This document shows, piece by piece, positions 1 through 56,895 of a DNA stretch of 56,895 nt. The notes beneath the pieces are model-generated. The model did no database searches and was not told where the DNA came from. It saw only the letters and a program-made list of their open reading frames with translations. This DNA is from Rhodocyclaceae bacterium (GTDB lineage: Bacteria; Pseudomonadota; Gammaproteobacteria; Burkholderiales; Rhodocyclaceae). Position numbers and translations under genes: made by a program. The stretch spans positions 1 to 56,895 of the forward strand of contig JAGRGB010000180.1 in NCBI GenBank assembly GCA_020445745.1, in the 5' to 3' direction. Each line of letters opens with the position of its first letter. The stretch's first letter is position 1.

Positions 1-540
1 CTCGCGACGCTGGCCGGCCATCGCCGCCAGGCCCTGTGGCAGGCCGCCGGCGAGCGCCCGCGCGACGGCGTGCTGGCCGAGGCGCCGGTGCACGAGGCGC
101 CGCTGGCACTGCCGGCCGCCAGCGAGGGCGAAGATCTGGTGGCCGACTATGCGGCGCTGGGCTTCACGCTGGGGCGCCATCCGCTGGCCCTGCTGCGCGA
201 TCGGCTGGCCGAGCTGCGCTTCGTGCCGGCGGGCCAACTCAACGCCTATCCGGACCGCAAGCTCGCCCGCGGCGCCGGCCTCGTCACCTGCCGGCAGCGG
301 CCAAGCACCGCCAAGGGCACGATGTTCGTGACACTGGAGGACGAGTCAGGCCTCGTCAACGTGGTGGTGCACGAGGCGCTGGTGGCGCGCCAGCGGCGCG
401 AGCTGCTGGGCGCGCAACTGCTCGGCGTGTTCGGCCAGATCCGCCGCGAGGGGCGGGTCGTGCATCTGGTGGCGAGCCGGGTGGTGGATCACTCGGCGCT
501 GCTCGGCCGGCTGGTGGCGCGCGCCCGAAACTTTCACTGA
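1..540 (+). CDS. dnaE2: Error-prone DNA polymerase DnaE2, C-terminal end (5' truncated by window)
   Basis: The frame is open from the first base and ends in a TGA at 540, giving about 179 residues of the C-terminus of an error-prone alpha-type DNA polymerase. The segment contains the linker after the fingers domain (LAGHRRQALW near the start) and then the OB-fold region (GLVTCRQRPST, GTMFVTLEDESG). It ends in ARNFH, close to the usual DnaE2 terminus. DnaE2 normally performs damage-induced translesion synthesis with ImuA and ImuB, which would lie upstream outside the window. The assignment over replicative DnaE rests on this C-terminal ending and the short tail after the OB fold. Confidence 0.9.
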   Translation, partial: LATLAGHRRQALWQAAGERPRDGVLAEAPVHEAPLALPAASEGEDLVADYAALGFTLGRHPLALLRDRLAELRFVPAGQLNAYPDRKLARGAGLVTCRQRPSTAKGTMFVTLEDESGLVNVVVHEALVARQRRELLGAQLLGVFGQIRREGRVVHLVASRVVDHSALLGRLVARARNFH

Positions 541-596
541 CAAGTCGGGCCGCCACCGCGGACCCGGCCATGCTTCACTCGACCCAGGAGGCTCCG

Positions 597-1049
597 ATGA
601 CCCACGACGACACCCACCCCCTGCCCCGCATGCACATGGTCACGCTGGGCGTCACCGACCTGGCCCGCGCAACCGCGTTCTACCGCCGGGTATTCGGCGT
701 CGACACCACCGGCGACTACGAAGGCGTGTCGTTCTTCTGCCTGCCCGGCGTCTGGCTCGGGCTCTATCCGGTGGACAAGCTGGCCGAGGACATCGGCCCC
801 GACGTGCCGCGCAGCCGTGCCGGCTTCGCCGGCGTCACGCTGGCCTGCAACGCCGCCAGCCGCGACGAGGTCGATCGGCGCATGGCCCACGCCGCGGCCG
901 CCGGCGCGCGCATCGTCAAGCCCGCCGCGGACACCTTCTGGGGCGGCTATGCCGGCTACTTCGAGGATCCGGAAGGCTATCATTGGGAACTGGCCTGGGG
1001 GCCGATGTTCGAATTCGACGATGCCGGCGACATGCACTTTCGCGCGTGA
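597..1049 (+). CDS. VOC (glyoxalase/bleomycin-resistance fold) family protein
   Basis: This 150-residue protein has the single-module VOC pattern: a start region HMVTLGVTDLARATAFYRRVFG, a central GVWLGLYP strand, and a C-terminal YFEDPEGYHWELAW strand with the usual metal-ligand Glu. Typical VOC proteins are metal-dependent isomerases, lyases or dioxygenases, or bind toxins; the substrate cannot be inferred here. The start at 597 is preceded by AGGAGG at 586-591 with 5 nt spacing. An in-frame ATG at 570 is possible but has no such site. It is probably cytosolic, since there is no signal peptide. It stands between dnaE2 and a lipoprotein gene without evident functional linkage. Confidence 0.85.
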   Translation: MTHDDTHPLPRMHMVTLGVTDLARATAFYRRVFGVDTTGDYEGVSFFCLPGVWLGLYPVDKLAEDIGPDVPRSRAGFAGVTLACNAASRDEVDRRMAHAAAAGARIVKPAADTFWGGYAGYFEDPEGYHWELAWGPMFEFDDAGDMHFRA

Positions 1050-1104
1050 GGCCGGCCCACCGCAATCCAAGCAGCCCGACGCGCGGGCGAGAGGGGAACC
1101 GAAG

Positions 1105-1740
1105 ATGACGACCGCCAGACTCCTGCTGCTGGCCCTGACCACCGCGCTGCTGTCGGCCTGCGCCTCGACGACGATCCGCAACAGCTGGATCGACGGCACC
1201 GACCATGGCGGCCCGCCGAAGAAGCTGGCGGTGTTCGTGGCGGTCACCGACGACGAACTGCGCCGCGTCGCCGAGGATCTCACCGCACGCTCGCTGCCGC
1301 CGGAGGTCGGCGCCGTGCCGGCCCACACCCTCGATCTGGATACCAGGCTCGAGGAAAAGGCGCTGCGCGACAAGCTCGCGCCGATGGGCTTCGACGCGGC
1401 GCTGGTGGCGCGGCTGGTCTCCGACGACACCACCGAGCAGTACATACCGCCGCAGACCCAGTTCATGCCGGATCCACTGTTCATCGGCCTGCGCCCCTAC
1501 CACCGCTCGTTCTACGCGTACTATCCGGTGGCCTACACCTACACCACGCCCGGCTACACCGCCACGACCCGGCGGGTGATCGTCGACACCGTGCTCTACC
1601 GCCTGCCCGAGGGCAAGCCGGTGTGGTCGGCGCTCACCGAGACGATCGATCCCGAATCGTCGCTGCAGGTGGTCGAGGAGCTGATCGACAAGCTCGGCAG
1701 CGAGATGCGCCTTCACGGCCTGCTGCCGCCGGCCCGGTGA
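1105..1740 (+). CDS. Predicted outer-membrane lipoprotein, DUF4136-like
   Basis: The 211-residue product begins with a lipoprotein signal (hydrophobic LLLLALTTALLSAC, lipobox LSAC with Cys19). It continues with ASTTIRNSWID, reminiscent of small DUF4136-type lipoproteins. The middle is rich in Tyr and Pro (YHRSFYAYYPVAYTYTT), and a C-terminal helix (VVEELIDKLGSEM) closes it. No catalytic motif is visible. The chosen ATG sits 55 nt after the VOC stop with a GGGG/GAAG stretch just upstream. It converges with the minus-strand H1-like gene, with a strong hairpin between them. Function unknown. Confidence 0.75.
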   Translation: MTTARLLLLALTTALLSACASTTIRNSWIDGTDHGGPPKKLAVFVAVTDDELRRVAEDLTARSLPPEVGAVPAHTLDLDTRLEEKALRDKLAPMGFDAALVARLVSDDTTEQYIPPQTQFMPDPLFIGLRPYHRSFYAYYPVAYTYTTPGYTATTRRVIVDTVLYRLPEGKPVWSALTETIDPESSLQVVEELIDKLGSEMRLHGLLPPAR

Positions 1741-1755
1741 TCCACGCCGCAGCGA

Positions 1756-1775
1756 CGGCCGGCGTCTGCCGGCCG
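1756..1775. terminator. Hairpin between convergent genes
   Basis: CGGCCGGC (1756-1763), a 4-nt loop and GCCGGCCG (1768-1775) form a perfect 8-bp stem. It lies between the lipoprotein stop at 1740 and the stop of the convergent H1-like gene at 1786. There is no T-run, so it may act as a bidirectional 3' end or mRNA stabiliser rather than a strict intrinsic terminator. Confidence 0.5.
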
Positions 1776-1785
1776 CGCCGGCGCT

Positions 1786-2619
1786 TCACTTCCCGCCGGC
1801 CTTCGCCTTGGCGACCACCGGCAGCGCGTCGAGGCGCTTGACGATCTGCGCCGGCTTCTGGGTCAGCAGCAGGCTCAGCCCCACCCGCAGCAGCTCCGAC
1901 CTGCTGCATTTGCGCCCCTTCTTGTTGAGCTCCGCCCGCAGCGCCTTCAATTCGGCGTGTTCGGACTTGGCCATCGAGAACGCTTGCTGCACGGCCTTGG
2001 CGCGCCTTTCCTTGCCCTTGTCCTTGCCCTTCTTGCCCCTGGCGCCGTCCTTGGCGAGCACCCCGCCCTTCTTGGTGCTTGCCGCGAACAGTTCCGACGG
2101 CTTCATCGCCGTTGCACCGCTGGCAGCCTGCACGGCTGGTGCACGCGCTCTCCCGGCGACCTGTTCGGTCGCGAGCCGGGCGCCAGCCGGCGCCGCCGGC
2201 TTCGCTGCCTCGTCCCCGGCCGCCGCGCTACTCGCCCGGGCCGGCAGATTCTCCGCTGCGCTGGGCCTCTTCGACGCACTGGGCTCCTTCGGCGCGGTCG
2301 GCTTGTTCGCCGAAGCGGGCTTCTTCGGGGCGGCCCGCTTGTTCGCCGAAGCCGGCTTCTTCGGGGCGGCCCGCTTGTTCGATACAGCGGTCTTGCCGGC
2401 CGGGGGCGTGGCGGCTGCCCCGCCCGCGCTCCTTGCCAAGGCGGGCCTGGCCCTTGCCGTCCTGGCAGCATTCCTGATCTTCGCCGGGGCGGCTGAAGCC
2501 GCGGCTCCGCCGCCGCCCGAGTCCCCGCCGTCGCTGCCGGGCAGGCGCTTCTCGATCGACGCGTCTTCGGATTTCAGGCTCGCGCGCAGGGCGTCGCGGG
2601 TCTTTCTGGTGCCACTCAT
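1786..2619 (-). CDS. Histone-H1-like Ala/Lys/Pro-rich protein with RHH-like C-terminus, ParA partner
   Basis: A 277-residue basic protein. Residues 1-35 are polar, and about 36-170 are low-complexity Ala/Lys/Pro (units like NKRAAPKKPASA), as in histone-H1-like or AlgP tails. Residues about 200-277 look folded: a charged helix (AELKALRAELNKK), then GRKCSRSELLRVGLSLLL, which resembles the helix start of ribbon-helix-helix DNA-binding proteins. Its ATG (2617-2619) overlaps the TGA of the upstream parA gene (2616-2618), so the two are translationally coupled. Small RHH proteins are the usual partners of ParA ATPases in type Ib partition loci. I infer a DNA-binding partner or adaptor; no homologue is recognised by name. 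Confidence 0.75.
   Translation of the reverse strand: MSGTRKTRDALRASLKSEDASIEKRLPGSDGGDSGGGGAAASAAPAKIRNAARTARARPALARSAGGAAATPPAGKTAVSNKRAAPKKPASANKRAAPKKPASANKPTAPKEPSASKRPSAAENLPARASSAAAGDEAAKPAAPAGARLATEQVAGRARAPAVQAASGATAMKPSELFAASTKKGGVLAKDGARGKKGKDKGKERRAKAVQQAFSMAKSEHAELKALRAELNKKGRKCSRSELLRVGLSLLLTQKPAQIVKRLDALPVVAKAKAGGK
2301..2381. repeat. 36-nt tandem repeat, two full copies plus a partial
   Basis: The unit starting GCTTGTTCGCCGAAGC at 2301 recurs at 2337 with one or two changes, and a partial copy (GCTTGTTCG) follows at 2373. The period of 36 nt encodes a 12-residue Ala/Lys/Pro unit on the minus strand inside the H1-like gene. Near-identity at DNA level suggests recent duplication or slippage, so copy number may vary between strains. 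Confidence 0.85.
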
Positions 2620-3272
2620 CGGTTCTTCTCCAGTTCCGTCAGCAGGGCCCGGACCAGGCCGCGGACTTCTTCCCGTGCGCTCTCGGCCGGACGCCCGAGC
2701 TGGAACACCGATCCTCCCGCGAGCGCACTTTCGGCATAGGCATTGCGCTGCCCGAGCGACGCCGGCAGCAGTGGCAACGCGAATTCCTGCATGAACTCGA
2801 CGATCTCGCCGGCCAGCCGGGTGCGTGGCACCCGATTCGGCAGCAGGTAGGCCGCGAGCGCCCGCCGCCGCTTCTGTCGTTGCAGGATCAGCGATTCGAC
2901 CGCGCGCGTGGACCACAGGTCGGTGGGCCCCGGCACCACCGGGATCAGCACCAGGTCGGCGACATCGAGGGCAGCCAGGGTATGGGCGTGCTCGATAGAC
3001 GGTGGACAATCGACCAGCAGCGTGCCGCTCTGCCTGGCGAGCCTGCGCAGCTCCTCGCCGGCGCCGTCGCCGGCCACCGCGGTGGCCAGCGGAATGCCGG
3101 ATCCGGCCGCCGCCGCCAGCTCGGACCAGCGCAGCGCGCTTTCCTGCGGGTCGAGGTCGGCAATCGCGAAGCCGCGGCCGGCCTCGACCAGGCCGCCGGC
3201 GACCTGCATCAGCACCGTGGTCTTGCCGGCGCCACCCTTCTGGGATACAACCGCTACGATTCGTGACGCCAT
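2616..3272 (-). CDS. parA: ParA/MinD-family ATPase
   Basis: A 218-residue deviant Walker-A ATPase. The P-loop VVSQKGGAGKTT near residue 8 has the signature Lys of the ParA family. LLVDCPPS is the A' (Walker B-like) strand, and DLDPQES follows the second strand. Such ATPases position DNA or protein cargo on the nucleoid by ATP-dependent dimerisation. The short N-terminus without an HTH matches type Ib or orphan chromosomal ParAs. I chose the ATG at 3272; a TTG 24 codons upstream is also in frame. No ParB is nearby. The coupled H1/RHH-like gene downstream is the likely partner. It is transcribed divergently from the macro-domain gene. Confidence 0.88.
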   Translation of the reverse strand: MASRIVAVVSQKGGAGKTTVLMQVAGGLVEAGRGFAIADLDPQESALRWSELAAAAGSGIPLATAVAGDGAGEELRRLARQSGTLLVDCPPSIEHAHTLAALDVADLVLIPVVPGPTDLWSTRAVESLILQRQKRRRALAAYLLPNRVPRTRLAGEIVEFMQEFALPLLPASLGQRNAYAESALAGGSVFQLGRPAESAREEVRGLVRALLTELEKNR

Positions 3273-3296
3273 CCGGTATGCGAGATCACCATGTCG

Positions 3297-3323
3297 TTGT
3301 CGGAATTGTCGCACTAACTTAGT
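3297..3323. promoter_or_regulatory. Repeat and palindrome in the parA / macro-domain divergent promoter region
   Basis: TTGTCG occurs twice as a direct repeat (3297-3302 and 3306-3311), and the perfect dyad ACTAA-C-TTAGT follows at 3313-3323. These lie 25-51 nt upstream of the parA start in an unusually AT-rich patch. Such an arrangement fits an operator, for instance autoregulation by the RHH-like partner, but no binding protein can be assigned from sequence. Confidence 0.4.
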
Positions 3324-3379
3324 TGCAGGATGCGCGCCTTTCAAGTCGCGGGGCCCTGCGGAAGGGAGAGATCGGGAAC

Positions 3380-3895
3380 ATGGCCCGGATCGAAGTGCTT
3401 CAGGTCGACATCACCCGGCTCGAGGTGGATGTCATCGTCAACGCCGCCAACAACTCGCTGCTCGGTGGCGGCGGGGTGGACGGGGCGATCCACCGCGCCG
3501 CCGGGCCACGGCTGCTGGCCCATTGCCGTGGACTGGGTGGCTGCGCCACCGGCGAGGCCAGGCTCACACCGGGCTTCGACCTGCCGGCGCGCTGGATCAT
3601 CCACACCGTTGGGCCGGTGTGGTCGGGCGGTGGTCGTGGCGAGCCCGACCTGCTCGCCAGCTGCTATCGCAAGGCCCTCGCGATCGCCCGCGAGCAATGC
3701 CTCGACTCGATCGCCTTTCCGGCGATCAGTTGCGGTGTCTATGGCTATCCGCCTGACCAGGCATGCGCGGTCGCGGTGGCGACCTGCCGATCGTTCGTGA
3801 GCGACGATGCGCCCCCCGGGCGCATCGTGCTGACGGCTTTCGATCAGGCGATGGCGGAACGGTTGAGCCGCGAACTGCGGCGGGAACGCACGTAG
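3380..3895 (+). CDS. Macro-domain protein, O-acetyl-ADP-ribose deacetylase type
   Basis: A 171-residue stand-alone macro domain. Visible family marks are [27 protein letters not shown] (ADP-ribose pocket, with catalytic-type Asn and Asp), the glycine-rich loop [11 protein letters not shown], and the strand RIVLTAFD near the end. YmdB-like members hydrolyse O-acetyl-ADP-ribose or remove mono-ADP-ribose from proteins. The ATG at 3380 has GGGAG at 3365-3369. Slightly unusual is its last 50 nt, which overlap the 3' end of the opposing gene. It shares its upstream region with the parA operon. Confidence 0.92.
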
Positions 3896-4254
3896 CGCTC
3901 GTCGCCGGTGGCGGCAGGAGTGAATTCGGCTTCGAGGCTGCACGCGCACAAGGCGCTGCCGCACAGGCCCAGGCACTGTTGTCGCCCGGGCTGGCTGTCC
4001 AGGGTACCGCGATGCTCGGCGGTCGGCGGCACTTCGATCTCGAGCAGGCCCAGGAACCGCGCAGCGGCCTCGCGGGTACGGAAGACCGTGAGCCGGCCAT
4101 CCCCCGAAAAGACCATCCGCCCGGACAGCGTCAATACGTAACACTCGCCGCAACCGGCAGTCACCGGATGCAGCTTGAGATCGAAATGCTCCCGATCCCA
4201 GCGCGGCCCAGCCGCGAGGTCAAGCCAAGTGGCTGGCTTCTTGTGTGTAGCCAT
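3844..4254 (-). CDS. Conserved-looking hypothetical protein with Cys-rich C-terminal half
   Basis: A 136-residue protein I do not recognise. The start is well supported: AAGGAGGAG lies a few nt before the ATG at 4254. The N-terminal half ([20 protein letters not shown], then [29 protein letters not shown]) reads like a folded domain with a CGEC pair. The second half has [12 protein letters not shown], giving six cysteines in all. The last 52 nt run antisense into the end of the macro-domain gene. A metal- or redox-related role is possible but only inferred from the cysteines. Confidence 0.6.
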
Positions 4255-4585
4255 ATGTCTCCTCCTTAATGTCGCTATGAGCCGTGGAACCGCGTCGATC
4301 CTGGTGCGGAATCGTTCGCGAATTCCCAGCCGGGGTTCGACGCCCGGCGACTCGCCTCCATGCCCACGTCCGCTCTGACCTGCGGCGCGAGCTTATTTTG
4401 TGTGTGTCAAACTCTTTGTCGGATGGATTATCCCGGTTGACACGAGCAATGCAATCTGCAAGTGCACAATTGATCCAGCTCACCCCGGCGGCGACACGGC
4501 GCTGCCGTCGTCCCACTGCGCGCCAGCACTCGGTGAGTGCTTGGCTATACTCGCGATCTCGCCCACACCGATCAGGAGACCTTAG
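4255..4585 (+). promoter_or_regulatory. Intergenic promoter region upstream of the O-acetylhomoserine sulfhydrylase gene
   Basis: This 331-nt gap separates the starts of two divergent genes and is AT-richer than its surroundings around 4390-4480. TATACT at 4546-4551, 34 nt before the start codon, is a good -10 candidate, but I see no matching -35. TTGACA at 4437-4442 is an isolated -35-like hexamer. I see no riboswitch-like structure I could name, although sulfur genes often have one. Confidence 0.4.
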
Positions 4586-5857
<1,272 letters not shown>

Positions 5858-5862
5858 GGGCG

Positions 5863-5893
5863 CGCGGCGCGGCTCGCCGCGGGCGGAACCGCC
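5863..5893. terminator. Paired hairpins between convergent genes
   Basis: CGCGGCG (5863-5869) and CGCCGCG (5875-5881) form a 7-bp stem. It is followed directly by GGCGG-AA-CCGCC (5882-5893). They fill the 39 nt between the stops of the sulfhydrylase and GGDEF-EAL genes. There is no T-tract. Confidence 0.4.
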
Positions 5894-5896
5894 CCG

Positions 5897-8176
5897 TCAG
5901 GCGAGGCGCGCTTCGCGGAACTGGCCGCGCCAGATGTCGAATTCGTCGGCGGCCATCGGGCGGCCGTACAGGAAGCCCTGCATTTCCCGGCAGCCGAGCC
6001 GCTGCAGCAGGTCGGCCTGCTGGGCGGTCTCGACGCCTTCGGCGACCACCGACATGCCGGAGCCCTCGGCCAGCCGCAGGATGGTATGGACGATGCCGGT
6101 GCCGGCATTGTCGGGGTCGAGTTCGGCGACGAAGCAGCGGTCCACCTTGACCCGGTCGATCGGCAGCCGCGACAGGCTGCCGAGGGACGAGAATCCGCAA
6201 CCGAAATCGTCGAGCGCGATACGGATGCCGAGGGACTTGAGCGCCCGCAACTGCGCGGCGACCTTGTCCACCTCCTCCATCGCCACCGATTCGGTGACCT
6301 CGAGCTCGATGCAGTCGGCCGGAGCACCGGTGGCGTCGAGGGTGCCGCGGATCATGTCGACGAAGCCTTCCTGGCGAAACTGCAGCGCCGACACATTGAC
6401 CGCGACGATCAGCCCGACCTCGCCGGCCTGGCGCCAGCGCACCAGCTGCTGACAGGCCTGGCGGAACACCCACGCGCCGATCTCGCCGATCAGACCGGTG
6501 TATTCGGCAAGCGGTATGAAATCCTGCGGCGACACCATCTCGCCGCGTTCGTTGCGCCAGCGGATCAGGGCCTCGACGCCGCGCAGCTCGTGGCTGACGG
6601 CGTCCACCTGCGGCTGGTAATGGACCGTCAGGCCGCGCTGGAAGTCGATCGCCGCACGCAGCTCGTTGAGCATCACTACCCGCTTGCGCGCCTGGCCGGC
6701 CATTTGCGCCGAATAGGCGCAGTAGCGCACCGCCGGGTCGAGCTTGGCCTGACCGAGGGCCACCGCCGCCTCCCTGAGCAGATCGGCAGCGCGCGGCAAC
6801 AGACCGTCCACGCTCCTGCTCACTGGCGCGAATCCGGCGCGGATGCGCAGCGGAACGCCGTGGCCGCGGGCATGGAACGGCGAATCGAACGCCCGCAGCA
6901 GGTTCGGGGGCACCAGGATCGTCGCCGGCCCGAACAGCACGAAGCTGTCGCCCACCAGCCGGGCCAGTAGCACGCCCTCCGGAAAGGCGGCCCGCAGCCG
7001 TCGCGCCACCGCCGTCAGCAGGGCATCGCCGGTACGCTGACCGAGCGCGTTGTTCACTTCGGCGAATCCGGCAACGTCGAGCAGCGCCACCGCATAGTCG
7101 GTGGCGACAGCCGGCGAGCCCAGAAAGCGGTCGACCTCCTCGATGAAGCTCACGCGATTGGGCAGACGGGTCAGGGGATCGAAATAGGCGTAGAAGTTGA
7201 GTCGCTCGAAGAGGCCGACGTTCTCGAAGCCGACGCCGATGTTGACCGCGAAGACTTCCAGAAGCCGCCGGTCGACGGGGTCCAGCGGGCGCTCGGTCTG
7301 CAGGTATACGACGGCCGCGCGAGCGGACTCGCCACTGAAATAGAGCACCGTCGCGTTCGGCTCGTAGAGGCTCCCGCGGGATTCGACGCAGCGGGCGATG
7401 GTCGCGACGATGTCGCGCTCGGCGAGCTCGGCCAGCGGGCGGTTGACGTGCTCACGGAAGCGGCCGGCGGCACCGGCGATGGTCAGCGCGGCATCGGCTT
7501 CCTGGGCCAGCGTGGCAACGCTGCGCACGCAGATCAGGCCCTCGGGTTCGAGCTTGAGCAATGCCGCGATCTGGGTCAGCACGCCTTCGGCGAAGCTCGC
7601 CAGCGCCCGCCGCCCGAAAAGCTCGGAAGCCGACTGCACGATCATGTCGAGGCCGCGCCGGCTGACGCTGATCGTGCGGATCTGTTCGAAGCTGCGGATC
7701 GCCGCGGTCAGCGCGGTCACCAGCCGGACGTGGGTGAGCTCCGACTTGGTCTTGTAGTCGTTGATGTCGTAGTCACGCACGACGGACAGTTCGGGCGCGT
7801 AGCCGGGCTGCCCGGTGCGCAGGATGATGCGCGGTTCGGCGAGTTCCAGCTCGCGCCGGATCACCGCGACCAGGTCGAGGCCGGCTTCCGGCGTTTCCAT
7901 CACCACGTCGAGCAGCACCACCGCGATCTCGTGACCGCGATCCTCGAGGATGGCTCGCGCCTCGGCCGCACTTCGCGCGTGCAGCAGCTTCAGCGGCCGC
8001 TCCAGCACGGTCGCGTTCTGCAGCGCGAACATCGTCGCGTGGTGCACCTCGTCGTCGTCGTCGACGACCAGCACCGTCCACACCGGATGGCCGCCACGGC
8101 CGTCGCCGCTGCGGTCGACGTCGTCGATGTCGTCGACGAAATCGATCAGATCGTCTCGGGGCACAGGGATGCTCAA
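5897..8176 (-). CDS. Response regulator with DUF3369, degenerate GGDEF and intact EAL domains
   Basis: About 759 residues from a TTG at 8176 preceded by AAGGAA; the frame is open 62 codons further upstream, so the start is uncertain. Order: REC (about 33-170; VLVVDDDDEV, phospho-acceptor Asp90 in LLDVVMET, Lys in NDYKTKSE), DUF3369 (about 170-325), GGDEF (about 330-480) and EAL (about 505-750). The GGDEF signature is VGDSF (408-412), so cyclase activity is unlikely. EAL residues look complete (EAL 535-537, NVS, EVTES, DDFG, VKVD, EGVE). The prediction is a c-di-GMP phosphodiesterase controlled by phosphorylation. The partner kinase is not in the immediate neighbourhood. Confidence 0.9.
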   Translation of the reverse strand: MSIPVPRDDLIDFVDDIDDVDRSGDGRGGHPVWTVLVVDDDDEVHHATMFALQNATVLERPLKLLHARSAAEARAILEDRGHEIAVVLLDVVMETPEAGLDLVAVIRRELELAEPRIILRTGQPGYAPELSVVRDYDINDYKTKSELTHVRLVTALTAAIRSFEQIRTISVSRRGLDMIVQSASELFGRRALASFAEGVLTQIAALLKLEPEGLICVRSVATLAQEADAALTIAGAAGRFREHVNRPLAELAERDIVATIARCVESRGSLYEPNATVLYFSGESARAAVVYLQTERPLDPVDRRLLEVFAVNIGVGFENVGLFERLNFYAYFDPLTRLPNRVSFIEEVDRFLGSPAVATDYAVALLDVAGFAEVNNALGQRTGDALLTAVARRLRAAFPEGVLLARLVGDSFVLFGPATILVPPNLLRAFDSPFHARGHGVPLRIRAGFAPVSRSVDGLLPRAADLLREAAVALGQAKLDPAVRYCAYSAQMAGQARKRVVMLNELRAAIDFQRGLTVHYQPQVDAVSHELRGVEALIRWRNERGEMVSPQDFIPLAEYTGLIGEIGAWVFRQACQQLVRWRQAGEVGLIVAVNVSALQFRQEGFVDMIRGTLDATGAPADCIELEVTESVAMEEVDKVAAQLRALKSLGIRIALDDFGCGFSSLGSLSRLPIDRVKVDRCFVAELDPDNAGTGIVHTILRLAEGSGMSVVAEGVETAQQADLLQRLGCREMQGFLYGRPMAADEFDIWRGQFREARLA

Positions 8177-8482
8177 GGCTTTCCTTCGCTGGGGACCAGG
8201 GTGGATCGAGGGCCTGCGGCGCGTTTCCGCGATATCCGGGATGCCATGGATATCGACCCTGGCGAACCGACCTTTAGCAATGCTGCGGGTTTCGGGGGAG
8301 TTCACGCCGACCGTGCCGCCCCTTGCAACAGTCGGCGGTCGTGACGGGCGTCGCGGCGACACAACGAAGCGGGAAGATTTATCGTCGTTGATGCTGCAGC
8401 GCAGCTTCGGTTGGCCTAAACTTGGGACGCTTCATCAGCCCCCACGCTCTTTCAGATACCGACACACGCCGATACCGCCCCC

Positions 8483-9412
8483 ATGAACGACTCGATTCCG
8501 CTCGGCACGCGCCGCACGATCGATGGTGCAGACCGGGTCTACTACTACGGCTACTGGATCAAGGCCTACTCCCCGCCGGCCAACACCCTCGAGGCCAAGA
8601 AGCGGCTGATCGAGGGGCTGACCCGGCGGCTGTTCAATCACGTCGAACATGGCCTGAACATTCCCGGACGGCGCCTCGGCGAAGCACGCGCGTCCTATGA
8701 GGACGCCACCGAACCACAGTTGAAGCGGGTCAAGGGCGCGATGCTCGCCGGCGCCCTGTTCAACCGTGCCACCGACATCTTCACCAAGCTCGTCGAGCTG
8801 CAGGCGATGGGCATCGAGATCCAGACCGACAACGAGCTGATGCGCGAATGCGGTCAATGCCTGCAGGAGGCGCTGACGCTCGGCAAGCTGGTCCGCCATC
8901 GCAGCGGCGACGAGGGCATCGACGAACTCTGGGGCGAGCCCTTCAAGGCGTTCACGATGCCGATCGACGCGTTCTACGAGAGTCGCTACGTCAAGATCGC
9001 GATGACCATGCGCGACATCGACCGGCTCACCGCGGCGATGATCGGGGTGTTCTCCCGGCTCGAGATGTTCGGCGGCGAGATCGAGTCGATCCTGCACGAC
9101 TACGCCGAGGCGGCCAAGGTCAAGTGCGAGACCCTGCGTACCGACCCGGCGATCTTCGACGTCTGGAGCCGCTTCGCCGTCGCCGCCGAGAAGGTCAAGG
9201 AATACCTGCCGAAGCTCCAGCCGGACGCTGCCGACGTGGAGCTGCTGGAAGCGTCCGAAGGCAAGGCCCTGCTCGAGAAGGGCATCGACCTGATCAGCTA
9301 CGTCACCCGCGCCCGCGTGCCGATGCCGAAGAGCACCCGAGAATTCATCGAGCGCTGCGCCGGCTTCCGCCAGGGAGCCGACAGCCGCCAAGCCACCTGC
9401 GACCCGCTTTGA
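8483..9412 (+). CDS. Uncharacterised protein, alpha-helical, about 309 residues
   Basis: I do not recognise the family. The N-terminus is aromatic (ADRVYYYGYWIKAYSPP), and the rest is predicted to be largely helical and mixed-charge (LEAKKRLIEGLTRRLFNHVEHG, MLAGALFNRATDIFTKLVELQ). There is no signal peptide, membrane segment or obvious catalytic motif. Codon use (high GC at third positions) is normal for the window, and the ATG is clear, so this is a real gene. It is convergent with an AAA+ ATPase gene, separated by 67 nt that contain a hairpin. Confidence 0.75.
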   Translation: MNDSIPLGTRRTIDGADRVYYYGYWIKAYSPPANTLEAKKRLIEGLTRRLFNHVEHGLNIPGRRLGEARASYEDATEPQLKRVKGAMLAGALFNRATDIFTKLVELQAMGIEIQTDNELMRECGQCLQEALTLGKLVRHRSGDEGIDELWGEPFKAFTMPIDAFYESRYVKIAMTMRDIDRLTAAMIGVFSRLEMFGGEIESILHDYAEAAKVKCETLRTDPAIFDVWSRFAVAAEKVKEYLPKLQPDAADVELLEASEGKALLEKGIDLISYVTRARVPMPKSTREFIERCAGFRQGADSRQATCDPL

Positions 9413-9425
9413 GCGGCGGTCGGGA

Positions 9426-9443
9426 CGCCGGCGCCTGCCGGCG
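9426..9443. terminator. Hairpin between convergent genes
   Basis: CGCCGGC (9426-9432), loop GCCT, then GCCGGCG (9437-9443) form a perfect 7-bp stem 14 nt after the stop of the 309-residue gene. It faces the stop of the AAA+ gene at 9480. No T-run follows. Confidence 0.45.
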
Positions 9444-9479
9444 GCCGCAGTGCCAGCGCGGCGTCGGCGGCGTCCGGAC

Positions 9480-10445
9480 TCAGAAGCCTATCTTGCGCTT
9501 GCCGCCGGCGCGAAAGGCGTCGAGATCCTCCACCTCGAGCGTGTCGCGGCCGGCCAGCTTGGCGTTGCCGAAGGCGGCCATCAGCGCCCGGCGCTGCTCG
9601 CGCGGCGGATACTGGGCGAGTCGCTCCATGACGTCGCAGTCGGGCTCTGCCGGAAAGCCCCAGTCGTGCGCCGAGACGATCTCGCGGTACAGGCGACAGG
9701 CGATCTGGAACGATTCGCCGGCATCCGGCCGCGGCACCGAGTAGACGTTCATGCGGTTCAGGATCGGCTCGGGGATGCTGCGCTCGTCGTTGGCGGTGGT
9801 CACCCACAGGATGTGGCTGGCGTCCATCTCGACATCGACGAACTCGTCACGGAATCGGCGTGCAGTGTCCTGTTCGAACAGCTCGTAGAGGGCACCCATC
9901 GGATCGTAGCGGGAATCACCGCCGGCCTTGTCCACCTCGTCGAGGACGATCACCGGATTGGCCACCTCGCTGCCGACCAGGGTGTTGGCAACCTTGCCGG
10001 CCTTGGCGTGGTTCCACTGGGACGACGCGCCCGACAGGATCCAGCCGGCGGTCAGCGAACTCATCGACACGAACTGGTAGCCGGTGCCGAGCTGTTCTGC
10101 CAAGGTCTTTGCGAAATGGGTCTTGCCGATGCCCGGTTCGCCGAGCAGCAGCATCGGCGCGAAGCACACCGGCTCGTTGCCGGAGACCGCCAGCGCCATC
10201 GATTTCTTCAGGTCGTCGATGACCTCACCGAAGTTCGGGCAGCTCTCGTAGAGCGGATCCAGCGTGTCCGCCCGGCTCGGCTTGACCACGAAGCGGGTAC
10301 CGCCCAGCTTCTTCATCCGGTCGTAGAAGCTGGCCAGCGATTCGTTGCGCTGGGCCGCGCTGTCCTCGAGGGCGCGATCGACGTCTTCGATCCGGTAGAT
10401 CTGGCGCGCGTCGGCGAGCGGAATGCGAATGTCGGCGGTTTGCAT
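9480..10445 (-). CDS. AAA+ ATPase, Lon-type ATPase core without protease domain
   Basis: A 321-residue protein with Walker A GEPGIGKT (102-109) and Walker B VIVLDE (165-170). It has a sensor-1-like WVTTANDERS stretch and an arginine-finger-like NRMNVYSV segment. The order and wording resemble the ATPase module of Lon, but the N domain and the Ser-Lys protease domain are absent. GGAGG (10451-10455) lies 5 nt before the ATG, fixing the start at 10445. Lon-like ATPase modules of this kind remodel proteins; the substrate is unknown. It converges with the unknown 309-residue gene. Confidence 0.85.
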   Translation of the reverse strand: MQTADIRIPLADARQIYRIEDVDRALEDSAAQRNESLASFYDRMKKLGGTRFVVKPSRADTLDPLYESCPNFGEVIDDLKKSMALAVSGNEPVCFAPMLLLGEPGIGKTHFAKTLAEQLGTGYQFVSMSSLTAGWILSGASSQWNHAKAGKVANTLVGSEVANPVIVLDEVDKAGGDSRYDPMGALYELFEQDTARRFRDEFVDVEMDASHILWVTTANDERSIPEPILNRMNVYSVPRPDAGESFQIACRLYREIVSAHDWGFPAEPDCDVMERLAQYPPREQRRALMAAFGNAKLAGRDTLEVEDLDAFRAGGKRKIGF

Positions 10446-10758
10446 GTGTGCCTCCGTGGGGTCGGCAATGTCTAGCTTACATGTTTGATGTCGGTCGATC
10501 GATAGGTCGAGTTCAATCCTTTCCGAATCCTCAAGCGAAGCCCGTGCCATATCACACGGGCGTCCGCCGCTCGCGGACAATTCGTGCGCCGGCGCTGAAA
10601 GGAAGCACGCCGGGCACCTGTCAACTCTGCCACAGGCCAGGTTTCCAGTCGCCGCCAGGCACCATCATGCTGCATCGCAGCATCACTTTGGTGCGACGCT
10701 GCCGCGGAACCGCTGCCGACCACCGACGTCCACCGGACACCACCTGGAGAAACCCTTC
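10446..10758. promoter_or_regulatory. 313-nt divergent intergenic region with three perfect hairpins
   Basis: This gap lies between the divergent AAA+ and msrA genes. GCCCGTG/CACGGGC (10540-10561) and GTCCGC/GCGGAC (10562-10578) are adjacent stem-loops with no base between them. ATGCTGC-ATC-GCAGCAT (10667-10683) is a third perfect dyad. The AAA+ side is AT-richer (around 10465-10500). No open frame here looks coding. A structured msrA leader, a small RNA or operators are all possible. Confidence 0.4.
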
Positions 10759-11349
10759 ATGCCGCGCCACCTGATCCCGCTGCTGCTCGCCACCACGCTC
10801 GCCGCCTCCGCCCACGCGGCAACCGCCACCGCCACCTTCGCGGGCGGTTGCTTCTGGTGCATGGAAGGGCCGTTCGACGAGATCGACGGCGTCATCTCCA
10901 CCACTTCCGGCTACACCGGCGGCCACGCCCCAGACCCGACCTATCCCGAGGTCTCGGGCGGCACCACCGGCCACGCCGAGGCCGTACAGATCGTCTACGA
11001 CCCGGACAAGGTGAGTTATGAGCGTCTGCTGACGATCTTCTGGCACAACATCGACCCGACCGTGAAGAATCGCCAGTTCTGCGACGCCGGAAACCAGTAC
11101 CGCAGCGCGATCTTCTATCACGACGAACAGCAGAAGGCGCTGGCCGAAGAGTCGAAGACGGCGCTCGAGGTGGCGGTGTTCGGCAAGCCCCTGGCCACCG
11201 AGATCGTCGCGGCCGGGCCTTTCTACCCGGCCGAGGAATACCACCAGGACTACTACGTCAAGAATCCGCTGCGCTACAACTACTACCGCTTCAGCTGCGG
11301 GCGCGACCGGCGCCTGAAGGAGATCTGGGGCGACGCCGCCGGCCACTGA
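10759..11349 (+). CDS. msrA: Peptide-methionine (S)-S-oxide reductase MsrA, exported form
   Basis: A 196-residue enzyme. Residues 1-20 form a Sec signal peptide ending AHA, so the protein should act in the periplasm. The catalytic motif GGCFWCMEGPF places the nucleophilic Cys at 31. FCDAGNQYRSAIFY is the second conserved block of MsrA. A Cys near the C-terminus (FSCGR) may serve as resolving cysteine. MsrA reduces methionine-S-sulfoxide in proteins. Most MsrAs are cytosolic; exported forms repair envelope proteins. GGAGA at 10746-10750 precedes the start by 8 nt. Confidence 0.95.
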   Translation: MPRHLIPLLLATTLAASAHAATATATFAGGCFWCMEGPFDEIDGVISTTSGYTGGHAPDPTYPEVSGGTTGHAEAVQIVYDPDKVSYERLLTIFWHNIDPTVKNRQFCDAGNQYRSAIFYHDEQQKALAEESKTALEVAVFGKPLATEIVAAGPFYPAEEYHQDYYVKNPLRYNYYRFSCGRDRRLKEIWGDAAGH

Positions 11350-11411
11350 CCCGGAGCCGGGCGGCGGGTCGCGCACGGTATCATCGGGCGATCGACCACG
11401 AGGAGGCGTCC

Positions 11412-12041
11412 ATGCCCGACAGCCACGAGCCCCGATACCCGCCGCCGGGCGGGATCGGTATCGACCGCAGCGGCGGCTTCGACGCCGAGGCCTTCGAGGC
11501 GGCGGTGATCGCGTTGCTGTCGGCCTGCGGCATCCCCCACGACTCGGTGCACACCGGCCGCACCGCACGGCGTGTCCGCGAGCTGTGGCAGAAGCGGCTG
11601 CTCGGCGGCTACGATCTCGATCCCGCCGAGGCCCTCGGCGATGGTTTTGCCGATCCGCGCCGCGACATGGTGGTGGTCCGCGGCATCGCGGTGCATGGCG
11701 TGTGTCCGCATCACCTCGTGCCGTTCCGCGGCGTCGCCCACGTCGCCTATCTGCCTGGCGGGCGGCTGCACGGCTTCGGGCGCATCGCCCGCATGGTGGA
11801 TGCGATCGGTCATCGCTTCACCTACCAGGAATGGATGACACGAGACGTCGCCAACGTGCTGGTGCGCCATGGCGAGGCCCGCGGCGCCGCGTGCATGATC
11901 GAAGCCGAGCAGTTGTGCCTGCTGCTGGGCGAGGATCGGCGCGGCGACGAGCGCGTCGTGACCCAGGCCTGGGCCGGTGAGTTCGAGCACAGCGAACAGG
12001 CCAGGAACGAGTTCCTGCGCTGCATCGTGCCGCAGCGCTGA
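11412..12041 (+). CDS. GTP cyclohydrolase I (FolE) family protein with altered active site
   Basis: A 209-residue tunnelling-fold protein alignable without gaps to E. coli FolE over the core (offset 12). Zinc ligands are kept: Cys98, His101 and Cys169 correspond to Cys110, His113 and Cys181. Catalytic-type His100, Arg127 and guanine-binding Glu140 are also kept. But the catalytic His179 is Gln167, Glu111 is Pro99, and the Ser135-Lys136 pair is Gly-Arg. FolE makes dihydroneopterin triphosphate from GTP. With these changes the protein may be slow or act on another compound. AGGAGG precedes the ATG. The next gene starts 3 nt after its stop. Confidence 0.85.
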   Translation: MPDSHEPRYPPPGGIGIDRSGGFDAEAFEAAVIALLSACGIPHDSVHTGRTARRVRELWQKRLLGGYDLDPAEALGDGFADPRRDMVVVRGIAVHGVCPHHLVPFRGVAHVAYLPGGRLHGFGRIARMVDAIGHRFTYQEWMTRDVANVLVRHGEARGAACMIEAEQLCLLLGEDRRGDERVVTQAWAGEFEHSEQARNEFLRCIVPQR

Positions 12042-12044
12042 TCG

Positions 12045-13274
12045 GTGACAAGCAATCCGCTCCGCCGCGCTGCCGCGCTGCTCGCGCTCGGCTCGCTGCT
12101 CGCCGCCTGCGCCACGCCGACCGAGGTCCGCGAGTCGCCGACCCTGCCGCCCACCCCTGGCACGCAGGCGCCGCCGTCAAAGGCCGCCCGGCCCCCGGCG
12201 CTGCCGGCGCCGCGCGAGTCTCCCCCCGAGCCGACGATCGTGACGCCCTTGCCCCAGCCGCCGTCACTGACAGCCAGCCGGATCGCACGCTACATTCCGT
12301 CCCGCGCCAAGGACCGGCCGGGCTGGGCGAAGGACATCGCCGTCGCCTTCCACGATCTCGGCATCGCCGCCAGCGAGGAGAACATCTGCGGCGTGGTGGC
12401 GATCACCGAGCAGGAATCCCTGTTCGTCGCCGATCCACCGGTGCCGGGGCTGTCGAAGATCGTCTGGAAGGAGATCGAATCGCGGCGCTCGCGCTACGGC
12501 GTGCCGCGGCTGGTGCTCGACCACGCGCTCGAAGCGCGCTCGCCGGACGGTCGCAGCTACCGGCGGCGAATCGATGCCTTGCGTACCGAGAAGGAGATGA
12601 ACCGCCTCTACCAGGACATGATCGGCGAACTGCCCTTCGGCCCGCTGCTGCTCGCCGACCGCAACCCGGTGCGCACCGGCGGACCGATGCAGGTCAGCAT
12701 CGCCTTCGCCGAACGTCACGCGAGCGCCCATGGCTACCCGTACCGGATCGCGGCATCGATCCGCGACGAGGTGTTCACCCGTCGCGGCGGCATGTATTTC
12801 GGCATCGCGATCCTGATGGACTATCCTGCGCCCTACGACGATCCGCTGTTCCGCTTCGCCGATTTCAATGCCGGCCGCTATGCCAGTCGCAATGCCGCGT
12901 TCCAGCAGGCGCTGGCGCAGATCTCCCGAGCCAGCCTGGTGCCGGACGGCGACCTGCTGCGCTACCGCGGCGGACAGCCCGACGACGCACCCAGCCGCAC
13001 CCGCCTGGCGATCGACCGCATCCTCGATCGCCTCGATCTGTCGGCCCGCCAGGTCGATCGCGAGTTGCGCCTCGAGAAGTCGTCGGGCTTCGCCGACACC
13101 GAACTGTATCGTCGCGTCTTCCGGCTGGCCGAAGCACGGCACGGCAAGCCGCTGCCGCGGGCGGTGATCCCGCGCATCCGGCTGAAGAGCCCGAAGATCA
13201 CCCGCGAGCTGACCACCGAATGGTTCGCCAGGCGGGTGCGCTGGCGCTACGACAACTGTCGCCAGCGCGGCTGA
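12045..13274 (+). CDS. DUF1615 family lipoprotein
   Basis: A 409-residue protein starting with GTG 3 nt after the FolE-like stop. The N-terminus is a lipoprotein signal (LLALGSLLAAC, lipobox LAAC), then a Pro-rich spacer to about residue 75. The body carries the conserved DUF1615 pattern (ENICGVVAITEQESLF, GPMQVSIAFAERHA, RRGGMYFGIAILMDYP, FADFNAGRYASRNAAFQ). ITEQES and GPMQVS recall lysozyme-like/transglycosylase active regions with a Glu, so an envelope or peptidoglycan role is plausible but not shown. Confidence 0.85.
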   Translation: MTSNPLRRAAALLALGSLLAACATPTEVRESPTLPPTPGTQAPPSKAARPPALPAPRESPPEPTIVTPLPQPPSLTASRIARYIPSRAKDRPGWAKDIAVAFHDLGIAASEENICGVVAITEQESLFVADPPVPGLSKIVWKEIESRRSRYGVPRLVLDHALEARSPDGRSYRRRIDALRTEKEMNRLYQDMIGELPFGPLLLADRNPVRTGGPMQVSIAFAERHASAHGYPYRIAASIRDEVFTRRGGMYFGIAILMDYPAPYDDPLFRFADFNAGRYASRNAAFQQALAQISRASLVPDGDLLRYRGGQPDDAPSRTRLAIDRILDRLDLSARQVDRELRLEKSSGFADTELYRRVFRLAEARHGKPLPRAVIPRIRLKSPKITRELTTEWFARRVRWRYDNCRQRG

Positions 13275-13286
13275 CGCGGCGCGGGA

Positions 13287-13571
13287 CTATCGCCCGTCGC
13301 GGCCGGACGGCCGCGCCAGGCGCGCATCGGCCTTGTCGAGCCACAACGCGAGCTGGTCCACCAGGGCCTGCTGGTCGAACGAGCAGCTGGCGCCGCCGAA
13401 GCCGGCCGAAGATTCGAGCCGCATCAGCAACTGGTCGAGAACTTCGCCGTAGGCGGGCGGCAGCTCGGCCAGTGCCGGCGGCGCGTCGGCGCGCCACAGG
13501 GCGGCGCACTGGTGCGCCGAGATATGGCCGCCGGCGAAGCGTTGCAGCGCGCTGCGCAAGGATCGGGTCAT
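13287..13571 (-). CDS. Small conserved-type hypothetical protein
   Basis: A 94-residue protein that I cannot name. It reads as helical (SLRSALQRFAGGHISAHQCAALWR, then YGEVLDQLLMRLESSAGFGG). Its ATG (13569-13571) overlaps the stop of the upstream acpH-like gene by 4 nt, the last step of a four-gene minus-strand operon with coupled junctions. That coupling is the best evidence it is expressed. Confidence 0.6.
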   Translation of the reverse strand: MTRSLRSALQRFAGGHISAHQCAALWRADAPPALAELPPAYGEVLDQLLMRLESSAGFGGASCSFDQQALVDQLALWLDKADARLARPSGRDGR

Positions 13572-14167
13572 CCGCCCGGCCCTCCTGGCGGTTGCCAGCG
13601 CCTGGCGAAGACCAGCGCATCGGGCATGAAGTGGAGAAAATCGGCCTCGAAACCGGCCCGCGATGCCGCGAACTCTTCGAAGCCGTCGGCCAGCGGATTG
13701 GCGCGCCGGATGCGATGGCGTGCCATCCGTGCCAGCGCGTCGGCGAGCGCCTCCGGCTCGCGATAGGCGGTCAGCCAGTCGGCCGAGCGCATCCGGCGAT
13801 GGACCTCACCGAAGACCGCCGGCAGGTCGGCCAGTCGCATCTCGGCCATGCGATAGGTGTCGGCGCTGAACTCCGCCAGCGGCTGCTCGCAGAAGCGATC
13901 CCAGTGCAGCGCCAGCAGGTGATCGTAGAACATGTCCACCAGCACGCCGGCGTAGCGGCGGCGCGACGGCCCGACCCGGGATCGGCTGGCGGCGAACGCG
14001 GGATGACTCTCGGAAAAGCTGTCGATCGCCCGATGCAGGGCAACGCCGGCCGCCAGGTCGGCCGGCAGCCCGGCCGGCAGCGGCCCCTTGACGAAGTCGC
14101 CGGCGAGGCCCCCGACGCGGCGCGCCGGCCGGTCCCCGGCCAGCCAGGCGTGGGCCAGGAAGTTCAT
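13568..14167 (-). CDS. acpH: Acyl carrier protein phosphodiesterase
   Basis: A 199-residue protein with the AcpH pattern: MNFLAHAWLAG at the start, GGLAGDFVKGPLP, GVALHRAIDSFSESHP and DMFYDHLLALHW. The His and Asp residues in these blocks belong to its HD-like metal site. AcpH removes 4'-phosphopantetheine from holo-ACP. The ATG overlaps the stop of the cupin gene by 4 nt (14164-14167), so the genes are coupled. Length is normal for the family. Confidence 0.9.
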   Translation of the reverse strand: MNFLAHAWLAGDRPARRVGGLAGDFVKGPLPAGLPADLAAGVALHRAIDSFSESHPAFAASRSRVGPSRRRYAGVLVDMFYDHLLALHWDRFCEQPLAEFSADTYRMAEMRLADLPAVFGEVHRRMRSADWLTAYREPEALADALARMARHRIRRANPLADGFEEFAASRAGFEADFLHFMPDALVFARRWQPPGGPGG

Positions 14168-14841
14168 CGCGGCGAAGCTCCGAGGTGCCCGCTCTTGACC
14201 CAGACCTCGCAACCTTCGCGGGTGAACGGACGATGCTCGCTGCCGGGCGGCAAGCGCAGCCAGGTACCGGCCGGGTAGTCGCCGCCCTCGTCCGACAGCA
14301 CGCCACCGAGCACCAGCACCTCCTCGCCGCCGTCGTGCCGATGGGCCGCGAGCCGGCAACCGGGCGCCCAGCGCTGCAGGGCCACCCGCTCCTCGCCGAA
14401 GCCGTGCAGGGCTTGCTCCTCGACGCCGGCGGCGGGGCCGGCAAGCCAGTCGCCGCCGGCCGTGTCGACCACCCGGCGCGCCAGATCGCCCGGCGCGAAC
14501 TGACGCAGCTTGACGAAGATCGTGCAGCCCTGCGGCGAGCACGGTGCATGTCGAGAGCCCGGTGGGTTGCGCACGTAGCTGCCCTCAGGATAGCGGCCTT
14601 GCTCGTCCTCGAAGCAGCCGACGAGCACCAGGAACTCCTCGCCGAGGGGATGGGCATGGGGTGCAAAGGCGGCGCCGGCGGCATAGCGGACGATGCTGGT
14701 CGCACGGGCGGCCTCGCCACCGATGCGGTCGAGCATGCGCCGCTCGACGCCGGGCAGCGGCGAGGCCTGCCATGGCAGGCGGGTCCAGTCGACCACCTCG
14801 CGCCGCGAGAAATCGGCCCGCAGCCGCACGGTCGCGGTCAT
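14164..14841 (-). CDS. Double cupin protein, ChrR-like anti-sigma cupin fold
   Basis: A 225-residue protein with two cupin modules. Module 1 (about 50-105) has HAHPLGEEFLVL and PPGSRHAP. Module 2 (about 145-215) has HRHDGGEEVLVL and PPGSEHRPF. Both keep the HxH...E...H metal-binding pattern. This resembles the C-terminal cupin of ChrR, but the N-terminal zinc anti-sigma domain is missing. A metal-dependent enzyme or sensor is likely. It sits between the DUF3301 and acpH genes with 4-nt overlaps at both ends. Confidence 0.82.
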   Translation of the reverse strand: MTATVRLRADFSRREVVDWTRLPWQASPLPGVERRMLDRIGGEAARATSIVRYAAGAAFAPHAHPLGEEFLVLVGCFEDEQGRYPEGSYVRNPPGSRHAPCSPQGCTIFVKLRQFAPGDLARRVVDTAGGDWLAGPAAGVEEQALHGFGEERVALQRWAPGCRLAAHRHDGGEEVLVLGGVLSDEGGDYPAGTWLRLPPGSEHRPFTREGCEVWVKSGHLGASPR

Positions 14842-15161
14842 AGCAGTTCCACCAGCTCCGGGCTGATCGACATCATCACGACCCGGCTGCCGAGCAGCGT
14901 GACGCTGCCGTTGCGCCGATTGTCGCCGGTGTCGCTGTACTCGAATTGATAGACCCGGCGGATCACGACGTGACCGCGATCGTTGCGGCCGAGGCGCACG
15001 GAAGCGGTGGCGACGGTATCGTCGAGGAGCTGCAGCCCGGCATTGCGGCAGGCGTCACGCACCGCCGCGATGCCGGCCTCGCGCGCCCTCAGGGTATCGA
15101 CCCAGAACCACACCGCCAGCGCGATCGACAACAGGACGAAGATCTCGGTGCCCGACTCCAC
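14838..15161 (-). CDS. DUF3301 family membrane-anchored protein
   Basis: A 107-residue protein. Residues 6-22 (IFVLLSIALAVWFWVDT) form one membrane segment. They are followed by REAGIAAVRDACRNAGLQLLDDTVA, the hallmark of DUF3301, and then a soluble beta-rich part (VRRVYQFEYSDTG-like strand). Function unknown. It heads the operon DUF3301-cupin-acpH-94 aa; its stop overlaps the next ATG by 4 nt. Confidence 0.85.
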   Translation of the reverse strand: MESGTEIFVLLSIALAVWFWVDTLRAREAGIAAVRDACRNAGLQLLDDTVATASVRLGRNDRGHVVIRRVYQFEYSDTGDNRRNGSVTLLGSRVVMMSISPELVELL

Positions 15162-15230
15162 CCAGCGCTCCCTATGACCCCGAAAGCCCAGTGTGCCTGC
15201 GGGCGGGTACCCGCCGCAAGCGGCGTGGAC

Positions 15231-15728
15231 TCAAGCCCAGAGCGCGTTGCGCAGCGGATGTTCCTCGAGACCCTCGTCGGCGTTTCGCAGGCGCTCGATG
15301 AGCCTGTTCATCGCCACCGCATCTTCTTCGGTGAAGCCGCGCTTGAAGTCGGTCAGCACCAGCCGCGAACGCGTCAGCCAGTTGCCCGGCGCATCGTCGA
15401 CGGCCAGCCAGGGCGCGCCCTCGTGGCCCGTCTGGGCGAGCCACTGACGCGCTTCTCGCTCACGCAGGCCATGCAGGTCTCCGCCCTTGCGCGGCACGAG
15501 GTGCGGCGTGACGCCGACCACGCGGCTCCGGAGATCTTCGGCGAAGCGCGCCGCCAGCTTGTGTTCGGAGAACAGCGTGCGCCAGTCGGAAGTGATCACC
15601 ACCCGGGTTTCTTCGTTGCGTCGCAGCACCCTTTCGATCTGCGGCATGCAGCGGAAATCCTCGACCTCACCCCAGGGATGGGTGACACCGTCGAAGTCGA
15701 GGAAGACGAAAATGGGCTCGGGGGGCAT
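15231..15728 (-). CDS. HAD-superfamily protein of the RNA-repair-associated (SAK) type
   Basis: A 165-residue protein opening with FVFLDFDGVTHPWG, giving HAD motif I with Asp11 and Asp13. Motif II-like VVITSDWRTLFSE follows, then WLAVDDAP as the acidic motif IV and a Lys-containing TDFKRGF. Small single-domain HADs with this wording occur in the HAD_SAK group linked to RNA repair or nucleotide phosphatase activity. It is divergent from fabI, with a palindrome in between. Confidence 0.78.
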   Translation of the reverse strand: MPPEPIFVFLDFDGVTHPWGEVEDFRCMPQIERVLRRNEETRVVITSDWRTLFSEHKLAARFAEDLRSRVVGVTPHLVPRKGGDLHGLREREARQWLAQTGHEGAPWLAVDDAPGNWLTRSRLVLTDFKRGFTEEDAVAMNRLIERLRNADEGLEEHPLRNALWA

Positions 15729-15763
15729 CGCACTGGTCGTGGTGAGGTAGCAGGGCTATTATA

Positions 15764-15774
15764 TTGCACTGCAA
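15764..15774. promoter_or_regulatory. TGC-rich palindrome in the HAD / fabI divergent promoter region
   Basis: TTGCA-C-TGCAA is a perfect 11-bp dyad flanked by AT-rich sequence (CTATTATA before, ACATAAAAGG after), 36 nt before the HAD start codon and about 145 nt before fabI. It looks like an operator. TGC-rich sites of this sort are known for PhaR-type regulators, but that link is only a guess. Confidence 0.4.
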
Positions 15775-15916
15775 CATAAAAGGAAAGGCCATCCCTCCGT
15801 GCAGTGGCCTCGATCCAACAGTTCGGCTAAAGGTGGTCTCGCTTCCAGTCGTAATGAATTGCGCCAACGCATGCTGCAGCGCACTATTCCCATCACCCGA
15901 CCCCACGGAGCCCACC

Positions 15917-16696
15917 ATGCCCTCTCTTGTAGATCTTAAAGGCAAAGTCGGCCTGATCACCGGTATTGCCAACGAAAAATCGATCTCCACCGGCGTCGCC
16001 GAAGCCTGCGTCGATGCGGGCGCCAGGCTGGTGCTCAGCTACCAGAACGAAAAGACGCGCGCCTTCATCGAGCCGGTCGTGCAACGGCTCGGTGTCAAGC
16101 ACGTGCAACTGCTCGACGCCACCCGCCCGGAGTCGATCGCGGCCACCTTCGCCGCGATCGACGACGCCTTCGGCCGGCTCGACTTCGCGATCCATTCGAT
16201 GGCCTTTGCCAAGCGGGCCGACCTCCATGGCCGTGTCGTCGACACCTCGGCCGAGGGCTTCGCACAGGCGATGGATGTCTCCACCCATTCCTTCGTGCGC
16301 CTCGCCAAGGCCGCCGAACCACTGCTCGACAAGGCCGGCGGCGGCGCGCTGGTGACGATGACCTACCTCGGCTCGGAAAAGGTGATCGCCAACTACGGCG
16401 TGATGGGCCTGTGCAAGGCCGCCCTCGAAGCCGCCACCCGCTACATGGCGTTCGAACTCGGCCAGAAGAACATTCGCGTCAACGCGGTCTCGCCGGGGCC
16501 GCTGATGACCCGCGCCGCGTCCGGCATCGCCGGATTCGACGGCCTGATGGCCACCGCGGTCGAACGGGCACCGATGCACAAGCTGGTGACCCCCGAGGAC
16601 ATCGGCGCGCTGACCGCCTTCCTGGTCTCCGACGCCGGCCGCTTCATCACCGGCGGCGTGCATTTCGTGGATGCCGGCTACAACATCATCGGCTGA
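15917..16696 (+). CDS. fabI: Enoyl-[acyl-carrier-protein] reductase (NADH) FabI
   Basis: A 259-residue short-chain dehydrogenase-type enzyme. GKVGLITGIANEKSI is the FabI variant of the nucleotide-binding loop. Tyr150, Tyr160 and Lys167 match E. coli Tyr146, Tyr156 and Lys163 (TMTYLGS, ANYGVMGLCKAALEA). It catalyses the last reduction in each fatty-acid elongation cycle. The start MPSLVDLKGK at 15917 has GGAG at 15907-15910. The last 26 nt overlap the longest form of the next gene. Confidence 0.95.
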   Translation: MPSLVDLKGKVGLITGIANEKSISTGVAEACVDAGARLVLSYQNEKTRAFIEPVVQRLGVKHVQLLDATRPESIAATFAAIDDAFGRLDFAIHSMAFAKRADLHGRVVDTSAEGFAQAMDVSTHSFVRLAKAAEPLLDKAGGGALVTMTYLGSEKVIANYGVMGLCKAALEAATRYMAFELGQKNIRVNAVSPGPLMTRAASGIAGFDGLMATAVERAPMHKLVTPEDIGALTAFLVSDAGRFITGGVHFVDAGYNIIG

Positions 16697-17306
16697 CGCG
16701 GCGGCGCCGGTGATCGACATTGCCGCCGCCCGCGCCACCCTGGGTCGCGCAGAGATCGTCCTGCCCGACCCGGTGCCGGCGCACCCCCTGCTCGACGGAC
16801 GGCGCGAAATCGCCCGCGGCGAGTACAGCATCGTGCTCGACGCCGCGCTGCCGGAACGGGTGATGAAGGTGGTGAGCTCGCCGGCCGACTACTTTCTGTA
16901 TACGGCCGACGATCGGCCCCGCGGCCGACATTTCCTCCAGATCTTCGCCGACCATGGCGAGATCGGCCGAGCCCTGTCCGGCTATCCGTTCCATCTGCTC
17001 GAAGTCGAGCGGCTGCTGCCGCTCGCCCCCGGCAGTGCCGCCGCGAACCAGGCCTGTGTATTGATCGAACGCTACTGGCAGGGGTGCCGCCAATGGTCGC
17101 AGCTCGGCCGCGACATGGGGCGCATCGCCCTCTACAACCTCGTCCAGGGTCCGACGATCGCCAGCGACGACATCCACCAGGCACTGGCCGCGCTGTCGGA
17201 CTTCATCGAGGAATACCAGGTGCTGCCGGACATCCTCAATGCCGACAACCTGATGATGCGCAGTGACGGCACGCTGGTGTTCTCCGATCCGGTGTTCATC
17301 GGCTGA
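16671..17306 (+). CDS. Small protein-kinase-like fold protein
   Basis: Up to 211 residues from ATG 16671, inside the fabI end; GTG 16710 just after the fabI stop gives 198 residues and is equally possible, as neither has a clear ribosome site. The sequence has kinase-like marks: RGEYSIVLDAALPERVMKVV resembles a Gly loop followed by the ATP-contacting Lys. VLPDILNADNLMMRSDGTLVFSDPV resembles the catalytic loop (Asp...Asn) followed by an SDP in place of DFG. The rest is short, lacking a full C-lobe. Similar minimal forms occur in phage and plasmid hypotheticals. Whether it phosphorylates anything is open. Confidence 0.6.
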   Translation: MPATTSSADAAAPVIDIAAARATLGRAEIVLPDPVPAHPLLDGRREIARGEYSIVLDAALPERVMKVVSSPADYFLYTADDRPRGRHFLQIFADHGEIGRALSGYPFHLLEVERLLPLAPGSAAANQACVLIERYWQGCRQWSQLGRDMGRIALYNLVQGPTIASDDIHQALAALSDFIEEYQVLPDILNADNLMMRSDGTLVFSDPVFIG

Positions 17307-17486
17307 GCCTCCCGGTCCTCGCGGCCGCGCTGGATTACACTGCGGCCTGCCACCGAAGTCCCGGCGATTGCCATCGATGAAGCCCCGACCTGACCCTGCC
17401 GAATCGCACGATCTCGCGCCGACCGGTATCGCGCCCGTCGTTGCCCAGCCCGCCAGGCACCGCGCAGGAAACGCCGGGGGAACCGC

Positions 17487-18029
17487 GTGAACAGCCTCGC
17501 CGAGGCCGTCGAACGCTGGCTCGACGAGGTCGTCATCGGCCTCGACCTGTGCCCGTTCGCCGCCGCACCCCGTCGCCGCGGCCAGGTGCGCATCGCGCCG
17601 TGCCGGCCGGTCGACGAGGACGAACTCGGCGACACCCTGCTGGCGGAACTTCGGCGCCTGGCGGAAACACCCGCCGCCGAGCTGGAGACCACGCTGCTGG
17701 CGATCGACGGCCTGCTCGGCGATTTCGACGACTACCTGCGCTATCTCGATTTCGCGGACCTGCTGCTGCGCCAGTACGGCTGGCAGGGCGAGTTCCAGAT
17801 CGCCAGTTTCCATCCGCATTACCGCTTCGCCGACGCCGATGCCGACGATCCGGCCAACCTCACCAACCGCTCGCCGTGCCCGATCCTGCACCTGATCCGC
17901 GAGGCCAGCCTGAGCCGGGTGCTGGCCCGCCATCCCGATCCGGACGCGATACCGACCGCCAACATCCGCCGTGTCCGCGCGTTGTCGGCGGGCGAGCGGG
18001 CACGCCTGTTCCCCTACCTGTTCGCCTGA
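17487..18029 (+). CDS. DUF1415 family protein
   Basis: A 180-residue protein starting at GTG 17487 with GGGGG 6 nt upstream. It has the DUF1415 wording: VERWLDEVVIGLDLCPFA at the N-terminus, DFDDYLRYLDFADLLL, GEFQIASFHPHYRF, and NRSPCPILHLIREAS. Function unknown in all members I know. It converges with rlmJ with a 13-nt gap. Confidence 0.88.
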   Translation: MNSLAEAVERWLDEVVIGLDLCPFAAAPRRRGQVRIAPCRPVDEDELGDTLLAELRRLAETPAAELETTLLAIDGLLGDFDDYLRYLDFADLLLRQYGWQGEFQIASFHPHYRFADADADDPANLTNRSPCPILHLIREASLSRVLARHPDPDAIPTANIRRVRALSAGERARLFPYLFA

Positions 18030-18042
18030 GCCGCCGCGCGTC

Positions 18043-18888
18043 TCACGGCATGTGGCTGTCGAGCCCGAAGCGCGCGTGCCCGTCGCGCCCGAGCCGATCG
18101 ACCAGTACCGGCATTGCCTCGGCGAGATCCCGTGGCAGCGTCCACGGCGGATTGAACAGCACCAGCCCGCTGCCGTGCATGCCGAAGCCATCGGGCGAGG
18201 GCCTTGCCACGTCGAGCCAGACGTGCAGCCAGGACGGTGGCGCGAGTTCGATCAGGCGGCCGGCCAGCAACTTCGATTCGGCCTTCTGCAGGCGCGGATA
18301 CCACACCATGTAGCAGCCGCCGGCAAAGCGCCGCAGCGCGTCGTGCAGCGTGTCCACCACGGCTGCGTAGTCCTCGCGCCGCTCGTAGGCCGGATCGATC
18401 ATCACCAGCGCCCGGCGGCTCGGCGGCGGCAGCAGGGCCCTGAGCCCGCGAAATCCGTCTTCGCGGGCCAGCACGACCCGCCTGTCGCCGGCGGCGAAGG
18501 CCTTCTCGAGGAAACCGAAATCGGTCGGATGCAGCTCGAACAGGCGCAGCCGGTCATCCGCCCGCAGCGCGCCGTGCATCAGCAGCGGCGAGCCCGGATA
18601 GAAGCGCAGGGGGCCACCGCGATTGAAACCGGCGATCGCCCGGCAGTAGCGGTCGAGCAAGGCGGGCAGCCCGTCGCGGCCGAACAGGCGCGCGGCGCCG
18701 TCGCGCCATTCGCCGGTCTTGTCGGCATGGGCGCTGTCGAGGGCGTAGCGACCGGCGCCGGCATGGGTGTCCACCAGGGTCAGCGGCTTGTCCTTGCGAC
18801 CGAGATGGTCGAGCACGGCCAGCAACACGGCGTGCTTGAGCACGTCGGCGTGATTGCCGGCATGGAAAGCATGGCGGTAGCTGAGCAT
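18043..18888 (-). CDS. rlmJ: 23S rRNA (adenine-2030-N6)-methyltransferase RlmJ
   Basis: A 281-residue protein closely following E. coli RlmJ: MLSYRHAFHAGNHADVLKH at the start, VDTHAGAGRY (SAM loop), FYPGSPLLM, FELHPTDF, and INPPW-like LFNPPWTL near the end. The N6-adenine methylase motif IV, DPPY in the family, reads DPAY here (165-168). RlmJ methylates A2030 of 23S rRNA. The start at 18888 is the first Met of the conserved N-terminus, with GGAG upstream. It is divergent from the FAD oxidase gene. Confidence 0.93.
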   Translation of the reverse strand: MLSYRHAFHAGNHADVLKHAVLLAVLDHLGRKDKPLTLVDTHAGAGRYALDSAHADKTGEWRDGAARLFGRDGLPALLDRYCRAIAGFNRGGPLRFYPGSPLLMHGALRADDRLRLFELHPTDFGFLEKAFAAGDRRVVLAREDGFRGLRALLPPPSRRALVMIDPAYERREDYAAVVDTLHDALRRFAGGCYMVWYPRLQKAESKLLAGRLIELAPPSWLHVWLDVARPSPDGFGMHGSGLVLFNPPWTLPRDLAEAMPVLVDRLGRDGHARFGLDSHMP

Positions 18889-19009
18889 CGGGGCACTCCG
18901 TTGTTGGCCGGGCGACGATGCTAACACCTCCGCCGCCGGCCCCCGAGCACGATTCCCCGGCACCGCCGATGTCGCTATGATGCGCGCTGGCACCGGCAAC
19001 GGAGCGGTC

Positions 19010-20389
19010 ATGGAAGACATCGTCGAGCAGTTGCGGAACACCCTTGGCGACGACCAGGTCATCGACGCCGCCGACATCGAGGCGCGCTACCGGCGCGACT
19101 GGAGCAGCGCCCCGGCACGCACGCCGATGGCGCTGTTGCGGCCGCGCTCCACCGCCGAGGTGGCGGCCATCCTGGCGCTGTGCAACGAGTCCGGCGTCGG
19201 CGTCGTCGCCCAGGGCGGCATGACCGGCGTCGCCGGCGCGGCGATCGCCGCCGAGGACCAGATCGCGATGAGCCTGGAGCGCATGCGTGGCGTCGAGGAG
19301 ATCGACGAAGCCGCGGCGACGATAACGGCCGCCGCCGGCACCCCGATCCAGGTGCTGCAGGAAGCCGCCCGCGAACGTGATTTCCTGTTCGCGCTCGACT
19401 GGGGCGCCCGCGGCACCGCCACCGTCGGCGGCGGCCTCGCCACCAACGCCGGCGGCAACCGGGTTATCCGTTACGGCATGGCCCGCGAACACGTGCTCGG
19501 TCTCGAGGCGGTGCTGGCCGACGGCACGGTGCTGTCGATGATGAACAAGATGCAGAAGAACAACGCCGCCTACGACCTGAAGCAGCTGTTCATCGGTTCG
19601 GAAGGCACCCTCGGTGTCATCACGCGGGCGGTGTTCCGGCTGCATCCGCTGCCGGCGACGGCATGTACGGCGCTGTGCGCGCTGCCCGACTATCGCTCGG
19701 CGGTGGCCCTGCTTCGCCACGCCCAGCGCCGCCTGATGGGCGCGGTGGGGGCTTTCGAGCTGATGTGGGCGGACTACTACGGCATCGCCCACGGGGTCGG
19801 CAAAGCGCGGGCACCGCTGCCCGACGGCTACCCGCTTTACGTCCTCACCGACATGCTGGCCGCCGACCCGCAGATCGACGGCGGGCGTTTCGAGGCGATG
19901 CTCGAGGAAGCGATGGCGGCCGGCTGGGTGCTCGACGCGGCGATCGCCCGCTCCGAGGCGGAGGTGGCCGGCTTCTGGGCGCTGCGCGACGAAGTGGCGG
20001 AGATCCTCGGCACCTTCGCGCCGTGCGCGACCTTCGACGTGTCGGTGCCGATCGGCGACATCGGCACCGTGGTCGAGATCCTGCGCGAGCGGGTCAGCCG
20101 GCTGTGGCCGGGACGCGCGGCGATGTTCTTCGGCCATGTCGGCGACAGCAACCTGCATTTCATCTTCGCCCTGCCCGACGACAGCGCGGCCACCGAGCTG
20201 GCGGTCGAGGAAACGGTCTACGAGGTGGTGCGCGACTACCGGGGCTCGGTATCCGCCGAGCACGGCATCGGCACCATCAAGAAGCCCTTCCTCGGCTATT
20301 CACGCTCGGCGGCCGAGATCGCAACGATGCGCCACCTCAAGGCGGCGCTCGACCCGCACGGAATCCTCAATCCGGGCAAGGTGCTCTGA
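19010..20389 (+). CDS. FAD-binding oxidoreductase, D-2-hydroxyacid dehydrogenase / GlcD type
   Basis: A 459-residue VAO-family flavoprotein. The PCMH-type FAD domain spans about 40-215 (GVVAQGGMTGVAGAA, GTATVGGGLATNAGGNRVIRYG, LKQLFIGSEGTLGVIT). The FAD-oxidase C domain follows (FFGHVGDSNLHF with metal-type His residues, SAEHGIGTIKK, LDPHGILNPGKVL). Members oxidise D-lactate, D-2-hydroxyglutarate or glycolate. There is no iron-sulfur domain, so it would pass electrons to a quinone, ETF or cytochrome. ATG 19010 has GGAG at 19001-19004. Confidence 0.9.
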   Translation: MEDIVEQLRNTLGDDQVIDAADIEARYRRDWSSAPARTPMALLRPRSTAEVAAILALCNESGVGVVAQGGMTGVAGAAIAAEDQIAMSLERMRGVEEIDEAAATITAAAGTPIQVLQEAARERDFLFALDWGARGTATVGGGLATNAGGNRVIRYGMAREHVLGLEAVLADGTVLSMMNKMQKNNAAYDLKQLFIGSEGTLGVITRAVFRLHPLPATACTALCALPDYRSAVALLRHAQRRLMGAVGAFELMWADYYGIAHGVGKARAPLPDGYPLYVLTDMLAADPQIDGGRFEAMLEEAMAAGWVLDAAIARSEAEVAGFWALRDEVAEILGTFAPCATFDVSVPIGDIGTVVEILRERVSRLWPGRAAMFFGHVGDSNLHFIFALPDDSAATELAVEETVYEVVRDYRGSVSAEHGIGTIKKPFLGYSRSAAEIATMRHLKAALDPHGILNPGKVL

Positions 20390-20539
20390 CCGGGCACCGC
20401 CCGCTCACCACGCGACTCGGGAAAGCACCGTGGAATCAGGTGATTGTCGCCGGCAAGCTATTTTCACTGCCGGGACCCGCTGTTATCATTGCCGGCCCCG
20501 CGCCAGGACGGGACCGGATTTCCAACTTGAGGGAGTGTC

Positions 20540-21067
20540 ATGGCGATCTACAGGCTCGGTGATCGCACGCCCGTGATCGGAAAGGACTGCTGGATCGCCG
20601 ACAGCGCATCGGTAGTCGGTTCGGTGGTGCTCGGCGACAACGCCAACATCTGGTTCAGCGCGGTGCTGCGCGGCGACAACGACCCGATCACGATCGGCGC
20701 CAATACCAACATCCAGGACGGCTCGGTGCTCCACACCGACGAGGGCGTGCCGCTGACCATCGGCGACAACGTGACCATCGGGCACATGGTGATGCTGCAT
20801 GGCTGCACGATCGGCGAGGGCTCCCTGATCGGCATCAACGCGGTGGTGCTCAACAAGGCGGTGATCGGCAAGCATTGCATCATCGGCGCCAACACGCTGA
20901 TCCCCGAAGGCAAGGTGGTACCCGACCGCTCGCTGGTGGTCGGATCACCGGGCCGCATCATCCGCAAGCTGTCCGACGAGGACCTGCAGCGGCTGATGGA
21001 GAATGCCAGCGGCTACGTCGCCAACGCTCACCGCTTCGAGCGGGAGCTCGAACGGATCGACGGCTGA
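20540..21067 (+). CDS. Gamma-class carbonic anhydrase family protein (YrdA type)
   Basis: A 175-residue left-handed beta-helix protein with hexapeptide repeats throughout (VVLGDN, ITIGANTNIQDGS, LTIGDNVTIGH). The three zinc histidines of the gamma-CA family are His65, His82 and His87. The proton-shuttle Glu loop of Cam is absent, as in YrdA-like members. Bound metal and carbonic anhydrase activity vary in this group. GGAG just before the ATG supports the start. A TATCAT at about 20482-20487 could be the -10. The 3' end overlaps the opposing EamA gene by 40 nt. Confidence 0.9.
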   Translation: MAIYRLGDRTPVIGKDCWIADSASVVGSVVLGDNANIWFSAVLRGDNDPITIGANTNIQDGSVLHTDEGVPLTIGDNVTIGHMVMLHGCTIGEGSLIGINAVVLNKAVIGKHCIIGANTLIPEGKVVPDRSLVVGSPGRIIRKLSDEDLQRLMENASGYVANAHRFERELERIDG

Positions 21068-21936
21068 GCCGTGCCCGGGTCGCCGGCCCGGGCAAGCCAG
21101 ATGACGGCACCGATCACGATCACGCCGCCCACCGTCTGCTGCGCGCTCACCCGCTCGCCGAGCACCAGCGCCGCCAGCACGAAGGTCACCACCGGCTCCA
21201 GCGTCGACAGCGTGACCGCGTCCGCAGGCCCCAGCCGGCGCATGCCGGCGAACAGCAGCACCATCGCCACGACCGTGGATACCAGCGCGATCAGGCCGAT
21301 CCACATCCAGCCGGCGGCGCTCGCCGGCCACGCCGGTCGCGTCAGCACGACGAGTACGCCGAGCACCGCGGCGGCGCTCAGCATCACCACCGTGGCGGCG
21401 GCCAGCGGCGACTGGGATTCGAGCACGCGCGCACCTACCAGGATGTAGGCGGAGTAGATCAGTGCCGCGCCGGCGCCCAGCAGCAGGCCCAGCGGCTGGC
21501 TGTGCAGATCGCCGCCGATGGTCAGCGCGGTGCCGGCCGTGGCCGCCAGCACACAGGCGCAGCGCACCCGGCCGAGCGGGTGACGGAACAGCACCGCCGC
21601 CATCACGGTGACGATGAACGGGTGCAGATACAGCAGCAGCGCCACCATGCCGGCCGAGGCATGGCCGAGGGCCGAGAAGAAGCACAGCGACTGACCGACG
21701 TAGCCGACGCCGCCCATGCCCGACAGCACCGCCAGCGCCCGGCCCCGCGGCCAGCGCCGGTCGGCGATCATCATCGCGACCGTCATCAGCGTGCCGGCCA
21801 GGGCGAAGCGCAGGAACAGCACGACCACGACATCGGCGCCGTCGGCGGCGGCGAAGCGCGCGAAGATCGCCATCGCACCGAAGGCGCTGGCCGAGACGGC
21901 GACATAGAGGGCGGCGCGCAGCCGATGCGGGTCCAT
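21028..21936 (-). CDS. EamA/DMT-superfamily transporter
   Basis: A 302-residue integral membrane protein with about ten hydrophobic segments arranged as two EamA repeats. The first begins ALYVAVSASAFGAMAIFARFA, the second PLGLLLGAGAALIYSAYILVG. The PxE-type ending of each repeat is present (DAVTLSTLEPVVTFVLAALVLGE). DMT exporters move amino acids, nucleosides or other metabolites out of the cell; the substrate is unknown. The MDPHRLRAAL start is chosen because the upstream sequence is not hydrophobic or conserved-looking. The C-terminus overlaps the gamma-CA gene. Confidence 0.9.
   Translation of the reverse strand: MDPHRLRAALYVAVSASAFGAMAIFARFAAADGADVVVVLFLRFALAGTLMTVAMMIADRRWPRGRALAVLSGMGGVGYVGQSLCFFSALGHASAGMVALLLYLHPFIVTVMAAVLFRHPLGRVRCACVLAATAGTALTIGGDLHSQPLGLLLGAGAALIYSAYILVGARVLESQSPLAAATVVMLSAAAVLGVLVVLTRPAWPASAAGWMWIGLIALVSTVVAMVLLFAGMRRLGPADAVTLSTLEPVVTFVLAALVLGERVSAQQTVGGVIVIGAVIWLARAGDPGTAQPSIRSSSRSKR
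21072..21094. terminator. Hairpin after the gamma carbonic anhydrase gene
   Basis: TGCCCGGG (21072-21079) and CCCGGGCA (21087-21094) form a perfect 8-bp stem 5 nt after the stop. It lies inside the C-terminal codons of the convergent EamA gene. No T-run follows, so it may slow or stabilise transcripts rather than end them strictly. Confidence 0.4.
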
Positions 21937-22030
21937 GGCGAGTCCGTGTCGGGCGGTCCGCCTCGTCCGCCGCCACGCGCGCGCAGGACGCGCTACCCTT
22001 CGGCCATGGCATCCCGCACAGGAGCGACGA

Positions 22031-22735
22031 ATGATACGCAGATTGACCGCAGCCGTGCTCACCGTGGGCCTGCTGGCCGAGGCGTCCGCAGCCGAACCGC
22101 TCCCGGCCGGCCCGCCGACCGTCAGGCTGACCGCCGAGGCCAGTGTCGGCGCCGCCAACGACCTGGCGATCGCCCATGCCTATGTCGAGGCCAGCGGCCC
22201 ATCCCCTGCGGAACTCGCGACACGGATCAACCGCACCATCGCCGACGCCCTGGAAACCGCCAAGGGGCAGCCCGAGGTCGCTGTGCGCAGCGCCGGCAAC
22301 CACAGCAATCCGATCTACGGCAGCGTCCGCTCCGCCGCCGGCCGCGCACAGATCGAGGGCTGGCGCATGCGGGCGACGCTGGAGCTGGAATCGACCGATG
22401 TCGCCGCCCTGTCGGCATTGCTCGGCAGACTGCAGGCAACGATGGCGGTGGCCGACATCAGCCTGTCGCCGTCTCCGGCCACCCGCCGCCGCGCCGAGGA
22501 CCGCGCCCTGGTCGAGGCGCTGAAGAATTTCGAGGCACGAGCGGCACTGGCCGCGTCGACCCTGGGGCGCAAGTACCGGATCCGCGAGCTGGACCTCAAT
22601 GCCGGCAGCCATCGCCCGCCGGTGCCGATGATGCGGGCGTCGCTGGCCAGCGCCGAAGCCGCACCGACGCCGCTCGCGGCCGGCGAGGGCAGCGTCACGG
22701 TGACGGTCAGCGGCACGGTCGAATTGATCGACTGA
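22031..22735 (+). CDS. SIMPL-domain (DUF541) periplasmic protein
   Basis: A 234-residue protein with a signal peptide (about 1-22, ending ASA) followed by a SIMPL domain: TVRLTAEASVGAANDLAIAHAYVEASG, repeated LATRINRTIADALETAK helix, GWRMRATLELESTD, and the closing AAGEGSVTVTVSGTVEL strand. SIMPL proteins are secreted or outer-membrane-associated and of unclear function. AGGAG is located 7 nt before ATG 22031. It precedes dtd in the same direction. Confidence 0.85.
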   Translation: MIRRLTAAVLTVGLLAEASAAEPLPAGPPTVRLTAEASVGAANDLAIAHAYVEASGPSPAELATRINRTIADALETAKGQPEVAVRSAGNHSNPIYGSVRSAAGRAQIEGWRMRATLELESTDVAALSALLGRLQATMAVADISLSPSPATRRRAEDRALVEALKNFEARAALAASTLGRKYRIRELDLNAGSHRPPVPMMRASLASAEAAPTPLAAGEGSVTVTVSGTVELID

Positions 22736-22801
22736 CGGCGCTCGAATAAGCTTGGCCGCCATGAACCGGCATCCCCGTCGCGCCGCCGGCGCCAGCCCGC
22801 G

Positions 22802-23239
22802 ATGATCGCGCTGATCCAGCGCGTCACCGACGCCCGTGTCGCCGTCGACGACCGGGTCGTCGGCGCGATCGGGCGCGGCATGCTGGCGCTGATTGGCGTC
22901 GAGCGCGACGATCAGGAGGGCAATGTGCGGCGCATGGTCGAGCGCCTGCTCGGCTATCGCATCTTCGCGGACGACGAAGGGCGCATGAACCGCTCCCTGC
23001 GCGACGTGGCCGGCGGGCTGCTGCTGGTGCCCCAGTTCACCCTCGCCGCCGACACGCGCAAGGGCACCCGGCCGGGCTTCTCCACCGCCGCCGAGCCGGC
23101 CCGCGCCGAAGCCCTGTTCGCCACGCTCGCCACCCTGGCCGGTGCGGCCCATTCGCCGGTCGCCTGCGGCCGCTTCGGTGCCGAGATGTTCGTCACCCTG
23201 ACCAATCACGGACCGGTCACCTTTCGCCTGGAGGCATGA
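22802..23239 (+). CDS. dtd: D-aminoacyl-tRNA deacylase
   Basis: A 145-residue protein with the Dtd pattern: MIALIQRVTDARVAVDDRVVGAIGRGMLALIGVERDD, then GGLLLVPQFTLAADTRKGTRPGF containing the SQxTL-like block (here PQFTL in place of SQFTL). Next comes the C-terminal MFVTLTNHGPVTF (Gly-cisPro loop family variant NGPVT written NHGPVT). It hydrolyses D-amino acids and misloaded Gly from tRNA in the cytosol. The stop overlaps the next gene's ATG by 4 nt. Confidence 0.93.
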   Translation: MIALIQRVTDARVAVDDRVVGAIGRGMLALIGVERDDQEGNVRRMVERLLGYRIFADDEGRMNRSLRDVAGGLLLVPQFTLAADTRKGTRPGFSTAAEPARAEALFATLATLAGAAHSPVACGRFGAEMFVTLTNHGPVTFRLEA

Positions 23240-23775
23240 GCATGGAGCGCCTGTTCGTCGCCGCGATCGCCGCCACCCTAGCCGCCTGCGCCGGCGCGCC
23301 ACCGACGTCACCCGACGAAGGCCCCCAGCGCACGATCCCGCGACAGCCGGACATCCGCGACGGGCGCGCCTACTTTTCGCTTTACCGGCCGTCCGACCGC
23401 GAGCAGCTGGTGATCTCCGCATACAACCTGCTCGGCACCGGCTACCGTTTCGGCGGGCGCAATCCCGATGCCGGCGTCGACTGCAGCGGCATGGTGAGCT
23501 ACCTGGTGGAAGTGGTAAGCGGCCAGCACCTGCCCCACAGCGCCGCGAACATCGCGGCGATCACCCGCCCGATCGCCCGCGACGAGCTCGCGGCCGGTGA
23601 TCTGGTGTTCTTCAACACCAATGGCAGGCCGTTCTCGCACATGGGCATCTATGTCGGCGAAGAGCGCTTCATTCACGCCCCCAGCCGCCGCGGCCGGGTC
23701 CGCATCGAGCGCATGGACAATCGCTACTTCGCCAGGCGCTTCAGCGCGGCGCGCACCCTGCTCGCGATGGAGTGA
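23236..23775 (+). CDS. NlpC/P60 cell-wall hydrolase lipoprotein
   Basis: A 179-residue protein with a lipoprotein signal (FVAAIAATLAAC, lipobox LAAC) and an NlpC/P60 domain. The catalytic triad is visible: Cys in VDCSGMV, His in FSHMGIYV and His in FIHAPS. Such enzymes cut peptidoglycan stem peptides in the periplasm. The ATG at 23236 overlaps the dtd stop, with GGAGG just upstream; ATG 23242 would also work. Short length with no extra binding domain is typical of the Spr class. Confidence 0.92.
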   Translation: MSMERLFVAAIAATLAACAGAPPTSPDEGPQRTIPRQPDIRDGRAYFSLYRPSDREQLVISAYNLLGTGYRFGGRNPDAGVDCSGMVSYLVEVVSGQHLPHSAANIAAITRPIARDELAAGDLVFFNTNGRPFSHMGIYVGEERFIHAPSRRGRVRIERMDNRYFARRFSAARTLLAME

Positions 23776-23847
23776 TTGCCGCCGCTCGGCACCGCGATCG
23801 ACTGCGCACGGCGGGTCCACGAGCTCCTGCCGACCGAACGCAGGTGC

Positions 23848-24729
23848 TCAGCCGTGCACCAGGAAGGACTCGATCGCCGCGGCCGCTTGCGTGGGCTGGT
23901 CGTGCTGCAGATTGTGGCCGCTGTCCGTGACCGTCACGCTGCGCTGGTCGGCAAAGCACGCCAGCCGGCGCGCCAGTTCACCGGTCTCGCCGCCGAAGCG
24001 GGCGGCGACGTAGCCGTCGTCGGCGATCAGGTTCATCACCGGCGCCTCGATCCGCCGCCAGCAGGCGAGCACGTCCTCGGTGTGGTAGCGCACCGGCGCC
24101 GGCACGCGATGCCACGGATCGCACGCCATCGTCACGCTGCCGTCGGCGAGGGTCCGTGACACCGCCCGCGACAGGAACTCCGCGCGCTCGGCCGACAGCC
24201 GCGGGTTCGCCTGCCGCAAGCGCTGCGCAAGGGCGGCATGATCGGGGTAGCGCCGCAGCTCGGGCCGGCTGCCGAGATCCTGCAGCCAACTGCCGAGCCG
24301 CTCCGGGGCCTCTTCGGCCCGGCTCGGCGCCAGCCCGAGGAAATCCATCATCACCAGCCGCGCAACCCGTGCCGGGCGCACACCGGCGTAGCTGCCGGCG
24401 ATGCTCGCCCCCATGCTGTGGCCGACGATCTGCGCGGCTCGGTGCGGCGCGAATCGCGCCAGCAACGCATCCAGATCGGCGTAGAAATCGGGAAACCAGT
24501 AGGGCCCGCCGCACCATTCGCTGTCGCCGTAGCCGCGCCAGTCGGGGGCGATCACATGCCATTCGCGGGAAAGCCCGTCCACCACGAACTGGAAGGTGGC
24601 CGACGAATCCATCCAGCCGTGCAGAAAGAACACCATCGGCGCGTCGTCCGGCCCCCAGTGGCGCACGTTGTAGCGCAATCCGCGCACGGTAAGCGGTTCG
24701 CAGCGGGACGGAAGCCTTGCCATGTTCAT
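23848..24729 (-). CDS. Alpha/beta hydrolase
   Basis: A 293-residue single-domain hydrolase. The oxyanion region is FFLHGWMDSSATFQF, the nucleophile elbow GHSMGASIAG, the acid residue lies in NLIADDGYV, and the catalytic His in TDSGHNLQHDQP. The WRGYGDSEW stretch is typical of esterase or haloalkane dehalogenase-like members. No signal peptide. The start MNMARLP is tentative (ATG 24729 or 24723), because no clear ribosome site is seen. Substrate unknown. Confidence 0.88.
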   Translation of the reverse strand: MNMARLPSRCEPLTVRGLRYNVRHWGPDDAPMVFFLHGWMDSSATFQFVVDGLSREWHVIAPDWRGYGDSEWCGGPYWFPDFYADLDALLARFAPHRAAQIVGHSMGASIAGSYAGVRPARVARLVMMDFLGLAPSRAEEAPERLGSWLQDLGSRPELRRYPDHAALAQRLRQANPRLSAERAEFLSRAVSRTLADGSVTMACDPWHRVPAPVRYHTEDVLACWRRIEAPVMNLIADDGYVAARFGGETGELARRLACFADQRSVTVTDSGHNLQHDQPTQAAAAIESFLVHG

Positions 24730-25206
24730 CGGTGGGGGTGGCGCGGTCAAAGGCGCGAGCCTCGCCCAAACGCCGGCGCAACGCAAGCGTCAGCGACGCT
24801 GGTGCAACTGGGGCGGGCCTGGTGCAGACCGACGGCCGGTGGTTCCGTGGGGCGGCCGGCCGGCGTCACACCCCTCGGATGGCCAGCGGAATCACTTCGG
24901 TCCCGACTGCCCAGTGCCCCTCGATCCTAACCGCCAGCCCGCCGACGCGACCGTGCCGCTTGCCACATGGTGCACGACAGCAGTGGCGCTTGGAGGCAGA
25001 GACCGCAGGCGGGCGGGTCCGAGCGCGGGCTGGCAGGCTGTCCGGCCAGGCGCGACGAAGCGGCAGGTCGCGCTCCTGCGCGGCGGAGCACCGCCGCCCG
25101 GCGCATGGTCGGAGGCGCAGCGCCTTCACGCCTTGCCCGGTTTCGACGAAGCGCGAGCCCCATGCCTTGCGGACAGCCGCCAGCGCGGCGACGGCGGTTT
25201 GCGGGT
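24730..25206. other. 477-nt stretch between the hydrolase and M14 genes, no confident gene
   Basis: Only one candidate coding frame stands out here, a minus-strand frame coupled to the carboxypeptidase gene (listed separately). The remainder shows mixed codon preference in all frames and no recognisable protein. I see no strong terminator. The part nearest 24730 must hold the promoter of the hydrolase gene. Confidence 0.4.
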
Positions 25207-25210
25207 TCAT
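24866..25210 (-). CDS. Possible small protein translationally coupled to the M14 gene
   Basis: A 114-residue frame begins with ATG 25208-25210 overlapping the TGA of the carboxypeptidase gene (ATGA). The first 33 residues (MNPQTAVAALAAVRKAWGS, then RFVETGQGVKALRL) use normal codons for this genome. The remainder is Arg/Cys/Pro-rich and looks like non-coding GC-rich frame. It may be a real short gene, or a decayed one with a frameshift near 25110. I recognise no homologue. Confidence 0.3.
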   Translation of the reverse strand: MNPQTAVAALAAVRKAWGSRFVETGQGVKALRLRPCAGRRCSAAQERDLPLRRAWPDSLPARARTRPPAVSASKRHCCRAPCGKRHGRVGGLAVRIEGHWAVGTEVIPLAIRGV

Positions 25211-26331
25211 TGTTCCAGGAACTGCAGCAGCGGCAGCAGCACCGCCGCGCCGAGACACTTGCTGCGCGCGGCGCTCCAGCCGGTGAGACCATCCGGCAGA
25301 TTGGCATTGTCCTTGAACGGCATCTCCAGGGTCAGCGACAAGCACTTGTGGTGCCAGGCGACCCACTTCGACGCCAGGCTCAGCAATTCGTCGCCGAAGC
25401 GGCCGGCGAGGTAGCCATGCTCGGTCTGGAAGTCCGGGCTGGCGGCCCTGAACGCGGCGGCGAAGCGCGCCTGCTGCGCGGCCAGATCGTCGTTGAAGCC
25501 CGGCACCTCGTCGGCGGTCGAGAAGAACACGTAGCTCAGCGACTCGTCGCCATGGATGTCGAGGTAGAGCGCCACGCCGGTGCGTTCCATCTGCTCCCGT
25601 ACCAGCAATACCTCCGGGCTGCGCGCGAGGCTGGGCTCGCGCCATTCGCGATTCAGGTTGACGCCGACGGCGTTGCTGCGCAGGTTGCCGCGCACCGCGC
25701 CGTCCGGATTCATGTTGGGCACGATGTACAGGCAGGCGAGCTCGCGGACCCTCCTCGCGACCGGATCGGCAGGGTCCAGCAGGCGCTCCAGCAAGCCTTC
25801 GACGAACCACTCGGACATGGTCTCGCCGGGATGCTGGCGGGCGGTGATCCAGACCGGCTTGCGATCCTGCCGCGGCCGCCCGACCACCACCATGTCGATG
25901 TCGCGGTCCTCGACACTGGCGCCGAGGTTCACCACCTGGGCCCACGGCGACAGCTCGGCCGTGCCCAGCAAGGCCATGTGGCGCTCGAACGAGTAGGGCT
26001 CGAAGTAGGCGTAGTAGATGTTGTCGCGCTCGGGGGTATGGCGGATCACCAGGCGGCCGTCCTCGTAGGAGGTCGTCGCGATGCGGAACCAGTTGCGATG
26101 ATCGTAGCTCGCCAGCGCCCGGTAGTCGGGCCAGCCGTCGGCGAACACCGCGTCGGCGGCATTCTCGAAGATCATCGTCAACGCCGTGCCGGCAACCCCG
26201 AGGACGCGGAAATGGAACCACTGGCAGAACGACGCCGCATTGTCGTGACGCAAGCGCAGGCGGATGTGCGACGGGTCGGCGGCGTCCACCACCTCGACCG
26301 AGCCGGAATCGAAGTTCGAACTGATGCGCAT
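25207..26331 (-). CDS. M14-family zinc carboxypeptidase, cytosolic-carboxypeptidase-like
   Basis: A 374-residue protein. Residues 1-120 form the beta-rich N-terminal domain of the CCP/Nna1 group (FCQWFHFRVLGVAG, YYAYFEPYS). The peptidase domain follows with zinc ligands His167 and Glu170 in HPGE and His260 in DIHGDE. PNMNPDG and NLNREW line the substrate pocket, and LTLEMPF supplies the catalytic Glu. No signal peptide, so cytosolic. Bacterial members remove C-terminal residues (often acidic) from unknown proteins. It lies 24 nt downstream of yaaA and is probably in one operon. Confidence 0.9.
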   Translation of the reverse strand: MRISSNFDSGSVEVVDAADPSHIRLRLRHDNAASFCQWFHFRVLGVAGTALTMIFENAADAVFADGWPDYRALASYDHRNWFRIATTSYEDGRLVIRHTPERDNIYYAYFEPYSFERHMALLGTAELSPWAQVVNLGASVEDRDIDMVVVGRPRQDRKPVWITARQHPGETMSEWFVEGLLERLLDPADPVARRVRELACLYIVPNMNPDGAVRGNLRSNAVGVNLNREWREPSLARSPEVLLVREQMERTGVALYLDIHGDESLSYVFFSTADEVPGFNDDLAAQQARFAAAFRAASPDFQTEHGYLAGRFGDELLSLASKWVAWHHKCLSLTLEMPFKDNANLPDGLTGWSAARSKCLGAAVLLPLLQFLEQ

Positions 26332-26355
26332 GGATCCTCCCCTGCCGCGCTGCGT

Positions 26356-27132
26356 TCAATCGACGCGGCGCCGGAACACCCAGCGGTCCGGGTCGGAGAC
26401 CTCGCCAACGTAGCCATAGCCTTCGCCGCCGAATCGCTTGAGCTCCTCGACCTCGTCGAGCCGATGGTCGATCGCATGGCGGCTCATCAGGCCGCGCGCC
26501 CGCTTGGCGAAGAAGCCGACGACACGATAGCGGCCGGCGTTCCAGTCCTCGAACACCGGCGTCACGATGCGCACGCCGAGGGTGCGCCGGTCCACCGACT
26601 TGAAGTACTCCTCGGAAGCCAGATTGACCAGCACCCGTTCGCCGCGCTGGCGCTTGAGCGCCTTGCCCAGCTCGTCGGCGATGATTGGTCCCCAGAAGCG
26701 GTACAGGTTGGCGCCTCGCGGATTGGCCAGCCGGGTGCCCATCTCGAGCCGATAGGGCTGCATCAGGTCGAGCGGCCGCAACACGCCGTAGAGTCCCGAC
26801 AGGATGCGCAGGTGTTGCTGCGCCCAGGCCAGACCCTCCTCGTCCAGCGAAGGCGCGTCGAGGCCGCCGTAGACGTCGCCGTCGAAAGCCAGCACCGCCT
26901 GCTTGGCGTTGCGCCGGGTAAACGGCCGCTTCCAGTTCTGATAGCGCGCCGCGTTGAGGCTGGCCAGGGGGTCGGAGAGCTTCATCAGCTCGGCGAGTTG
27001 CTGGGGGCTCTTGTCGCGCATCACGCCGACCAGGGTCTCGGCCTCGTCGAGCAGCACCGGCTGGGTGCGTCGATCGACGTGGGCTGGTGTCTCGAAATCC
27101 AGGGCCTTGGCGGGCGACAGGACGATCAGCAT
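26356..27132 (-). CDS. yaaA: Peroxide stress protein YaaA (DUF328/UPF0246)
   Basis: A 258-residue protein with the full family pattern: MLIVLSPAKALDFETP, SDPLASLNAARYQNWKRPF, AVLAFDGDVYGGLDA, ILSGLYGVLRPLDLMQPYRLEMGTRL, and NLASEEYFKSV. E. coli YaaA lowers free iron during hydrogen peroxide stress and binds DNA. The start MLIVLSP at 27132 is the conserved one. It is followed by the M14 carboxypeptidase gene after 24 nt. Confidence 0.94.
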   Translation of the reverse strand: MLIVLSPAKALDFETPAHVDRRTQPVLLDEAETLVGVMRDKSPQQLAELMKLSDPLASLNAARYQNWKRPFTRRNAKQAVLAFDGDVYGGLDAPSLDEEGLAWAQQHLRILSGLYGVLRPLDLMQPYRLEMGTRLANPRGANLYRFWGPIIADELGKALKRQRGERVLVNLASEEYFKSVDRRTLGVRIVTPVFEDWNAGRYRVVGFFAKRARGLMSRHAIDHRLDEVEELKRFGGEGYGYVGEVSDPDRWVFRRRVD

Positions 27133-27255
27133 CGGTGAAACGGCTCCGGGACGATGGCGGGAGGCGACCGTGGTCGGACCGGATGGTAGCAAAAGCGCCG
27201 CGAACGATGGCCAGCGCGCCGGCGGCGGCTCTTTGTCGGCGGCGCACGGGCGCTG

Positions 27256-27651
27256 CTAGTGGCGACGCAGTGCGAGGTAGATGTAGTGCGTCGGCTGGGC
27301 GCTGGGGGCACCGCCGGAGCCCTTGCCCTCGTTGGTGCAGCGCTTCGGGTCGCGCTTCATGAAATAGTCGTTCAGGCGCCCCTCGAGGTCCGACACGGTC
27401 CGCGCGCACGGCGATGCGTACAGCGCCCAGTCCTCGGTAAACTCCTCGGCGTGCTTGCTGCGATCATAGCGCCGGTAGATCGCGTCGATCGGGTTGGTGC
27501 CACTGCCCTTGCCGATATAGAACGCCGTCACACCGCGGTCTTCGCGGACGATCGCCGCGATGCTGCGCTTGAGATGCTCCAGCGCTTCGCGGTAGGGAAG
27601 TTCCTCGGCGAGAAATTCGCCGAACTGTACCTCGAAGCTTCCTGCGGCCAT
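27256..27651 (-). CDS. Hypothetical protein with GIY-YIG-like motif
   Basis: A 131-residue protein with an excellent start: GGAGG 4 nt before ATG 27651. The segment GVTAFYIGKGSGTNPIDAIYRRY resembles the second half of a GIY-YIG nuclease signature (FYIGKGsG), and the later Arg and Glu (LEGRLNDYF) could supply other conserved positions. The first GIY element (ALEHLKRSIAAIV) is not obvious. A nuclease or a degenerate relative is possible. The C-terminal 25 residues look disordered. It is divergent from bioA. Confidence 0.6.
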   Translation of the reverse strand: MAAGSFEVQFGEFLAEELPYREALEHLKRSIAAIVREDRGVTAFYIGKGSGTNPIDAIYRRYDRSKHAEEFTEDWALYASPCARTVSDLEGRLNDYFMKRDPKRCTNEGKGSGGAPSAQPTHYIYLALRRH

Positions 27652-27804
27652 CGCGCCTCCTTGCGTTGCGGCAACCGTGCCGCGCATCCGATGGAAGGAT
27701 GATAGCGCGCGGCGCCACGCCATCTGCCGGCAGCGGACGGTCGCGCGTTTGACAGCCCGGCGCGCCGGTCCGAGCATTCCCCAAACCGCCTGGAGGACCC
27801 GAAG

Positions 27805-29127
27805 ATGCCCGAACGAGACCTGCTCGCCCGATCGCTGGCCGCGGTCTGGCACCCCTGCACCCAGATGAAGCACCACGAGCGGCAACCGCTGCTGGCGATC
27901 GCGCGCGGCGACGGCCCGTGGCTCGAGGACACCTCGGGCCGACGCCTCATCGACGGCATCAGCTCGTGGTGGACCAACCTCTTCGGACACTGCAATCCAC
28001 GCATCAACGCGGCCCTGCAGGATCAGCTCGGCCGCCTCGAGCACGCGATGCTGGCGGGCTTCACTCACGAACCGGTGGTGGCCCTGTCGGAGCGTCTGTC
28101 GGCGCTGACCGGCGGATCTCTGGGCCATGCCTTCTACGCCTCGGACGGGGCATCGGCGACCGAGATCGCCCTGAAGATGAGCCAGCACTACTGGCGCAAC
28201 AGCGGCCAGCCGGAAAAGAACCGCTTCCTGTGCCTCGAAGGGAGCTACCACGGCGAGACCGTCGGTGCGCTGGCGGTCACCGACGTCGCGATCTTCCGCG
28301 ACGCCTACGCACCGCTGCTGCGGCCGGCGGCGACCGTGGCCACGCCCGACGCCCGCCGGGCGGCTGCCGGCGAGAGCGCGGCCCAAGTCGCCCGCCGGGC
28401 GGCCGCGGTGCTCGAACAGACCCTCGAGCGCGACCACCGCCAGATCGCCGCGCTGATCGTCGAACCGCTGGTCCAGGGCGCATCCGGCATGGTCATGTAC
28501 GACCCGGAATACCTGCGCCTGGCGCGTCGCCTGTGTGACCGCTACCGGGTGCACCTGATCGCCGACGAGATCGCCGTCGGCTTCGGCCGCAGCGGCAGCT
28601 TCTTCGCGTTCGAACAGGCCGGCATCCGCCCGGACCTGCTGTGCCTGTCGAAAGGCATCAGTGGCGGCTACCTGCCGCTGTCGGTGGTGCTGTGCCGCGA
28701 CGAGATCTACCGCGCCTTCTACGATGACACGGTCGGCCGCGCCTTCCTCCACTCCCACAGCTACACCGGCAACGCCCTGGCCTGCCGCGCCGCGCTCGCG
28801 GTGCTCGACATCTTCGACGAAGACGACGTGCTCGCCGCCAACCGCGAGCGAGCCCGCTGGATGGCTGAATCCGCGGCCGAACTGCTGGCCCACCGCCCGA
28901 TCCGCCACCTGCGCCAGCGCGGGATGATCCTGGCCTTCGACGTCGACGATGCCGGCAGCGACTTCGCAGCCCGCTATTTTGCCGCCGCCGTCGAACAGGG
29001 CGTGCTGCTGCGCCCGATAGGCAATACCGTGTACCTGATGCCGCCCTACGTGCTCGACCAGGCGCTCAGCCGTGAGCTCGTCGAGCGCGCGGTTCGAGCC
29101 CTCGACGCGAGCCTCGCGTCGCCGTGA
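27805..29127 (+). CDS. bioA: Adenosylmethionine-8-amino-7-oxononanoate aminotransferase BioA
   Basis: A 440-residue class-III aminotransferase. Diagnostic BioA features are the N-terminal WHPCTQMKHH, GISSWWTNLFGHCNP, SDGASATEIALKM, and YHGETVGALAV. The PLP region is LIADEIAVGFGRSG, with PLP lysine Lys283 in LSKGISGG. It converts KAPA to DAPA with S-adenosylmethionine as amino donor. GGAGG lies before the ATG. It heads the biotin region but is separated from bioF by a PEP-CTERM gene. Confidence 0.95.
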   Translation: MPERDLLARSLAAVWHPCTQMKHHERQPLLAIARGDGPWLEDTSGRRLIDGISSWWTNLFGHCNPRINAALQDQLGRLEHAMLAGFTHEPVVALSERLSALTGGSLGHAFYASDGASATEIALKMSQHYWRNSGQPEKNRFLCLEGSYHGETVGALAVTDVAIFRDAYAPLLRPAATVATPDARRAAAGESAAQVARRAAAVLEQTLERDHRQIAALIVEPLVQGASGMVMYDPEYLRLARRLCDRYRVHLIADEIAVGFGRSGSFFAFEQAGIRPDLLCLSKGISGGYLPLSVVLCRDEIYRAFYDDTVGRAFLHSHSYTGNALACRAALAVLDIFDEDDVLAANRERARWMAESAAELLAHRPIRHLRQRGMILAFDVDDAGSDFAARYFAAAVEQGVLLRPIGNTVYLMPPYVLDQALSRELVERAVRALDASLASP

Positions 29128-29410
29128 TCGGCGCCTGCGCGGAGCACCACGGCGGTGCGCCCGCACGATTGCGGTGCACTAGCTGCCATCCGGATGGCCG
29201 GGGTGGCTCGGCAATTCTGCCTATGGCATATGGGATCAGGATGAAATATACAAACCAACTTATTTATTCATAACGATTTATGTTTCTGGTGCCGCTGCTC
29301 GTCCGGCCGCAGGACCGGGCCCGGCCACGGGCACGCTGCGTGCTTGTCCATGGGCACGGGGCGCTGCGTCGCACAACGCGAGGCCGCCCGCCATGACCCA
29401 GGAGCCCGGC
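29128..29410 (+). promoter_or_regulatory. 283-nt upstream region of the PEP-CTERM gene
   Basis: Around 29220-29285 the sequence is sharply AT-rich (GAAATATACAAACC, ACTTATTTATTCATAACG) against a GC-rich background, fitting a promoter for the exported protein gene. I looked for a -24/-12 sigma-54 site with GG-N10-GC spacing and found none that fits. Confidence 0.4.
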
Positions 29411-29893
29411 ATGAAGAAGCGATTGATTGCGGTACTGGTGCCCGTAGCGCTGGCGGCTGTGACAGCCCAGGCGGCGGTGTTTTCTTCGTTCGAAGGCGAG
29501 CACGATTCGGTCGAAAGCGGATCCGAGATCCTGTTTTCGGCAGGCAGCTTCGACGGCATCTTCGCGTTCACCCTCGGTAACGATTCGCGGGTGACATTCA
29601 CCGGCGGCACGACCCTGCCGAGGCTGGCGTTCGGGCTGTTCGACGCGACCGACGAGCTGGTCTCCGGCTCGATCTTCTCGCGCAGCACCTACCAGAACAG
29701 CTTCACCAGCGTCCTGCTCGGTGCCGGCGATTACTACTACGCGCCGTTGTTCGCCCGCAGCGGGCCGCGCTTTTCGTCGTACAGCTTCGAATCCCGCGTC
29801 ACCACGGTGCCGGAACCCCACACCTACGCACTGTTCCTGGCCGGCATCGGCATGCTCGGATTCGCTGCGAAGCGCCGCCTCAGCCAAGCCTGA
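29411..29893 (+). CDS. PEP-CTERM sorting-domain exported protein
   Basis: A 160-residue protein. Residues 1-22 form a signal peptide (MKKRLIAVLVPVALAAVTAQA). The mature part contains SFDGIFAFTLG, which fits FxDxF-type PEP-CTERM proteins. The C-terminal VPEPHTYALFLAGIGMLGF followed by AKRR is a textbook PEP-CTERM tripartite signal (PEP motif, membrane segment, basic tail). Such proteins are processed by an exosortase, usually in exopolysaccharide-producing Gram-negatives. Start at 29411 with AGGAG at 29400-29404; no exosortase gene is in the window. Confidence 0.92.
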   Translation: MKKRLIAVLVPVALAAVTAQAAVFSSFEGEHDSVESGSEILFSAGSFDGIFAFTLGNDSRVTFTGGTTLPRLAFGLFDATDELVSGSIFSRSTYQNSFTSVLLGAGDYYYAPLFARSGPRFSSYSFESRVTTVPEPHTYALFLAGIGMLGFAAKRRLSQA

Positions 29894-29914
29894 ATCCCCA
29901 TCCCGTTGCCCGAA

Positions 29915-29937
29915 GCGGGGCGCGCTTCGCGCCCCGC
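29915..29937 (+). terminator. Strong GC hairpin after the PEP-CTERM gene
   Basis: GCGGGGCGCG, loop CTT, CGCGCCCCGC form a perfect 10-bp stem 22 nt after the stop. No T-run follows. It separates the PEP-CTERM gene from bioF. Confidence 0.55.
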
Positions 29938-29995
29938 CCGACCCGCCGGCGCCCGCCCGCAGTAAGATAGCAATTTGCTCGATTCGCGGAAGCCG

Positions 29996-31156
29996 ATGTT
30001 CCTCGACGATCTTCGCGCCGATCTGGACGAGATCGACCGCCTCGGCCTGGTGCGCCAACGACGATCCCAGCAGTCACCCTGCGGCCCACACGTGCTGCGC
30101 GACGGCCGGCGCTACCTGTCCTTCTGCAGCAACGACTACCTCGGCCTGGCGGCCGCCCCGGAACTGGGCGAGGCCCTGGCCGAAGGTGCGCGACGCTGGG
30201 GCGCCGGCGCCGGCGCCTCGCACCTGGTCAGCGGCCACTACACCGCCCACGACGACCTGGAACAGGCCCTGGCCGAATTCTGCGGCTGCCAGCGCGCCAT
30301 TTCGTTTTCCACCGGCTACATGGCCAACCTCGCCGCGGTCGGCACCCTCGCCGCCCGTGGCGACGCGATCTTCGCCGACCGCCTCAACCATGCCTCGCTG
30401 GTCGATGGCGCGCTGCTCAGCCGCGCCCGGCTGAGCCGCTATCCCCACCGTGACCTCGACCACCTCGCGCACCTGCTGGCGACCACGCCCGCCCGCCGCC
30501 GGCTGATCGTCAGCGACACCGTGTTCAGCATGGACGGCGACCTCGCGCCGGTACCGCAGCTGCTCGAGCTGGCCGATCGCCACGACGCGTTGCTGGTCCT
30601 CGACGACGCCCACGGCCTCGGCGTGCTCGGTCCCCAGGGGCGCGGCACCCTGGCCCATTTCGAGCTTGCCTCGCCGAGGATCGTGCTGATCGGCACCCTC
30701 GGCAAGGCCGCCGGACTGGCCGGCGCCTTCGTCGCCGGCAACCTCAGCGTGATCGAATGGCTGGTGCAGAAGGCGCGCAGCTACATCTTCACGACCGCGG
30801 CGCCGCCGGCGCTCGCCCACGCCCTGCTCACCGCGCTCCGGCTGATCCGCGGCGCCGATCCGCAGCGCGCCGCGTTGCAGGCGCTGGTGGCGCGACTGCG
30901 CCGGGGCCTGGGCGCCAGCCGCTGGCAACTGGCGGACTCGGCGACACCGATCCAGCCGCTGATCGTCGGTGGCAACCACGCCGCGCTGAGCCTGTCACGG
31001 TCCCTCGACGAGGCAGGCGTGTGGGTCCCGGCAATCCGCCCGCCGACGGTGCCCGAAGGCAGCGCGCGGCTGCGCATCTCGCTGTCCGCGGCCCACACCG
31101 GCGGCGACGTGGACCGCCTGCTGGCCCTGTTGAGCACCCTCGAGGCGGCGCCATGA
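29996..31156 (+). CDS. bioF: 8-amino-7-oxononanoate synthase BioF
   Basis: A 386-residue alpha-oxoamine synthase. It has FCSNDYLGLA (46-51 region), SHLVSGHYTAHDDLE, DDAHGLGVLG and the PLP lysine Lys237 in LIGTLGKAAG. It condenses pimeloyl-ACP with alanine to KAPA. ATG 29996 is preferred; an in-frame TTG at 29975 adds seven residues. TAAGAT at 29963-29968 is a -10 candidate. Its TGA overlaps the bioH ATG (31153-31156), starting the coupled bioFHCD chain. Confidence 0.95.
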   Translation: MFLDDLRADLDEIDRLGLVRQRRSQQSPCGPHVLRDGRRYLSFCSNDYLGLAAAPELGEALAEGARRWGAGAGASHLVSGHYTAHDDLEQALAEFCGCQRAISFSTGYMANLAAVGTLAARGDAIFADRLNHASLVDGALLSRARLSRYPHRDLDHLAHLLATTPARRRLIVSDTVFSMDGDLAPVPQLLELADRHDALLVLDDAHGLGVLGPQGRGTLAHFELASPRIVLIGTLGKAAGLAGAFVAGNLSVIEWLVQKARSYIFTTAAPPALAHALLTALRLIRGADPQRAALQALVARLRRGLGASRWQLADSATPIQPLIVGGNHAALSLSRSLDEAGVWVPAIRPPTVPEGSARLRISLSAAHTGGDVDRLLALLSTLEAAP

Positions 31157-31890
31157 GACCGCCCCTGGTGATGCTGCACGGCTGGGCGTCGTCGCCGGCG
31201 GTGTGGCATGCGGCGACGGCAGCGATGGGGGACCACCCGCGCATCATGCCCGCCCTGCCCGGTCACGCCGGCGGTGCGGAAGGCATGGCACCGCGGCTTG
31301 CGGCGTGGGCCACGGCGATCCTCGCCGCCTGTCCGCCGCGCTTCGATCTGTGCGGCTGGTCACTGGGCGGCCTGTTGTCGATCGGCATCGCACTGCTCGC
31401 ACCGGACCGGGTGCGCCGCATCGTGCTGATCGGCACCAGCCCGTGCTTCAGCGCCCGTCCCGGCTGGACCGCCGGCCTCGATGGCGCGCTCGTGGCACGC
31501 TTCAGGGCGGACTTCGCGACCGACCCGGGTCGCATGCTGGCGCGCTTTCATGCCCTGCAGACCCTCGGCGACGGCCACCGCCGGGCGGTCGCCGCCGAGC
31601 TCGAACGCAGCGCCACCGCCCCCCACGCCGCAGGCGGCCTCGCCGCGGGCCTGCAGTTGCTCGACGACACCGACCTGCGCGCCCGACTGTCGGCACTGAC
31701 CCACACGGTGCGCGTGCTGCACGGCGCCGACGACGCACTGATGCCGGCCGCGACGGCGGTCGCCCTCAGCGACGCGCTGCCGCAGGCACGCCTGACGCTG
31801 ATCGGCGAGTGCGGTCACGCGCCCCATCTCTCCCGACCCCGGGATTGCGCGGCGCTGATCGACGGTTTCCTGCACGAGCCGGATCGATGA
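31153..31890 (+). CDS. bioH: Pimeloyl-ACP methyl ester carboxylesterase BioH
   Basis: A 245-residue alpha/beta hydrolase with the compact BioH form. The oxyanion region is PPLVMLHGWASSPAVW, the nucleophile Ser70 sits in CGWSLGG, the acid is in LHGADDALMP, and the catalytic His in GECGHAPHLS. It frees pimeloyl-ACP from its methyl ester after chain elongation, handing substrate to BioF. It overlaps bioF and bioC by 4 nt at each end, and its place in the operon supports the name over generic esterase. Confidence 0.93.
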   Translation: MRPPLVMLHGWASSPAVWHAATAAMGDHPRIMPALPGHAGGAEGMAPRLAAWATAILAACPPRFDLCGWSLGGLLSIGIALLAPDRVRRIVLIGTSPCFSARPGWTAGLDGALVARFRADFATDPGRMLARFHALQTLGDGHRRAVAAELERSATAPHAAGGLAAGLQLLDDTDLRARLSALTHTVRVLHGADDALMPAATAVALSDALPQARLTLIGECGHAPHLSRPRDCAALIDGFLHEPDR

Positions 31891-32765
31891 ACCGCGCCCC
31901 CCGCCATGACAGCCACACCGAGCAGCCGGGCGGCTCCGTCGCCGGTGCCCGGGCGAGTCGCGCAGACGAGCGCTTCGCGGAGTCGCAAGGGGCAAGCCGG
32001 CGGATCGCGCAGAGCTTCGGCCGCGCCGCCGCCGGCTACGACGAGGCGGCGACCGTCCAGCGCCGGATCTGCGATCGCCTGTCCCTGCTCGCGCTCGATC
32101 ATCCGCCGCCGCCCGGCGCCGTCGTCGACGCCGGCTGCGGCACCGGGCACTGGCTGCCGGCGCTGCGCACGAGCTTCGGCGATCGCTTGCTGCTCGGCGT
32201 CGATCTGGCGCTGCCGATGCTGGCGCAGTTGCGGCGCCGACAACCGGACCAGCCCTGCGTCGCCGCCGACGTCCATGCCCTGCCGCTGGCCGACGGCAGT
32301 GCCGCCGCCATCTGGTCGAGCCTGTGCCTGCAATGGTGCCGTCCCGAAGCGGCCTTGGCGGAGTTCGCGCGGGCGCTGCGCCCCGGCGGCGTGCTGTGGC
32401 TGTCCACGCTGGGGCCGGGCACCTTCGCGGAATTGCGTACCGCCTTCGCCGGCATCGACGACGCCCGCCACGTGCTCGAATTCGTCACCCCCGAACGGCT
32501 CGACGCGGCCGCCGCCGCGGCCGGCTTCGCGATCTCGGCACGAGAACGCCGCCGCCATGTCGCCTGCGCCCCGGACCTTGCCGGCTTGCTGCGCGCGATC
32601 AAGGCGGTCGGCGCCCACGAGGTCGGCGACGATCGCCGGCGCAGCCTGCTCGGCCGGCAGGCCTGGCGCACCGTCGAGCGCCGCTTCGAAGCCTACCGCC
32701 GTGCCGATGGCCTGGTCGAAGTCGGCTACGATGCCCTCTATCTGATCCTGCACAAGCGCCCGTGA
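31887..32765 (+). CDS. bioC: Malonyl-ACP O-methyltransferase BioC
   Basis: A 292-residue class-I SAM methyltransferase. After a disordered 35-residue start comes RRIAQSFGRAAAGYDEAATVQRRI, the BioC signature. It is followed by motif I VVDAGCGTGHW, LLGVDLALPML, and LWLSTLGPGTFAELR. BioC methylates malonyl-ACP so it can enter fatty acid synthesis as a disguised primer. The N-terminal extension is longer than usual; a later start is possible. Its stop overlaps the bioD GTG (32762-32765). Confidence 0.93.
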   Translation: MNRAPRHDSHTEQPGGSVAGARASRADERFAESQGASRRIAQSFGRAAAGYDEAATVQRRICDRLSLLALDHPPPPGAVVDAGCGTGHWLPALRTSFGDRLLLGVDLALPMLAQLRRRQPDQPCVAADVHALPLADGSAAAIWSSLCLQWCRPEAALAEFARALRPGGVLWLSTLGPGTFAELRTAFAGIDDARHVLEFVTPERLDAAAAAAGFAISARERRRHVACAPDLAGLLRAIKAVGAHEVGDDRRRSLLGRQAWRTVERRFEAYRRADGLVEVGYDALYLILHKRP

Positions 32766-33835
32766 CCGCGAGCCGCAGCTATTTCATCGCCGGCACCGAC
32801 ACCGAGATCGGCAAGACCTACGCCACCTGCGCGCTGCTCCATCATGCCCGCGGAGCCGGCTTGCGCGCGCTCGGCATGAAGCCGGTGGCGGCCGGCGCCC
32901 GGACGATCGACGGCGGCCTGCGCAACGACGACGCGATGGCGCTGATCGGCGCCAGCAGCTTCGCCAGCGACTACCGTCTGGTCAATCCGATCTGCCTGGC
33001 GGAAGCCGTGGCTCCGCACATCGCGGCCGCCGACGAGGGCCGCACGATCGATCCGGCCGTGATCCTGGCCGCCCGCGACGCCCTGTCGGCGCATGCGGAT
33101 GTGCTGCTGATCGAAGGCGTCGGCGGCTTTCGCGTTCCGTTGCAGCGCGACTTCGACACCGCCGATCTCGCCACCGAACTGGCGGCACCGGTGATTCTGG
33201 TGGTCGGCCTGCGGCTGGGCTGCATCAACCACGCGCTGCTCACCGCCGATGCGATTCGCGCCCGCGGTCTCGATCTCGTCGGCTGGATCGCCAACGCCGT
33301 CGACCCGCTGATGAGCCGCCGCGAAGAGAACGTCGCTGCCCTCGACGAGCGCCTCGGCTGCCGGCGCCTCGGCGTGCTGCCCCATGACGAAGCCCGCGAT
33401 CCGGCGTCGGCGGCCGGCCTGCTGTCGCTGCCGGCGCCGCCGCGCGAGGCGGCGGCCGGCGCCATCGTGCTGATCGACAGTGCCGCCCGCCTGCATGGCG
33501 GTCACCGCGGCCGGGTGGTCGTCACCGGCAGCCACGGCGGCCGCAGCACGGCCCGTCATGCGCTGCGGGCGGGCGCCCGGCTGTGCTTCTTCAATGACGC
33601 CGGCCGCGGCAAGGACGACGCCGGCGTAGCCGCCCTGGCGATGCTGCAGCGCGCCGGCCTCGCGGCCGCTTGCTACAGTCATGACAGCGCCTGCCTCGGC
33701 GACGCCCGCGACGGCTTCGGCAACGGCTACATCACGGTCGTGAACGATGCCGCCGCGGCAATGGGACTGCGCGTCGGCATGAGTGTCGTCGAGGCCGCAA
33801 GCCTGGCGGCGCATCCCGGAACCGGCGAGGACTGA
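32762..33835 (+). CDS. bioD: Dethiobiotin synthetase BioD fused to an extra C-terminal domain
   Basis: A 357-residue protein from GTG 32762. Residues 1-225 are a complete BioD: P-loop GTDTEIGKT (11-19), MKPVAAG, EGVGGFRVPL, and a normal end near LPHDEARDPASAAG. Residues about 233-350 form an additional domain with SHGG (257-260), FNDAGRGKDDAG (277-288), SHDSACLGDARDG (306-318) and VVNDAA. I have an impression of such a domain as a stand-alone hypothetical but cannot name it. No stop or frame break separates the two. BioD closes the ureido ring of dethiobiotin using ATP and CO2. Ordinary BioD is about 225-240 residues. Confidence 0.92.
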   Translation: MTASRSYFIAGTDTEIGKTYATCALLHHARGAGLRALGMKPVAAGARTIDGGLRNDDAMALIGASSFASDYRLVNPICLAEAVAPHIAAADEGRTIDPAVILAARDALSAHADVLLIEGVGGFRVPLQRDFDTADLATELAAPVILVVGLRLGCINHALLTADAIRARGLDLVGWIANAVDPLMSRREENVAALDERLGCRRLGVLPHDEARDPASAAGLLSLPAPPREAAAGAIVLIDSAARLHGGHRGRVVVTGSHGGRSTARHALRAGARLCFFNDAGRGKDDAGVAALAMLQRAGLAAACYSHDSACLGDARDGFGNGYITVVNDAAAAMGLRVGMSVVEAASLAAHPGTGED

Positions 33836-33848
33836 GGCACTGCACCCG

Positions 33849-33872
33849 CGCTGGCAGCAGTTTCGGCCAGCG
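33849..33872 (+). terminator. Inverted repeat after bioD
   Basis: CGCTGGC (33849-33855) and GCCAGCG (33866-33872) form a 7-bp stem with a 10-nt loop, 13 nt after the bioD stop. No T-run. Probable 3' end of the biotin operon transcript, weakly supported. Confidence 0.35.
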
Positions 33873-34002
33873 GCACGCACATGCCTGGGCGACGATGGCG
33901 CCGGCGTCGCTCGGGCGTCCTGCCGGGCGTGGTTTCCGGGTTAGACTGTCGCCCTGCCCCCGCGTGGCGCGAGGGCGTCGCAGCCATGCTGGAGGGTCGA
34001 AC

Positions 34003-34374
34003 ATGTACAACATAAGAATCCATAACCGGGACTTTTCCCTGCGCGCCCGCATCGACGACAGCGATGTCGGCCGGCGCGTCGTCAAAGCCCTGCCATTTCA
34101 CGCCCATGCGCGGGTGCGTGGCCAGGAGATTTATTTCGGCACCTCGCTGAAGATCGACCTGCCGGCGACGGCCTCGGCCGAGGTCAAGGTCGGCGACCTC
34201 GCCTACCTGCCCACCGGCGGCGCCTTCTGCATCTTCTTCGGTCCGACCCCCGACAGCGTGGACGATCGCCCGCGGGCCGCCGGACCGGTGGCGGTGTTCG
34301 GGCAGCTCCTGGACGACCACCGGCCGCTGACCTTCGTCAAGGAAGGCGAGATGTTCGACGTGGAACTGGCTTGA
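34003..34374 (+). CDS. Cyclophilin-like fold protein (DUF369/TM1367 type)
   Basis: A 123-residue all-beta protein. HARVRGQEIYFGTSLKI, VGDLAYLPTGGAFCIFFGPTP and GPVAVFGQLLDD match the cyclophilin-like superfamily of small bacterial and archaeal proteins without peptidyl-prolyl isomerase residues. Function unknown. GGAGGG at 33991-33996 precedes ATG 34003. It stands alone between the biotin and hpn operons. Confidence 0.8.
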   Translation: MYNIRIHNRDFSLRARIDDSDVGRRVVKALPFHAHARVRGQEIYFGTSLKIDLPATASAEVKVGDLAYLPTGGAFCIFFGPTPDSVDDRPRAAGPVAVFGQLLDDHRPLTFVKEGEMFDVELA

Positions 34375-34551
34375 CGCGACGGCGAAGGCCGAAGCGCGAC
34401 CGCACGGGATCCGGCTGACCGGTCACGGTCGGCGGTCATCGCTGCGGGTGGTCGGCGGACGGGGCCCGGCGTTCGCTCACGCGGACGGCGCTGCCGCCGC
34501 CGTCGCGGAGGACGTCGTGCGGCGCGACCGGTCGCGCGGCTGTCGATCCGA

Positions 34552-34557
34552 TATACT
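34552..34557 (+). promoter_or_regulatory. -10 element candidate for hpnCDE
   Basis: TATACT lies 15 nt before the hpnC start codon, in an otherwise GC-rich 197-nt gap (34375-34571). If used, the leader would be under 10 nt, nearly leaderless, which fits the lack of a ribosome site before hpnC. No convincing -35 is visible. Confidence 0.4.
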
Positions 34558-34571
34558 CCGCAGCGCCCGTC

Positions 34572-35381
34572 ATGCCCGTCGATCACTACGAGAATTTTCC
34601 GGTTGCCTCCATGCTGCTGCCGGCTCGCCTGCGTGAGCCGGTCGAGGCGATCTACGCGTTCGCGCGCTCGGCCGACGACATCGCCGACGAGGGCGACGCC
34701 GAAGCCGGCGCGCGTCTCGCCGGACTCGATGCCTACCGCCGCCAGCTCGACGCGATCGAAGGCGGTGGCGAACTGTCGGAGCCGATGTTCCTGCGACTGG
34801 CGCGCGCGGTGCATGGCTGGGACCTGCCGTTGCCGCTGTTGCGCGACCTGCTCGACGCCTTCGCCCAGGATGTCGTCAAGACCCGCTATCGCGACTTCGA
34901 CGAACTGCTCGACTACTGCCGGCGCTCCGCCAATCCGGTGGGGCGGCTGCTGCTGCGCCTCTACCGTGCCGAGAGCGCGCGCAACCTGCGCGACTCCGAC
35001 GCGATCTGCAGCGCGCTGCAGCTGATCAACTTCTGGCAGGACATCGCGGTGGACTGGCGCAAGGCGCGCATCTACCTGCCGGCCGACAGCATGGCCCGCT
35101 TTGCCGTCGGCGAAGCCCACATCGCCGACGCACGGGTGGACGACGCATGGCGAGCGCTGCTCGGATTCGAGGTCGCGAGGGCGCGCGCGATGATGCTCGA
35201 CGGTGCGCCCCTCGCGCGTCGCCTGCCGGGCCGCATCGGCTGGGAGCTGCGGCTGGTGGTCGAGGGCGGGCTGCGCATTCTGGAACGGATCGAAGCGGTC
35301 GGATACGATGTATTCGGCCACCGGCCAAGCCTGGGCAGGGCCGACTGGGCCCGCCTGGTCTGGCGCGCGACAACTCGCTGA
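34572..35381 (+). CDS. hpnC: HpnC, squalene-synthase-like enzyme
   Basis: A 269-residue trans-isoprenyl diphosphate synthase fold protein. DHYENFPVASMLLP starts it. The first acidic motif is FARSADDIADEGD, the second INFWQDIAVDWRKARIYLP. HpnC, HpnD and HpnE together replace classical squalene synthase; HpnC turns presqualene diphosphate into hydroxysqualene. First gene of hpnCDE, 7 nt before hpnD. Confidence 0.93.
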   Translation: MPVDHYENFPVASMLLPARLREPVEAIYAFARSADDIADEGDAEAGARLAGLDAYRRQLDAIEGGGELSEPMFLRLARAVHGWDLPLPLLRDLLDAFAQDVVKTRYRDFDELLDYCRRSANPVGRLLLRLYRAESARNLRDSDAICSALQLINFWQDIAVDWRKARIYLPADSMARFAVGEAHIADARVDDAWRALLGFEVARARAMMLDGAPLARRLPGRIGWELRLVVEGGLRILERIEAVGYDVFGHRPSLGRADWARLVWRATTR

Positions 35382-35388
35382 ACCCGAC

Positions 35389-36222
35389 ATGGATCCACAT
35401 CAGTACTGCCAGGACAAGGCAGCCGCCAGCGGCTCCAGCTTCTATTACAGTTTCCTCTTCCTGCCCCCGGACCGGCGTCGCGCGATCACGGCGCTGTACG
35501 CCTTCTGCCGCGAAGTCGACGACGTCGTGGACGAATGCCACGATCCGTCTATCGCCCAGAGCAAGCTCGACTGGTGGCGCTGCGAGGTGAGCGAAATCGC
35601 CGATGGCCGACCCAGCCATCCGGTCGGCCAGGCGCTGGCCGAGGTCGCCCGCGATTTCGACCTGCCGGCCGAGCAGCTGCTGGAGATCATCGACGGCATG
35701 CAGATGGATCTGCAGCATCCGCGCTACGCCGATTTCCGCAGTCTGCAGCTCTACTGCTACCGCGTGGCCAGCGTGGTCGGGCTGCTGTCGGCGGGCATCT
35801 TCGGCTACCACGACCGCCAGACCCTGAAGTACGCCCATGACCTCGGCATGGCCTTCCAGCTCACCAACATCATCCGTGATGTCGGCGAGGACGCCCGCCG
35901 CGGACGCATCTACGTGCCGGTCGAGGACCTGCAGCGCTTCGGTGTCGCCGCCGAGGAACTGTTCGAGGCGCGCTACAGTCCGGCTTTCCACGAATTGATG
36001 GAATTCCAGTTCCAGCGGGCACAGGCCTTCTACCGCAAGGCCTTCGAACAGCTCCCGGCGGTCGATCGCAAGAGCCAGCGGCCCGGCCTGGTGATGGCGG
36101 CGATCTATCGCACCCTGCTCGACGAGATCCGCAGCGACGGCTTCAAGGTGCTCGACCGTCGCACCTCCCTGACCCCGCTTCGCAAGATCTGGCTCGCCGG
36201 CACGACCTGGATCCGGGCATGA
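35389..36222 (+). CDS. hpnD: Presqualene diphosphate synthase HpnD
   Basis: A 277-residue homologue of squalene/phytoene synthase. It begins QYCQDKAAASGSSFYYSFLFLP. The acidic motifs are YAFCREVDDVVDEC and LTNIIRDVGEDARRGRIYVP. It condenses two farnesyl diphosphates to presqualene diphosphate. The stop overlaps the hpnE ATG by 4 nt (36219-36222). Order and spacing make the hpnCDE assignment secure. Confidence 0.95.
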   Translation: MDPHQYCQDKAAASGSSFYYSFLFLPPDRRRAITALYAFCREVDDVVDECHDPSIAQSKLDWWRCEVSEIADGRPSHPVGQALAEVARDFDLPAEQLLEIIDGMQMDLQHPRYADFRSLQLYCYRVASVVGLLSAGIFGYHDRQTLKYAHDLGMAFQLTNIIRDVGEDARRGRIYVPVEDLQRFGVAAEELFEARYSPAFHELMEFQFQRAQAFYRKAFEQLPAVDRKSQRPGLVMAAIYRTLLDEIRSDGFKVLDRRTSLTPLRKIWLAGTTWIRA

Positions 36223-37514
36223 AGCCCGACGTCGCGGTGATCGGCGGCGGCTACGCCGGACTCGCTTGCGCGGTCGCGCTGGCCCGCTCCGAGCGCGTAC
36301 GGGTGACCGTGTTCGAGTCGGGGCGCGTACTCGGTGGCCGTGCGCGCGTCGTCACGCGCCACGATCCACCGGTGGACAACGGCCAGCACATCCTGATCGG
36401 CGCCTACACGCAGCTCCTGCAGACGATGCGTCAGGTCGGGGTGTCGCCAAAGCTGCTCGAGACCCTGCCGCTCACCATCGCCTACCCCGACGGCTTCGAA
36501 TTGCGCGCCGCGCGCCTGCCGGCACCGCTGCATCTGGCGGTCGGCCTGGCCCGTGCCCGCGGACTCGCGTGGTCCGACCGCCTCGCCGCCGCGCAACTGA
36601 TCCGCCGACTGCGTCGCCGCCACTGGCAGGTGTCGCCGGACAGGCCGGTGGCCGAAGTGTTGGACGATCTCGGCCAGACCCCGACGCTGCGCGCGCGGCT
36701 GTGGGAGCCCCTGTGCGTGGCGGCGCTGAACACGCCGGCAAGCGAGGCCTCGGCCCAGGTGTTCGCCAACGTGCTGCGTGACAGCCTCGCCGCCGGCAGC
36801 GCCGCGAGCGAATTGCTCATTCCGCGGGTAGACCTGTCCGAACTCTTCCCGGTGCCGGCGACCCGCTGGCTCGGTCGACGGGGCCACGACGTGCGCACTT
36901 CGGACGCGATCCGCGCGATCCGCGTCGAGGACGGCGTGTTCTGGCTCGATGGCGGGCCGAGCTGGGTCGGCTACGAGCAGGTGGTGGTCGCCACCGCACC
37001 CTATCACGCCGCGCCGCTGCTCGAACCGTTTGCGGCGCTGGCCGGAGTACGCGAATCGATCGAGGCGCTCGACCACCAGCCGATCACGACGGTCTATCTG
37101 CGCTACGAGAACTCACCCCTGTCCGGTCCACCGATGGTCGGTCTCGTCGACGGACCCGCCCAGTGGCTGTTCGACCGCGGCCGCCTGGGCGGCCCCCGCG
37201 GCCTGCTGGCGGCGGTTGTCAGTGCCCGCAGCCGCTACGACGAGCTGCCGCACGAAGCGCTGGAGCTGGCCGTCCGGCGGCAGCTCGAACGGGCTTTCGA
37301 ACGCCTGCCGATGCCCACCTGGATCCGCAGCATCGCCGAGCGGCGCGCCACCTTCTCGTGCCGCCCCGGCATCGCGCGGCCCGACAACCGCACGCCGTTG
37401 GCGGGCCTGTGGCTGGCCGGCGACTACACGCGCGGCCCCTATCCGGCGACCCTGGAAGGCGCGGTACGCAGCGGCCTCGCCGCTGCCCGTGGTGTGCTGG
37501 CCTCGCTCGACTGA
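36219..37514 (+). CDS. hpnE: Hydroxysqualene dehydroxylase HpnE
   Basis: A 431-residue flavin amine-oxidase-fold protein. The FAD loop is VAVIGGGYAGLACAVALA (5-22), then ESGRVLGGRA and DNGQHILIGAY. The C-terminal FAD motif is GLWLAGDYTRGPYPATLEGAVRSG. HpnE reduces hydroxysqualene to squalene, the precursor of hopanoids or sterol-like lipids. No squalene-hopene cyclase gene is in this window. Last gene of the operon, convergent with the hemerythrin gene 12 nt away. Confidence 0.95.
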   Translation: MKPDVAVIGGGYAGLACAVALARSERVRVTVFESGRVLGGRARVVTRHDPPVDNGQHILIGAYTQLLQTMRQVGVSPKLLETLPLTIAYPDGFELRAARLPAPLHLAVGLARARGLAWSDRLAAAQLIRRLRRRHWQVSPDRPVAEVLDDLGQTPTLRARLWEPLCVAALNTPASEASAQVFANVLRDSLAAGSAASELLIPRVDLSELFPVPATRWLGRRGHDVRTSDAIRAIRVEDGVFWLDGGPSWVGYEQVVVATAPYHAAPLLEPFAALAGVRESIEALDHQPITTVYLRYENSPLSGPPMVGLVDGPAQWLFDRGRLGGPRGLLAAVVSARSRYDELPHEALELAVRRQLERAFERLPMPTWIRSIAERRATFSCRPGIARPDNRTPLAGLWLAGDYTRGPYPATLEGAVRSGLAAARGVLASLD

Positions 37515-37526
37515 GCTGGCCGCGGT

Positions 37527-37934
37527 TCAGGCCGGCTGCCGTTCCTTGCCGAGCAGACTCGCCAGGTGCTTGTCGGTGCCGGTGATGTGCACCAGCAGCC
37601 AGTCCTTCAGGAAATCGAGCAATTCCTGGGGTTCGATGTCGCCGCGATCACACTGGGCCTCGAACTCGCGCACCACCTGCAGCAGGCGTGCATGATTGCT
37701 CTTGTGGGCCAGCGCGGCCTCGGCGGGGATATGCACCATCAATGCTTCTTCGCTGCGGAAGTGGTAGCGCGTGTATTCGATCAATTCCCGGATCACCGGC
37801 GCGGTGATCGCCTCTCCCTCCCCGGCCTGGATTGCTTCATGGAGGCGATTGAGAATCGCCAGCAGCACGGTGTGCTGAGCGTCGATCTCCATGTGGCCGG
37901 TGGCCATCGAAGCGTTCCATTCAATCAGCGGCAT
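37527..37934 (-). CDS. Bacteriohemerythrin
   Basis: A 135-residue protein with all diiron ligands recognisable: His in HMEIDAQH (two), YHFRSEEALM (His and Glu), HKSNH (His and His), and HITGTDKH (His and Asp). These non-haem diiron proteins bind O2 reversibly or sense it. MPLIEWN is the conserved start with GAGG about 9 nt upstream. The frame is open further upstream but not conserved-looking. Single gene. Confidence 0.93.
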   Translation of the reverse strand: MPLIEWNASMATGHMEIDAQHTVLLAILNRLHEAIQAGEGEAITAPVIRELIEYTRYHFRSEEALMVHIPAEAALAHKSNHARLLQVVREFEAQCDRGDIEPQELLDFLKDWLLVHITGTDKHLASLLGKERQPA

Positions 37935-38099
37935 GGGAAGAACCTCGTTCGAGTAGGGTCGCGCAGCTGCGGCCACCACGCAGGCCGGCGTCGATACCGG
38001 CCCGGATAGCCTACATTCCCATTCCAGCACGCGACGAAAATTTTCGATACATGGTCGGTGCACAAGCTTGATCGGTCTCAAAGTCCGACCACGCGGCCG

Positions 38100-38795
38100 T
38101 CACGCGGCGACGCTCTCCGACAGCCGGCCGGCATGCATCCGGAGCTGACGCCCGCAACGGGCCGCCAGCGCCTCGTCGTGGGTCACCAGCAGCAGGGTCG
38201 TGCCGTGCTCGCGGTTGAGCGAGAACAGCAGATCGATGATCGACGCGCCGGTGGCCGCATCGAGGTTCCCGGTGGGCTCGTCGGCAAGCAGCAGCGCGGG
38301 GTGCGGCACGAAGGCCCGCGCCAGGGCGACCCGCTGCTGCTCGCCCCCGGAGAGCTGACGCGGATAATGGCTGCGGCGCTCACCGAGGCCGACCCGCTCC
38401 AGCCACTGCCGGGCCTGGCCGCCGGCCGACGCCACGCCGGCCAGCTCGAGCGGCAGCATCACGTTCTCCAGGGCGGTCAGCGCCGGCAGCAGCTGGAACG
38501 ACTGGAACACGAACCCGATCTTGTCGCCGCGCAGCGCCGCGCGCTCGTCCTCGCCGAGGGCGAACAGCGACTGGCCGTCGATCAGCACCTCACCGCTGCT
38601 CGGCGCATCGAGGCCGGCGAGCAGGCCCAGCAAGGTAGACTTTCCGGAGCCGGAAGCACCCACGATCGCCACCGATTCGCCGGCGCCCACGGCGAAACTG
38701 ACATCGTCGAGAATGGTCAGTGCCTGGGGGCTGCCCGCCACGTCGACCCGCCGACCGAGGGCGCGCGCCTCGATCACTGCCCTGGAGAATGTCAT
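38100..38795 (-). CDS. ABC transporter ATP-binding protein, YbbA/LolD group
   Basis: A 231-residue ATPase. Walker A is GASGSGKS (46-53), Q-loop FVFQSFQLLP, signature LSGGEQQR, Walker B ALLLADEPTGNLD, H-loop VTHDE. The LolD/MacB-type insertion pattern (GEDERAALRGDKIG) places it with YbbA, whose gene neighbours tesA in E. coli as well. The cognate permease is not next to it here. The start ATG (38793-38795) is shared in a CATG with the divergent esterase gene; MDCSKG at 38813 is an alternative start. Confidence 0.9.
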   Translation of the reverse strand: MTFSRAVIEARALGRRVDVAGSPQALTILDDVSFAVGAGESVAIVGASGSGKSTLLGLLAGLDAPSSGEVLIDGQSLFALGEDERAALRGDKIGFVFQSFQLLPALTALENVMLPLELAGVASAGGQARQWLERVGLGERRSHYPRQLSGGEQQRVALARAFVPHPALLLADEPTGNLDAATGASIIDLLFSLNREHGTTLLLVTHDEALAARCGRQLRMHAGRLSESVAA

Positions 38796-39411
38796 GCCCT
38801 TGCTGCAGTCCATCGTCTCAATATGCCTCGTGTTGGTCGTCGGCATCGGACATGCCGCCGACATCCTGGTGTGGGGCGACAGCCTGTCCGCCGGCTATCG
38901 CCTGCGGGCGGACCAGTCGTGGCCCAGCCTGCTGCAGAGCCGCCTCGAAGCCGAGGGCTTCGACGGGCGGGTCGTCAACGGCAGCGTCAGCGGCGAAACC
39001 ACGGCCGGCGGACGGTCGCGACTGCGGCCGGCGCTCGAGCGTCATCGGCCCGACGTGCTGATCCTCGCCCTCGGCGCCAATGACGGCCTGCGCGGCCTGC
39101 CACCGCTGCTGATGCGCGACAACCTGGCGGGGATGATCGATGCCGCCCACGCCGCCGGCGCCCGCGTGCTGCTGGTCGGCATGCGGCTGCCACCGAACTA
39201 TGGCCCGGTCTACGCCGCCAAGTTCCGGGACAGCTTCAGCGCGGTCGCCGATGATCGCCACGTCGCCCTGCTGCCCTTCCTGCTCGAGCCGATCGCCCTC
39301 GACCCCGGAGCGTTCCTCGAAGACGGTCTTCATCCGACCGCCGAAGCCCAGCCGGCGATCCTCGACCACGTCTGGCGGGCGCTGCGCCCCCTGCTCGATC
39401 GCCGGAGCTGA
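38794..39411 (+). CDS. tesA: Periplasmic GDSL lysophospholipase/thioesterase, TesA type
   Basis: A 205-residue SGNH hydrolase with a signal peptide (1-22). Block I WGDSLSAGYRL has the catalytic Ser30, block II is NGSVSGETTAGG, block III LGANDGLRG, and block V EDGLHPTAEAQ supplies Asp and His. It hydrolyses acyl-CoA, lysophospholipids or arylesters in the periplasm. GGAG at 38784-38787, 6 nt before the ATG, supports the start. Confidence 0.93.
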   Translation: MPLLQSIVSICLVLVVGIGHAADILVWGDSLSAGYRLRADQSWPSLLQSRLEAEGFDGRVVNGSVSGETTAGGRSRLRPALERHRPDVLILALGANDGLRGLPPLLMRDNLAGMIDAAHAAGARVLLVGMRLPPNYGPVYAAKFRDSFSAVADDRHVALLPFLLEPIALDPGAFLEDGLHPTAEAQPAILDHVWRALRPLLDRRS

Positions 39412-39433
39412 GCGGCGGCGGGCGGATGACCCC

Positions 39434-40474
39434 TCAGCGCACGACGATGGCCGGCTCGCCGGCCGCCAGGCAACCAATCTGGGCGACGTCGTCGAAGCCC
39501 TCGTCGTGGAACACGTGGCAGACATCGCGCACGGCATCGGCCGCGCAACTCACCAGCAGGCCGCCACTGGTCTGTGGATCGGTGAGCAAGGTGCGCAGGT
39601 GCGACGGCAGCGCCGCGGCAATCTCGACCTGCCCACCGTAGCCCGCCCAGTTGCGGGCCGAGGCGCCGGTCGCCACGCCTTCGCGGGCGAAGCGCTCAGC
39701 AACCGGAATCAGCGGCAAGGCACCGGCCTCGAGTTCGGCGGACAGGCGGGAAGCGCGACAGATCTCGAGCAGATGCCCGGCCAGCCCGAAGCCGGTCACG
39801 TCAGTCATCGCATGGACACCGCCGATCTGCGCCAGGCGCGGCCCCGGGGTATTCAGGCGGGTGGTATGGCGCAGCATCTCGCGGTAGCCGTCGGCGTCGA
39901 GCAGACCCTTCTTCAGCGCCGCACTGAGCACGCCGACGCCGAGCGGCTTGCCGAGCAGCAGCCGGTCGCCGGCAAGCCCGGCGTCGTTGCGCCGGACCCG
40001 GGCCGGATCGACGACACCGAGTGCCACCAGACCGTAGATCGGTTCGAGCACGTCGATCGAGTGTCCGCCGGCAATCGGGATGCCGGCATCGCGACACACC
40101 GCGGCGCCGCCCTCGAGGATGCGGCCGATGACCTCGCCGGGCAGCTTATCCAGCGGCATGCCGACCACCGCCAGCGCCATAATCGGCGTCGCCCCCATCG
40201 CATAGACATCGGAGATCGCATTGGTCGCGGCGATCCGGCCGAAGTCGAACGGGTCGTCGACGATCGGCGTGAAGAAATCGGTGGTGGCGACGATCGCCTG
40301 GCGCTCGTTGAGCTGGTAGACCGCCGCGTCGTCGGCATTCTCGGCACCGACCAGCAATTGCGGCGGCACCGCGCCGGCCGGCGCGCGGGAAAGAAGATCG
40401 GCAAGCACCGCCGGCGCGATTTTGCAGCCGCATCCGCCGCCGTGGGAAAATTGCGTGAGTCTGATGGAATCCAT
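39434..40474 (-). CDS. selD: Selenide, water dikinase SelD
   Basis: A 346-residue enzyme that makes selenophosphate from selenide and ATP. HGGGCGCKI carries Cys15, at the catalytic position that is Cys or Sec in the family, and Lys18. TTDFFTPIVDDPFDFGRIAATNAISDVYAMG binds Mg-ATP, and TDPQTSGGLL lies near the C-terminus. All residues needed for activity look present. It is divergent from mnmH with 58 nt between start codons, so the selenium use visible here is tRNA 2-selenouridine formation. Confidence 0.95.
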   Translation of the reverse strand: MDSIRLTQFSHGGGCGCKIAPAVLADLLSRAPAGAVPPQLLVGAENADDAAVYQLNERQAIVATTDFFTPIVDDPFDFGRIAATNAISDVYAMGATPIMALAVVGMPLDKLPGEVIGRILEGGAAVCRDAGIPIAGGHSIDVLEPIYGLVALGVVDPARVRRNDAGLAGDRLLLGKPLGVGVLSAALKKGLLDADGYREMLRHTTRLNTPGPRLAQIGGVHAMTDVTGFGLAGHLLEICRASRLSAELEAGALPLIPVAERFAREGVATGASARNWAGYGGQVEIAAALPSHLRTLLTDPQTSGGLLVSCAADAVRDVCHVFHDEGFDDVAQIGCLAAGEPAIVVR

Positions 40475-40532
40475 GGCAGTCGCCGCCACAGCCGGCGGCC
40501 CCGAAAACTTCGCCCGAGCGGGCAGGAATGGC

Positions 40533-41606
40533 ATGAGCAAAGGCGTCGCGACCGTAGCACAGGTGGACGAGTTTGACGAGATCATCGACGTGCGCTCGCC
40601 GGCCGAGTTCGCCGAGGACGCGATTCCCGGCGCGATCAACTGCCCGGTGCTGGACGACGACGAACGTGCCCGCGTCGGAACCCTGTACAAGCAGGTCTCG
40701 CCGTTCGACGCCCGGCGCGTCGGCGGCGCCCTGGTGGCGAGGAACATCGCAAGGCATCTCGAGGCCCGTTTCCTCGACCGGCCGCGCAGCTGGCGCCCGC
40801 TGGTCTACTGCTGGCGGGGCGGTCAGCGCAGCGGCTCGATGACGAGCTGGATGCGGATGATCGGATGGGACGCCTGCCAGCTCGATGGCGGGTACAAGGC
40901 CTGGCGCCGGCACGCGGTACAGCAAGTCGACGAGTTCGCGGGCGGCTTCGATTGGCGCGTGGTGTGTGGCGCCACCGGCAGCGGCAAGACCCGGCTGCTG
41001 GAGGCGCTAGCCGCCGCGGGCGCCCAGACCCTGGATCTCGAAGGCCTCGCCTGTCACAAGGGCTCGGTGCTCGGCGCCCTGCCCGGCCAGCCGCAACCAT
41101 CGCAGAAGCGCTTCGAGTCCGGCATCTGGTCGCAGTTGCGCGCACTCGATCGGCAACTGCCGGTGTTCGTCGAAGCCGAGAGCAAGAAGATCGGCCGCCT
41201 GCACGTGCCCGACGCCCTGATCGAGGCGATGCGCGACAGCCCCTGCGTGGCGATCGATGCCACCCGCCGCGCGCGGCTCGAGTTCCTGCTGCGCGACTAC
41301 GCCTACCTGGGCGACGATCCGCAGGACCTCGCGTTCCGTCTGTCCTGCCTGAAGAGCCTGCAGAGCAACGAAACCCTCGAGCGCTGGTGCGAACTGGCAA
41401 GACGACGCGAGTTGCCGACCCTGTTCGCCGAGTTGATCGACCAGCACTACGACCCGCTCTACCAGCGCAGCCAGAACCGCAACTACCGACGCTTCGCCGA
41501 GGCGCGCAGTTACCCTTGCGACGACCTCAGGCCGGCGGGCCTCGCAGAGCTGGCCGGCCGCGTCCTCGCCGATTCGGGCAGCGCCGTCATCGGGCCGCGC
41601 CGCTGA
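40533..41606 (+). CDS. mnmH: tRNA 2-selenouridine synthase
   Basis: A 357-residue protein with an N-terminal rhodanese domain (1-135, catalytic Cys93 in VYCWRGGQRS) and a P-loop domain (GATGSGKT, 146-153) with HKGSVLG and FVEAESKKIG. It geranylates and then selenates 2-thiouridine at the tRNA wobble position, using selenophosphate from SelD. The start MSKGVATV at 40533 has AGGA upstream; a longer form from 40464 would overlap the selD start. Confidence 0.95.
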   Translation: MSKGVATVAQVDEFDEIIDVRSPAEFAEDAIPGAINCPVLDDDERARVGTLYKQVSPFDARRVGGALVARNIARHLEARFLDRPRSWRPLVYCWRGGQRSGSMTSWMRMIGWDACQLDGGYKAWRRHAVQQVDEFAGGFDWRVVCGATGSGKTRLLEALAAAGAQTLDLEGLACHKGSVLGALPGQPQPSQKRFESGIWSQLRALDRQLPVFVEAESKKIGRLHVPDALIEAMRDSPCVAIDATRRARLEFLLRDYAYLGDDPQDLAFRLSCLKSLQSNETLERWCELARRRELPTLFAELIDQHYDPLYQRSQNRNYRRFAEARSYPCDDLRPAGLAELAGRVLADSGSAVIGPRR

Positions 41607-41687
41607 CCATCGCGGCGGCGCCGGCCTCCGGGCGATGCGGGCCACGGCGGTATCGCGCCGCGGCGGCCGGTCGCCCGGTGACGAACG

Positions 41688-42428
41688 TCAGTTCAGCACC
41701 AGACGGGCGTTCAAGGGCTGCACCGGCCGGTTGTTCGGCCCGTTCATGAGCCGTGCCAGAGTCTCGCGCTGGCCCGCTGACATCGTCATCGTCTGCTTCA
41801 TCACCAGCCAGCGCACCCCTTCCGAGCACGGCGGCGTGGTCAGCGAGCCGCTGTATTCATAGTGTTCGCGCTCGGCAGGCAGCAACGCGGCGATCGCACT
41901 GGCGGCCTGCAGCGGCAGGCGCTTGCCGGCGCGATCCGGCAGTTGCGGGTCGAGCGCGGTGAGCGCCGGGCTGCTGGCGCCATCGTCGAACAACACCGCG
42001 ACGACGGCCAGGTTGCCGTCCGCGTCGGCATGCACGAAATGCGCTTCGGCGGCGAAGCTCTTGCCGTCGATGCGGTTCTCGCTCGGGGTGTGGAAATGCA
42101 CCTGCTTCAGCAAGTAGCTACGGCCGCCCACTTTGATCGAGCTGCCGGGCGCGATATTGACCTGGACGGTGTGGCCGTTGTTGACGATGTCGCTGGTTTC
42201 CAGCGGATAGTCGAACTCGATCGCACCCAGCTCCGCCTGCACCGGTGCGACCAGATCCACCGGCGACTGATTGCGCCCCATCCCGCACATCGCGAAATCC
42301 TTCGACAAATCTGCCCAGTGATCGGGCCCGCCGTGGCCGTCGTAGGCCCAGTGAATGCCATCCTCCGCGAGACACGGGGCGGCGATCGACAGCGAAAGGG
42401 AAAGCAGCAGGGGGGCGGCTTTGCGCAT
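41688..42428 (-). CDS. Alpha-class carbonic anhydrase, periplasmic
   Basis: A 246-residue enzyme. Signal peptide 1-21 (ending CLA), then HWAYDG and QSPVDL. Zinc ligands are His111, His113 (QVHFHTPSE) and His130 (EAHFVH). YSGSLTTPPCSEGV is the substrate-pocket loop, and Cys48 probably pairs with the Cys in it. It interconverts CO2 and bicarbonate in the periplasm. GGAG (minus strand, 42435-42438) precedes the ATG by 6 nt. The upstream region has three dyads including a perfect FNR-type box. Confidence 0.95.
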   Translation of the reverse strand: MRKAAPLLLSLSLSIAAPCLAEDGIHWAYDGHGGPDHWADLSKDFAMCGMGRNQSPVDLVAPVQAELGAIEFDYPLETSDIVNNGHTVQVNIAPGSSIKVGGRSYLLKQVHFHTPSENRIDGKSFAAEAHFVHADADGNLAVVAVLFDDGASSPALTALDPQLPDRAGKRLPLQAASAIAALLPAEREHYEYSGSLTTPPCSEGVRWLVMKQTMTMSAGQRETLARLMNGPNNRPVQPLNARLVLN

Positions 42429-42468
42429 CAATGTCTCCAGTTATGGTGTGAAGTAAATAGTATGAAGT

Positions 42469-42485
42469 ATATTGATACACAATAT
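42469..42485. promoter_or_regulatory. Dyad ATATTG-N5-CAATAT upstream of the alpha carbonic anhydrase gene
   Basis: Perfect 6-bp arms (42469-42474 and 42480-42485) enclose GATAC. The left part contains TTGAT, one half of an FNR-type site. It lies 41-57 nt before the start codon; on the minus strand TATACT overlaps it as a -10 candidate, so it could act as a repressor site. Confidence 0.5.
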
Positions 42486-42487
42486 GC

Positions 42488-42508
42488 TGCATGGCAGCAT
42501 GCCATGCA
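42488..42508. promoter_or_regulatory. Perfect 9-bp dyad upstream of the alpha carbonic anhydrase gene
   Basis: TGCATGGCA (42488-42496), GCA, TGCCATGCA (42500-42508). It lies between the other two dyads, 60-80 nt before the start. No known regulator is assigned. Confidence 0.5.
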
Positions 42509-42527
42509 ATGGCGATGGCAGCAAAGG

Positions 42528-42541
42528 TTGATACGGATCAA
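42528..42541. promoter_or_regulatory. FNR/CRP-type box TTGAT-N4-ATCAA
   Basis: TTGATACGGATCAA is a full match to the FNR/ANR consensus. Its centre is about 107 nt upstream of the carbonic anhydrase start codon. The only gene reading away from it nearby is the carbonic anhydrase gene, so oxygen-dependent control of that gene is likely. Confidence 0.65.
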
Positions 42542-42636
42542 TATTTTCCTGGCGCACCGGCGCGACGCATTGGCGTCCCGGCCTTCTCAGGACTTCGCCG
42601 CCACCCGCCATTGGCCGGCGGACAGCCGGGATCGGA

Positions 42637-43209
42637 TCAGGGGTGCACCGCGCCGGCCGACGGCAGGGACATCGTGGCCTCGCCCCGCAGCGCGCAGATG
42701 CGCTGGACCACCGCCGGCCTCGGCTGGGCGATCTCACCCTGCTCGAAGGCGACCACCGTGAACGCGCCGGCGGTGCGCGCGAGCAGTTCGCCCGGCTGCA
42801 GCAGGAAATCCGGGTTGCGCGGACTGCCGAAGCGCTCGTTGCCGACCATGAAGGTCTCGGCGATCAACAGCCCGCCCGCTGCGACGAGATCGAGCAGGGC
42901 GTCGAAACGCGGGCGGAACAGGTAGTTGGTCACCACCACCGCGACGTAGCGGCGGCCGCCGAAGGGCCACGGGCCGTCTTCGAGGTCGGCCTGCAGGGTG
43001 CGCAGCGAAGGCAATTCCTGCAGTCCGGCCAAGGCCGCCGCGTCGCGGTCGACGGCCTCGACCCGGTAGCCGCGGCCGGCCAGCCAGCGGGCGTGTCGTC
43101 CGCTGCCGCAGGCATAGTCGAGCACCGTGCCGCCGGGGACGATCAGCCCCGAGAAGCGCGTCACCCACGGCGACGGCAGGGCCTGGCCCGAATGGCCGGC
43201 GCCGGCCAT
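42637..43209 (-). CDS. Class-I SAM-dependent methyltransferase
   Basis: A 190-residue methyltransferase core. Motif I is VLDYACGSGRHARWLAGRG, followed by EAVDRD at the end of strand 2, QADLEDGPWPF, and VVVTNYLFRPRF. It resembles the small TehB-like methyltransferases. Its ATG overlaps the upstream dehydrogenase stop (TGATG at 43207-43211), so both are expressed together. Substrate unknown. Confidence 0.85.
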   Translation of the reverse strand: MAGAGHSGQALPSPWVTRFSGLIVPGGTVLDYACGSGRHARWLAGRGYRVEAVDRDAAALAGLQELPSLRTLQADLEDGPWPFGGRRYVAVVVTNYLFRPRFDALLDLVAAGGLLIAETFMVGNERFGSPRNPDFLLQPGELLARTAGAFTVVAFEQGEIAQPRPAVVQRICALRGEATMSLPSAGAVHP

Positions 43210-44669
43210 CAGCGGTCGATCCCGGCCAGGCAGAGGTACTTCATCTCGAGGTATTCGTCGATCCCGTAGCGCGAACCCTCGCGGCCGATGCCCGATTGCT
43301 TGACGCCGCCGAAGGGCGCCAGTTCGTTCGACATCACCCCGGTGTTGATGCCGATCATGCCGAATTCCAGTTCCTCGCCGACGCGGAAGATGCGGCCGAC
43401 ATCGCGCGAGAAGAAATACGCGGCCAACCCGTATTCGGTGGCATTGGCCATCGCGATCGCCTCGTCCTCGCTGTCGAAGCGGAACAGCGGTGCCACCGGG
43501 CCGAATGTCTCCTCGCGGGCAATGCGCATGTCGGCGGTGACGTCGGCAAGGACGGTGGGTTCGAAGAACCGGCCGCCACGGGCGTGGCGACGACCACCGG
43601 CGAGCAGCCGCGCGCCGCGCGCACGGGCATCGTCCACGTGGGCCTGCACCTTCGCCAGGGCATCGTCGTCGATCAGCGGCCCGAGCCGGGTGGTGGCGTC
43701 GCGACCGTCGCCGACCACCAGTTGCGCGACCGCGCCGGCCAGCGCCTCGGCGAATCGATCGTAGATGCCGTCCTGCACCAGAATGCGGTTGGCACAGACG
43801 CAGGTCTGGCCATTGTTGCGGTACTTGGATGCGACCACGCCGTCGACCGCGGCGTCGATGTCGGCATCGTCGAAGACGATGAAGGGGGCGTTGCCGCCGA
43901 GTTCGAGCGACAGCTTCTTGATCGTCGGAGCACATTGCGCCATCAGCAGCCGGCCGACCTCGGTGGAGCCGGTAAACGACAGCTTGCGCACGATCTCGCT
44001 GGCGGTCAGCTGCCGGCCGACCACCAGCGGATCGCCGGTGACGACGTTGATCACGCCGGGCGGGAAACCGGCACGCAGCGCCAGCTCCGCGAGCGCCAGG
44101 GCGGTGAAGGGCGTCTGCTCGGCGGGCTTGACGACCACCGTGCAGCCGGCGGCCAGCGCCGGACCGACCTTGCGCGTGATCATCGCCGCCGGGAAGTTCC
44201 ACGGCGTGATCGCGGCACACACGCCGATCGGCTGCCGGATGACCATCAGGCGCCGGTCGTGGCCGTTGGTCGGGATGGTGTCGCCGTAGACCCGCTTGCC
44301 CTCTTCCGCAAACCATTCGACGAACGACGCCGCGTAGGCCACTTCGCCGCGCGCCTCGGCCAGCGGCTTGCCCTGCTCCGCGGTCATCAGCCGCGCCAGG
44401 TCCTCGGCATGTTCGAGCATCAGCCGATGCCAGCGCAGCAGCACCTCGGCCCGCTCGCGCGCCAACAGGCGACGCCACGGCTTCCACGCCCGCCCAGCGG
44501 CGTCGATCGCCGCGTCGATCTGCGCGGCAGCGAGCTTCGGAACGCAGCCGACCAGACGGCCGCTGGCCGGGTCGTCGACCGCGATGCATTCACCGTCGGC
44601 GGCATCGATCCACCGGTTGTCGATCAGGCACTGCTGCTTCAGCAGGCTGGAATCCTTGAGTTCGAGCAT
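43209..44669 (-). CDS. gabD: NAD(P)-dependent succinate-semialdehyde dehydrogenase
   Basis: A 486-residue aldehyde dehydrogenase. TPWNFPAAMITRKVGPALAAG and KPAEQTP bind the cofactor; the general base is Glu256 in LELGGNAP, and the nucleophile Cys290 in NNGQTCVCANR with the extra Cys typical of GabD. FGPVAPLFRF and the ending EYLEMKYLCLAG also match GabD, which oxidises succinate semialdehyde to succinate. Substrate assignment is by similarity only; no GABA transaminase gene is near. Confidence 0.92.
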   Translation of the reverse strand: MLELKDSSLLKQQCLIDNRWIDAADGECIAVDDPASGRLVGCVPKLAAAQIDAAIDAAGRAWKPWRRLLARERAEVLLRWHRLMLEHAEDLARLMTAEQGKPLAEARGEVAYAASFVEWFAEEGKRVYGDTIPTNGHDRRLMVIRQPIGVCAAITPWNFPAAMITRKVGPALAAGCTVVVKPAEQTPFTALALAELALRAGFPPGVINVVTGDPLVVGRQLTASEIVRKLSFTGSTEVGRLLMAQCAPTIKKLSLELGGNAPFIVFDDADIDAAVDGVVASKYRNNGQTCVCANRILVQDGIYDRFAEALAGAVAQLVVGDGRDATTRLGPLIDDDALAKVQAHVDDARARGARLLAGGRRHARGGRFFEPTVLADVTADMRIAREETFGPVAPLFRFDSEDEAIAMANATEYGLAAYFFSRDVGRIFRVGEELEFGMIGINTGVMSNELAPFGGVKQSGIGREGSRYGIDEYLEMKYLCLAGIDR

Positions 44670-44872
44670 GGTCTTGCCCGCCCGCCGCGAGCGTATTCTG
44701 GCGAGAGCGGATTCTATCGCCGGCGCCAGCCGCATGCATCCCGCCGTCGGCGCCCGTTGATGCGAAGCCTGGTCTCAGGTCGTATCATGAGAAATCGGCA
44801 TAGGGGGCGGCTCGGCGTGCATCCGGAACTCTGCAGCAGTGAAATCGGCGTCCGGGATGCGACACGGGACGA

Positions 44873-47800
44873 ATGCACGCGGCCGGGAGCGCGCCGCTGG
44901 TGATGCGCAACGCCCGTCTGCAGCGGATCGCGCAGCGCAAGTTCATTGCCCGCGTGGTGCTCGCGGCAGGTCTCGTGCTGGCGATCGTGGCGACCTACGG
45001 GGTCGATCGGTCGCTCGAGGAGATCGCCCGACAGCGCCTGGCGATGGCCGCGCGCAGTGCCGCGACCTACGTCAGCGCCTTCGTCGAGGCGCTCGATCTG
45101 CTGCTCGAATCGCAGCGGCGCCAGGCCGACGGCGACCGACTGCGCGAACAGCTCGCCGAACGTCTCGGGCCACCACTCGACAACAGCCCGATCGACAGCG
45201 AAGTACCGGCGGTCAAGCTCGTCCAGCACATCCCCAGCCGCACCGTGCGCGTCGTCCTGCGCATGCCCGACGGCTGGTCGCAGACCTATTCGACCGCGCG
45301 ACTGCTCGACGAGGCCGGCGTCGACGCACCGCGCATCGCGCTGGAACTGGCGCGCCGGCGCACGCCGGCGCCCGGAATCGGCAGCGCGCCGCTGGCCGGT
45401 GCGTTCGACGGGTGGGCGGTGACCGCCCACTACCGCGGCGCCAGCCTGGTCGGCTGGCAGCGCTACGTGCCCTTCGCCAGCGGTGTGCTGATCGCGCTGG
45501 CGGCGCTGCTCGCCTATGAAGTGCTGAAGCGGCTGCAGAATCGCTACGAGTTCGCGGTCACCTTCAGCCAGACGGTGTCCGAGATCGCCGAGTCGAACCA
45601 GCGCCGCCTGCTCGACTTCATCGAGCTCTCCGCGGACTGGCTGTGGGAGGTGGACGGCCAGCATCGCTTCACGCTGGTCAGCAACGGCATCCGCAGCACG
45701 GCGAACATGGATCCCAGCAGCTTCATCGGCATGCGTCCCTGGGACCTCGAATTCGAGGATCTGCCGGACGGATTCTGGGACGACTATCGCGACTGCGTCG
45801 CCAAGCGGAAGGAGCTGCGGGTCGTCACCTCGCGGCGCGACCAGGACGGCCGGCTGCGCCACCTCGAGTTCATCGGCCGGCCGATGCTCGAGCGCAACGG
45901 CCATTTCACCGGCTACCGCGGGGTCGGACGCGACCTCACCGGGCGCGTCGAGGCGGCGCGCGAGCGCCGCGCCAGCGAAGAGCGCTTTCGCGACCTGGTG
46001 GCCCTGTCGTCGGACTGGTACTGGGAGCAGGACGACAGCATGCGCTTCTCGGACATCGCCACCGCGGGTGGATCGCTGGCGCCGTGGATTCGCGAGCGCT
46101 GGCTCGGCCACACCCTGCAGCAGATCGCCGAGGAGCGCGGCACCGGCGGCTACTGGCCGGAGCTGGCGAGCGCCCAGCAGGCCGGCAAGGCGTTCTCGGA
46201 TTTCGTGTTCCGCATCGACGAGGGAAGGCCGGATGCCGGCTGGTACGCGATCTCCGGCCGGCCGCTGCGCGACGCCGACGGCCGCTTCACCGGCTACCGC
46301 GGGGTGATCCGCGACATCACGGCCGAGCGCCTCGCCCAGCAGGCGCTGGCCGACAGCGAGGCACGCTACCGCACGACCTTTCAGCAGGCACCGGTCGGCA
46401 TCGCCAGCCTGGGACTCGACGGCAAGTGGGTCGAGGCCAACGACACCCTGTGCCAGATGCTCGGTTTCGGCCGCGAAGAACTGGTCGGCCGTTCGGCGGT
46501 GCTGGTCACCCACCCGGACGACCGTCCGGCCGACCGCGAGGCGCTGCAGCGCATCCTCGACGGCAGCTGGATCACCAACACCCGCGAGAAGCGCTTCACG
46601 CGCAAGGACGGCCGCGAGATCTGGGTGCGCATGAATCTGAGTCTGCTGCGCGACCAGAGCGGTGACGCCCGCCTCTACATCGCGGTATTCGAGGACATCG
46701 ACGAACGCATTGCCGCACTGCGCGCCCTGCACGCCAGCGAGGCACGCTACCGCAGCCTGGTGAACCTGTCGCCCGACGCCATCTTCGTCCACCGCGACGG
46801 TGTCATCCGCCTCGCCAACCCGGCCTGCGTCAAAATCTTCGGCGCTACCAGCGAGGACGAAATGCTCGGCCGCCAGATGCTCGACCTGATCGACCCCGAG
46901 CATCAGATCGAAGCGCGCCAGCGCATCTCCAGCCTGATGACCACCAACAGCGAGCGCGCGGCGGTCGCCGAACAGTTCCAGTTCCGGCGGATCGACGGCG
47001 AGGCGCTCGACGTCGAGGCCACTGCGGTGCCGGTGGAGCTGGACGAAGAGCCGGTGGTGCTGTGCGTGCTGCGCAACATCGGCGAGCGGCTGGCCGCCCA
47101 GCGCGCATTGCGTGAGAGCGAAGCCCGCTATCGCGACGTCGTCGAGTCGGTCAACGAGGTGATCTTCCAGACCGACACCGAGGGTCGCCTGACCTTCCTC
47201 AACAGCGCGTGGCCGAAGATCTCCGGCTTCGGCATCGCCGAGAGCCTCGGCGCCCCCCTCGAAGAATTCCTCCACCCCGACGACCGCAGCAAGTTCCAGC
47301 GTCGCGTCGCCCACCTGCTGAGTACGCCGGGCAGCCATTTCGAAGCCGAGCTGCGGCTGCGCACCGCGGGCGGCGAGATCCGCTGGATCGAGGCCACCAC
47401 CCGGCCGGTGCCCGCGCCCGACGGCAGCGTGCTCGGCATCAACGGCTCCCTCGACGACATCTCGACCCGCAAGATCGCCGAGCTGACGCTGAAGAACATC
47501 AACCACGAACTGGAGAACCGGGTCCAGTTGCGGACCGCCGAGCTGGAGGCCTCCAACCGCGAGCTGGAAGCCTTCTCGTATTCGGTGTCCCACGACCTGC
47601 GCGCCCCGCTGCGGGCGATCGACGGCTTTGCCCACGTCCTCGAGGAAGACTATCGCGAGCGCCTCGACACGCTCGCGATGCAGTACCTGCGTCGCATCCG
47701 TGCGGCCAGCCACCGGATGGCGAACCTGATCGACGACCTGCTCGAGCTCGCCCGGCTGACGCGCCAGACGCTGCGCAAGGAGTCGGTGGATCTCTCCGAG

Positions 47801-48220
47801 ATGGCGATCCAGATCGTCGACGAGTTGCGCGCCGAGGGCCCCGATCGCCGTACCGACCTGGAGGTGACGGCGGGCTTGGTGGTCCAGGCCGACCGCGTGC
47901 TGATCCGCGTGGTGATGGAGAACCTGCTCCGCAATGCCTGGAAATTCAGCGCCGAACGGGAGGTCGCCAAGCTGCGCTTCCTCGCCGAGCGACGCGACGA
48001 ACAGCTCGCCTACTGCGTCTCCGACAACGGCACCGGCTTCGACATGAACCACGCCGGCAAGCTCTTCCAGCCGTTCCAGCGGCTGCATCGGCACAGCCAG
48101 TACGAGGGATCGGGGATCGGGCTGGCGACGGTCCAGCGCATCATCCAGCGCCATGGCGGGCGGGTCTGGGCCGAATCGGCGCCCGGCGAAGGCGCCCGCT
48201 TCTATTTCACGCTGGGCTGA
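44873..48220 (+). CDS. Membrane sensor histidine kinase with five PAS domains
   Basis: An 1115-residue protein. Membrane helix 1 (about 24-44), periplasmic loop (about 45-200), membrane helix 2 (about 201-219). Five PAS/PAC units begin near residues 244, 370, 497, 624 and 751. A coiled-coil (ELENRVQLRTAELEASNRELEAF) leads to HisKA with His907 in SHDLRAPLRAI, then HATPase_c (ENLLRNAWKFS N box, DNGTGFD G1, GSGIGLATV G2). The C-terminal kinase part resembles phytochrome-type kinases. No receiver domain and no adjacent regulator gene. Upstream TATCAT at 44783 is a -10 candidate. Confidence 0.93.
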   Translation: MHAAGSAPLVMRNARLQRIAQRKFIARVVLAAGLVLAIVATYGVDRSLEEIARQRLAMAARSAATYVSAFVEALDLLLESQRRQADGDRLREQLAERLGPPLDNSPIDSEVPAVKLVQHIPSRTVRVVLRMPDGWSQTYSTARLLDEAGVDAPRIALELARRRTPAPGIGSAPLAGAFDGWAVTAHYRGASLVGWQRYVPFASGVLIALAALLAYEVLKRLQNRYEFAVTFSQTVSEIAESNQRRLLDFIELSADWLWEVDGQHRFTLVSNGIRSTANMDPSSFIGMRPWDLEFEDLPDGFWDDYRDCVAKRKELRVVTSRRDQDGRLRHLEFIGRPMLERNGHFTGYRGVGRDLTGRVEAARERRASEERFRDLVALSSDWYWEQDDSMRFSDIATAGGSLAPWIRERWLGHTLQQIAEERGTGGYWPELASAQQAGKAFSDFVFRIDEGRPDAGWYAISGRPLRDADGRFTGYRGVIRDITAERLAQQALADSEARYRTTFQQAPVGIASLGLDGKWVEANDTLCQMLGFGREELVGRSAVLVTHPDDRPADREALQRILDGSWITNTREKRFTRKDGREIWVRMNLSLLRDQSGDARLYIAVFEDIDERIAALRALHASEARYRSLVNLSPDAIFVHRDGVIRLANPACVKIFGATSEDEMLGRQMLDLIDPEHQIEARQRISSLMTTNSERAAVAEQFQFRRIDGEALDVEATAVPVELDEEPVVLCVLRNIGERLAAQRALRESEARYRDVVESVNEVIFQTDTEGRLTFLNSAWPKISGFGIAESLGAPLEEFLHPDDRSKFQRRVAHLLSTPGSHFEAELRLRTAGGEIRWIEATTRPVPAPDGSVLGINGSLDDISTRKIAELTLKNINHELENRVQLRTAELEASNRELEAFSYSVSHDLRAPLRAIDGFAHVLEEDYRERLDTLAMQYLRRIRAASHRMANLIDDLLELARLTRQTLRKESVDLSEMAIQIVDELRAEGPDRRTDLEVTAGLVVQADRVLIRVVMENLLRNAWKFSAEREVAKLRFLAERRDEQLAYCVSDNGTGFDMNHAGKLFQPFQRLHRHSQYEGSGIGLATVQRIIQRHGGRVWAESAPGEGARFYFTLG

Positions 48221-48315
48221 GCAAGCGACGATGAACCGACAGCACATCGCGCCAAGAAGCGCAATCGGCAACGCCCGCAGCCTGTCTCCTGCACGCCACG
48301 GATCGACCCACACCT

Positions 48316-48329
48316 TGGCATATGTGCCA
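48316..48329. promoter_or_regulatory. Dyad TGGCA-TATG-TGCCA upstream of the Pat-type gene
   Basis: A perfect 5-bp-arm dyad lies in the 297-nt gap (48221-48517) about 190 nt before the start codon. No clear -10/-35 pair and no other gene are visible in that gap. Confidence 0.35.
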
Positions 48330-48517
48330 CAATGGTTCTTGTGCGCTGCACTATCCGCAACCCGGGTGTCAAGCCCCGGCGGTTATGGCCGCTATCGACC
48401 TGATGTCGATTGGATGGCGTGCGGAAGAAGCCCGACAACCAAGGTCCACGCCCCGCGGGTGGGCGCCGCGATGCCTTTGCCCGTAAACTCCGGTCCACCC
48501 CACAGCAGGGTTCCCAG

Positions 48518-51223
48518 ATGAAGGAAAGACACTACCTGACACCGCTGTTCGAGCCGCGCTCGGTCGGCATCATCGGCGCCAGCGACCGCGATGGCTCGAT
48601 CGGTGCGATCGTCATCCGCAACATGCTGGACGCCGGCTTCAAGGGGCGCCTGTTCGCGATCAACCCGAACCGCGAGAAAGTCTTCGACCAGCCCTGCTAC
48701 AAGTCGGTGGACGACGTCCCGCATCGTCTCGATCTGGCGGTCATCGCGACCCCGGCGGCGACCGTGCCGGCGATCGTCGATGCCTGCGGCCAGGCCGGCA
48801 CCAAGGCAGTGGTGATCCTGTCCGCAGGCTTCGCCGAGAGCGGGCCGCGCGGCGCCGCCCTCGAACGGGCGGTGCTGGAAAACGCCCGGCGCCACCGCAT
48901 CCGCGTCCTGGGACCCAACTGCCTCGGCCTGATCCGCCCGGACCTCGGCCTCAACGCCTCGTTTGCCCAGGGCAACGCCCACAAGGGCTCGATCGCGCTG
49001 GTGTCGCAGTCGGGCGCCCTGTGCACGGCGATCCTCGACTGGGCCAAGCCGAACAACATCGGCTTCTCCAGCGTGATCTCGCTGGGCGCGTCGAGCGACA
49101 TCGATTTCGGCGAGATCGTCGAGTACCTGATGTCGGACGGGCGCACCGAAAGCATCTTCCTGTACGTCGAGGGCGTGCGCGATGCCCGCCGCTTCATGAG
49201 CGCGCTGCGCGGCGCTGCCCGCGTGAAGCCGGTGCTGGTGATCAAGGTCGGGCGCAATGCCGCGGGTTCGGCCGCAGCGCTGATGCACACCGGCGCGATG
49301 GTCGGCGAGGATGCGGTGTTCGATGCCGCCCTGCGGCGTTCCGGCGCAGTCCGCCTCTACAGCATCGGACAGATGTTCGCCGCCGCCAGCGCGCTGTTCA
49401 CGAATTTCCACCCCCGTGGCGACAACCTGCTGGTGATCACCAACGGCGGCGGCCCGGCGGTGATGGCTGCCGATCGCGCCGCCGATCTCGGCATTCCGCT
49501 CGCCCAGTTGTCCGACGCGACGGTCACCAAGCTCAACGAATTCCTGCCCAAGGCCTGGTCGCGCGGCAACCCCATCGACATCCTCGGCGACGCCGATGCC
49601 GAGCGCTATGGCCGCACCCTGACGACGGTCCTCGAGGATGCCAACGTCGATGGCGTGCTGGTGATCATGTCGCCCCAGGCGATGACCTCGCCGACCGACG
49701 TCGCGCGAGCCATCATCGAGGTCGACAAGAAGGCCGACAAGCCGGTCCTGGCCTGCTGGATCGGGCGCGAGATGATGCTCGAGTCGCGCTACCTGTTCCT
49801 CGAGGCCGGGCTGCCGCCCCAGCGCACTCCCGAACCGGCGGTCGAGCTGTTCAGCCAGATCTCCGCCTACTACAAGAACCAGAAGCTGCTGGTGCAGACC
49901 CCGGCATCGCTGTCGCACCTGAAGGCGCCATCGATCGAAAGCGCCCGGCTGGTGATCGAGACCGCCCTCTCGGAGCGCCGCAAGGTGCTCAACGAGATGG
50001 AGTCCAAGGCCTTGCTGGCGGCCTTCCGCATTCCGATCGCGCAGACCGTGATCGCCCGCACGGCGACCGAGGCGATGGTGCTGGCCGAGGAAATCGGCCT
50101 GCCGGTGGTGATGAAGATCGACTCGCCGAACATCACCCACAAGACCGACTCCGGCGGTGTGCGCCTGAACCTCAACAATCTCGCGGCGGTTCGTTCGGCC
50201 TACCAGGAGATTCTCGACAGCATCCGCAAGAACCATCCCGAGGCCACCGTCAACGGCGTCGCGATCGAGCCGATGGTCGCCAAGCCCAATGGCCGCGAAC
50301 TGATGGTCGGCAGCACCCGCGACGCGGTGTTCGGACCCGTCGTCACCTTCGGCGAGGGTGGCAACCGGGTCGACGTCCATCGCGACCGCTCGGTGGCCCT
50401 GCCGCCGCTCAACCCCTACCTCGCCCACGACCTGATCGCTTCCGCCCGCATCGCGCCGATGCTCGGCGAGTTCCGGACGATGCCGGCAGCCGACATGGAA
50501 TCGCTCGAATTCGTGCTGCTGCGGGTCTCGGAAATGATCTGCGAACTGCCGTGGATCCGCGAGTTGACGATCAATCCGCTGATCGTCGACGAACACGGCG
50601 CGGTGGCGGTCGATGCGCGCATCGTCGTGGACAACATCGCGCCCGGTGCGGAGCGTTATTCGCACATGGCGATCCACCCCTACCCCTCGCACCTGATCAG
50701 CACCTGGCAGTCCGAGGGCACCGAGGTCACGATCCGCCCGATCAAGCCCGAGGACGCCGAGAACGAGATCGAGTTCGTGCGCCAGCTGTCGCCCCAGACC
50801 AAGTACTTCCGCTTCATGAACACCGTGCGCGAGCTGCCTCCGGCGATGGTCGTGCGCATGACCCAGATCGACTATTTCCGCGAGATGGCCTTCGTCGCCA
50901 CGGTTCCCGCCGCCGAGGGCGAAGGTGGCGCGGACGGCGTGGTGCAGGTCGGCGTCTGCCGCTATGCGGTCAATCCCGACGGCGAATCCTGCGAATTCGC
51001 GGTGGTGGTCGCAGACAGCTGGCAACACCGGGGCCTCGCCCGCCGCCTGATGGGGATCCTGATCGAGGCCGCCCGCGACCGCGGGCTGAAGTACATGAAC
51101 GGGGTGTTCCTGTCCGAGAACGAGCGGATGCTGCGATTCGTCCAGAATCTCGGCTTCGTGCTCTCCAACGACCCGGAAGACAACAGCGTCAAGCTCGGCG
51201 TGCTGTCGCTGCAGCAGTTCTGA
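48518..51223 (+). CDS. NDP-forming acyl-CoA synthetase / GNAT fusion, Pat-type protein acetyltransferase
   Basis: A 901-residue protein. Residues 1-460 form the CoA-binding and ligase-CoA domains of ADP-forming acyl-CoA synthetase (SVGIIGASDRDGSIG, LVSQSGAL, MHTGAMVGEDAVFDAA with His257). About 475-700 form the ATP-grasp domain (MKIDSPNITHKTDSGGVRLNL). About 720-890 form a GNAT domain (EVTIRPIKPED, DSWQHRGLARRLM). In Pat/PatZ this layout acetylates lysines of enzymes such as Acs. The start at 48518 has AGGG 7 nt upstream. A canonical terminator follows. Confidence 0.9.
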   Translation: MKERHYLTPLFEPRSVGIIGASDRDGSIGAIVIRNMLDAGFKGRLFAINPNREKVFDQPCYKSVDDVPHRLDLAVIATPAATVPAIVDACGQAGTKAVVILSAGFAESGPRGAALERAVLENARRHRIRVLGPNCLGLIRPDLGLNASFAQGNAHKGSIALVSQSGALCTAILDWAKPNNIGFSSVISLGASSDIDFGEIVEYLMSDGRTESIFLYVEGVRDARRFMSALRGAARVKPVLVIKVGRNAAGSAAALMHTGAMVGEDAVFDAALRRSGAVRLYSIGQMFAAASALFTNFHPRGDNLLVITNGGGPAVMAADRAADLGIPLAQLSDATVTKLNEFLPKAWSRGNPIDILGDADAERYGRTLTTVLEDANVDGVLVIMSPQAMTSPTDVARAIIEVDKKADKPVLACWIGREMMLESRYLFLEAGLPPQRTPEPAVELFSQISAYYKNQKLLVQTPASLSHLKAPSIESARLVIETALSERRKVLNEMESKALLAAFRIPIAQTVIARTATEAMVLAEEIGLPVVMKIDSPNITHKTDSGGVRLNLNNLAAVRSAYQEILDSIRKNHPEATVNGVAIEPMVAKPNGRELMVGSTRDAVFGPVVTFGEGGNRVDVHRDRSVALPPLNPYLAHDLIASARIAPMLGEFRTMPAADMESLEFVLLRVSEMICELPWIRELTINPLIVDEHGAVAVDARIVVDNIAPGAERYSHMAIHPYPSHLISTWQSEGTEVTIRPIKPEDAENEIEFVRQLSPQTKYFRFMNTVRELPPAMVVRMTQIDYFREMAFVATVPAAEGEGGADGVVQVGVCRYAVNPDGESCEFAVVVADSWQHRGLARRLMGILIEAARDRGLKYMNGVFLSENERMLRFVQNLGFVLSNDPEDNSVKLGVLSLQQF

Positions 51224-51243
51224 GACCGCGGCGCGCCGGCCGG

Positions 51244-51265
51244 CGCCGCCTGCGGGCGGCGTTTT
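51244..51265 (+). terminator. Intrinsic terminator after the Pat-type gene
   Basis: CGCCGCC (51244-51250), loop TGCG, GGCGGCG (51255-51261), then TTTT and GCTTT. Stem, loop and T-run are all present, the clearest intrinsic terminator in the window. Confidence 0.8.
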
Positions 51266-51317
51266 GCTTTCCGCTCGGCGGGCGGCAGAATTCCGCTATT
51301 GCCATCGGTAGCCCGCC

Positions 51318-52175
51318 ATGACCCGTAGCACGCTCGACCAACTGCCCAACATCGGCCCCCGCTCCGCCGCCTGGCTGGCGACGGTCGGCATCCGCGATGT
51401 CGCCACGCTGCGACGGCTCGGCGTGGCCGAAGCCCTGCGCCGCCTGCTGGCGGCAGGCCACAGTCCGTCGATGAACCTTGCCTACGCCCTCCACGCCGGC
51501 CTCGCGGGCCGCCACTGGCAGAGCCTCGACGCGGACGAGCGGGGAGCCCTGATCATGATGGTGGACGGGCTGCGGCGCGAACGCACGGCATCGCCGTCCC
51601 GCGACACCGGGCGATGCGGCTGGTGCGGCGACGATCCGCTCTACATGCGCTACCACGACGAGGAATGGGGCGTGCCGGTGCACGACGATCGCCGGCTGTT
51701 CGAGTTCGTCGTGCTCGAGGGCGCCCAGGCCGGGCTGTCGTGGCTCACGGTCCTGCGCAAGCGCGACGGCTACCGCCGGGCCTTCGCCGATTTCGATCCG
51801 GCCGCGGTCGCGGCCTTCACCGAGGCCGACGTCGCGGCCCTGCTCGGCGATGCCGGCATTGTCCGCAACCGCGCCAAGATCCTCTCCACGGTAGGCAACG
51901 CGCGGGCCTTTCTCGAGCTGCAGGCCCGCCACGGCAGCTTCGACCGCTTCGTGTGGGACTTCGTCGACGGTCGTCCCCGTATCAACCACTGGCACAGCCT
52001 GTCCGAGATGCCGGCCACCACCCCCGAGTCCGACGCCCTGAGCAAGGCGCTGAAGGCCGCGGGTTTCAAGTTCGTCGGCAGCACCATCTGCTATGCCCAC
52101 ATGCAGGCCACCGGCATGGTCAACGACCACCTGGTGAGCTGCTTCCGCCATGCCGAGCTGGCCGGCGGCCGGTGA
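51318..52175 (+). CDS. tag: TfoX C-terminal domain fused to DNA-3-methyladenine glycosylase I
   Basis: A 285-residue protein. Residues 1-88 match the TfoX C-terminal domain (LPNIGPRSAAWLATVGIRDVATLRRLG, SMNLAYALHAGLAGRHW). Residues 98-280 are a full Tag glycosylase: Cys100, His113, His271 and Cys275 correspond to the zinc ligands. The LEGAQAGLSW block contains the catalytic-type Glu134. Tag removes 3-methyladenine from alkylated DNA. E. coli Tag is about 187 residues and has no such N-terminal domain. The TfoX-C part forms helix-hairpin-helix-like structures and could contact DNA or protein. Confidence 0.92.
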   Translation: MTRSTLDQLPNIGPRSAAWLATVGIRDVATLRRLGVAEALRRLLAAGHSPSMNLAYALHAGLAGRHWQSLDADERGALIMMVDGLRRERTASPSRDTGRCGWCGDDPLYMRYHDEEWGVPVHDDRRLFEFVVLEGAQAGLSWLTVLRKRDGYRRAFADFDPAAVAAFTEADVAALLGDAGIVRNRAKILSTVGNARAFLELQARHGSFDRFVWDFVDGRPRINHWHSLSEMPATTPESDALSKALKAAGFKFVGSTICYAHMQATGMVNDHLVSCFRHAELAGGR

Positions 52176-52218
52176 CGCGCGGCGGCTGACGCCCTTCGAC
52201 GACGATCGGGAACTCCCC

Positions 52219-53082
52219 ATGGATCCATTCGACAGCATCGACTTTCGCGGTCAGCCCGCCCTCCGCCTCGCCACCGCGGACGGTGCCCGTGCGGTGATCG
52301 CCTTGCTCGGCGGGCAACTGCTGTCGTGGTGCCCGGCCGGCGGCAGCGACTGGCTGTTCGTCTCGGAGCGCGCCAGTTTCGACGGCAGTCGGGCGATTCG
52401 CGGCGGCGTGCCGGTGTGCTGGCCGCAGTTCGCGGCCCAGGGCCGGCTGCCCCGCCACGGCCTGCTGCGCACCCGCCGCTGGACGCCGACCGAACAGCGC
52501 GGCGGCAAGGACTTTGCGCTCGCGACGCTGCGCGTCGAGGACGACGAGGCCAGTCGCGCCATCTGGCCGTTCGCGTTCGAACTGGAGCTGACGGTGCTGA
52601 TCGAGGGCGAGCGCCTGTCGATCGAGCTGGAGGCGAGCAACACCGGCCATGGTGCGTTCGCCTTCACCGGCGCCCTGCACACCTACCTGCGCGTCACCGA
52701 GGTCGAGCGCATCCGCCTCGAGGGCCTCGCCCGCCACAGCTACCGCGACGGCACCCGCGACGGCGAGCGGCGCATCGACAGCGGCGACCATGTCCGCGTC
52801 GAGGACCACATCGATCGCATCTACACCGACGTCGACGGCCCGCTGCTGCTGCGCGACGGCAGCCGCAGCCTGGCGATCAGCGCGGCAGGTTTCACCGACG
52901 TGGTGGTCTGGAACCCCTGGCAGCAGGCCGCGGAGGAGCTGCCGGACATCGCCGCCGGCGAGTTTCGCCGGATGCTGTGCGTCGAAGCCGCCGTGGCCGG
53001 CCGCGCCCAGGAGCTGGCGGCCGGGGAAAGCTGGGTGGGACGTCAGACCCTGGTGGACCTGTCGCTGGCGGCGCGGGCTTGA
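52219..53082 (+). CDS. D-hexose-6-phosphate mutarotase (YeaD-like)
   Basis: A 287-residue aldose-1-epimerase-fold protein. RGGVPVCWPQFAAQG, LPRHGLLRTRRW (with conserved His), GALHTYLRV (with second conserved His) and VVVWNPW are family blocks. The Glu near FRRMLCVEAA is the catalytic acid. It interconverts alpha and beta forms of glucose-6-phosphate in the cytosol. It lies 43 nt after the Tag fusion gene in the same direction. Confidence 0.9.
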   Translation: MDPFDSIDFRGQPALRLATADGARAVIALLGGQLLSWCPAGGSDWLFVSERASFDGSRAIRGGVPVCWPQFAAQGRLPRHGLLRTRRWTPTEQRGGKDFALATLRVEDDEASRAIWPFAFELELTVLIEGERLSIELEASNTGHGAFAFTGALHTYLRVTEVERIRLEGLARHSYRDGTRDGERRIDSGDHVRVEDHIDRIYTDVDGPLLLRDGSRSLAISAAGFTDVVVWNPWQQAAEELPDIAAGEFRRMLCVEAAVAGRAQELAAGESWVGRQTLVDLSLAARA

Positions 53083-53139
53083 TCTCGGCCCGGTCGGCCC
53101 CAAGTGGTCCTGGTCGAGCACAGCAGCAAGGAGCAAGCG

Positions 53140-54000
53140 ATGAGCCGATTCGGCAAGGACGTGACCGCCGCCGAGTTCCACACCGAAGTCGTCGAAGCCT
53201 CCCGGCAGGCCCTCGTGCTGGTGGATTTCTGGGCCGAATGGTGCGGCCCCTGCCGCAGCCTGACGCCGGTGCTGGAGAAGGTCGTCGACAGCTTCGACGG
53301 TCGTGTGCGGCTGGCCAAGATCGACGCCGACGTCGACCAGGAGCTGGCCGCCCGCTACGGGGTGCGCAGCATCCCCAACGTCAAGGCCTTCGTCGATGGG
53401 CAACTGGTGGACGAATTCTCCGGCGCCTTGCCCGAGGGCGCGCTGCGTGAATTCATCCTGCGCTGGCTGCCGTCGCCGAACGCGGTTCTGGTCACCCGCG
53501 CCGCCGCGCTGCGCGCCGACGGTGATGCCGCCGGCGCCGAAGCGCTGCTGCGCGAAGCCCTGGCCGCCGAGCCCGGGCTGGAGGGTGCGGCGCTGGAACT
53601 CGCCGAACTGCTGATCGCCGACGGCCGCTGCGACGAAGCCGCCGAACTGCTGCGCCCACTCCAGTATCGCGCACGCGACGAGAACCGGGTCAGGGAGCTC
53701 GGCGCCCGCCTGCGGCTCGCCGCCGGCGACGGCATCGAGGTCGCGCGCGGGGATCTCGAGGCGCGGGTCGCGGCCGATCCCGACGACCTGTCGTCGCGGC
53801 TCGCGCTCGGGCGCCGGCTGGCGGCAGACGAACGTTGGGAGGATGCCCTCGACATGCTGCTCGAAGTGGTGCGTCGGAACCGCGGCTTCGAGGACGACGC
53901 CGGCCGGCGCGCGATGCTCGACGTGTTCGATCTGATGCCGCCGCGGCACCCGGCGGTGCGCGCCTACCGCGCCCGGCTGGCCCAGCTGATCAACCGCTGA
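53140..54000 (+). CDS. Thioredoxin-TPR protein, CnoX/YbbN-like
   Basis: A 286-residue protein. Residues 1-110 form a thioredoxin domain with a CGPC active site (35-38) in WAEWCGPCRS and the cis-Pro in SIPNVKAF. About 115-285 form TPR-like helices (EALLREALAAEPGLEGAALELAELL, then DLSSRLALGRRLAADERWEDALDMLLEVV). E. coli CnoX has lost CGPC and works as a holdase; here CGPC is intact, so reductase activity is possible. AAGGAG at 53128-53133 fixes the start. Confidence 0.9.
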   Translation: MSRFGKDVTAAEFHTEVVEASRQALVLVDFWAEWCGPCRSLTPVLEKVVDSFDGRVRLAKIDADVDQELAARYGVRSIPNVKAFVDGQLVDEFSGALPEGALREFILRWLPSPNAVLVTRAAALRADGDAAGAEALLREALAAEPGLEGAALELAELLIADGRCDEAAELLRPLQYRARDENRVRELGARLRLAAGDGIEVARGDLEARVAADPDDLSSRLALGRRLAADERWEDALDMLLEVVRRNRGFEDDAGRRAMLDVFDLMPPRHPAVRAYRARLAQLINR

Positions 54001-54019
54001 CGGCTACCCGCGGCCCCGC

Positions 54020-54418
54020 TCAGCGCAGCAGCTCGGCCAGCGGCCGGCCGTCGACCCAGACGCGGGCACGCAGCGCGCCCGAGGCCGCGTCAAGGCGGCC
54101 GTCGAAGGTCACCTCACCGGCGTCGAGCGCCGCCTGCAGGCGTTGGCGGGCCATGTCGTCGCGCGCCACCGCGCCGCCGGCGAGTTCGTCCGCGACCACC
54201 CGGATGCCGTCGAAATAGAAGCTGACGGCATCGATCGCGTAGGCCCGGGTCAGTTCAGGGGCGCGCGCCGTGGTCGCGAGCTGCGCGGCCATGCTCGGCA
54301 ACGGCAGGGCCTGCAGCCGCGCGAGCTGGATCTGGGGCGCGCCGGCGGTGCACGGCAGCGCCCATGACAGCCAAGCGATCGTCGCGGCGATCAGGCGAAG
54401 GGCGGCGGTTCGGAACAT
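54020..54418 (-). CDS. Small exported protein of unknown function
   Basis: A 132-residue protein with a signal peptide ([19 protein letters not shown], cleavage near AGA at 25-27). The mature part has [23 protein letters not shown] and ends in a beta-rich stretch ([16 protein letters not shown]). No family recognised. It is convergent with the thioredoxin-TPR gene (20 nt gap), and its start side faces tex. Confidence 0.6.
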
Positions 54419-54642
54419 CGGTGTGGCTCCCCGGTCTATTGCGAGATATGTGCGACTTGCGCGCCAGCCGGGAATTTCGGCAAGATCCGCGGCTTCCTTT
54501 AATCCCGGATGCAGCAGGCGAGAAGCCCCGTACGGCTGCGGACGCAAGAGCGCATGCGCAGGCCTGTGCGCGCATTCGACGGCTCGCGCACCGCCACCGA
54601 TCCGGCGCTCAGGCCGCGCATCCGACTACAGTCTCCAGGATC

Positions 54643-56895
<2,253 letters not shown>

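Follow-up and report, generated by a model that had tools for sequence, protein, structure and literature searches.

An unnamed alpha/beta domain joined to the dethiobiotin synthetase BioD in one genus of Rhodocyclaceae

Does the unusually long bioD frame of this locus encode one enzyme with a stray tail, or an enzyme and a second domain, and, in the latter case, what could the domain do next to BioD? We address these questions for the window, by which we mean the whole stretch of 56,895 nucleotides analysed here; its biotin gene set consists of bioA, bioF, bioH, bioC and bioD (Table 1).

The fused gene and its locus

The bioF and bioH genes overlap, and so do bioC and bioD. As bioB scored over the cut-off in all six genomes of the genus, the biotin pathway looks complete there. 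A gene for a PEP-CTERM-type exported protein (29393-29893) lies between bioA and bioF, and a similar gene is seen at locus L020. Downstream of the fused gene there is a gene for a cyclophilin-like protein (PF04126; 34003-34374); a link to it was considered and dropped, since it follows the fusion in only three of the five fused genomes. The region 34572-37514 contains two consecutive squalene/phytoene synthase-type genes (PF00494), with a frame at 36219-37514 resembling, as judged by eye, an FAD-dependent oxidoreductase; we take this to be, perhaps, a squalene/hopanoid gene set.

Table 1. Positions of the biotin genes and of the parts of the fused gene in the window
Feature	Positions	Strand	Remarks
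BioA-like class III aminotransferase	27805..29127	+	
BioF	29975..31156	+	named by translation and position; homologues 73-86% in four other fused loci
BioH-like alpha/beta hydrolase	31153..31890	+	
BioC-like methyltransferase	31902..32765	+	stop overlaps bioD start (GTGA); start position provisional
Fused gene, BioD and C-terminal domain	32762..33835	+	357 aa; GTG start, TGA stop 33833-33835; orthologous fusions
Complete BioD (dethiobiotin synthetase), residues 1-225	32762..33436	+	
Linker, residues 226-233, about 8 residues	33437..33460	+	from alignment and ends of ordinary BioDs; varies across the five species
Unnamed alpha/beta domain, residues 234-350, perhaps a distant DUF1805 relative	33461..33811	+	
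SHGG loop, residues 257-260	33530..33541	+	78, 78, 77 and 78 of 78 non-fused rows
NDAGxGKD loop, residues 278-285	33593..33616	+	N, D, A, G, G, K in 77-78 of 78 non-fused rows; part of the retrieval pattern
SHxSAxxGDA loop, residues 306-315	33677..33706	+	family consensus SHxSARIGDA; window copy SHDSACLGDA

The preliminary description of the locus held that the frame continues for about 130 codons past the normal end of BioD with no stop, and the translation, open from GTG to TGA, agrees with this. Counted from just before the P-loop, the frame comprises 355 residues vs 217-241 in 29 BioD frames of the order, hence the excess of about 130 codons. Because the DNA is GC-rich (GC3 0.86-0.90) and a 380-codon frame is open on the opposite strand in the same place (32738-33880), the open frame is weak evidence by itself; long spurious frames are common here, and a chance frame, a frameshift or a misassembly could look the same. 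Three findings raise the fusion above chance, namely the existence of domain relatives, full-length fused orthologues in a further four species, and selection at the codon level, so that we reject an artefact as having a negligible probability.

The fusion is carried by five of the six species of the genus, a group of uncultured Rhodocyclaceae, and hence is not unique to one strain; the match spans both parts, with E-values for the domain in the four relatives from 7e-51 to 9e-41, and in each fused genome the fused copy is the sole domain match. These four relatives, which are metagenome bins of one series with differently named contigs, differ from the window protein by 23-38%. In the sixth species (G003) the match stops at residue 209, that is, bioD has no domain attached, and the domain was not found anywhere in that genome. 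For the ten pairs of the five fused species, dN/dS, obtained by a home-made Nei-Gojobori count, is 0.18-0.42 from residue 233 on vs 0.27-0.41 before it, and the BioD and domain parts have similar GC contents at all three codon positions. The domain is under purifying selection like that on BioD.

In a tree of 83 rows, whose bootstrap had yet to converge and many of whose other forks remain open, the five fused domains group together as a single clade (support 100/99). Of the six species, G003 is the farthest removed (56% over the matched part vs 64-78%), and the most parsimonious view is therefore that the domain was gained once, after G003 had branched off; alternatively, G003 may have lost the domain. 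In a 300-genome sample of the order, which excludes the other fused species, 262 genomes had a match to the whole protein; among the matches listed, the window alone reaches the domain, and every row from elsewhere that runs beyond residue 235, at the most to 275, does so only by crossing a stop. The fusion is real, selected and, as far as seen here, confined to a single genus. We do not favour an internal start from which the domain would be translated separately: a GTG at residue 205, within the last conserved BioD block, is common to four of the five fused genes, and no start 5' of the second strand of the domain is common to all five.

The BioD part and the appended domain

Pfam PF13500 covers residues 5-211, and TIGR00347 covers residues 8-178 (5e-47; 160.1 bits, above the NCBIfam equivalog cut-off of 83.3); the P-loop GTDTEIGKT and the KPVAAG motif are present. 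By these models and motifs, residues 1-225 are an ordinary, complete BioD, predicted to carboxylate DAPA to dethiobiotin in an ATP-dependent reaction. The loss of the E. coli Ser in KPVASG was tried as a mark of the fused form and discarded, as this position is occupied by Ala in 27 of the 29 BioDs of the order, by Thr in one and by Ser in one.

The domain family has no Pfam or NCBIfam name. The initial suggestion of a separate small domain is borne out by stand-alone members of the family and by the predicted fold (pLDDT 88.5), and the motifs singled out at the outset, GSHGG, FNDAGRGKDDAG and SHDSACLGDARDG, are present in the translation and correspond to conserved blocks of a real family. 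Twenty-five columns are conserved in at least 90% of the 78 non-fused rows; the window copy keeps 24 of them, and the other four fused copies keep 25 each. Seven of these columns lie inside the retrieval pattern, which covers the NDAGxGK loop, and therefore conservation there is partly by choice, although plasmid relatives found without the pattern still show this loop, except for changes in Rhodococcus. All three conserved loops and a conserved helix Asn are present in the window copy.

In the predicted fold most conserved polar residues sit either on the loops that strands 2, 3 and 4 lead into or where a later helix begins. Loops after strands are the usual place of the ligand site in such folds, and the earlier proposal of a ligand-binding or enzymatic domain fits this placement of polar residues in the model. 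With 24 or 25 of the 25 conserved columns retained in each of the five fused copies, the domain probably functions, either in ligand binding or in catalysis. We consider it rather improbable that the domain is an inert or merely stabilising tail, gained by the loss of a stop and a spacer and doing nothing but folding. Restriction of the fusion to one genus, and free-standing relatives with no one partner gene common to them all, would agree with such a tail; the dN/dS values argue against it, and so does the fact that the five species have kept nearly all conserved polar residues of the loops, as folding alone would not need His, Asp, Lys and Asn there.

The best of the five full-length models reached pLDDT 90.1 and pTM 0.81, and as the other four had pLDDT of only 72-77, the packing of the domain against BioD is not secure. 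Sequence searches of solved structures gave weak matches only (the best being DepH, E 0.035), and Foldseek gave no PDB or viral match at E <= 0.001, which does not by itself show that the fold is novel. Among the literature matches listed, neither the domain family nor its fusion to BioD was found.

There is a hint, from the predicted fold and from profile comparison, of a distant kinship with DUF1805/YunC, itself an uncharacterised family (PF08827; structure TA1206, 1qw2). The window domain scores 13.8-14 bits against DUF1805, below the Pfam gathering cut-off of 29.5. In a profile-profile comparison with seven DUF1805 proteins the probability was 58% (pairwise E 9.7e-5, 77 collinear columns) vs 0.1% for one unrelated control, and a distant kinship with DUF1805 is at most probable. 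DUF1805 occurs in two of 398 genomes of the phylum and was not found in genomes G000 and G003. On beta-proteobacterial plasmids, DUF1805 proteins adjoin sensor-type genes, namely a PAS-domain gene and an ATP-binding gene (L147, L148) and an annotated histidine kinase (L146); these plasmid neighbours hint at a sensing role of DUF1805.

Free-standing relatives and their neighbours

The search of genome contigs produced 383 pattern matches, of which 358 were confirmed; the best 80 of the 358 were fetched, comprising four fused relatives and 76 non-fused loci. None of the latter contains a BioD frame; 74 of them have one domain copy and two (L087, L098) have two copies, and their stop-to-stop frames are mostly 120-200 codons long, with few longer ones, up to 491. 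With the window copy as the query, the domain was found in ten plasmid records (E <= 1e-3), and each of the eight plasmid loci fetched from these has two tandem copies, the doubled proteins being about 270-290 residues long where the gene is annotated. Members of the family come from several Pseudomonadota classes, Chloroflexota, Thermaceae, an actinobacterium, Rhodococcus plasmids, haloarchaeal plasmids and others; in the phylum sample, seven of the 398 genomes have a domain match, the window's own included and one being weak. As judged from these matches, the family is widespread, unnamed and elsewhere free-standing.

In one frame (L072:5920-7392, on the same contig as L006), the domain is followed by an acetamidase/formamidase (PF03069) with no stop between them, possibly a second fusion of the family, or else two neighbouring genes whose spacer happens to lack a stop. 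A link to phages or defence was also considered and abandoned, as phages, viral contigs and PADLOC gave no domain match; the BioD query had no confirmed match in viral contigs.

The preliminary description further suggested a role of the domain in biotin synthesis and looked to a recurrent association with biotin genes. Neither is supported. A scan of the 76 non-fused loci, which total 779,474 bases, extend no more than 6 kb to either side of the domain and are often cut short by contig ends, recognised no bioA, bioF, bioH, bioC or bioD; no other BioD of the order, among the matches listed, has the domain; and G003, within the genus itself, has bioD alone. What comes closest is L075, where the gene just upstream of the domain encodes a class III aminotransferase 28% identical to BioA (E 7e-45), confirmed only as Aminotran_3; at L074 and L070 there are short weak matches to bio genes, of the weak paralogue type. 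Of the paired observations that the preliminary description named as refuting, only one holds: the free domain does not lie near biotin genes in this sample, whereas the fusion did prove to extend beyond a single strain.

These observations bear on the tentative possibility that the domain was recruited into biotin synthesis, where it would sense a metabolite (ATP, biotin or a carboxylate) and tune BioD, or else supply or channel a substrate. Such recruitment is consistent with the placement of the domain after a complete BioD and a short linker, with its retention in five of six species as the sole match per fused genome, with bioB throughout the genus, and with the best full-length model, which allows a defined packing. 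The lack of recognised biotin genes around the non-fused relatives (the weak paralogue matches at L075, L074 and L070 apart), the BioDs of the order that have no such domain, G003 that manages without it, and the insecure packing in four of the five models argue against it.

The neighbours, tallied with a home-made gene caller (38 upstream and 26 downstream genes of the 76 loci), include no partner gene common to all free-standing relatives. What does recur is a cluster of genes for a RuBisCO-like protein (RLP; 9/76), a four-carbon acid sugar kinase (9/76) and a KARI-like (PGDH_C) dehydrogenase (7/76); at least one gene of this OiaX/OiaK-like cluster is present in 11 of the 76 loci, and at least two in nine. 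The order RLP-kinase-KARI-domain is observed at L062, L084, L088 and L155, and likewise, with the doubled domain, in genome G520; further loci with a free-standing domain in such a cluster include L078 and L086 and, on haloarchaeal plasmids, L010, L011 and L102. The doubled domain adjoins RLP and kinase genes on three haloarchaeal plasmids, and RLP, by coordinates, on two more. The four RLPs tested (452-505 bits) and four kinases (445-530 bits) are nearest to OiaX and OiaK, and as they score below the equivalog cut-offs of 700, the pathway may be called only apionate-like. OiaX and OiaK are named as enzymes of the apiose pathway in PMC11747546. From these assignments, the recurrent partner of the family across phyla is predicted sugar-acid catabolism, and the free-standing domain is possibly an unrecognised accessory or step of such a pathway.

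An RLP gene occurs in 9/76 loci vs 3/289 genomes (binomial 1e-7); this value is rough, since the loci are interrelated, the base rate comes from one class, and one of the three genomes is G520, which was chosen as the centre of the sample on account of its domain copy (2/288 without it). RLP without the domain is common, with 301 plasmid records having RLP (E <= 1e-40) vs 10 with the domain, and in genome G734 the OiaX/OiaK-like cluster has no domain. TctC-type genes (16/76) and DctM-type genes (9/76) were not counted as a link, because these families are common in such bacteria.

All 11 cluster loci fall outside the 39-row branch that contains the fused domain (support 87/88), and in the genus RLP matches are only 33-34%, in two of the six genomes; hence what the clusters suggest about a pathway does not transfer directly to the fusion. 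Within the fused branch there is no general partner: a nuclease gene downstream (five loci) and a ROK gene upstream (four loci) recur among close relatives, and the scanned loci nearest to the fused clade have unlike neighbours. BioD closes a carbamate made from CO2, and OiaX-type RuBisCO-like enzymes act on CO2 chemistry and, as relatives of RuBisCO, may need a lysine carbamate. As the same domain is fused to BioD and clustered with RuBisCO-like enzymes, the family might handle CO2, bicarbonate or carbamate; on adjacent loops it has a conserved Asp and two conserved His, which might bind a metal or serve as a general base, and the domain would then feed or remove CO2 at both enzymes. We regard this as very doubtful.

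Possible role of the domain and comparison with known systems

We give somewhat better than an even chance to the domain being an intact, independent module tethered to BioD. One module would be the ordinary, complete BioD, and the other an intact member of an unnamed alpha/beta family of about 120 residues, perhaps a distant sister of DUF1805/YunC. As the single clade suggests, one in-frame fusion to bioD would have taken place in the common ancestor of the five species, and selection has kept the domain since. Most likely, it works as in its free-standing relatives: the SHGG, NDAGxGKD and SHxSARIGDA loops, together with the Asn at the helix start, may line a polar pocket that receives a small anionic metabolite, with any chemistry possibly performed by the conserved His, Asp and Lys. 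Through the fusion, the activity of the domain would be coupled to biotin operon expression and be present in a 1:1 ratio with BioD.

A BioD carrying an unnamed domain is a variant seen in one genus only, and a fusion kept with so well studied an enzyme provides a handle on an uncharacterised family of bacteria and haloarchaeal plasmids. Assays of BioD and complementation in E. coli K-12 are straightforward, so that the effect of the domain on the enzyme is measurable; the recurrence of the free-standing domain in OiaX/OiaK-like clusters points to a separately testable link with a sugar-acid pathway.

In comparison with known systems, 223 residues of the window protein align to the 224-residue E. 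coli BioD (1dbs) with an rmsd of 1.4, and a further likeness is bioC directly upstream; the window copy differs in having about 130 extra residues that make up a second domain, the only such copy among the order matches listed. The DUF1805 proteins aligned here are shorter than the domain and have no SHGG and NDAGxGKD loops. Free-standing and doubled relatives of the domain sit within OiaX/OiaK-like clusters, although the domains found there belong to a branch different from that of the fused one. The partner of the window BioD has no known biotin role, whereas in the bifunctional BioA-BioD of Arabidopsis (4a0f and kin), where BioD is likewise a part of a fusion protein, the partner is an enzyme of the same pathway.
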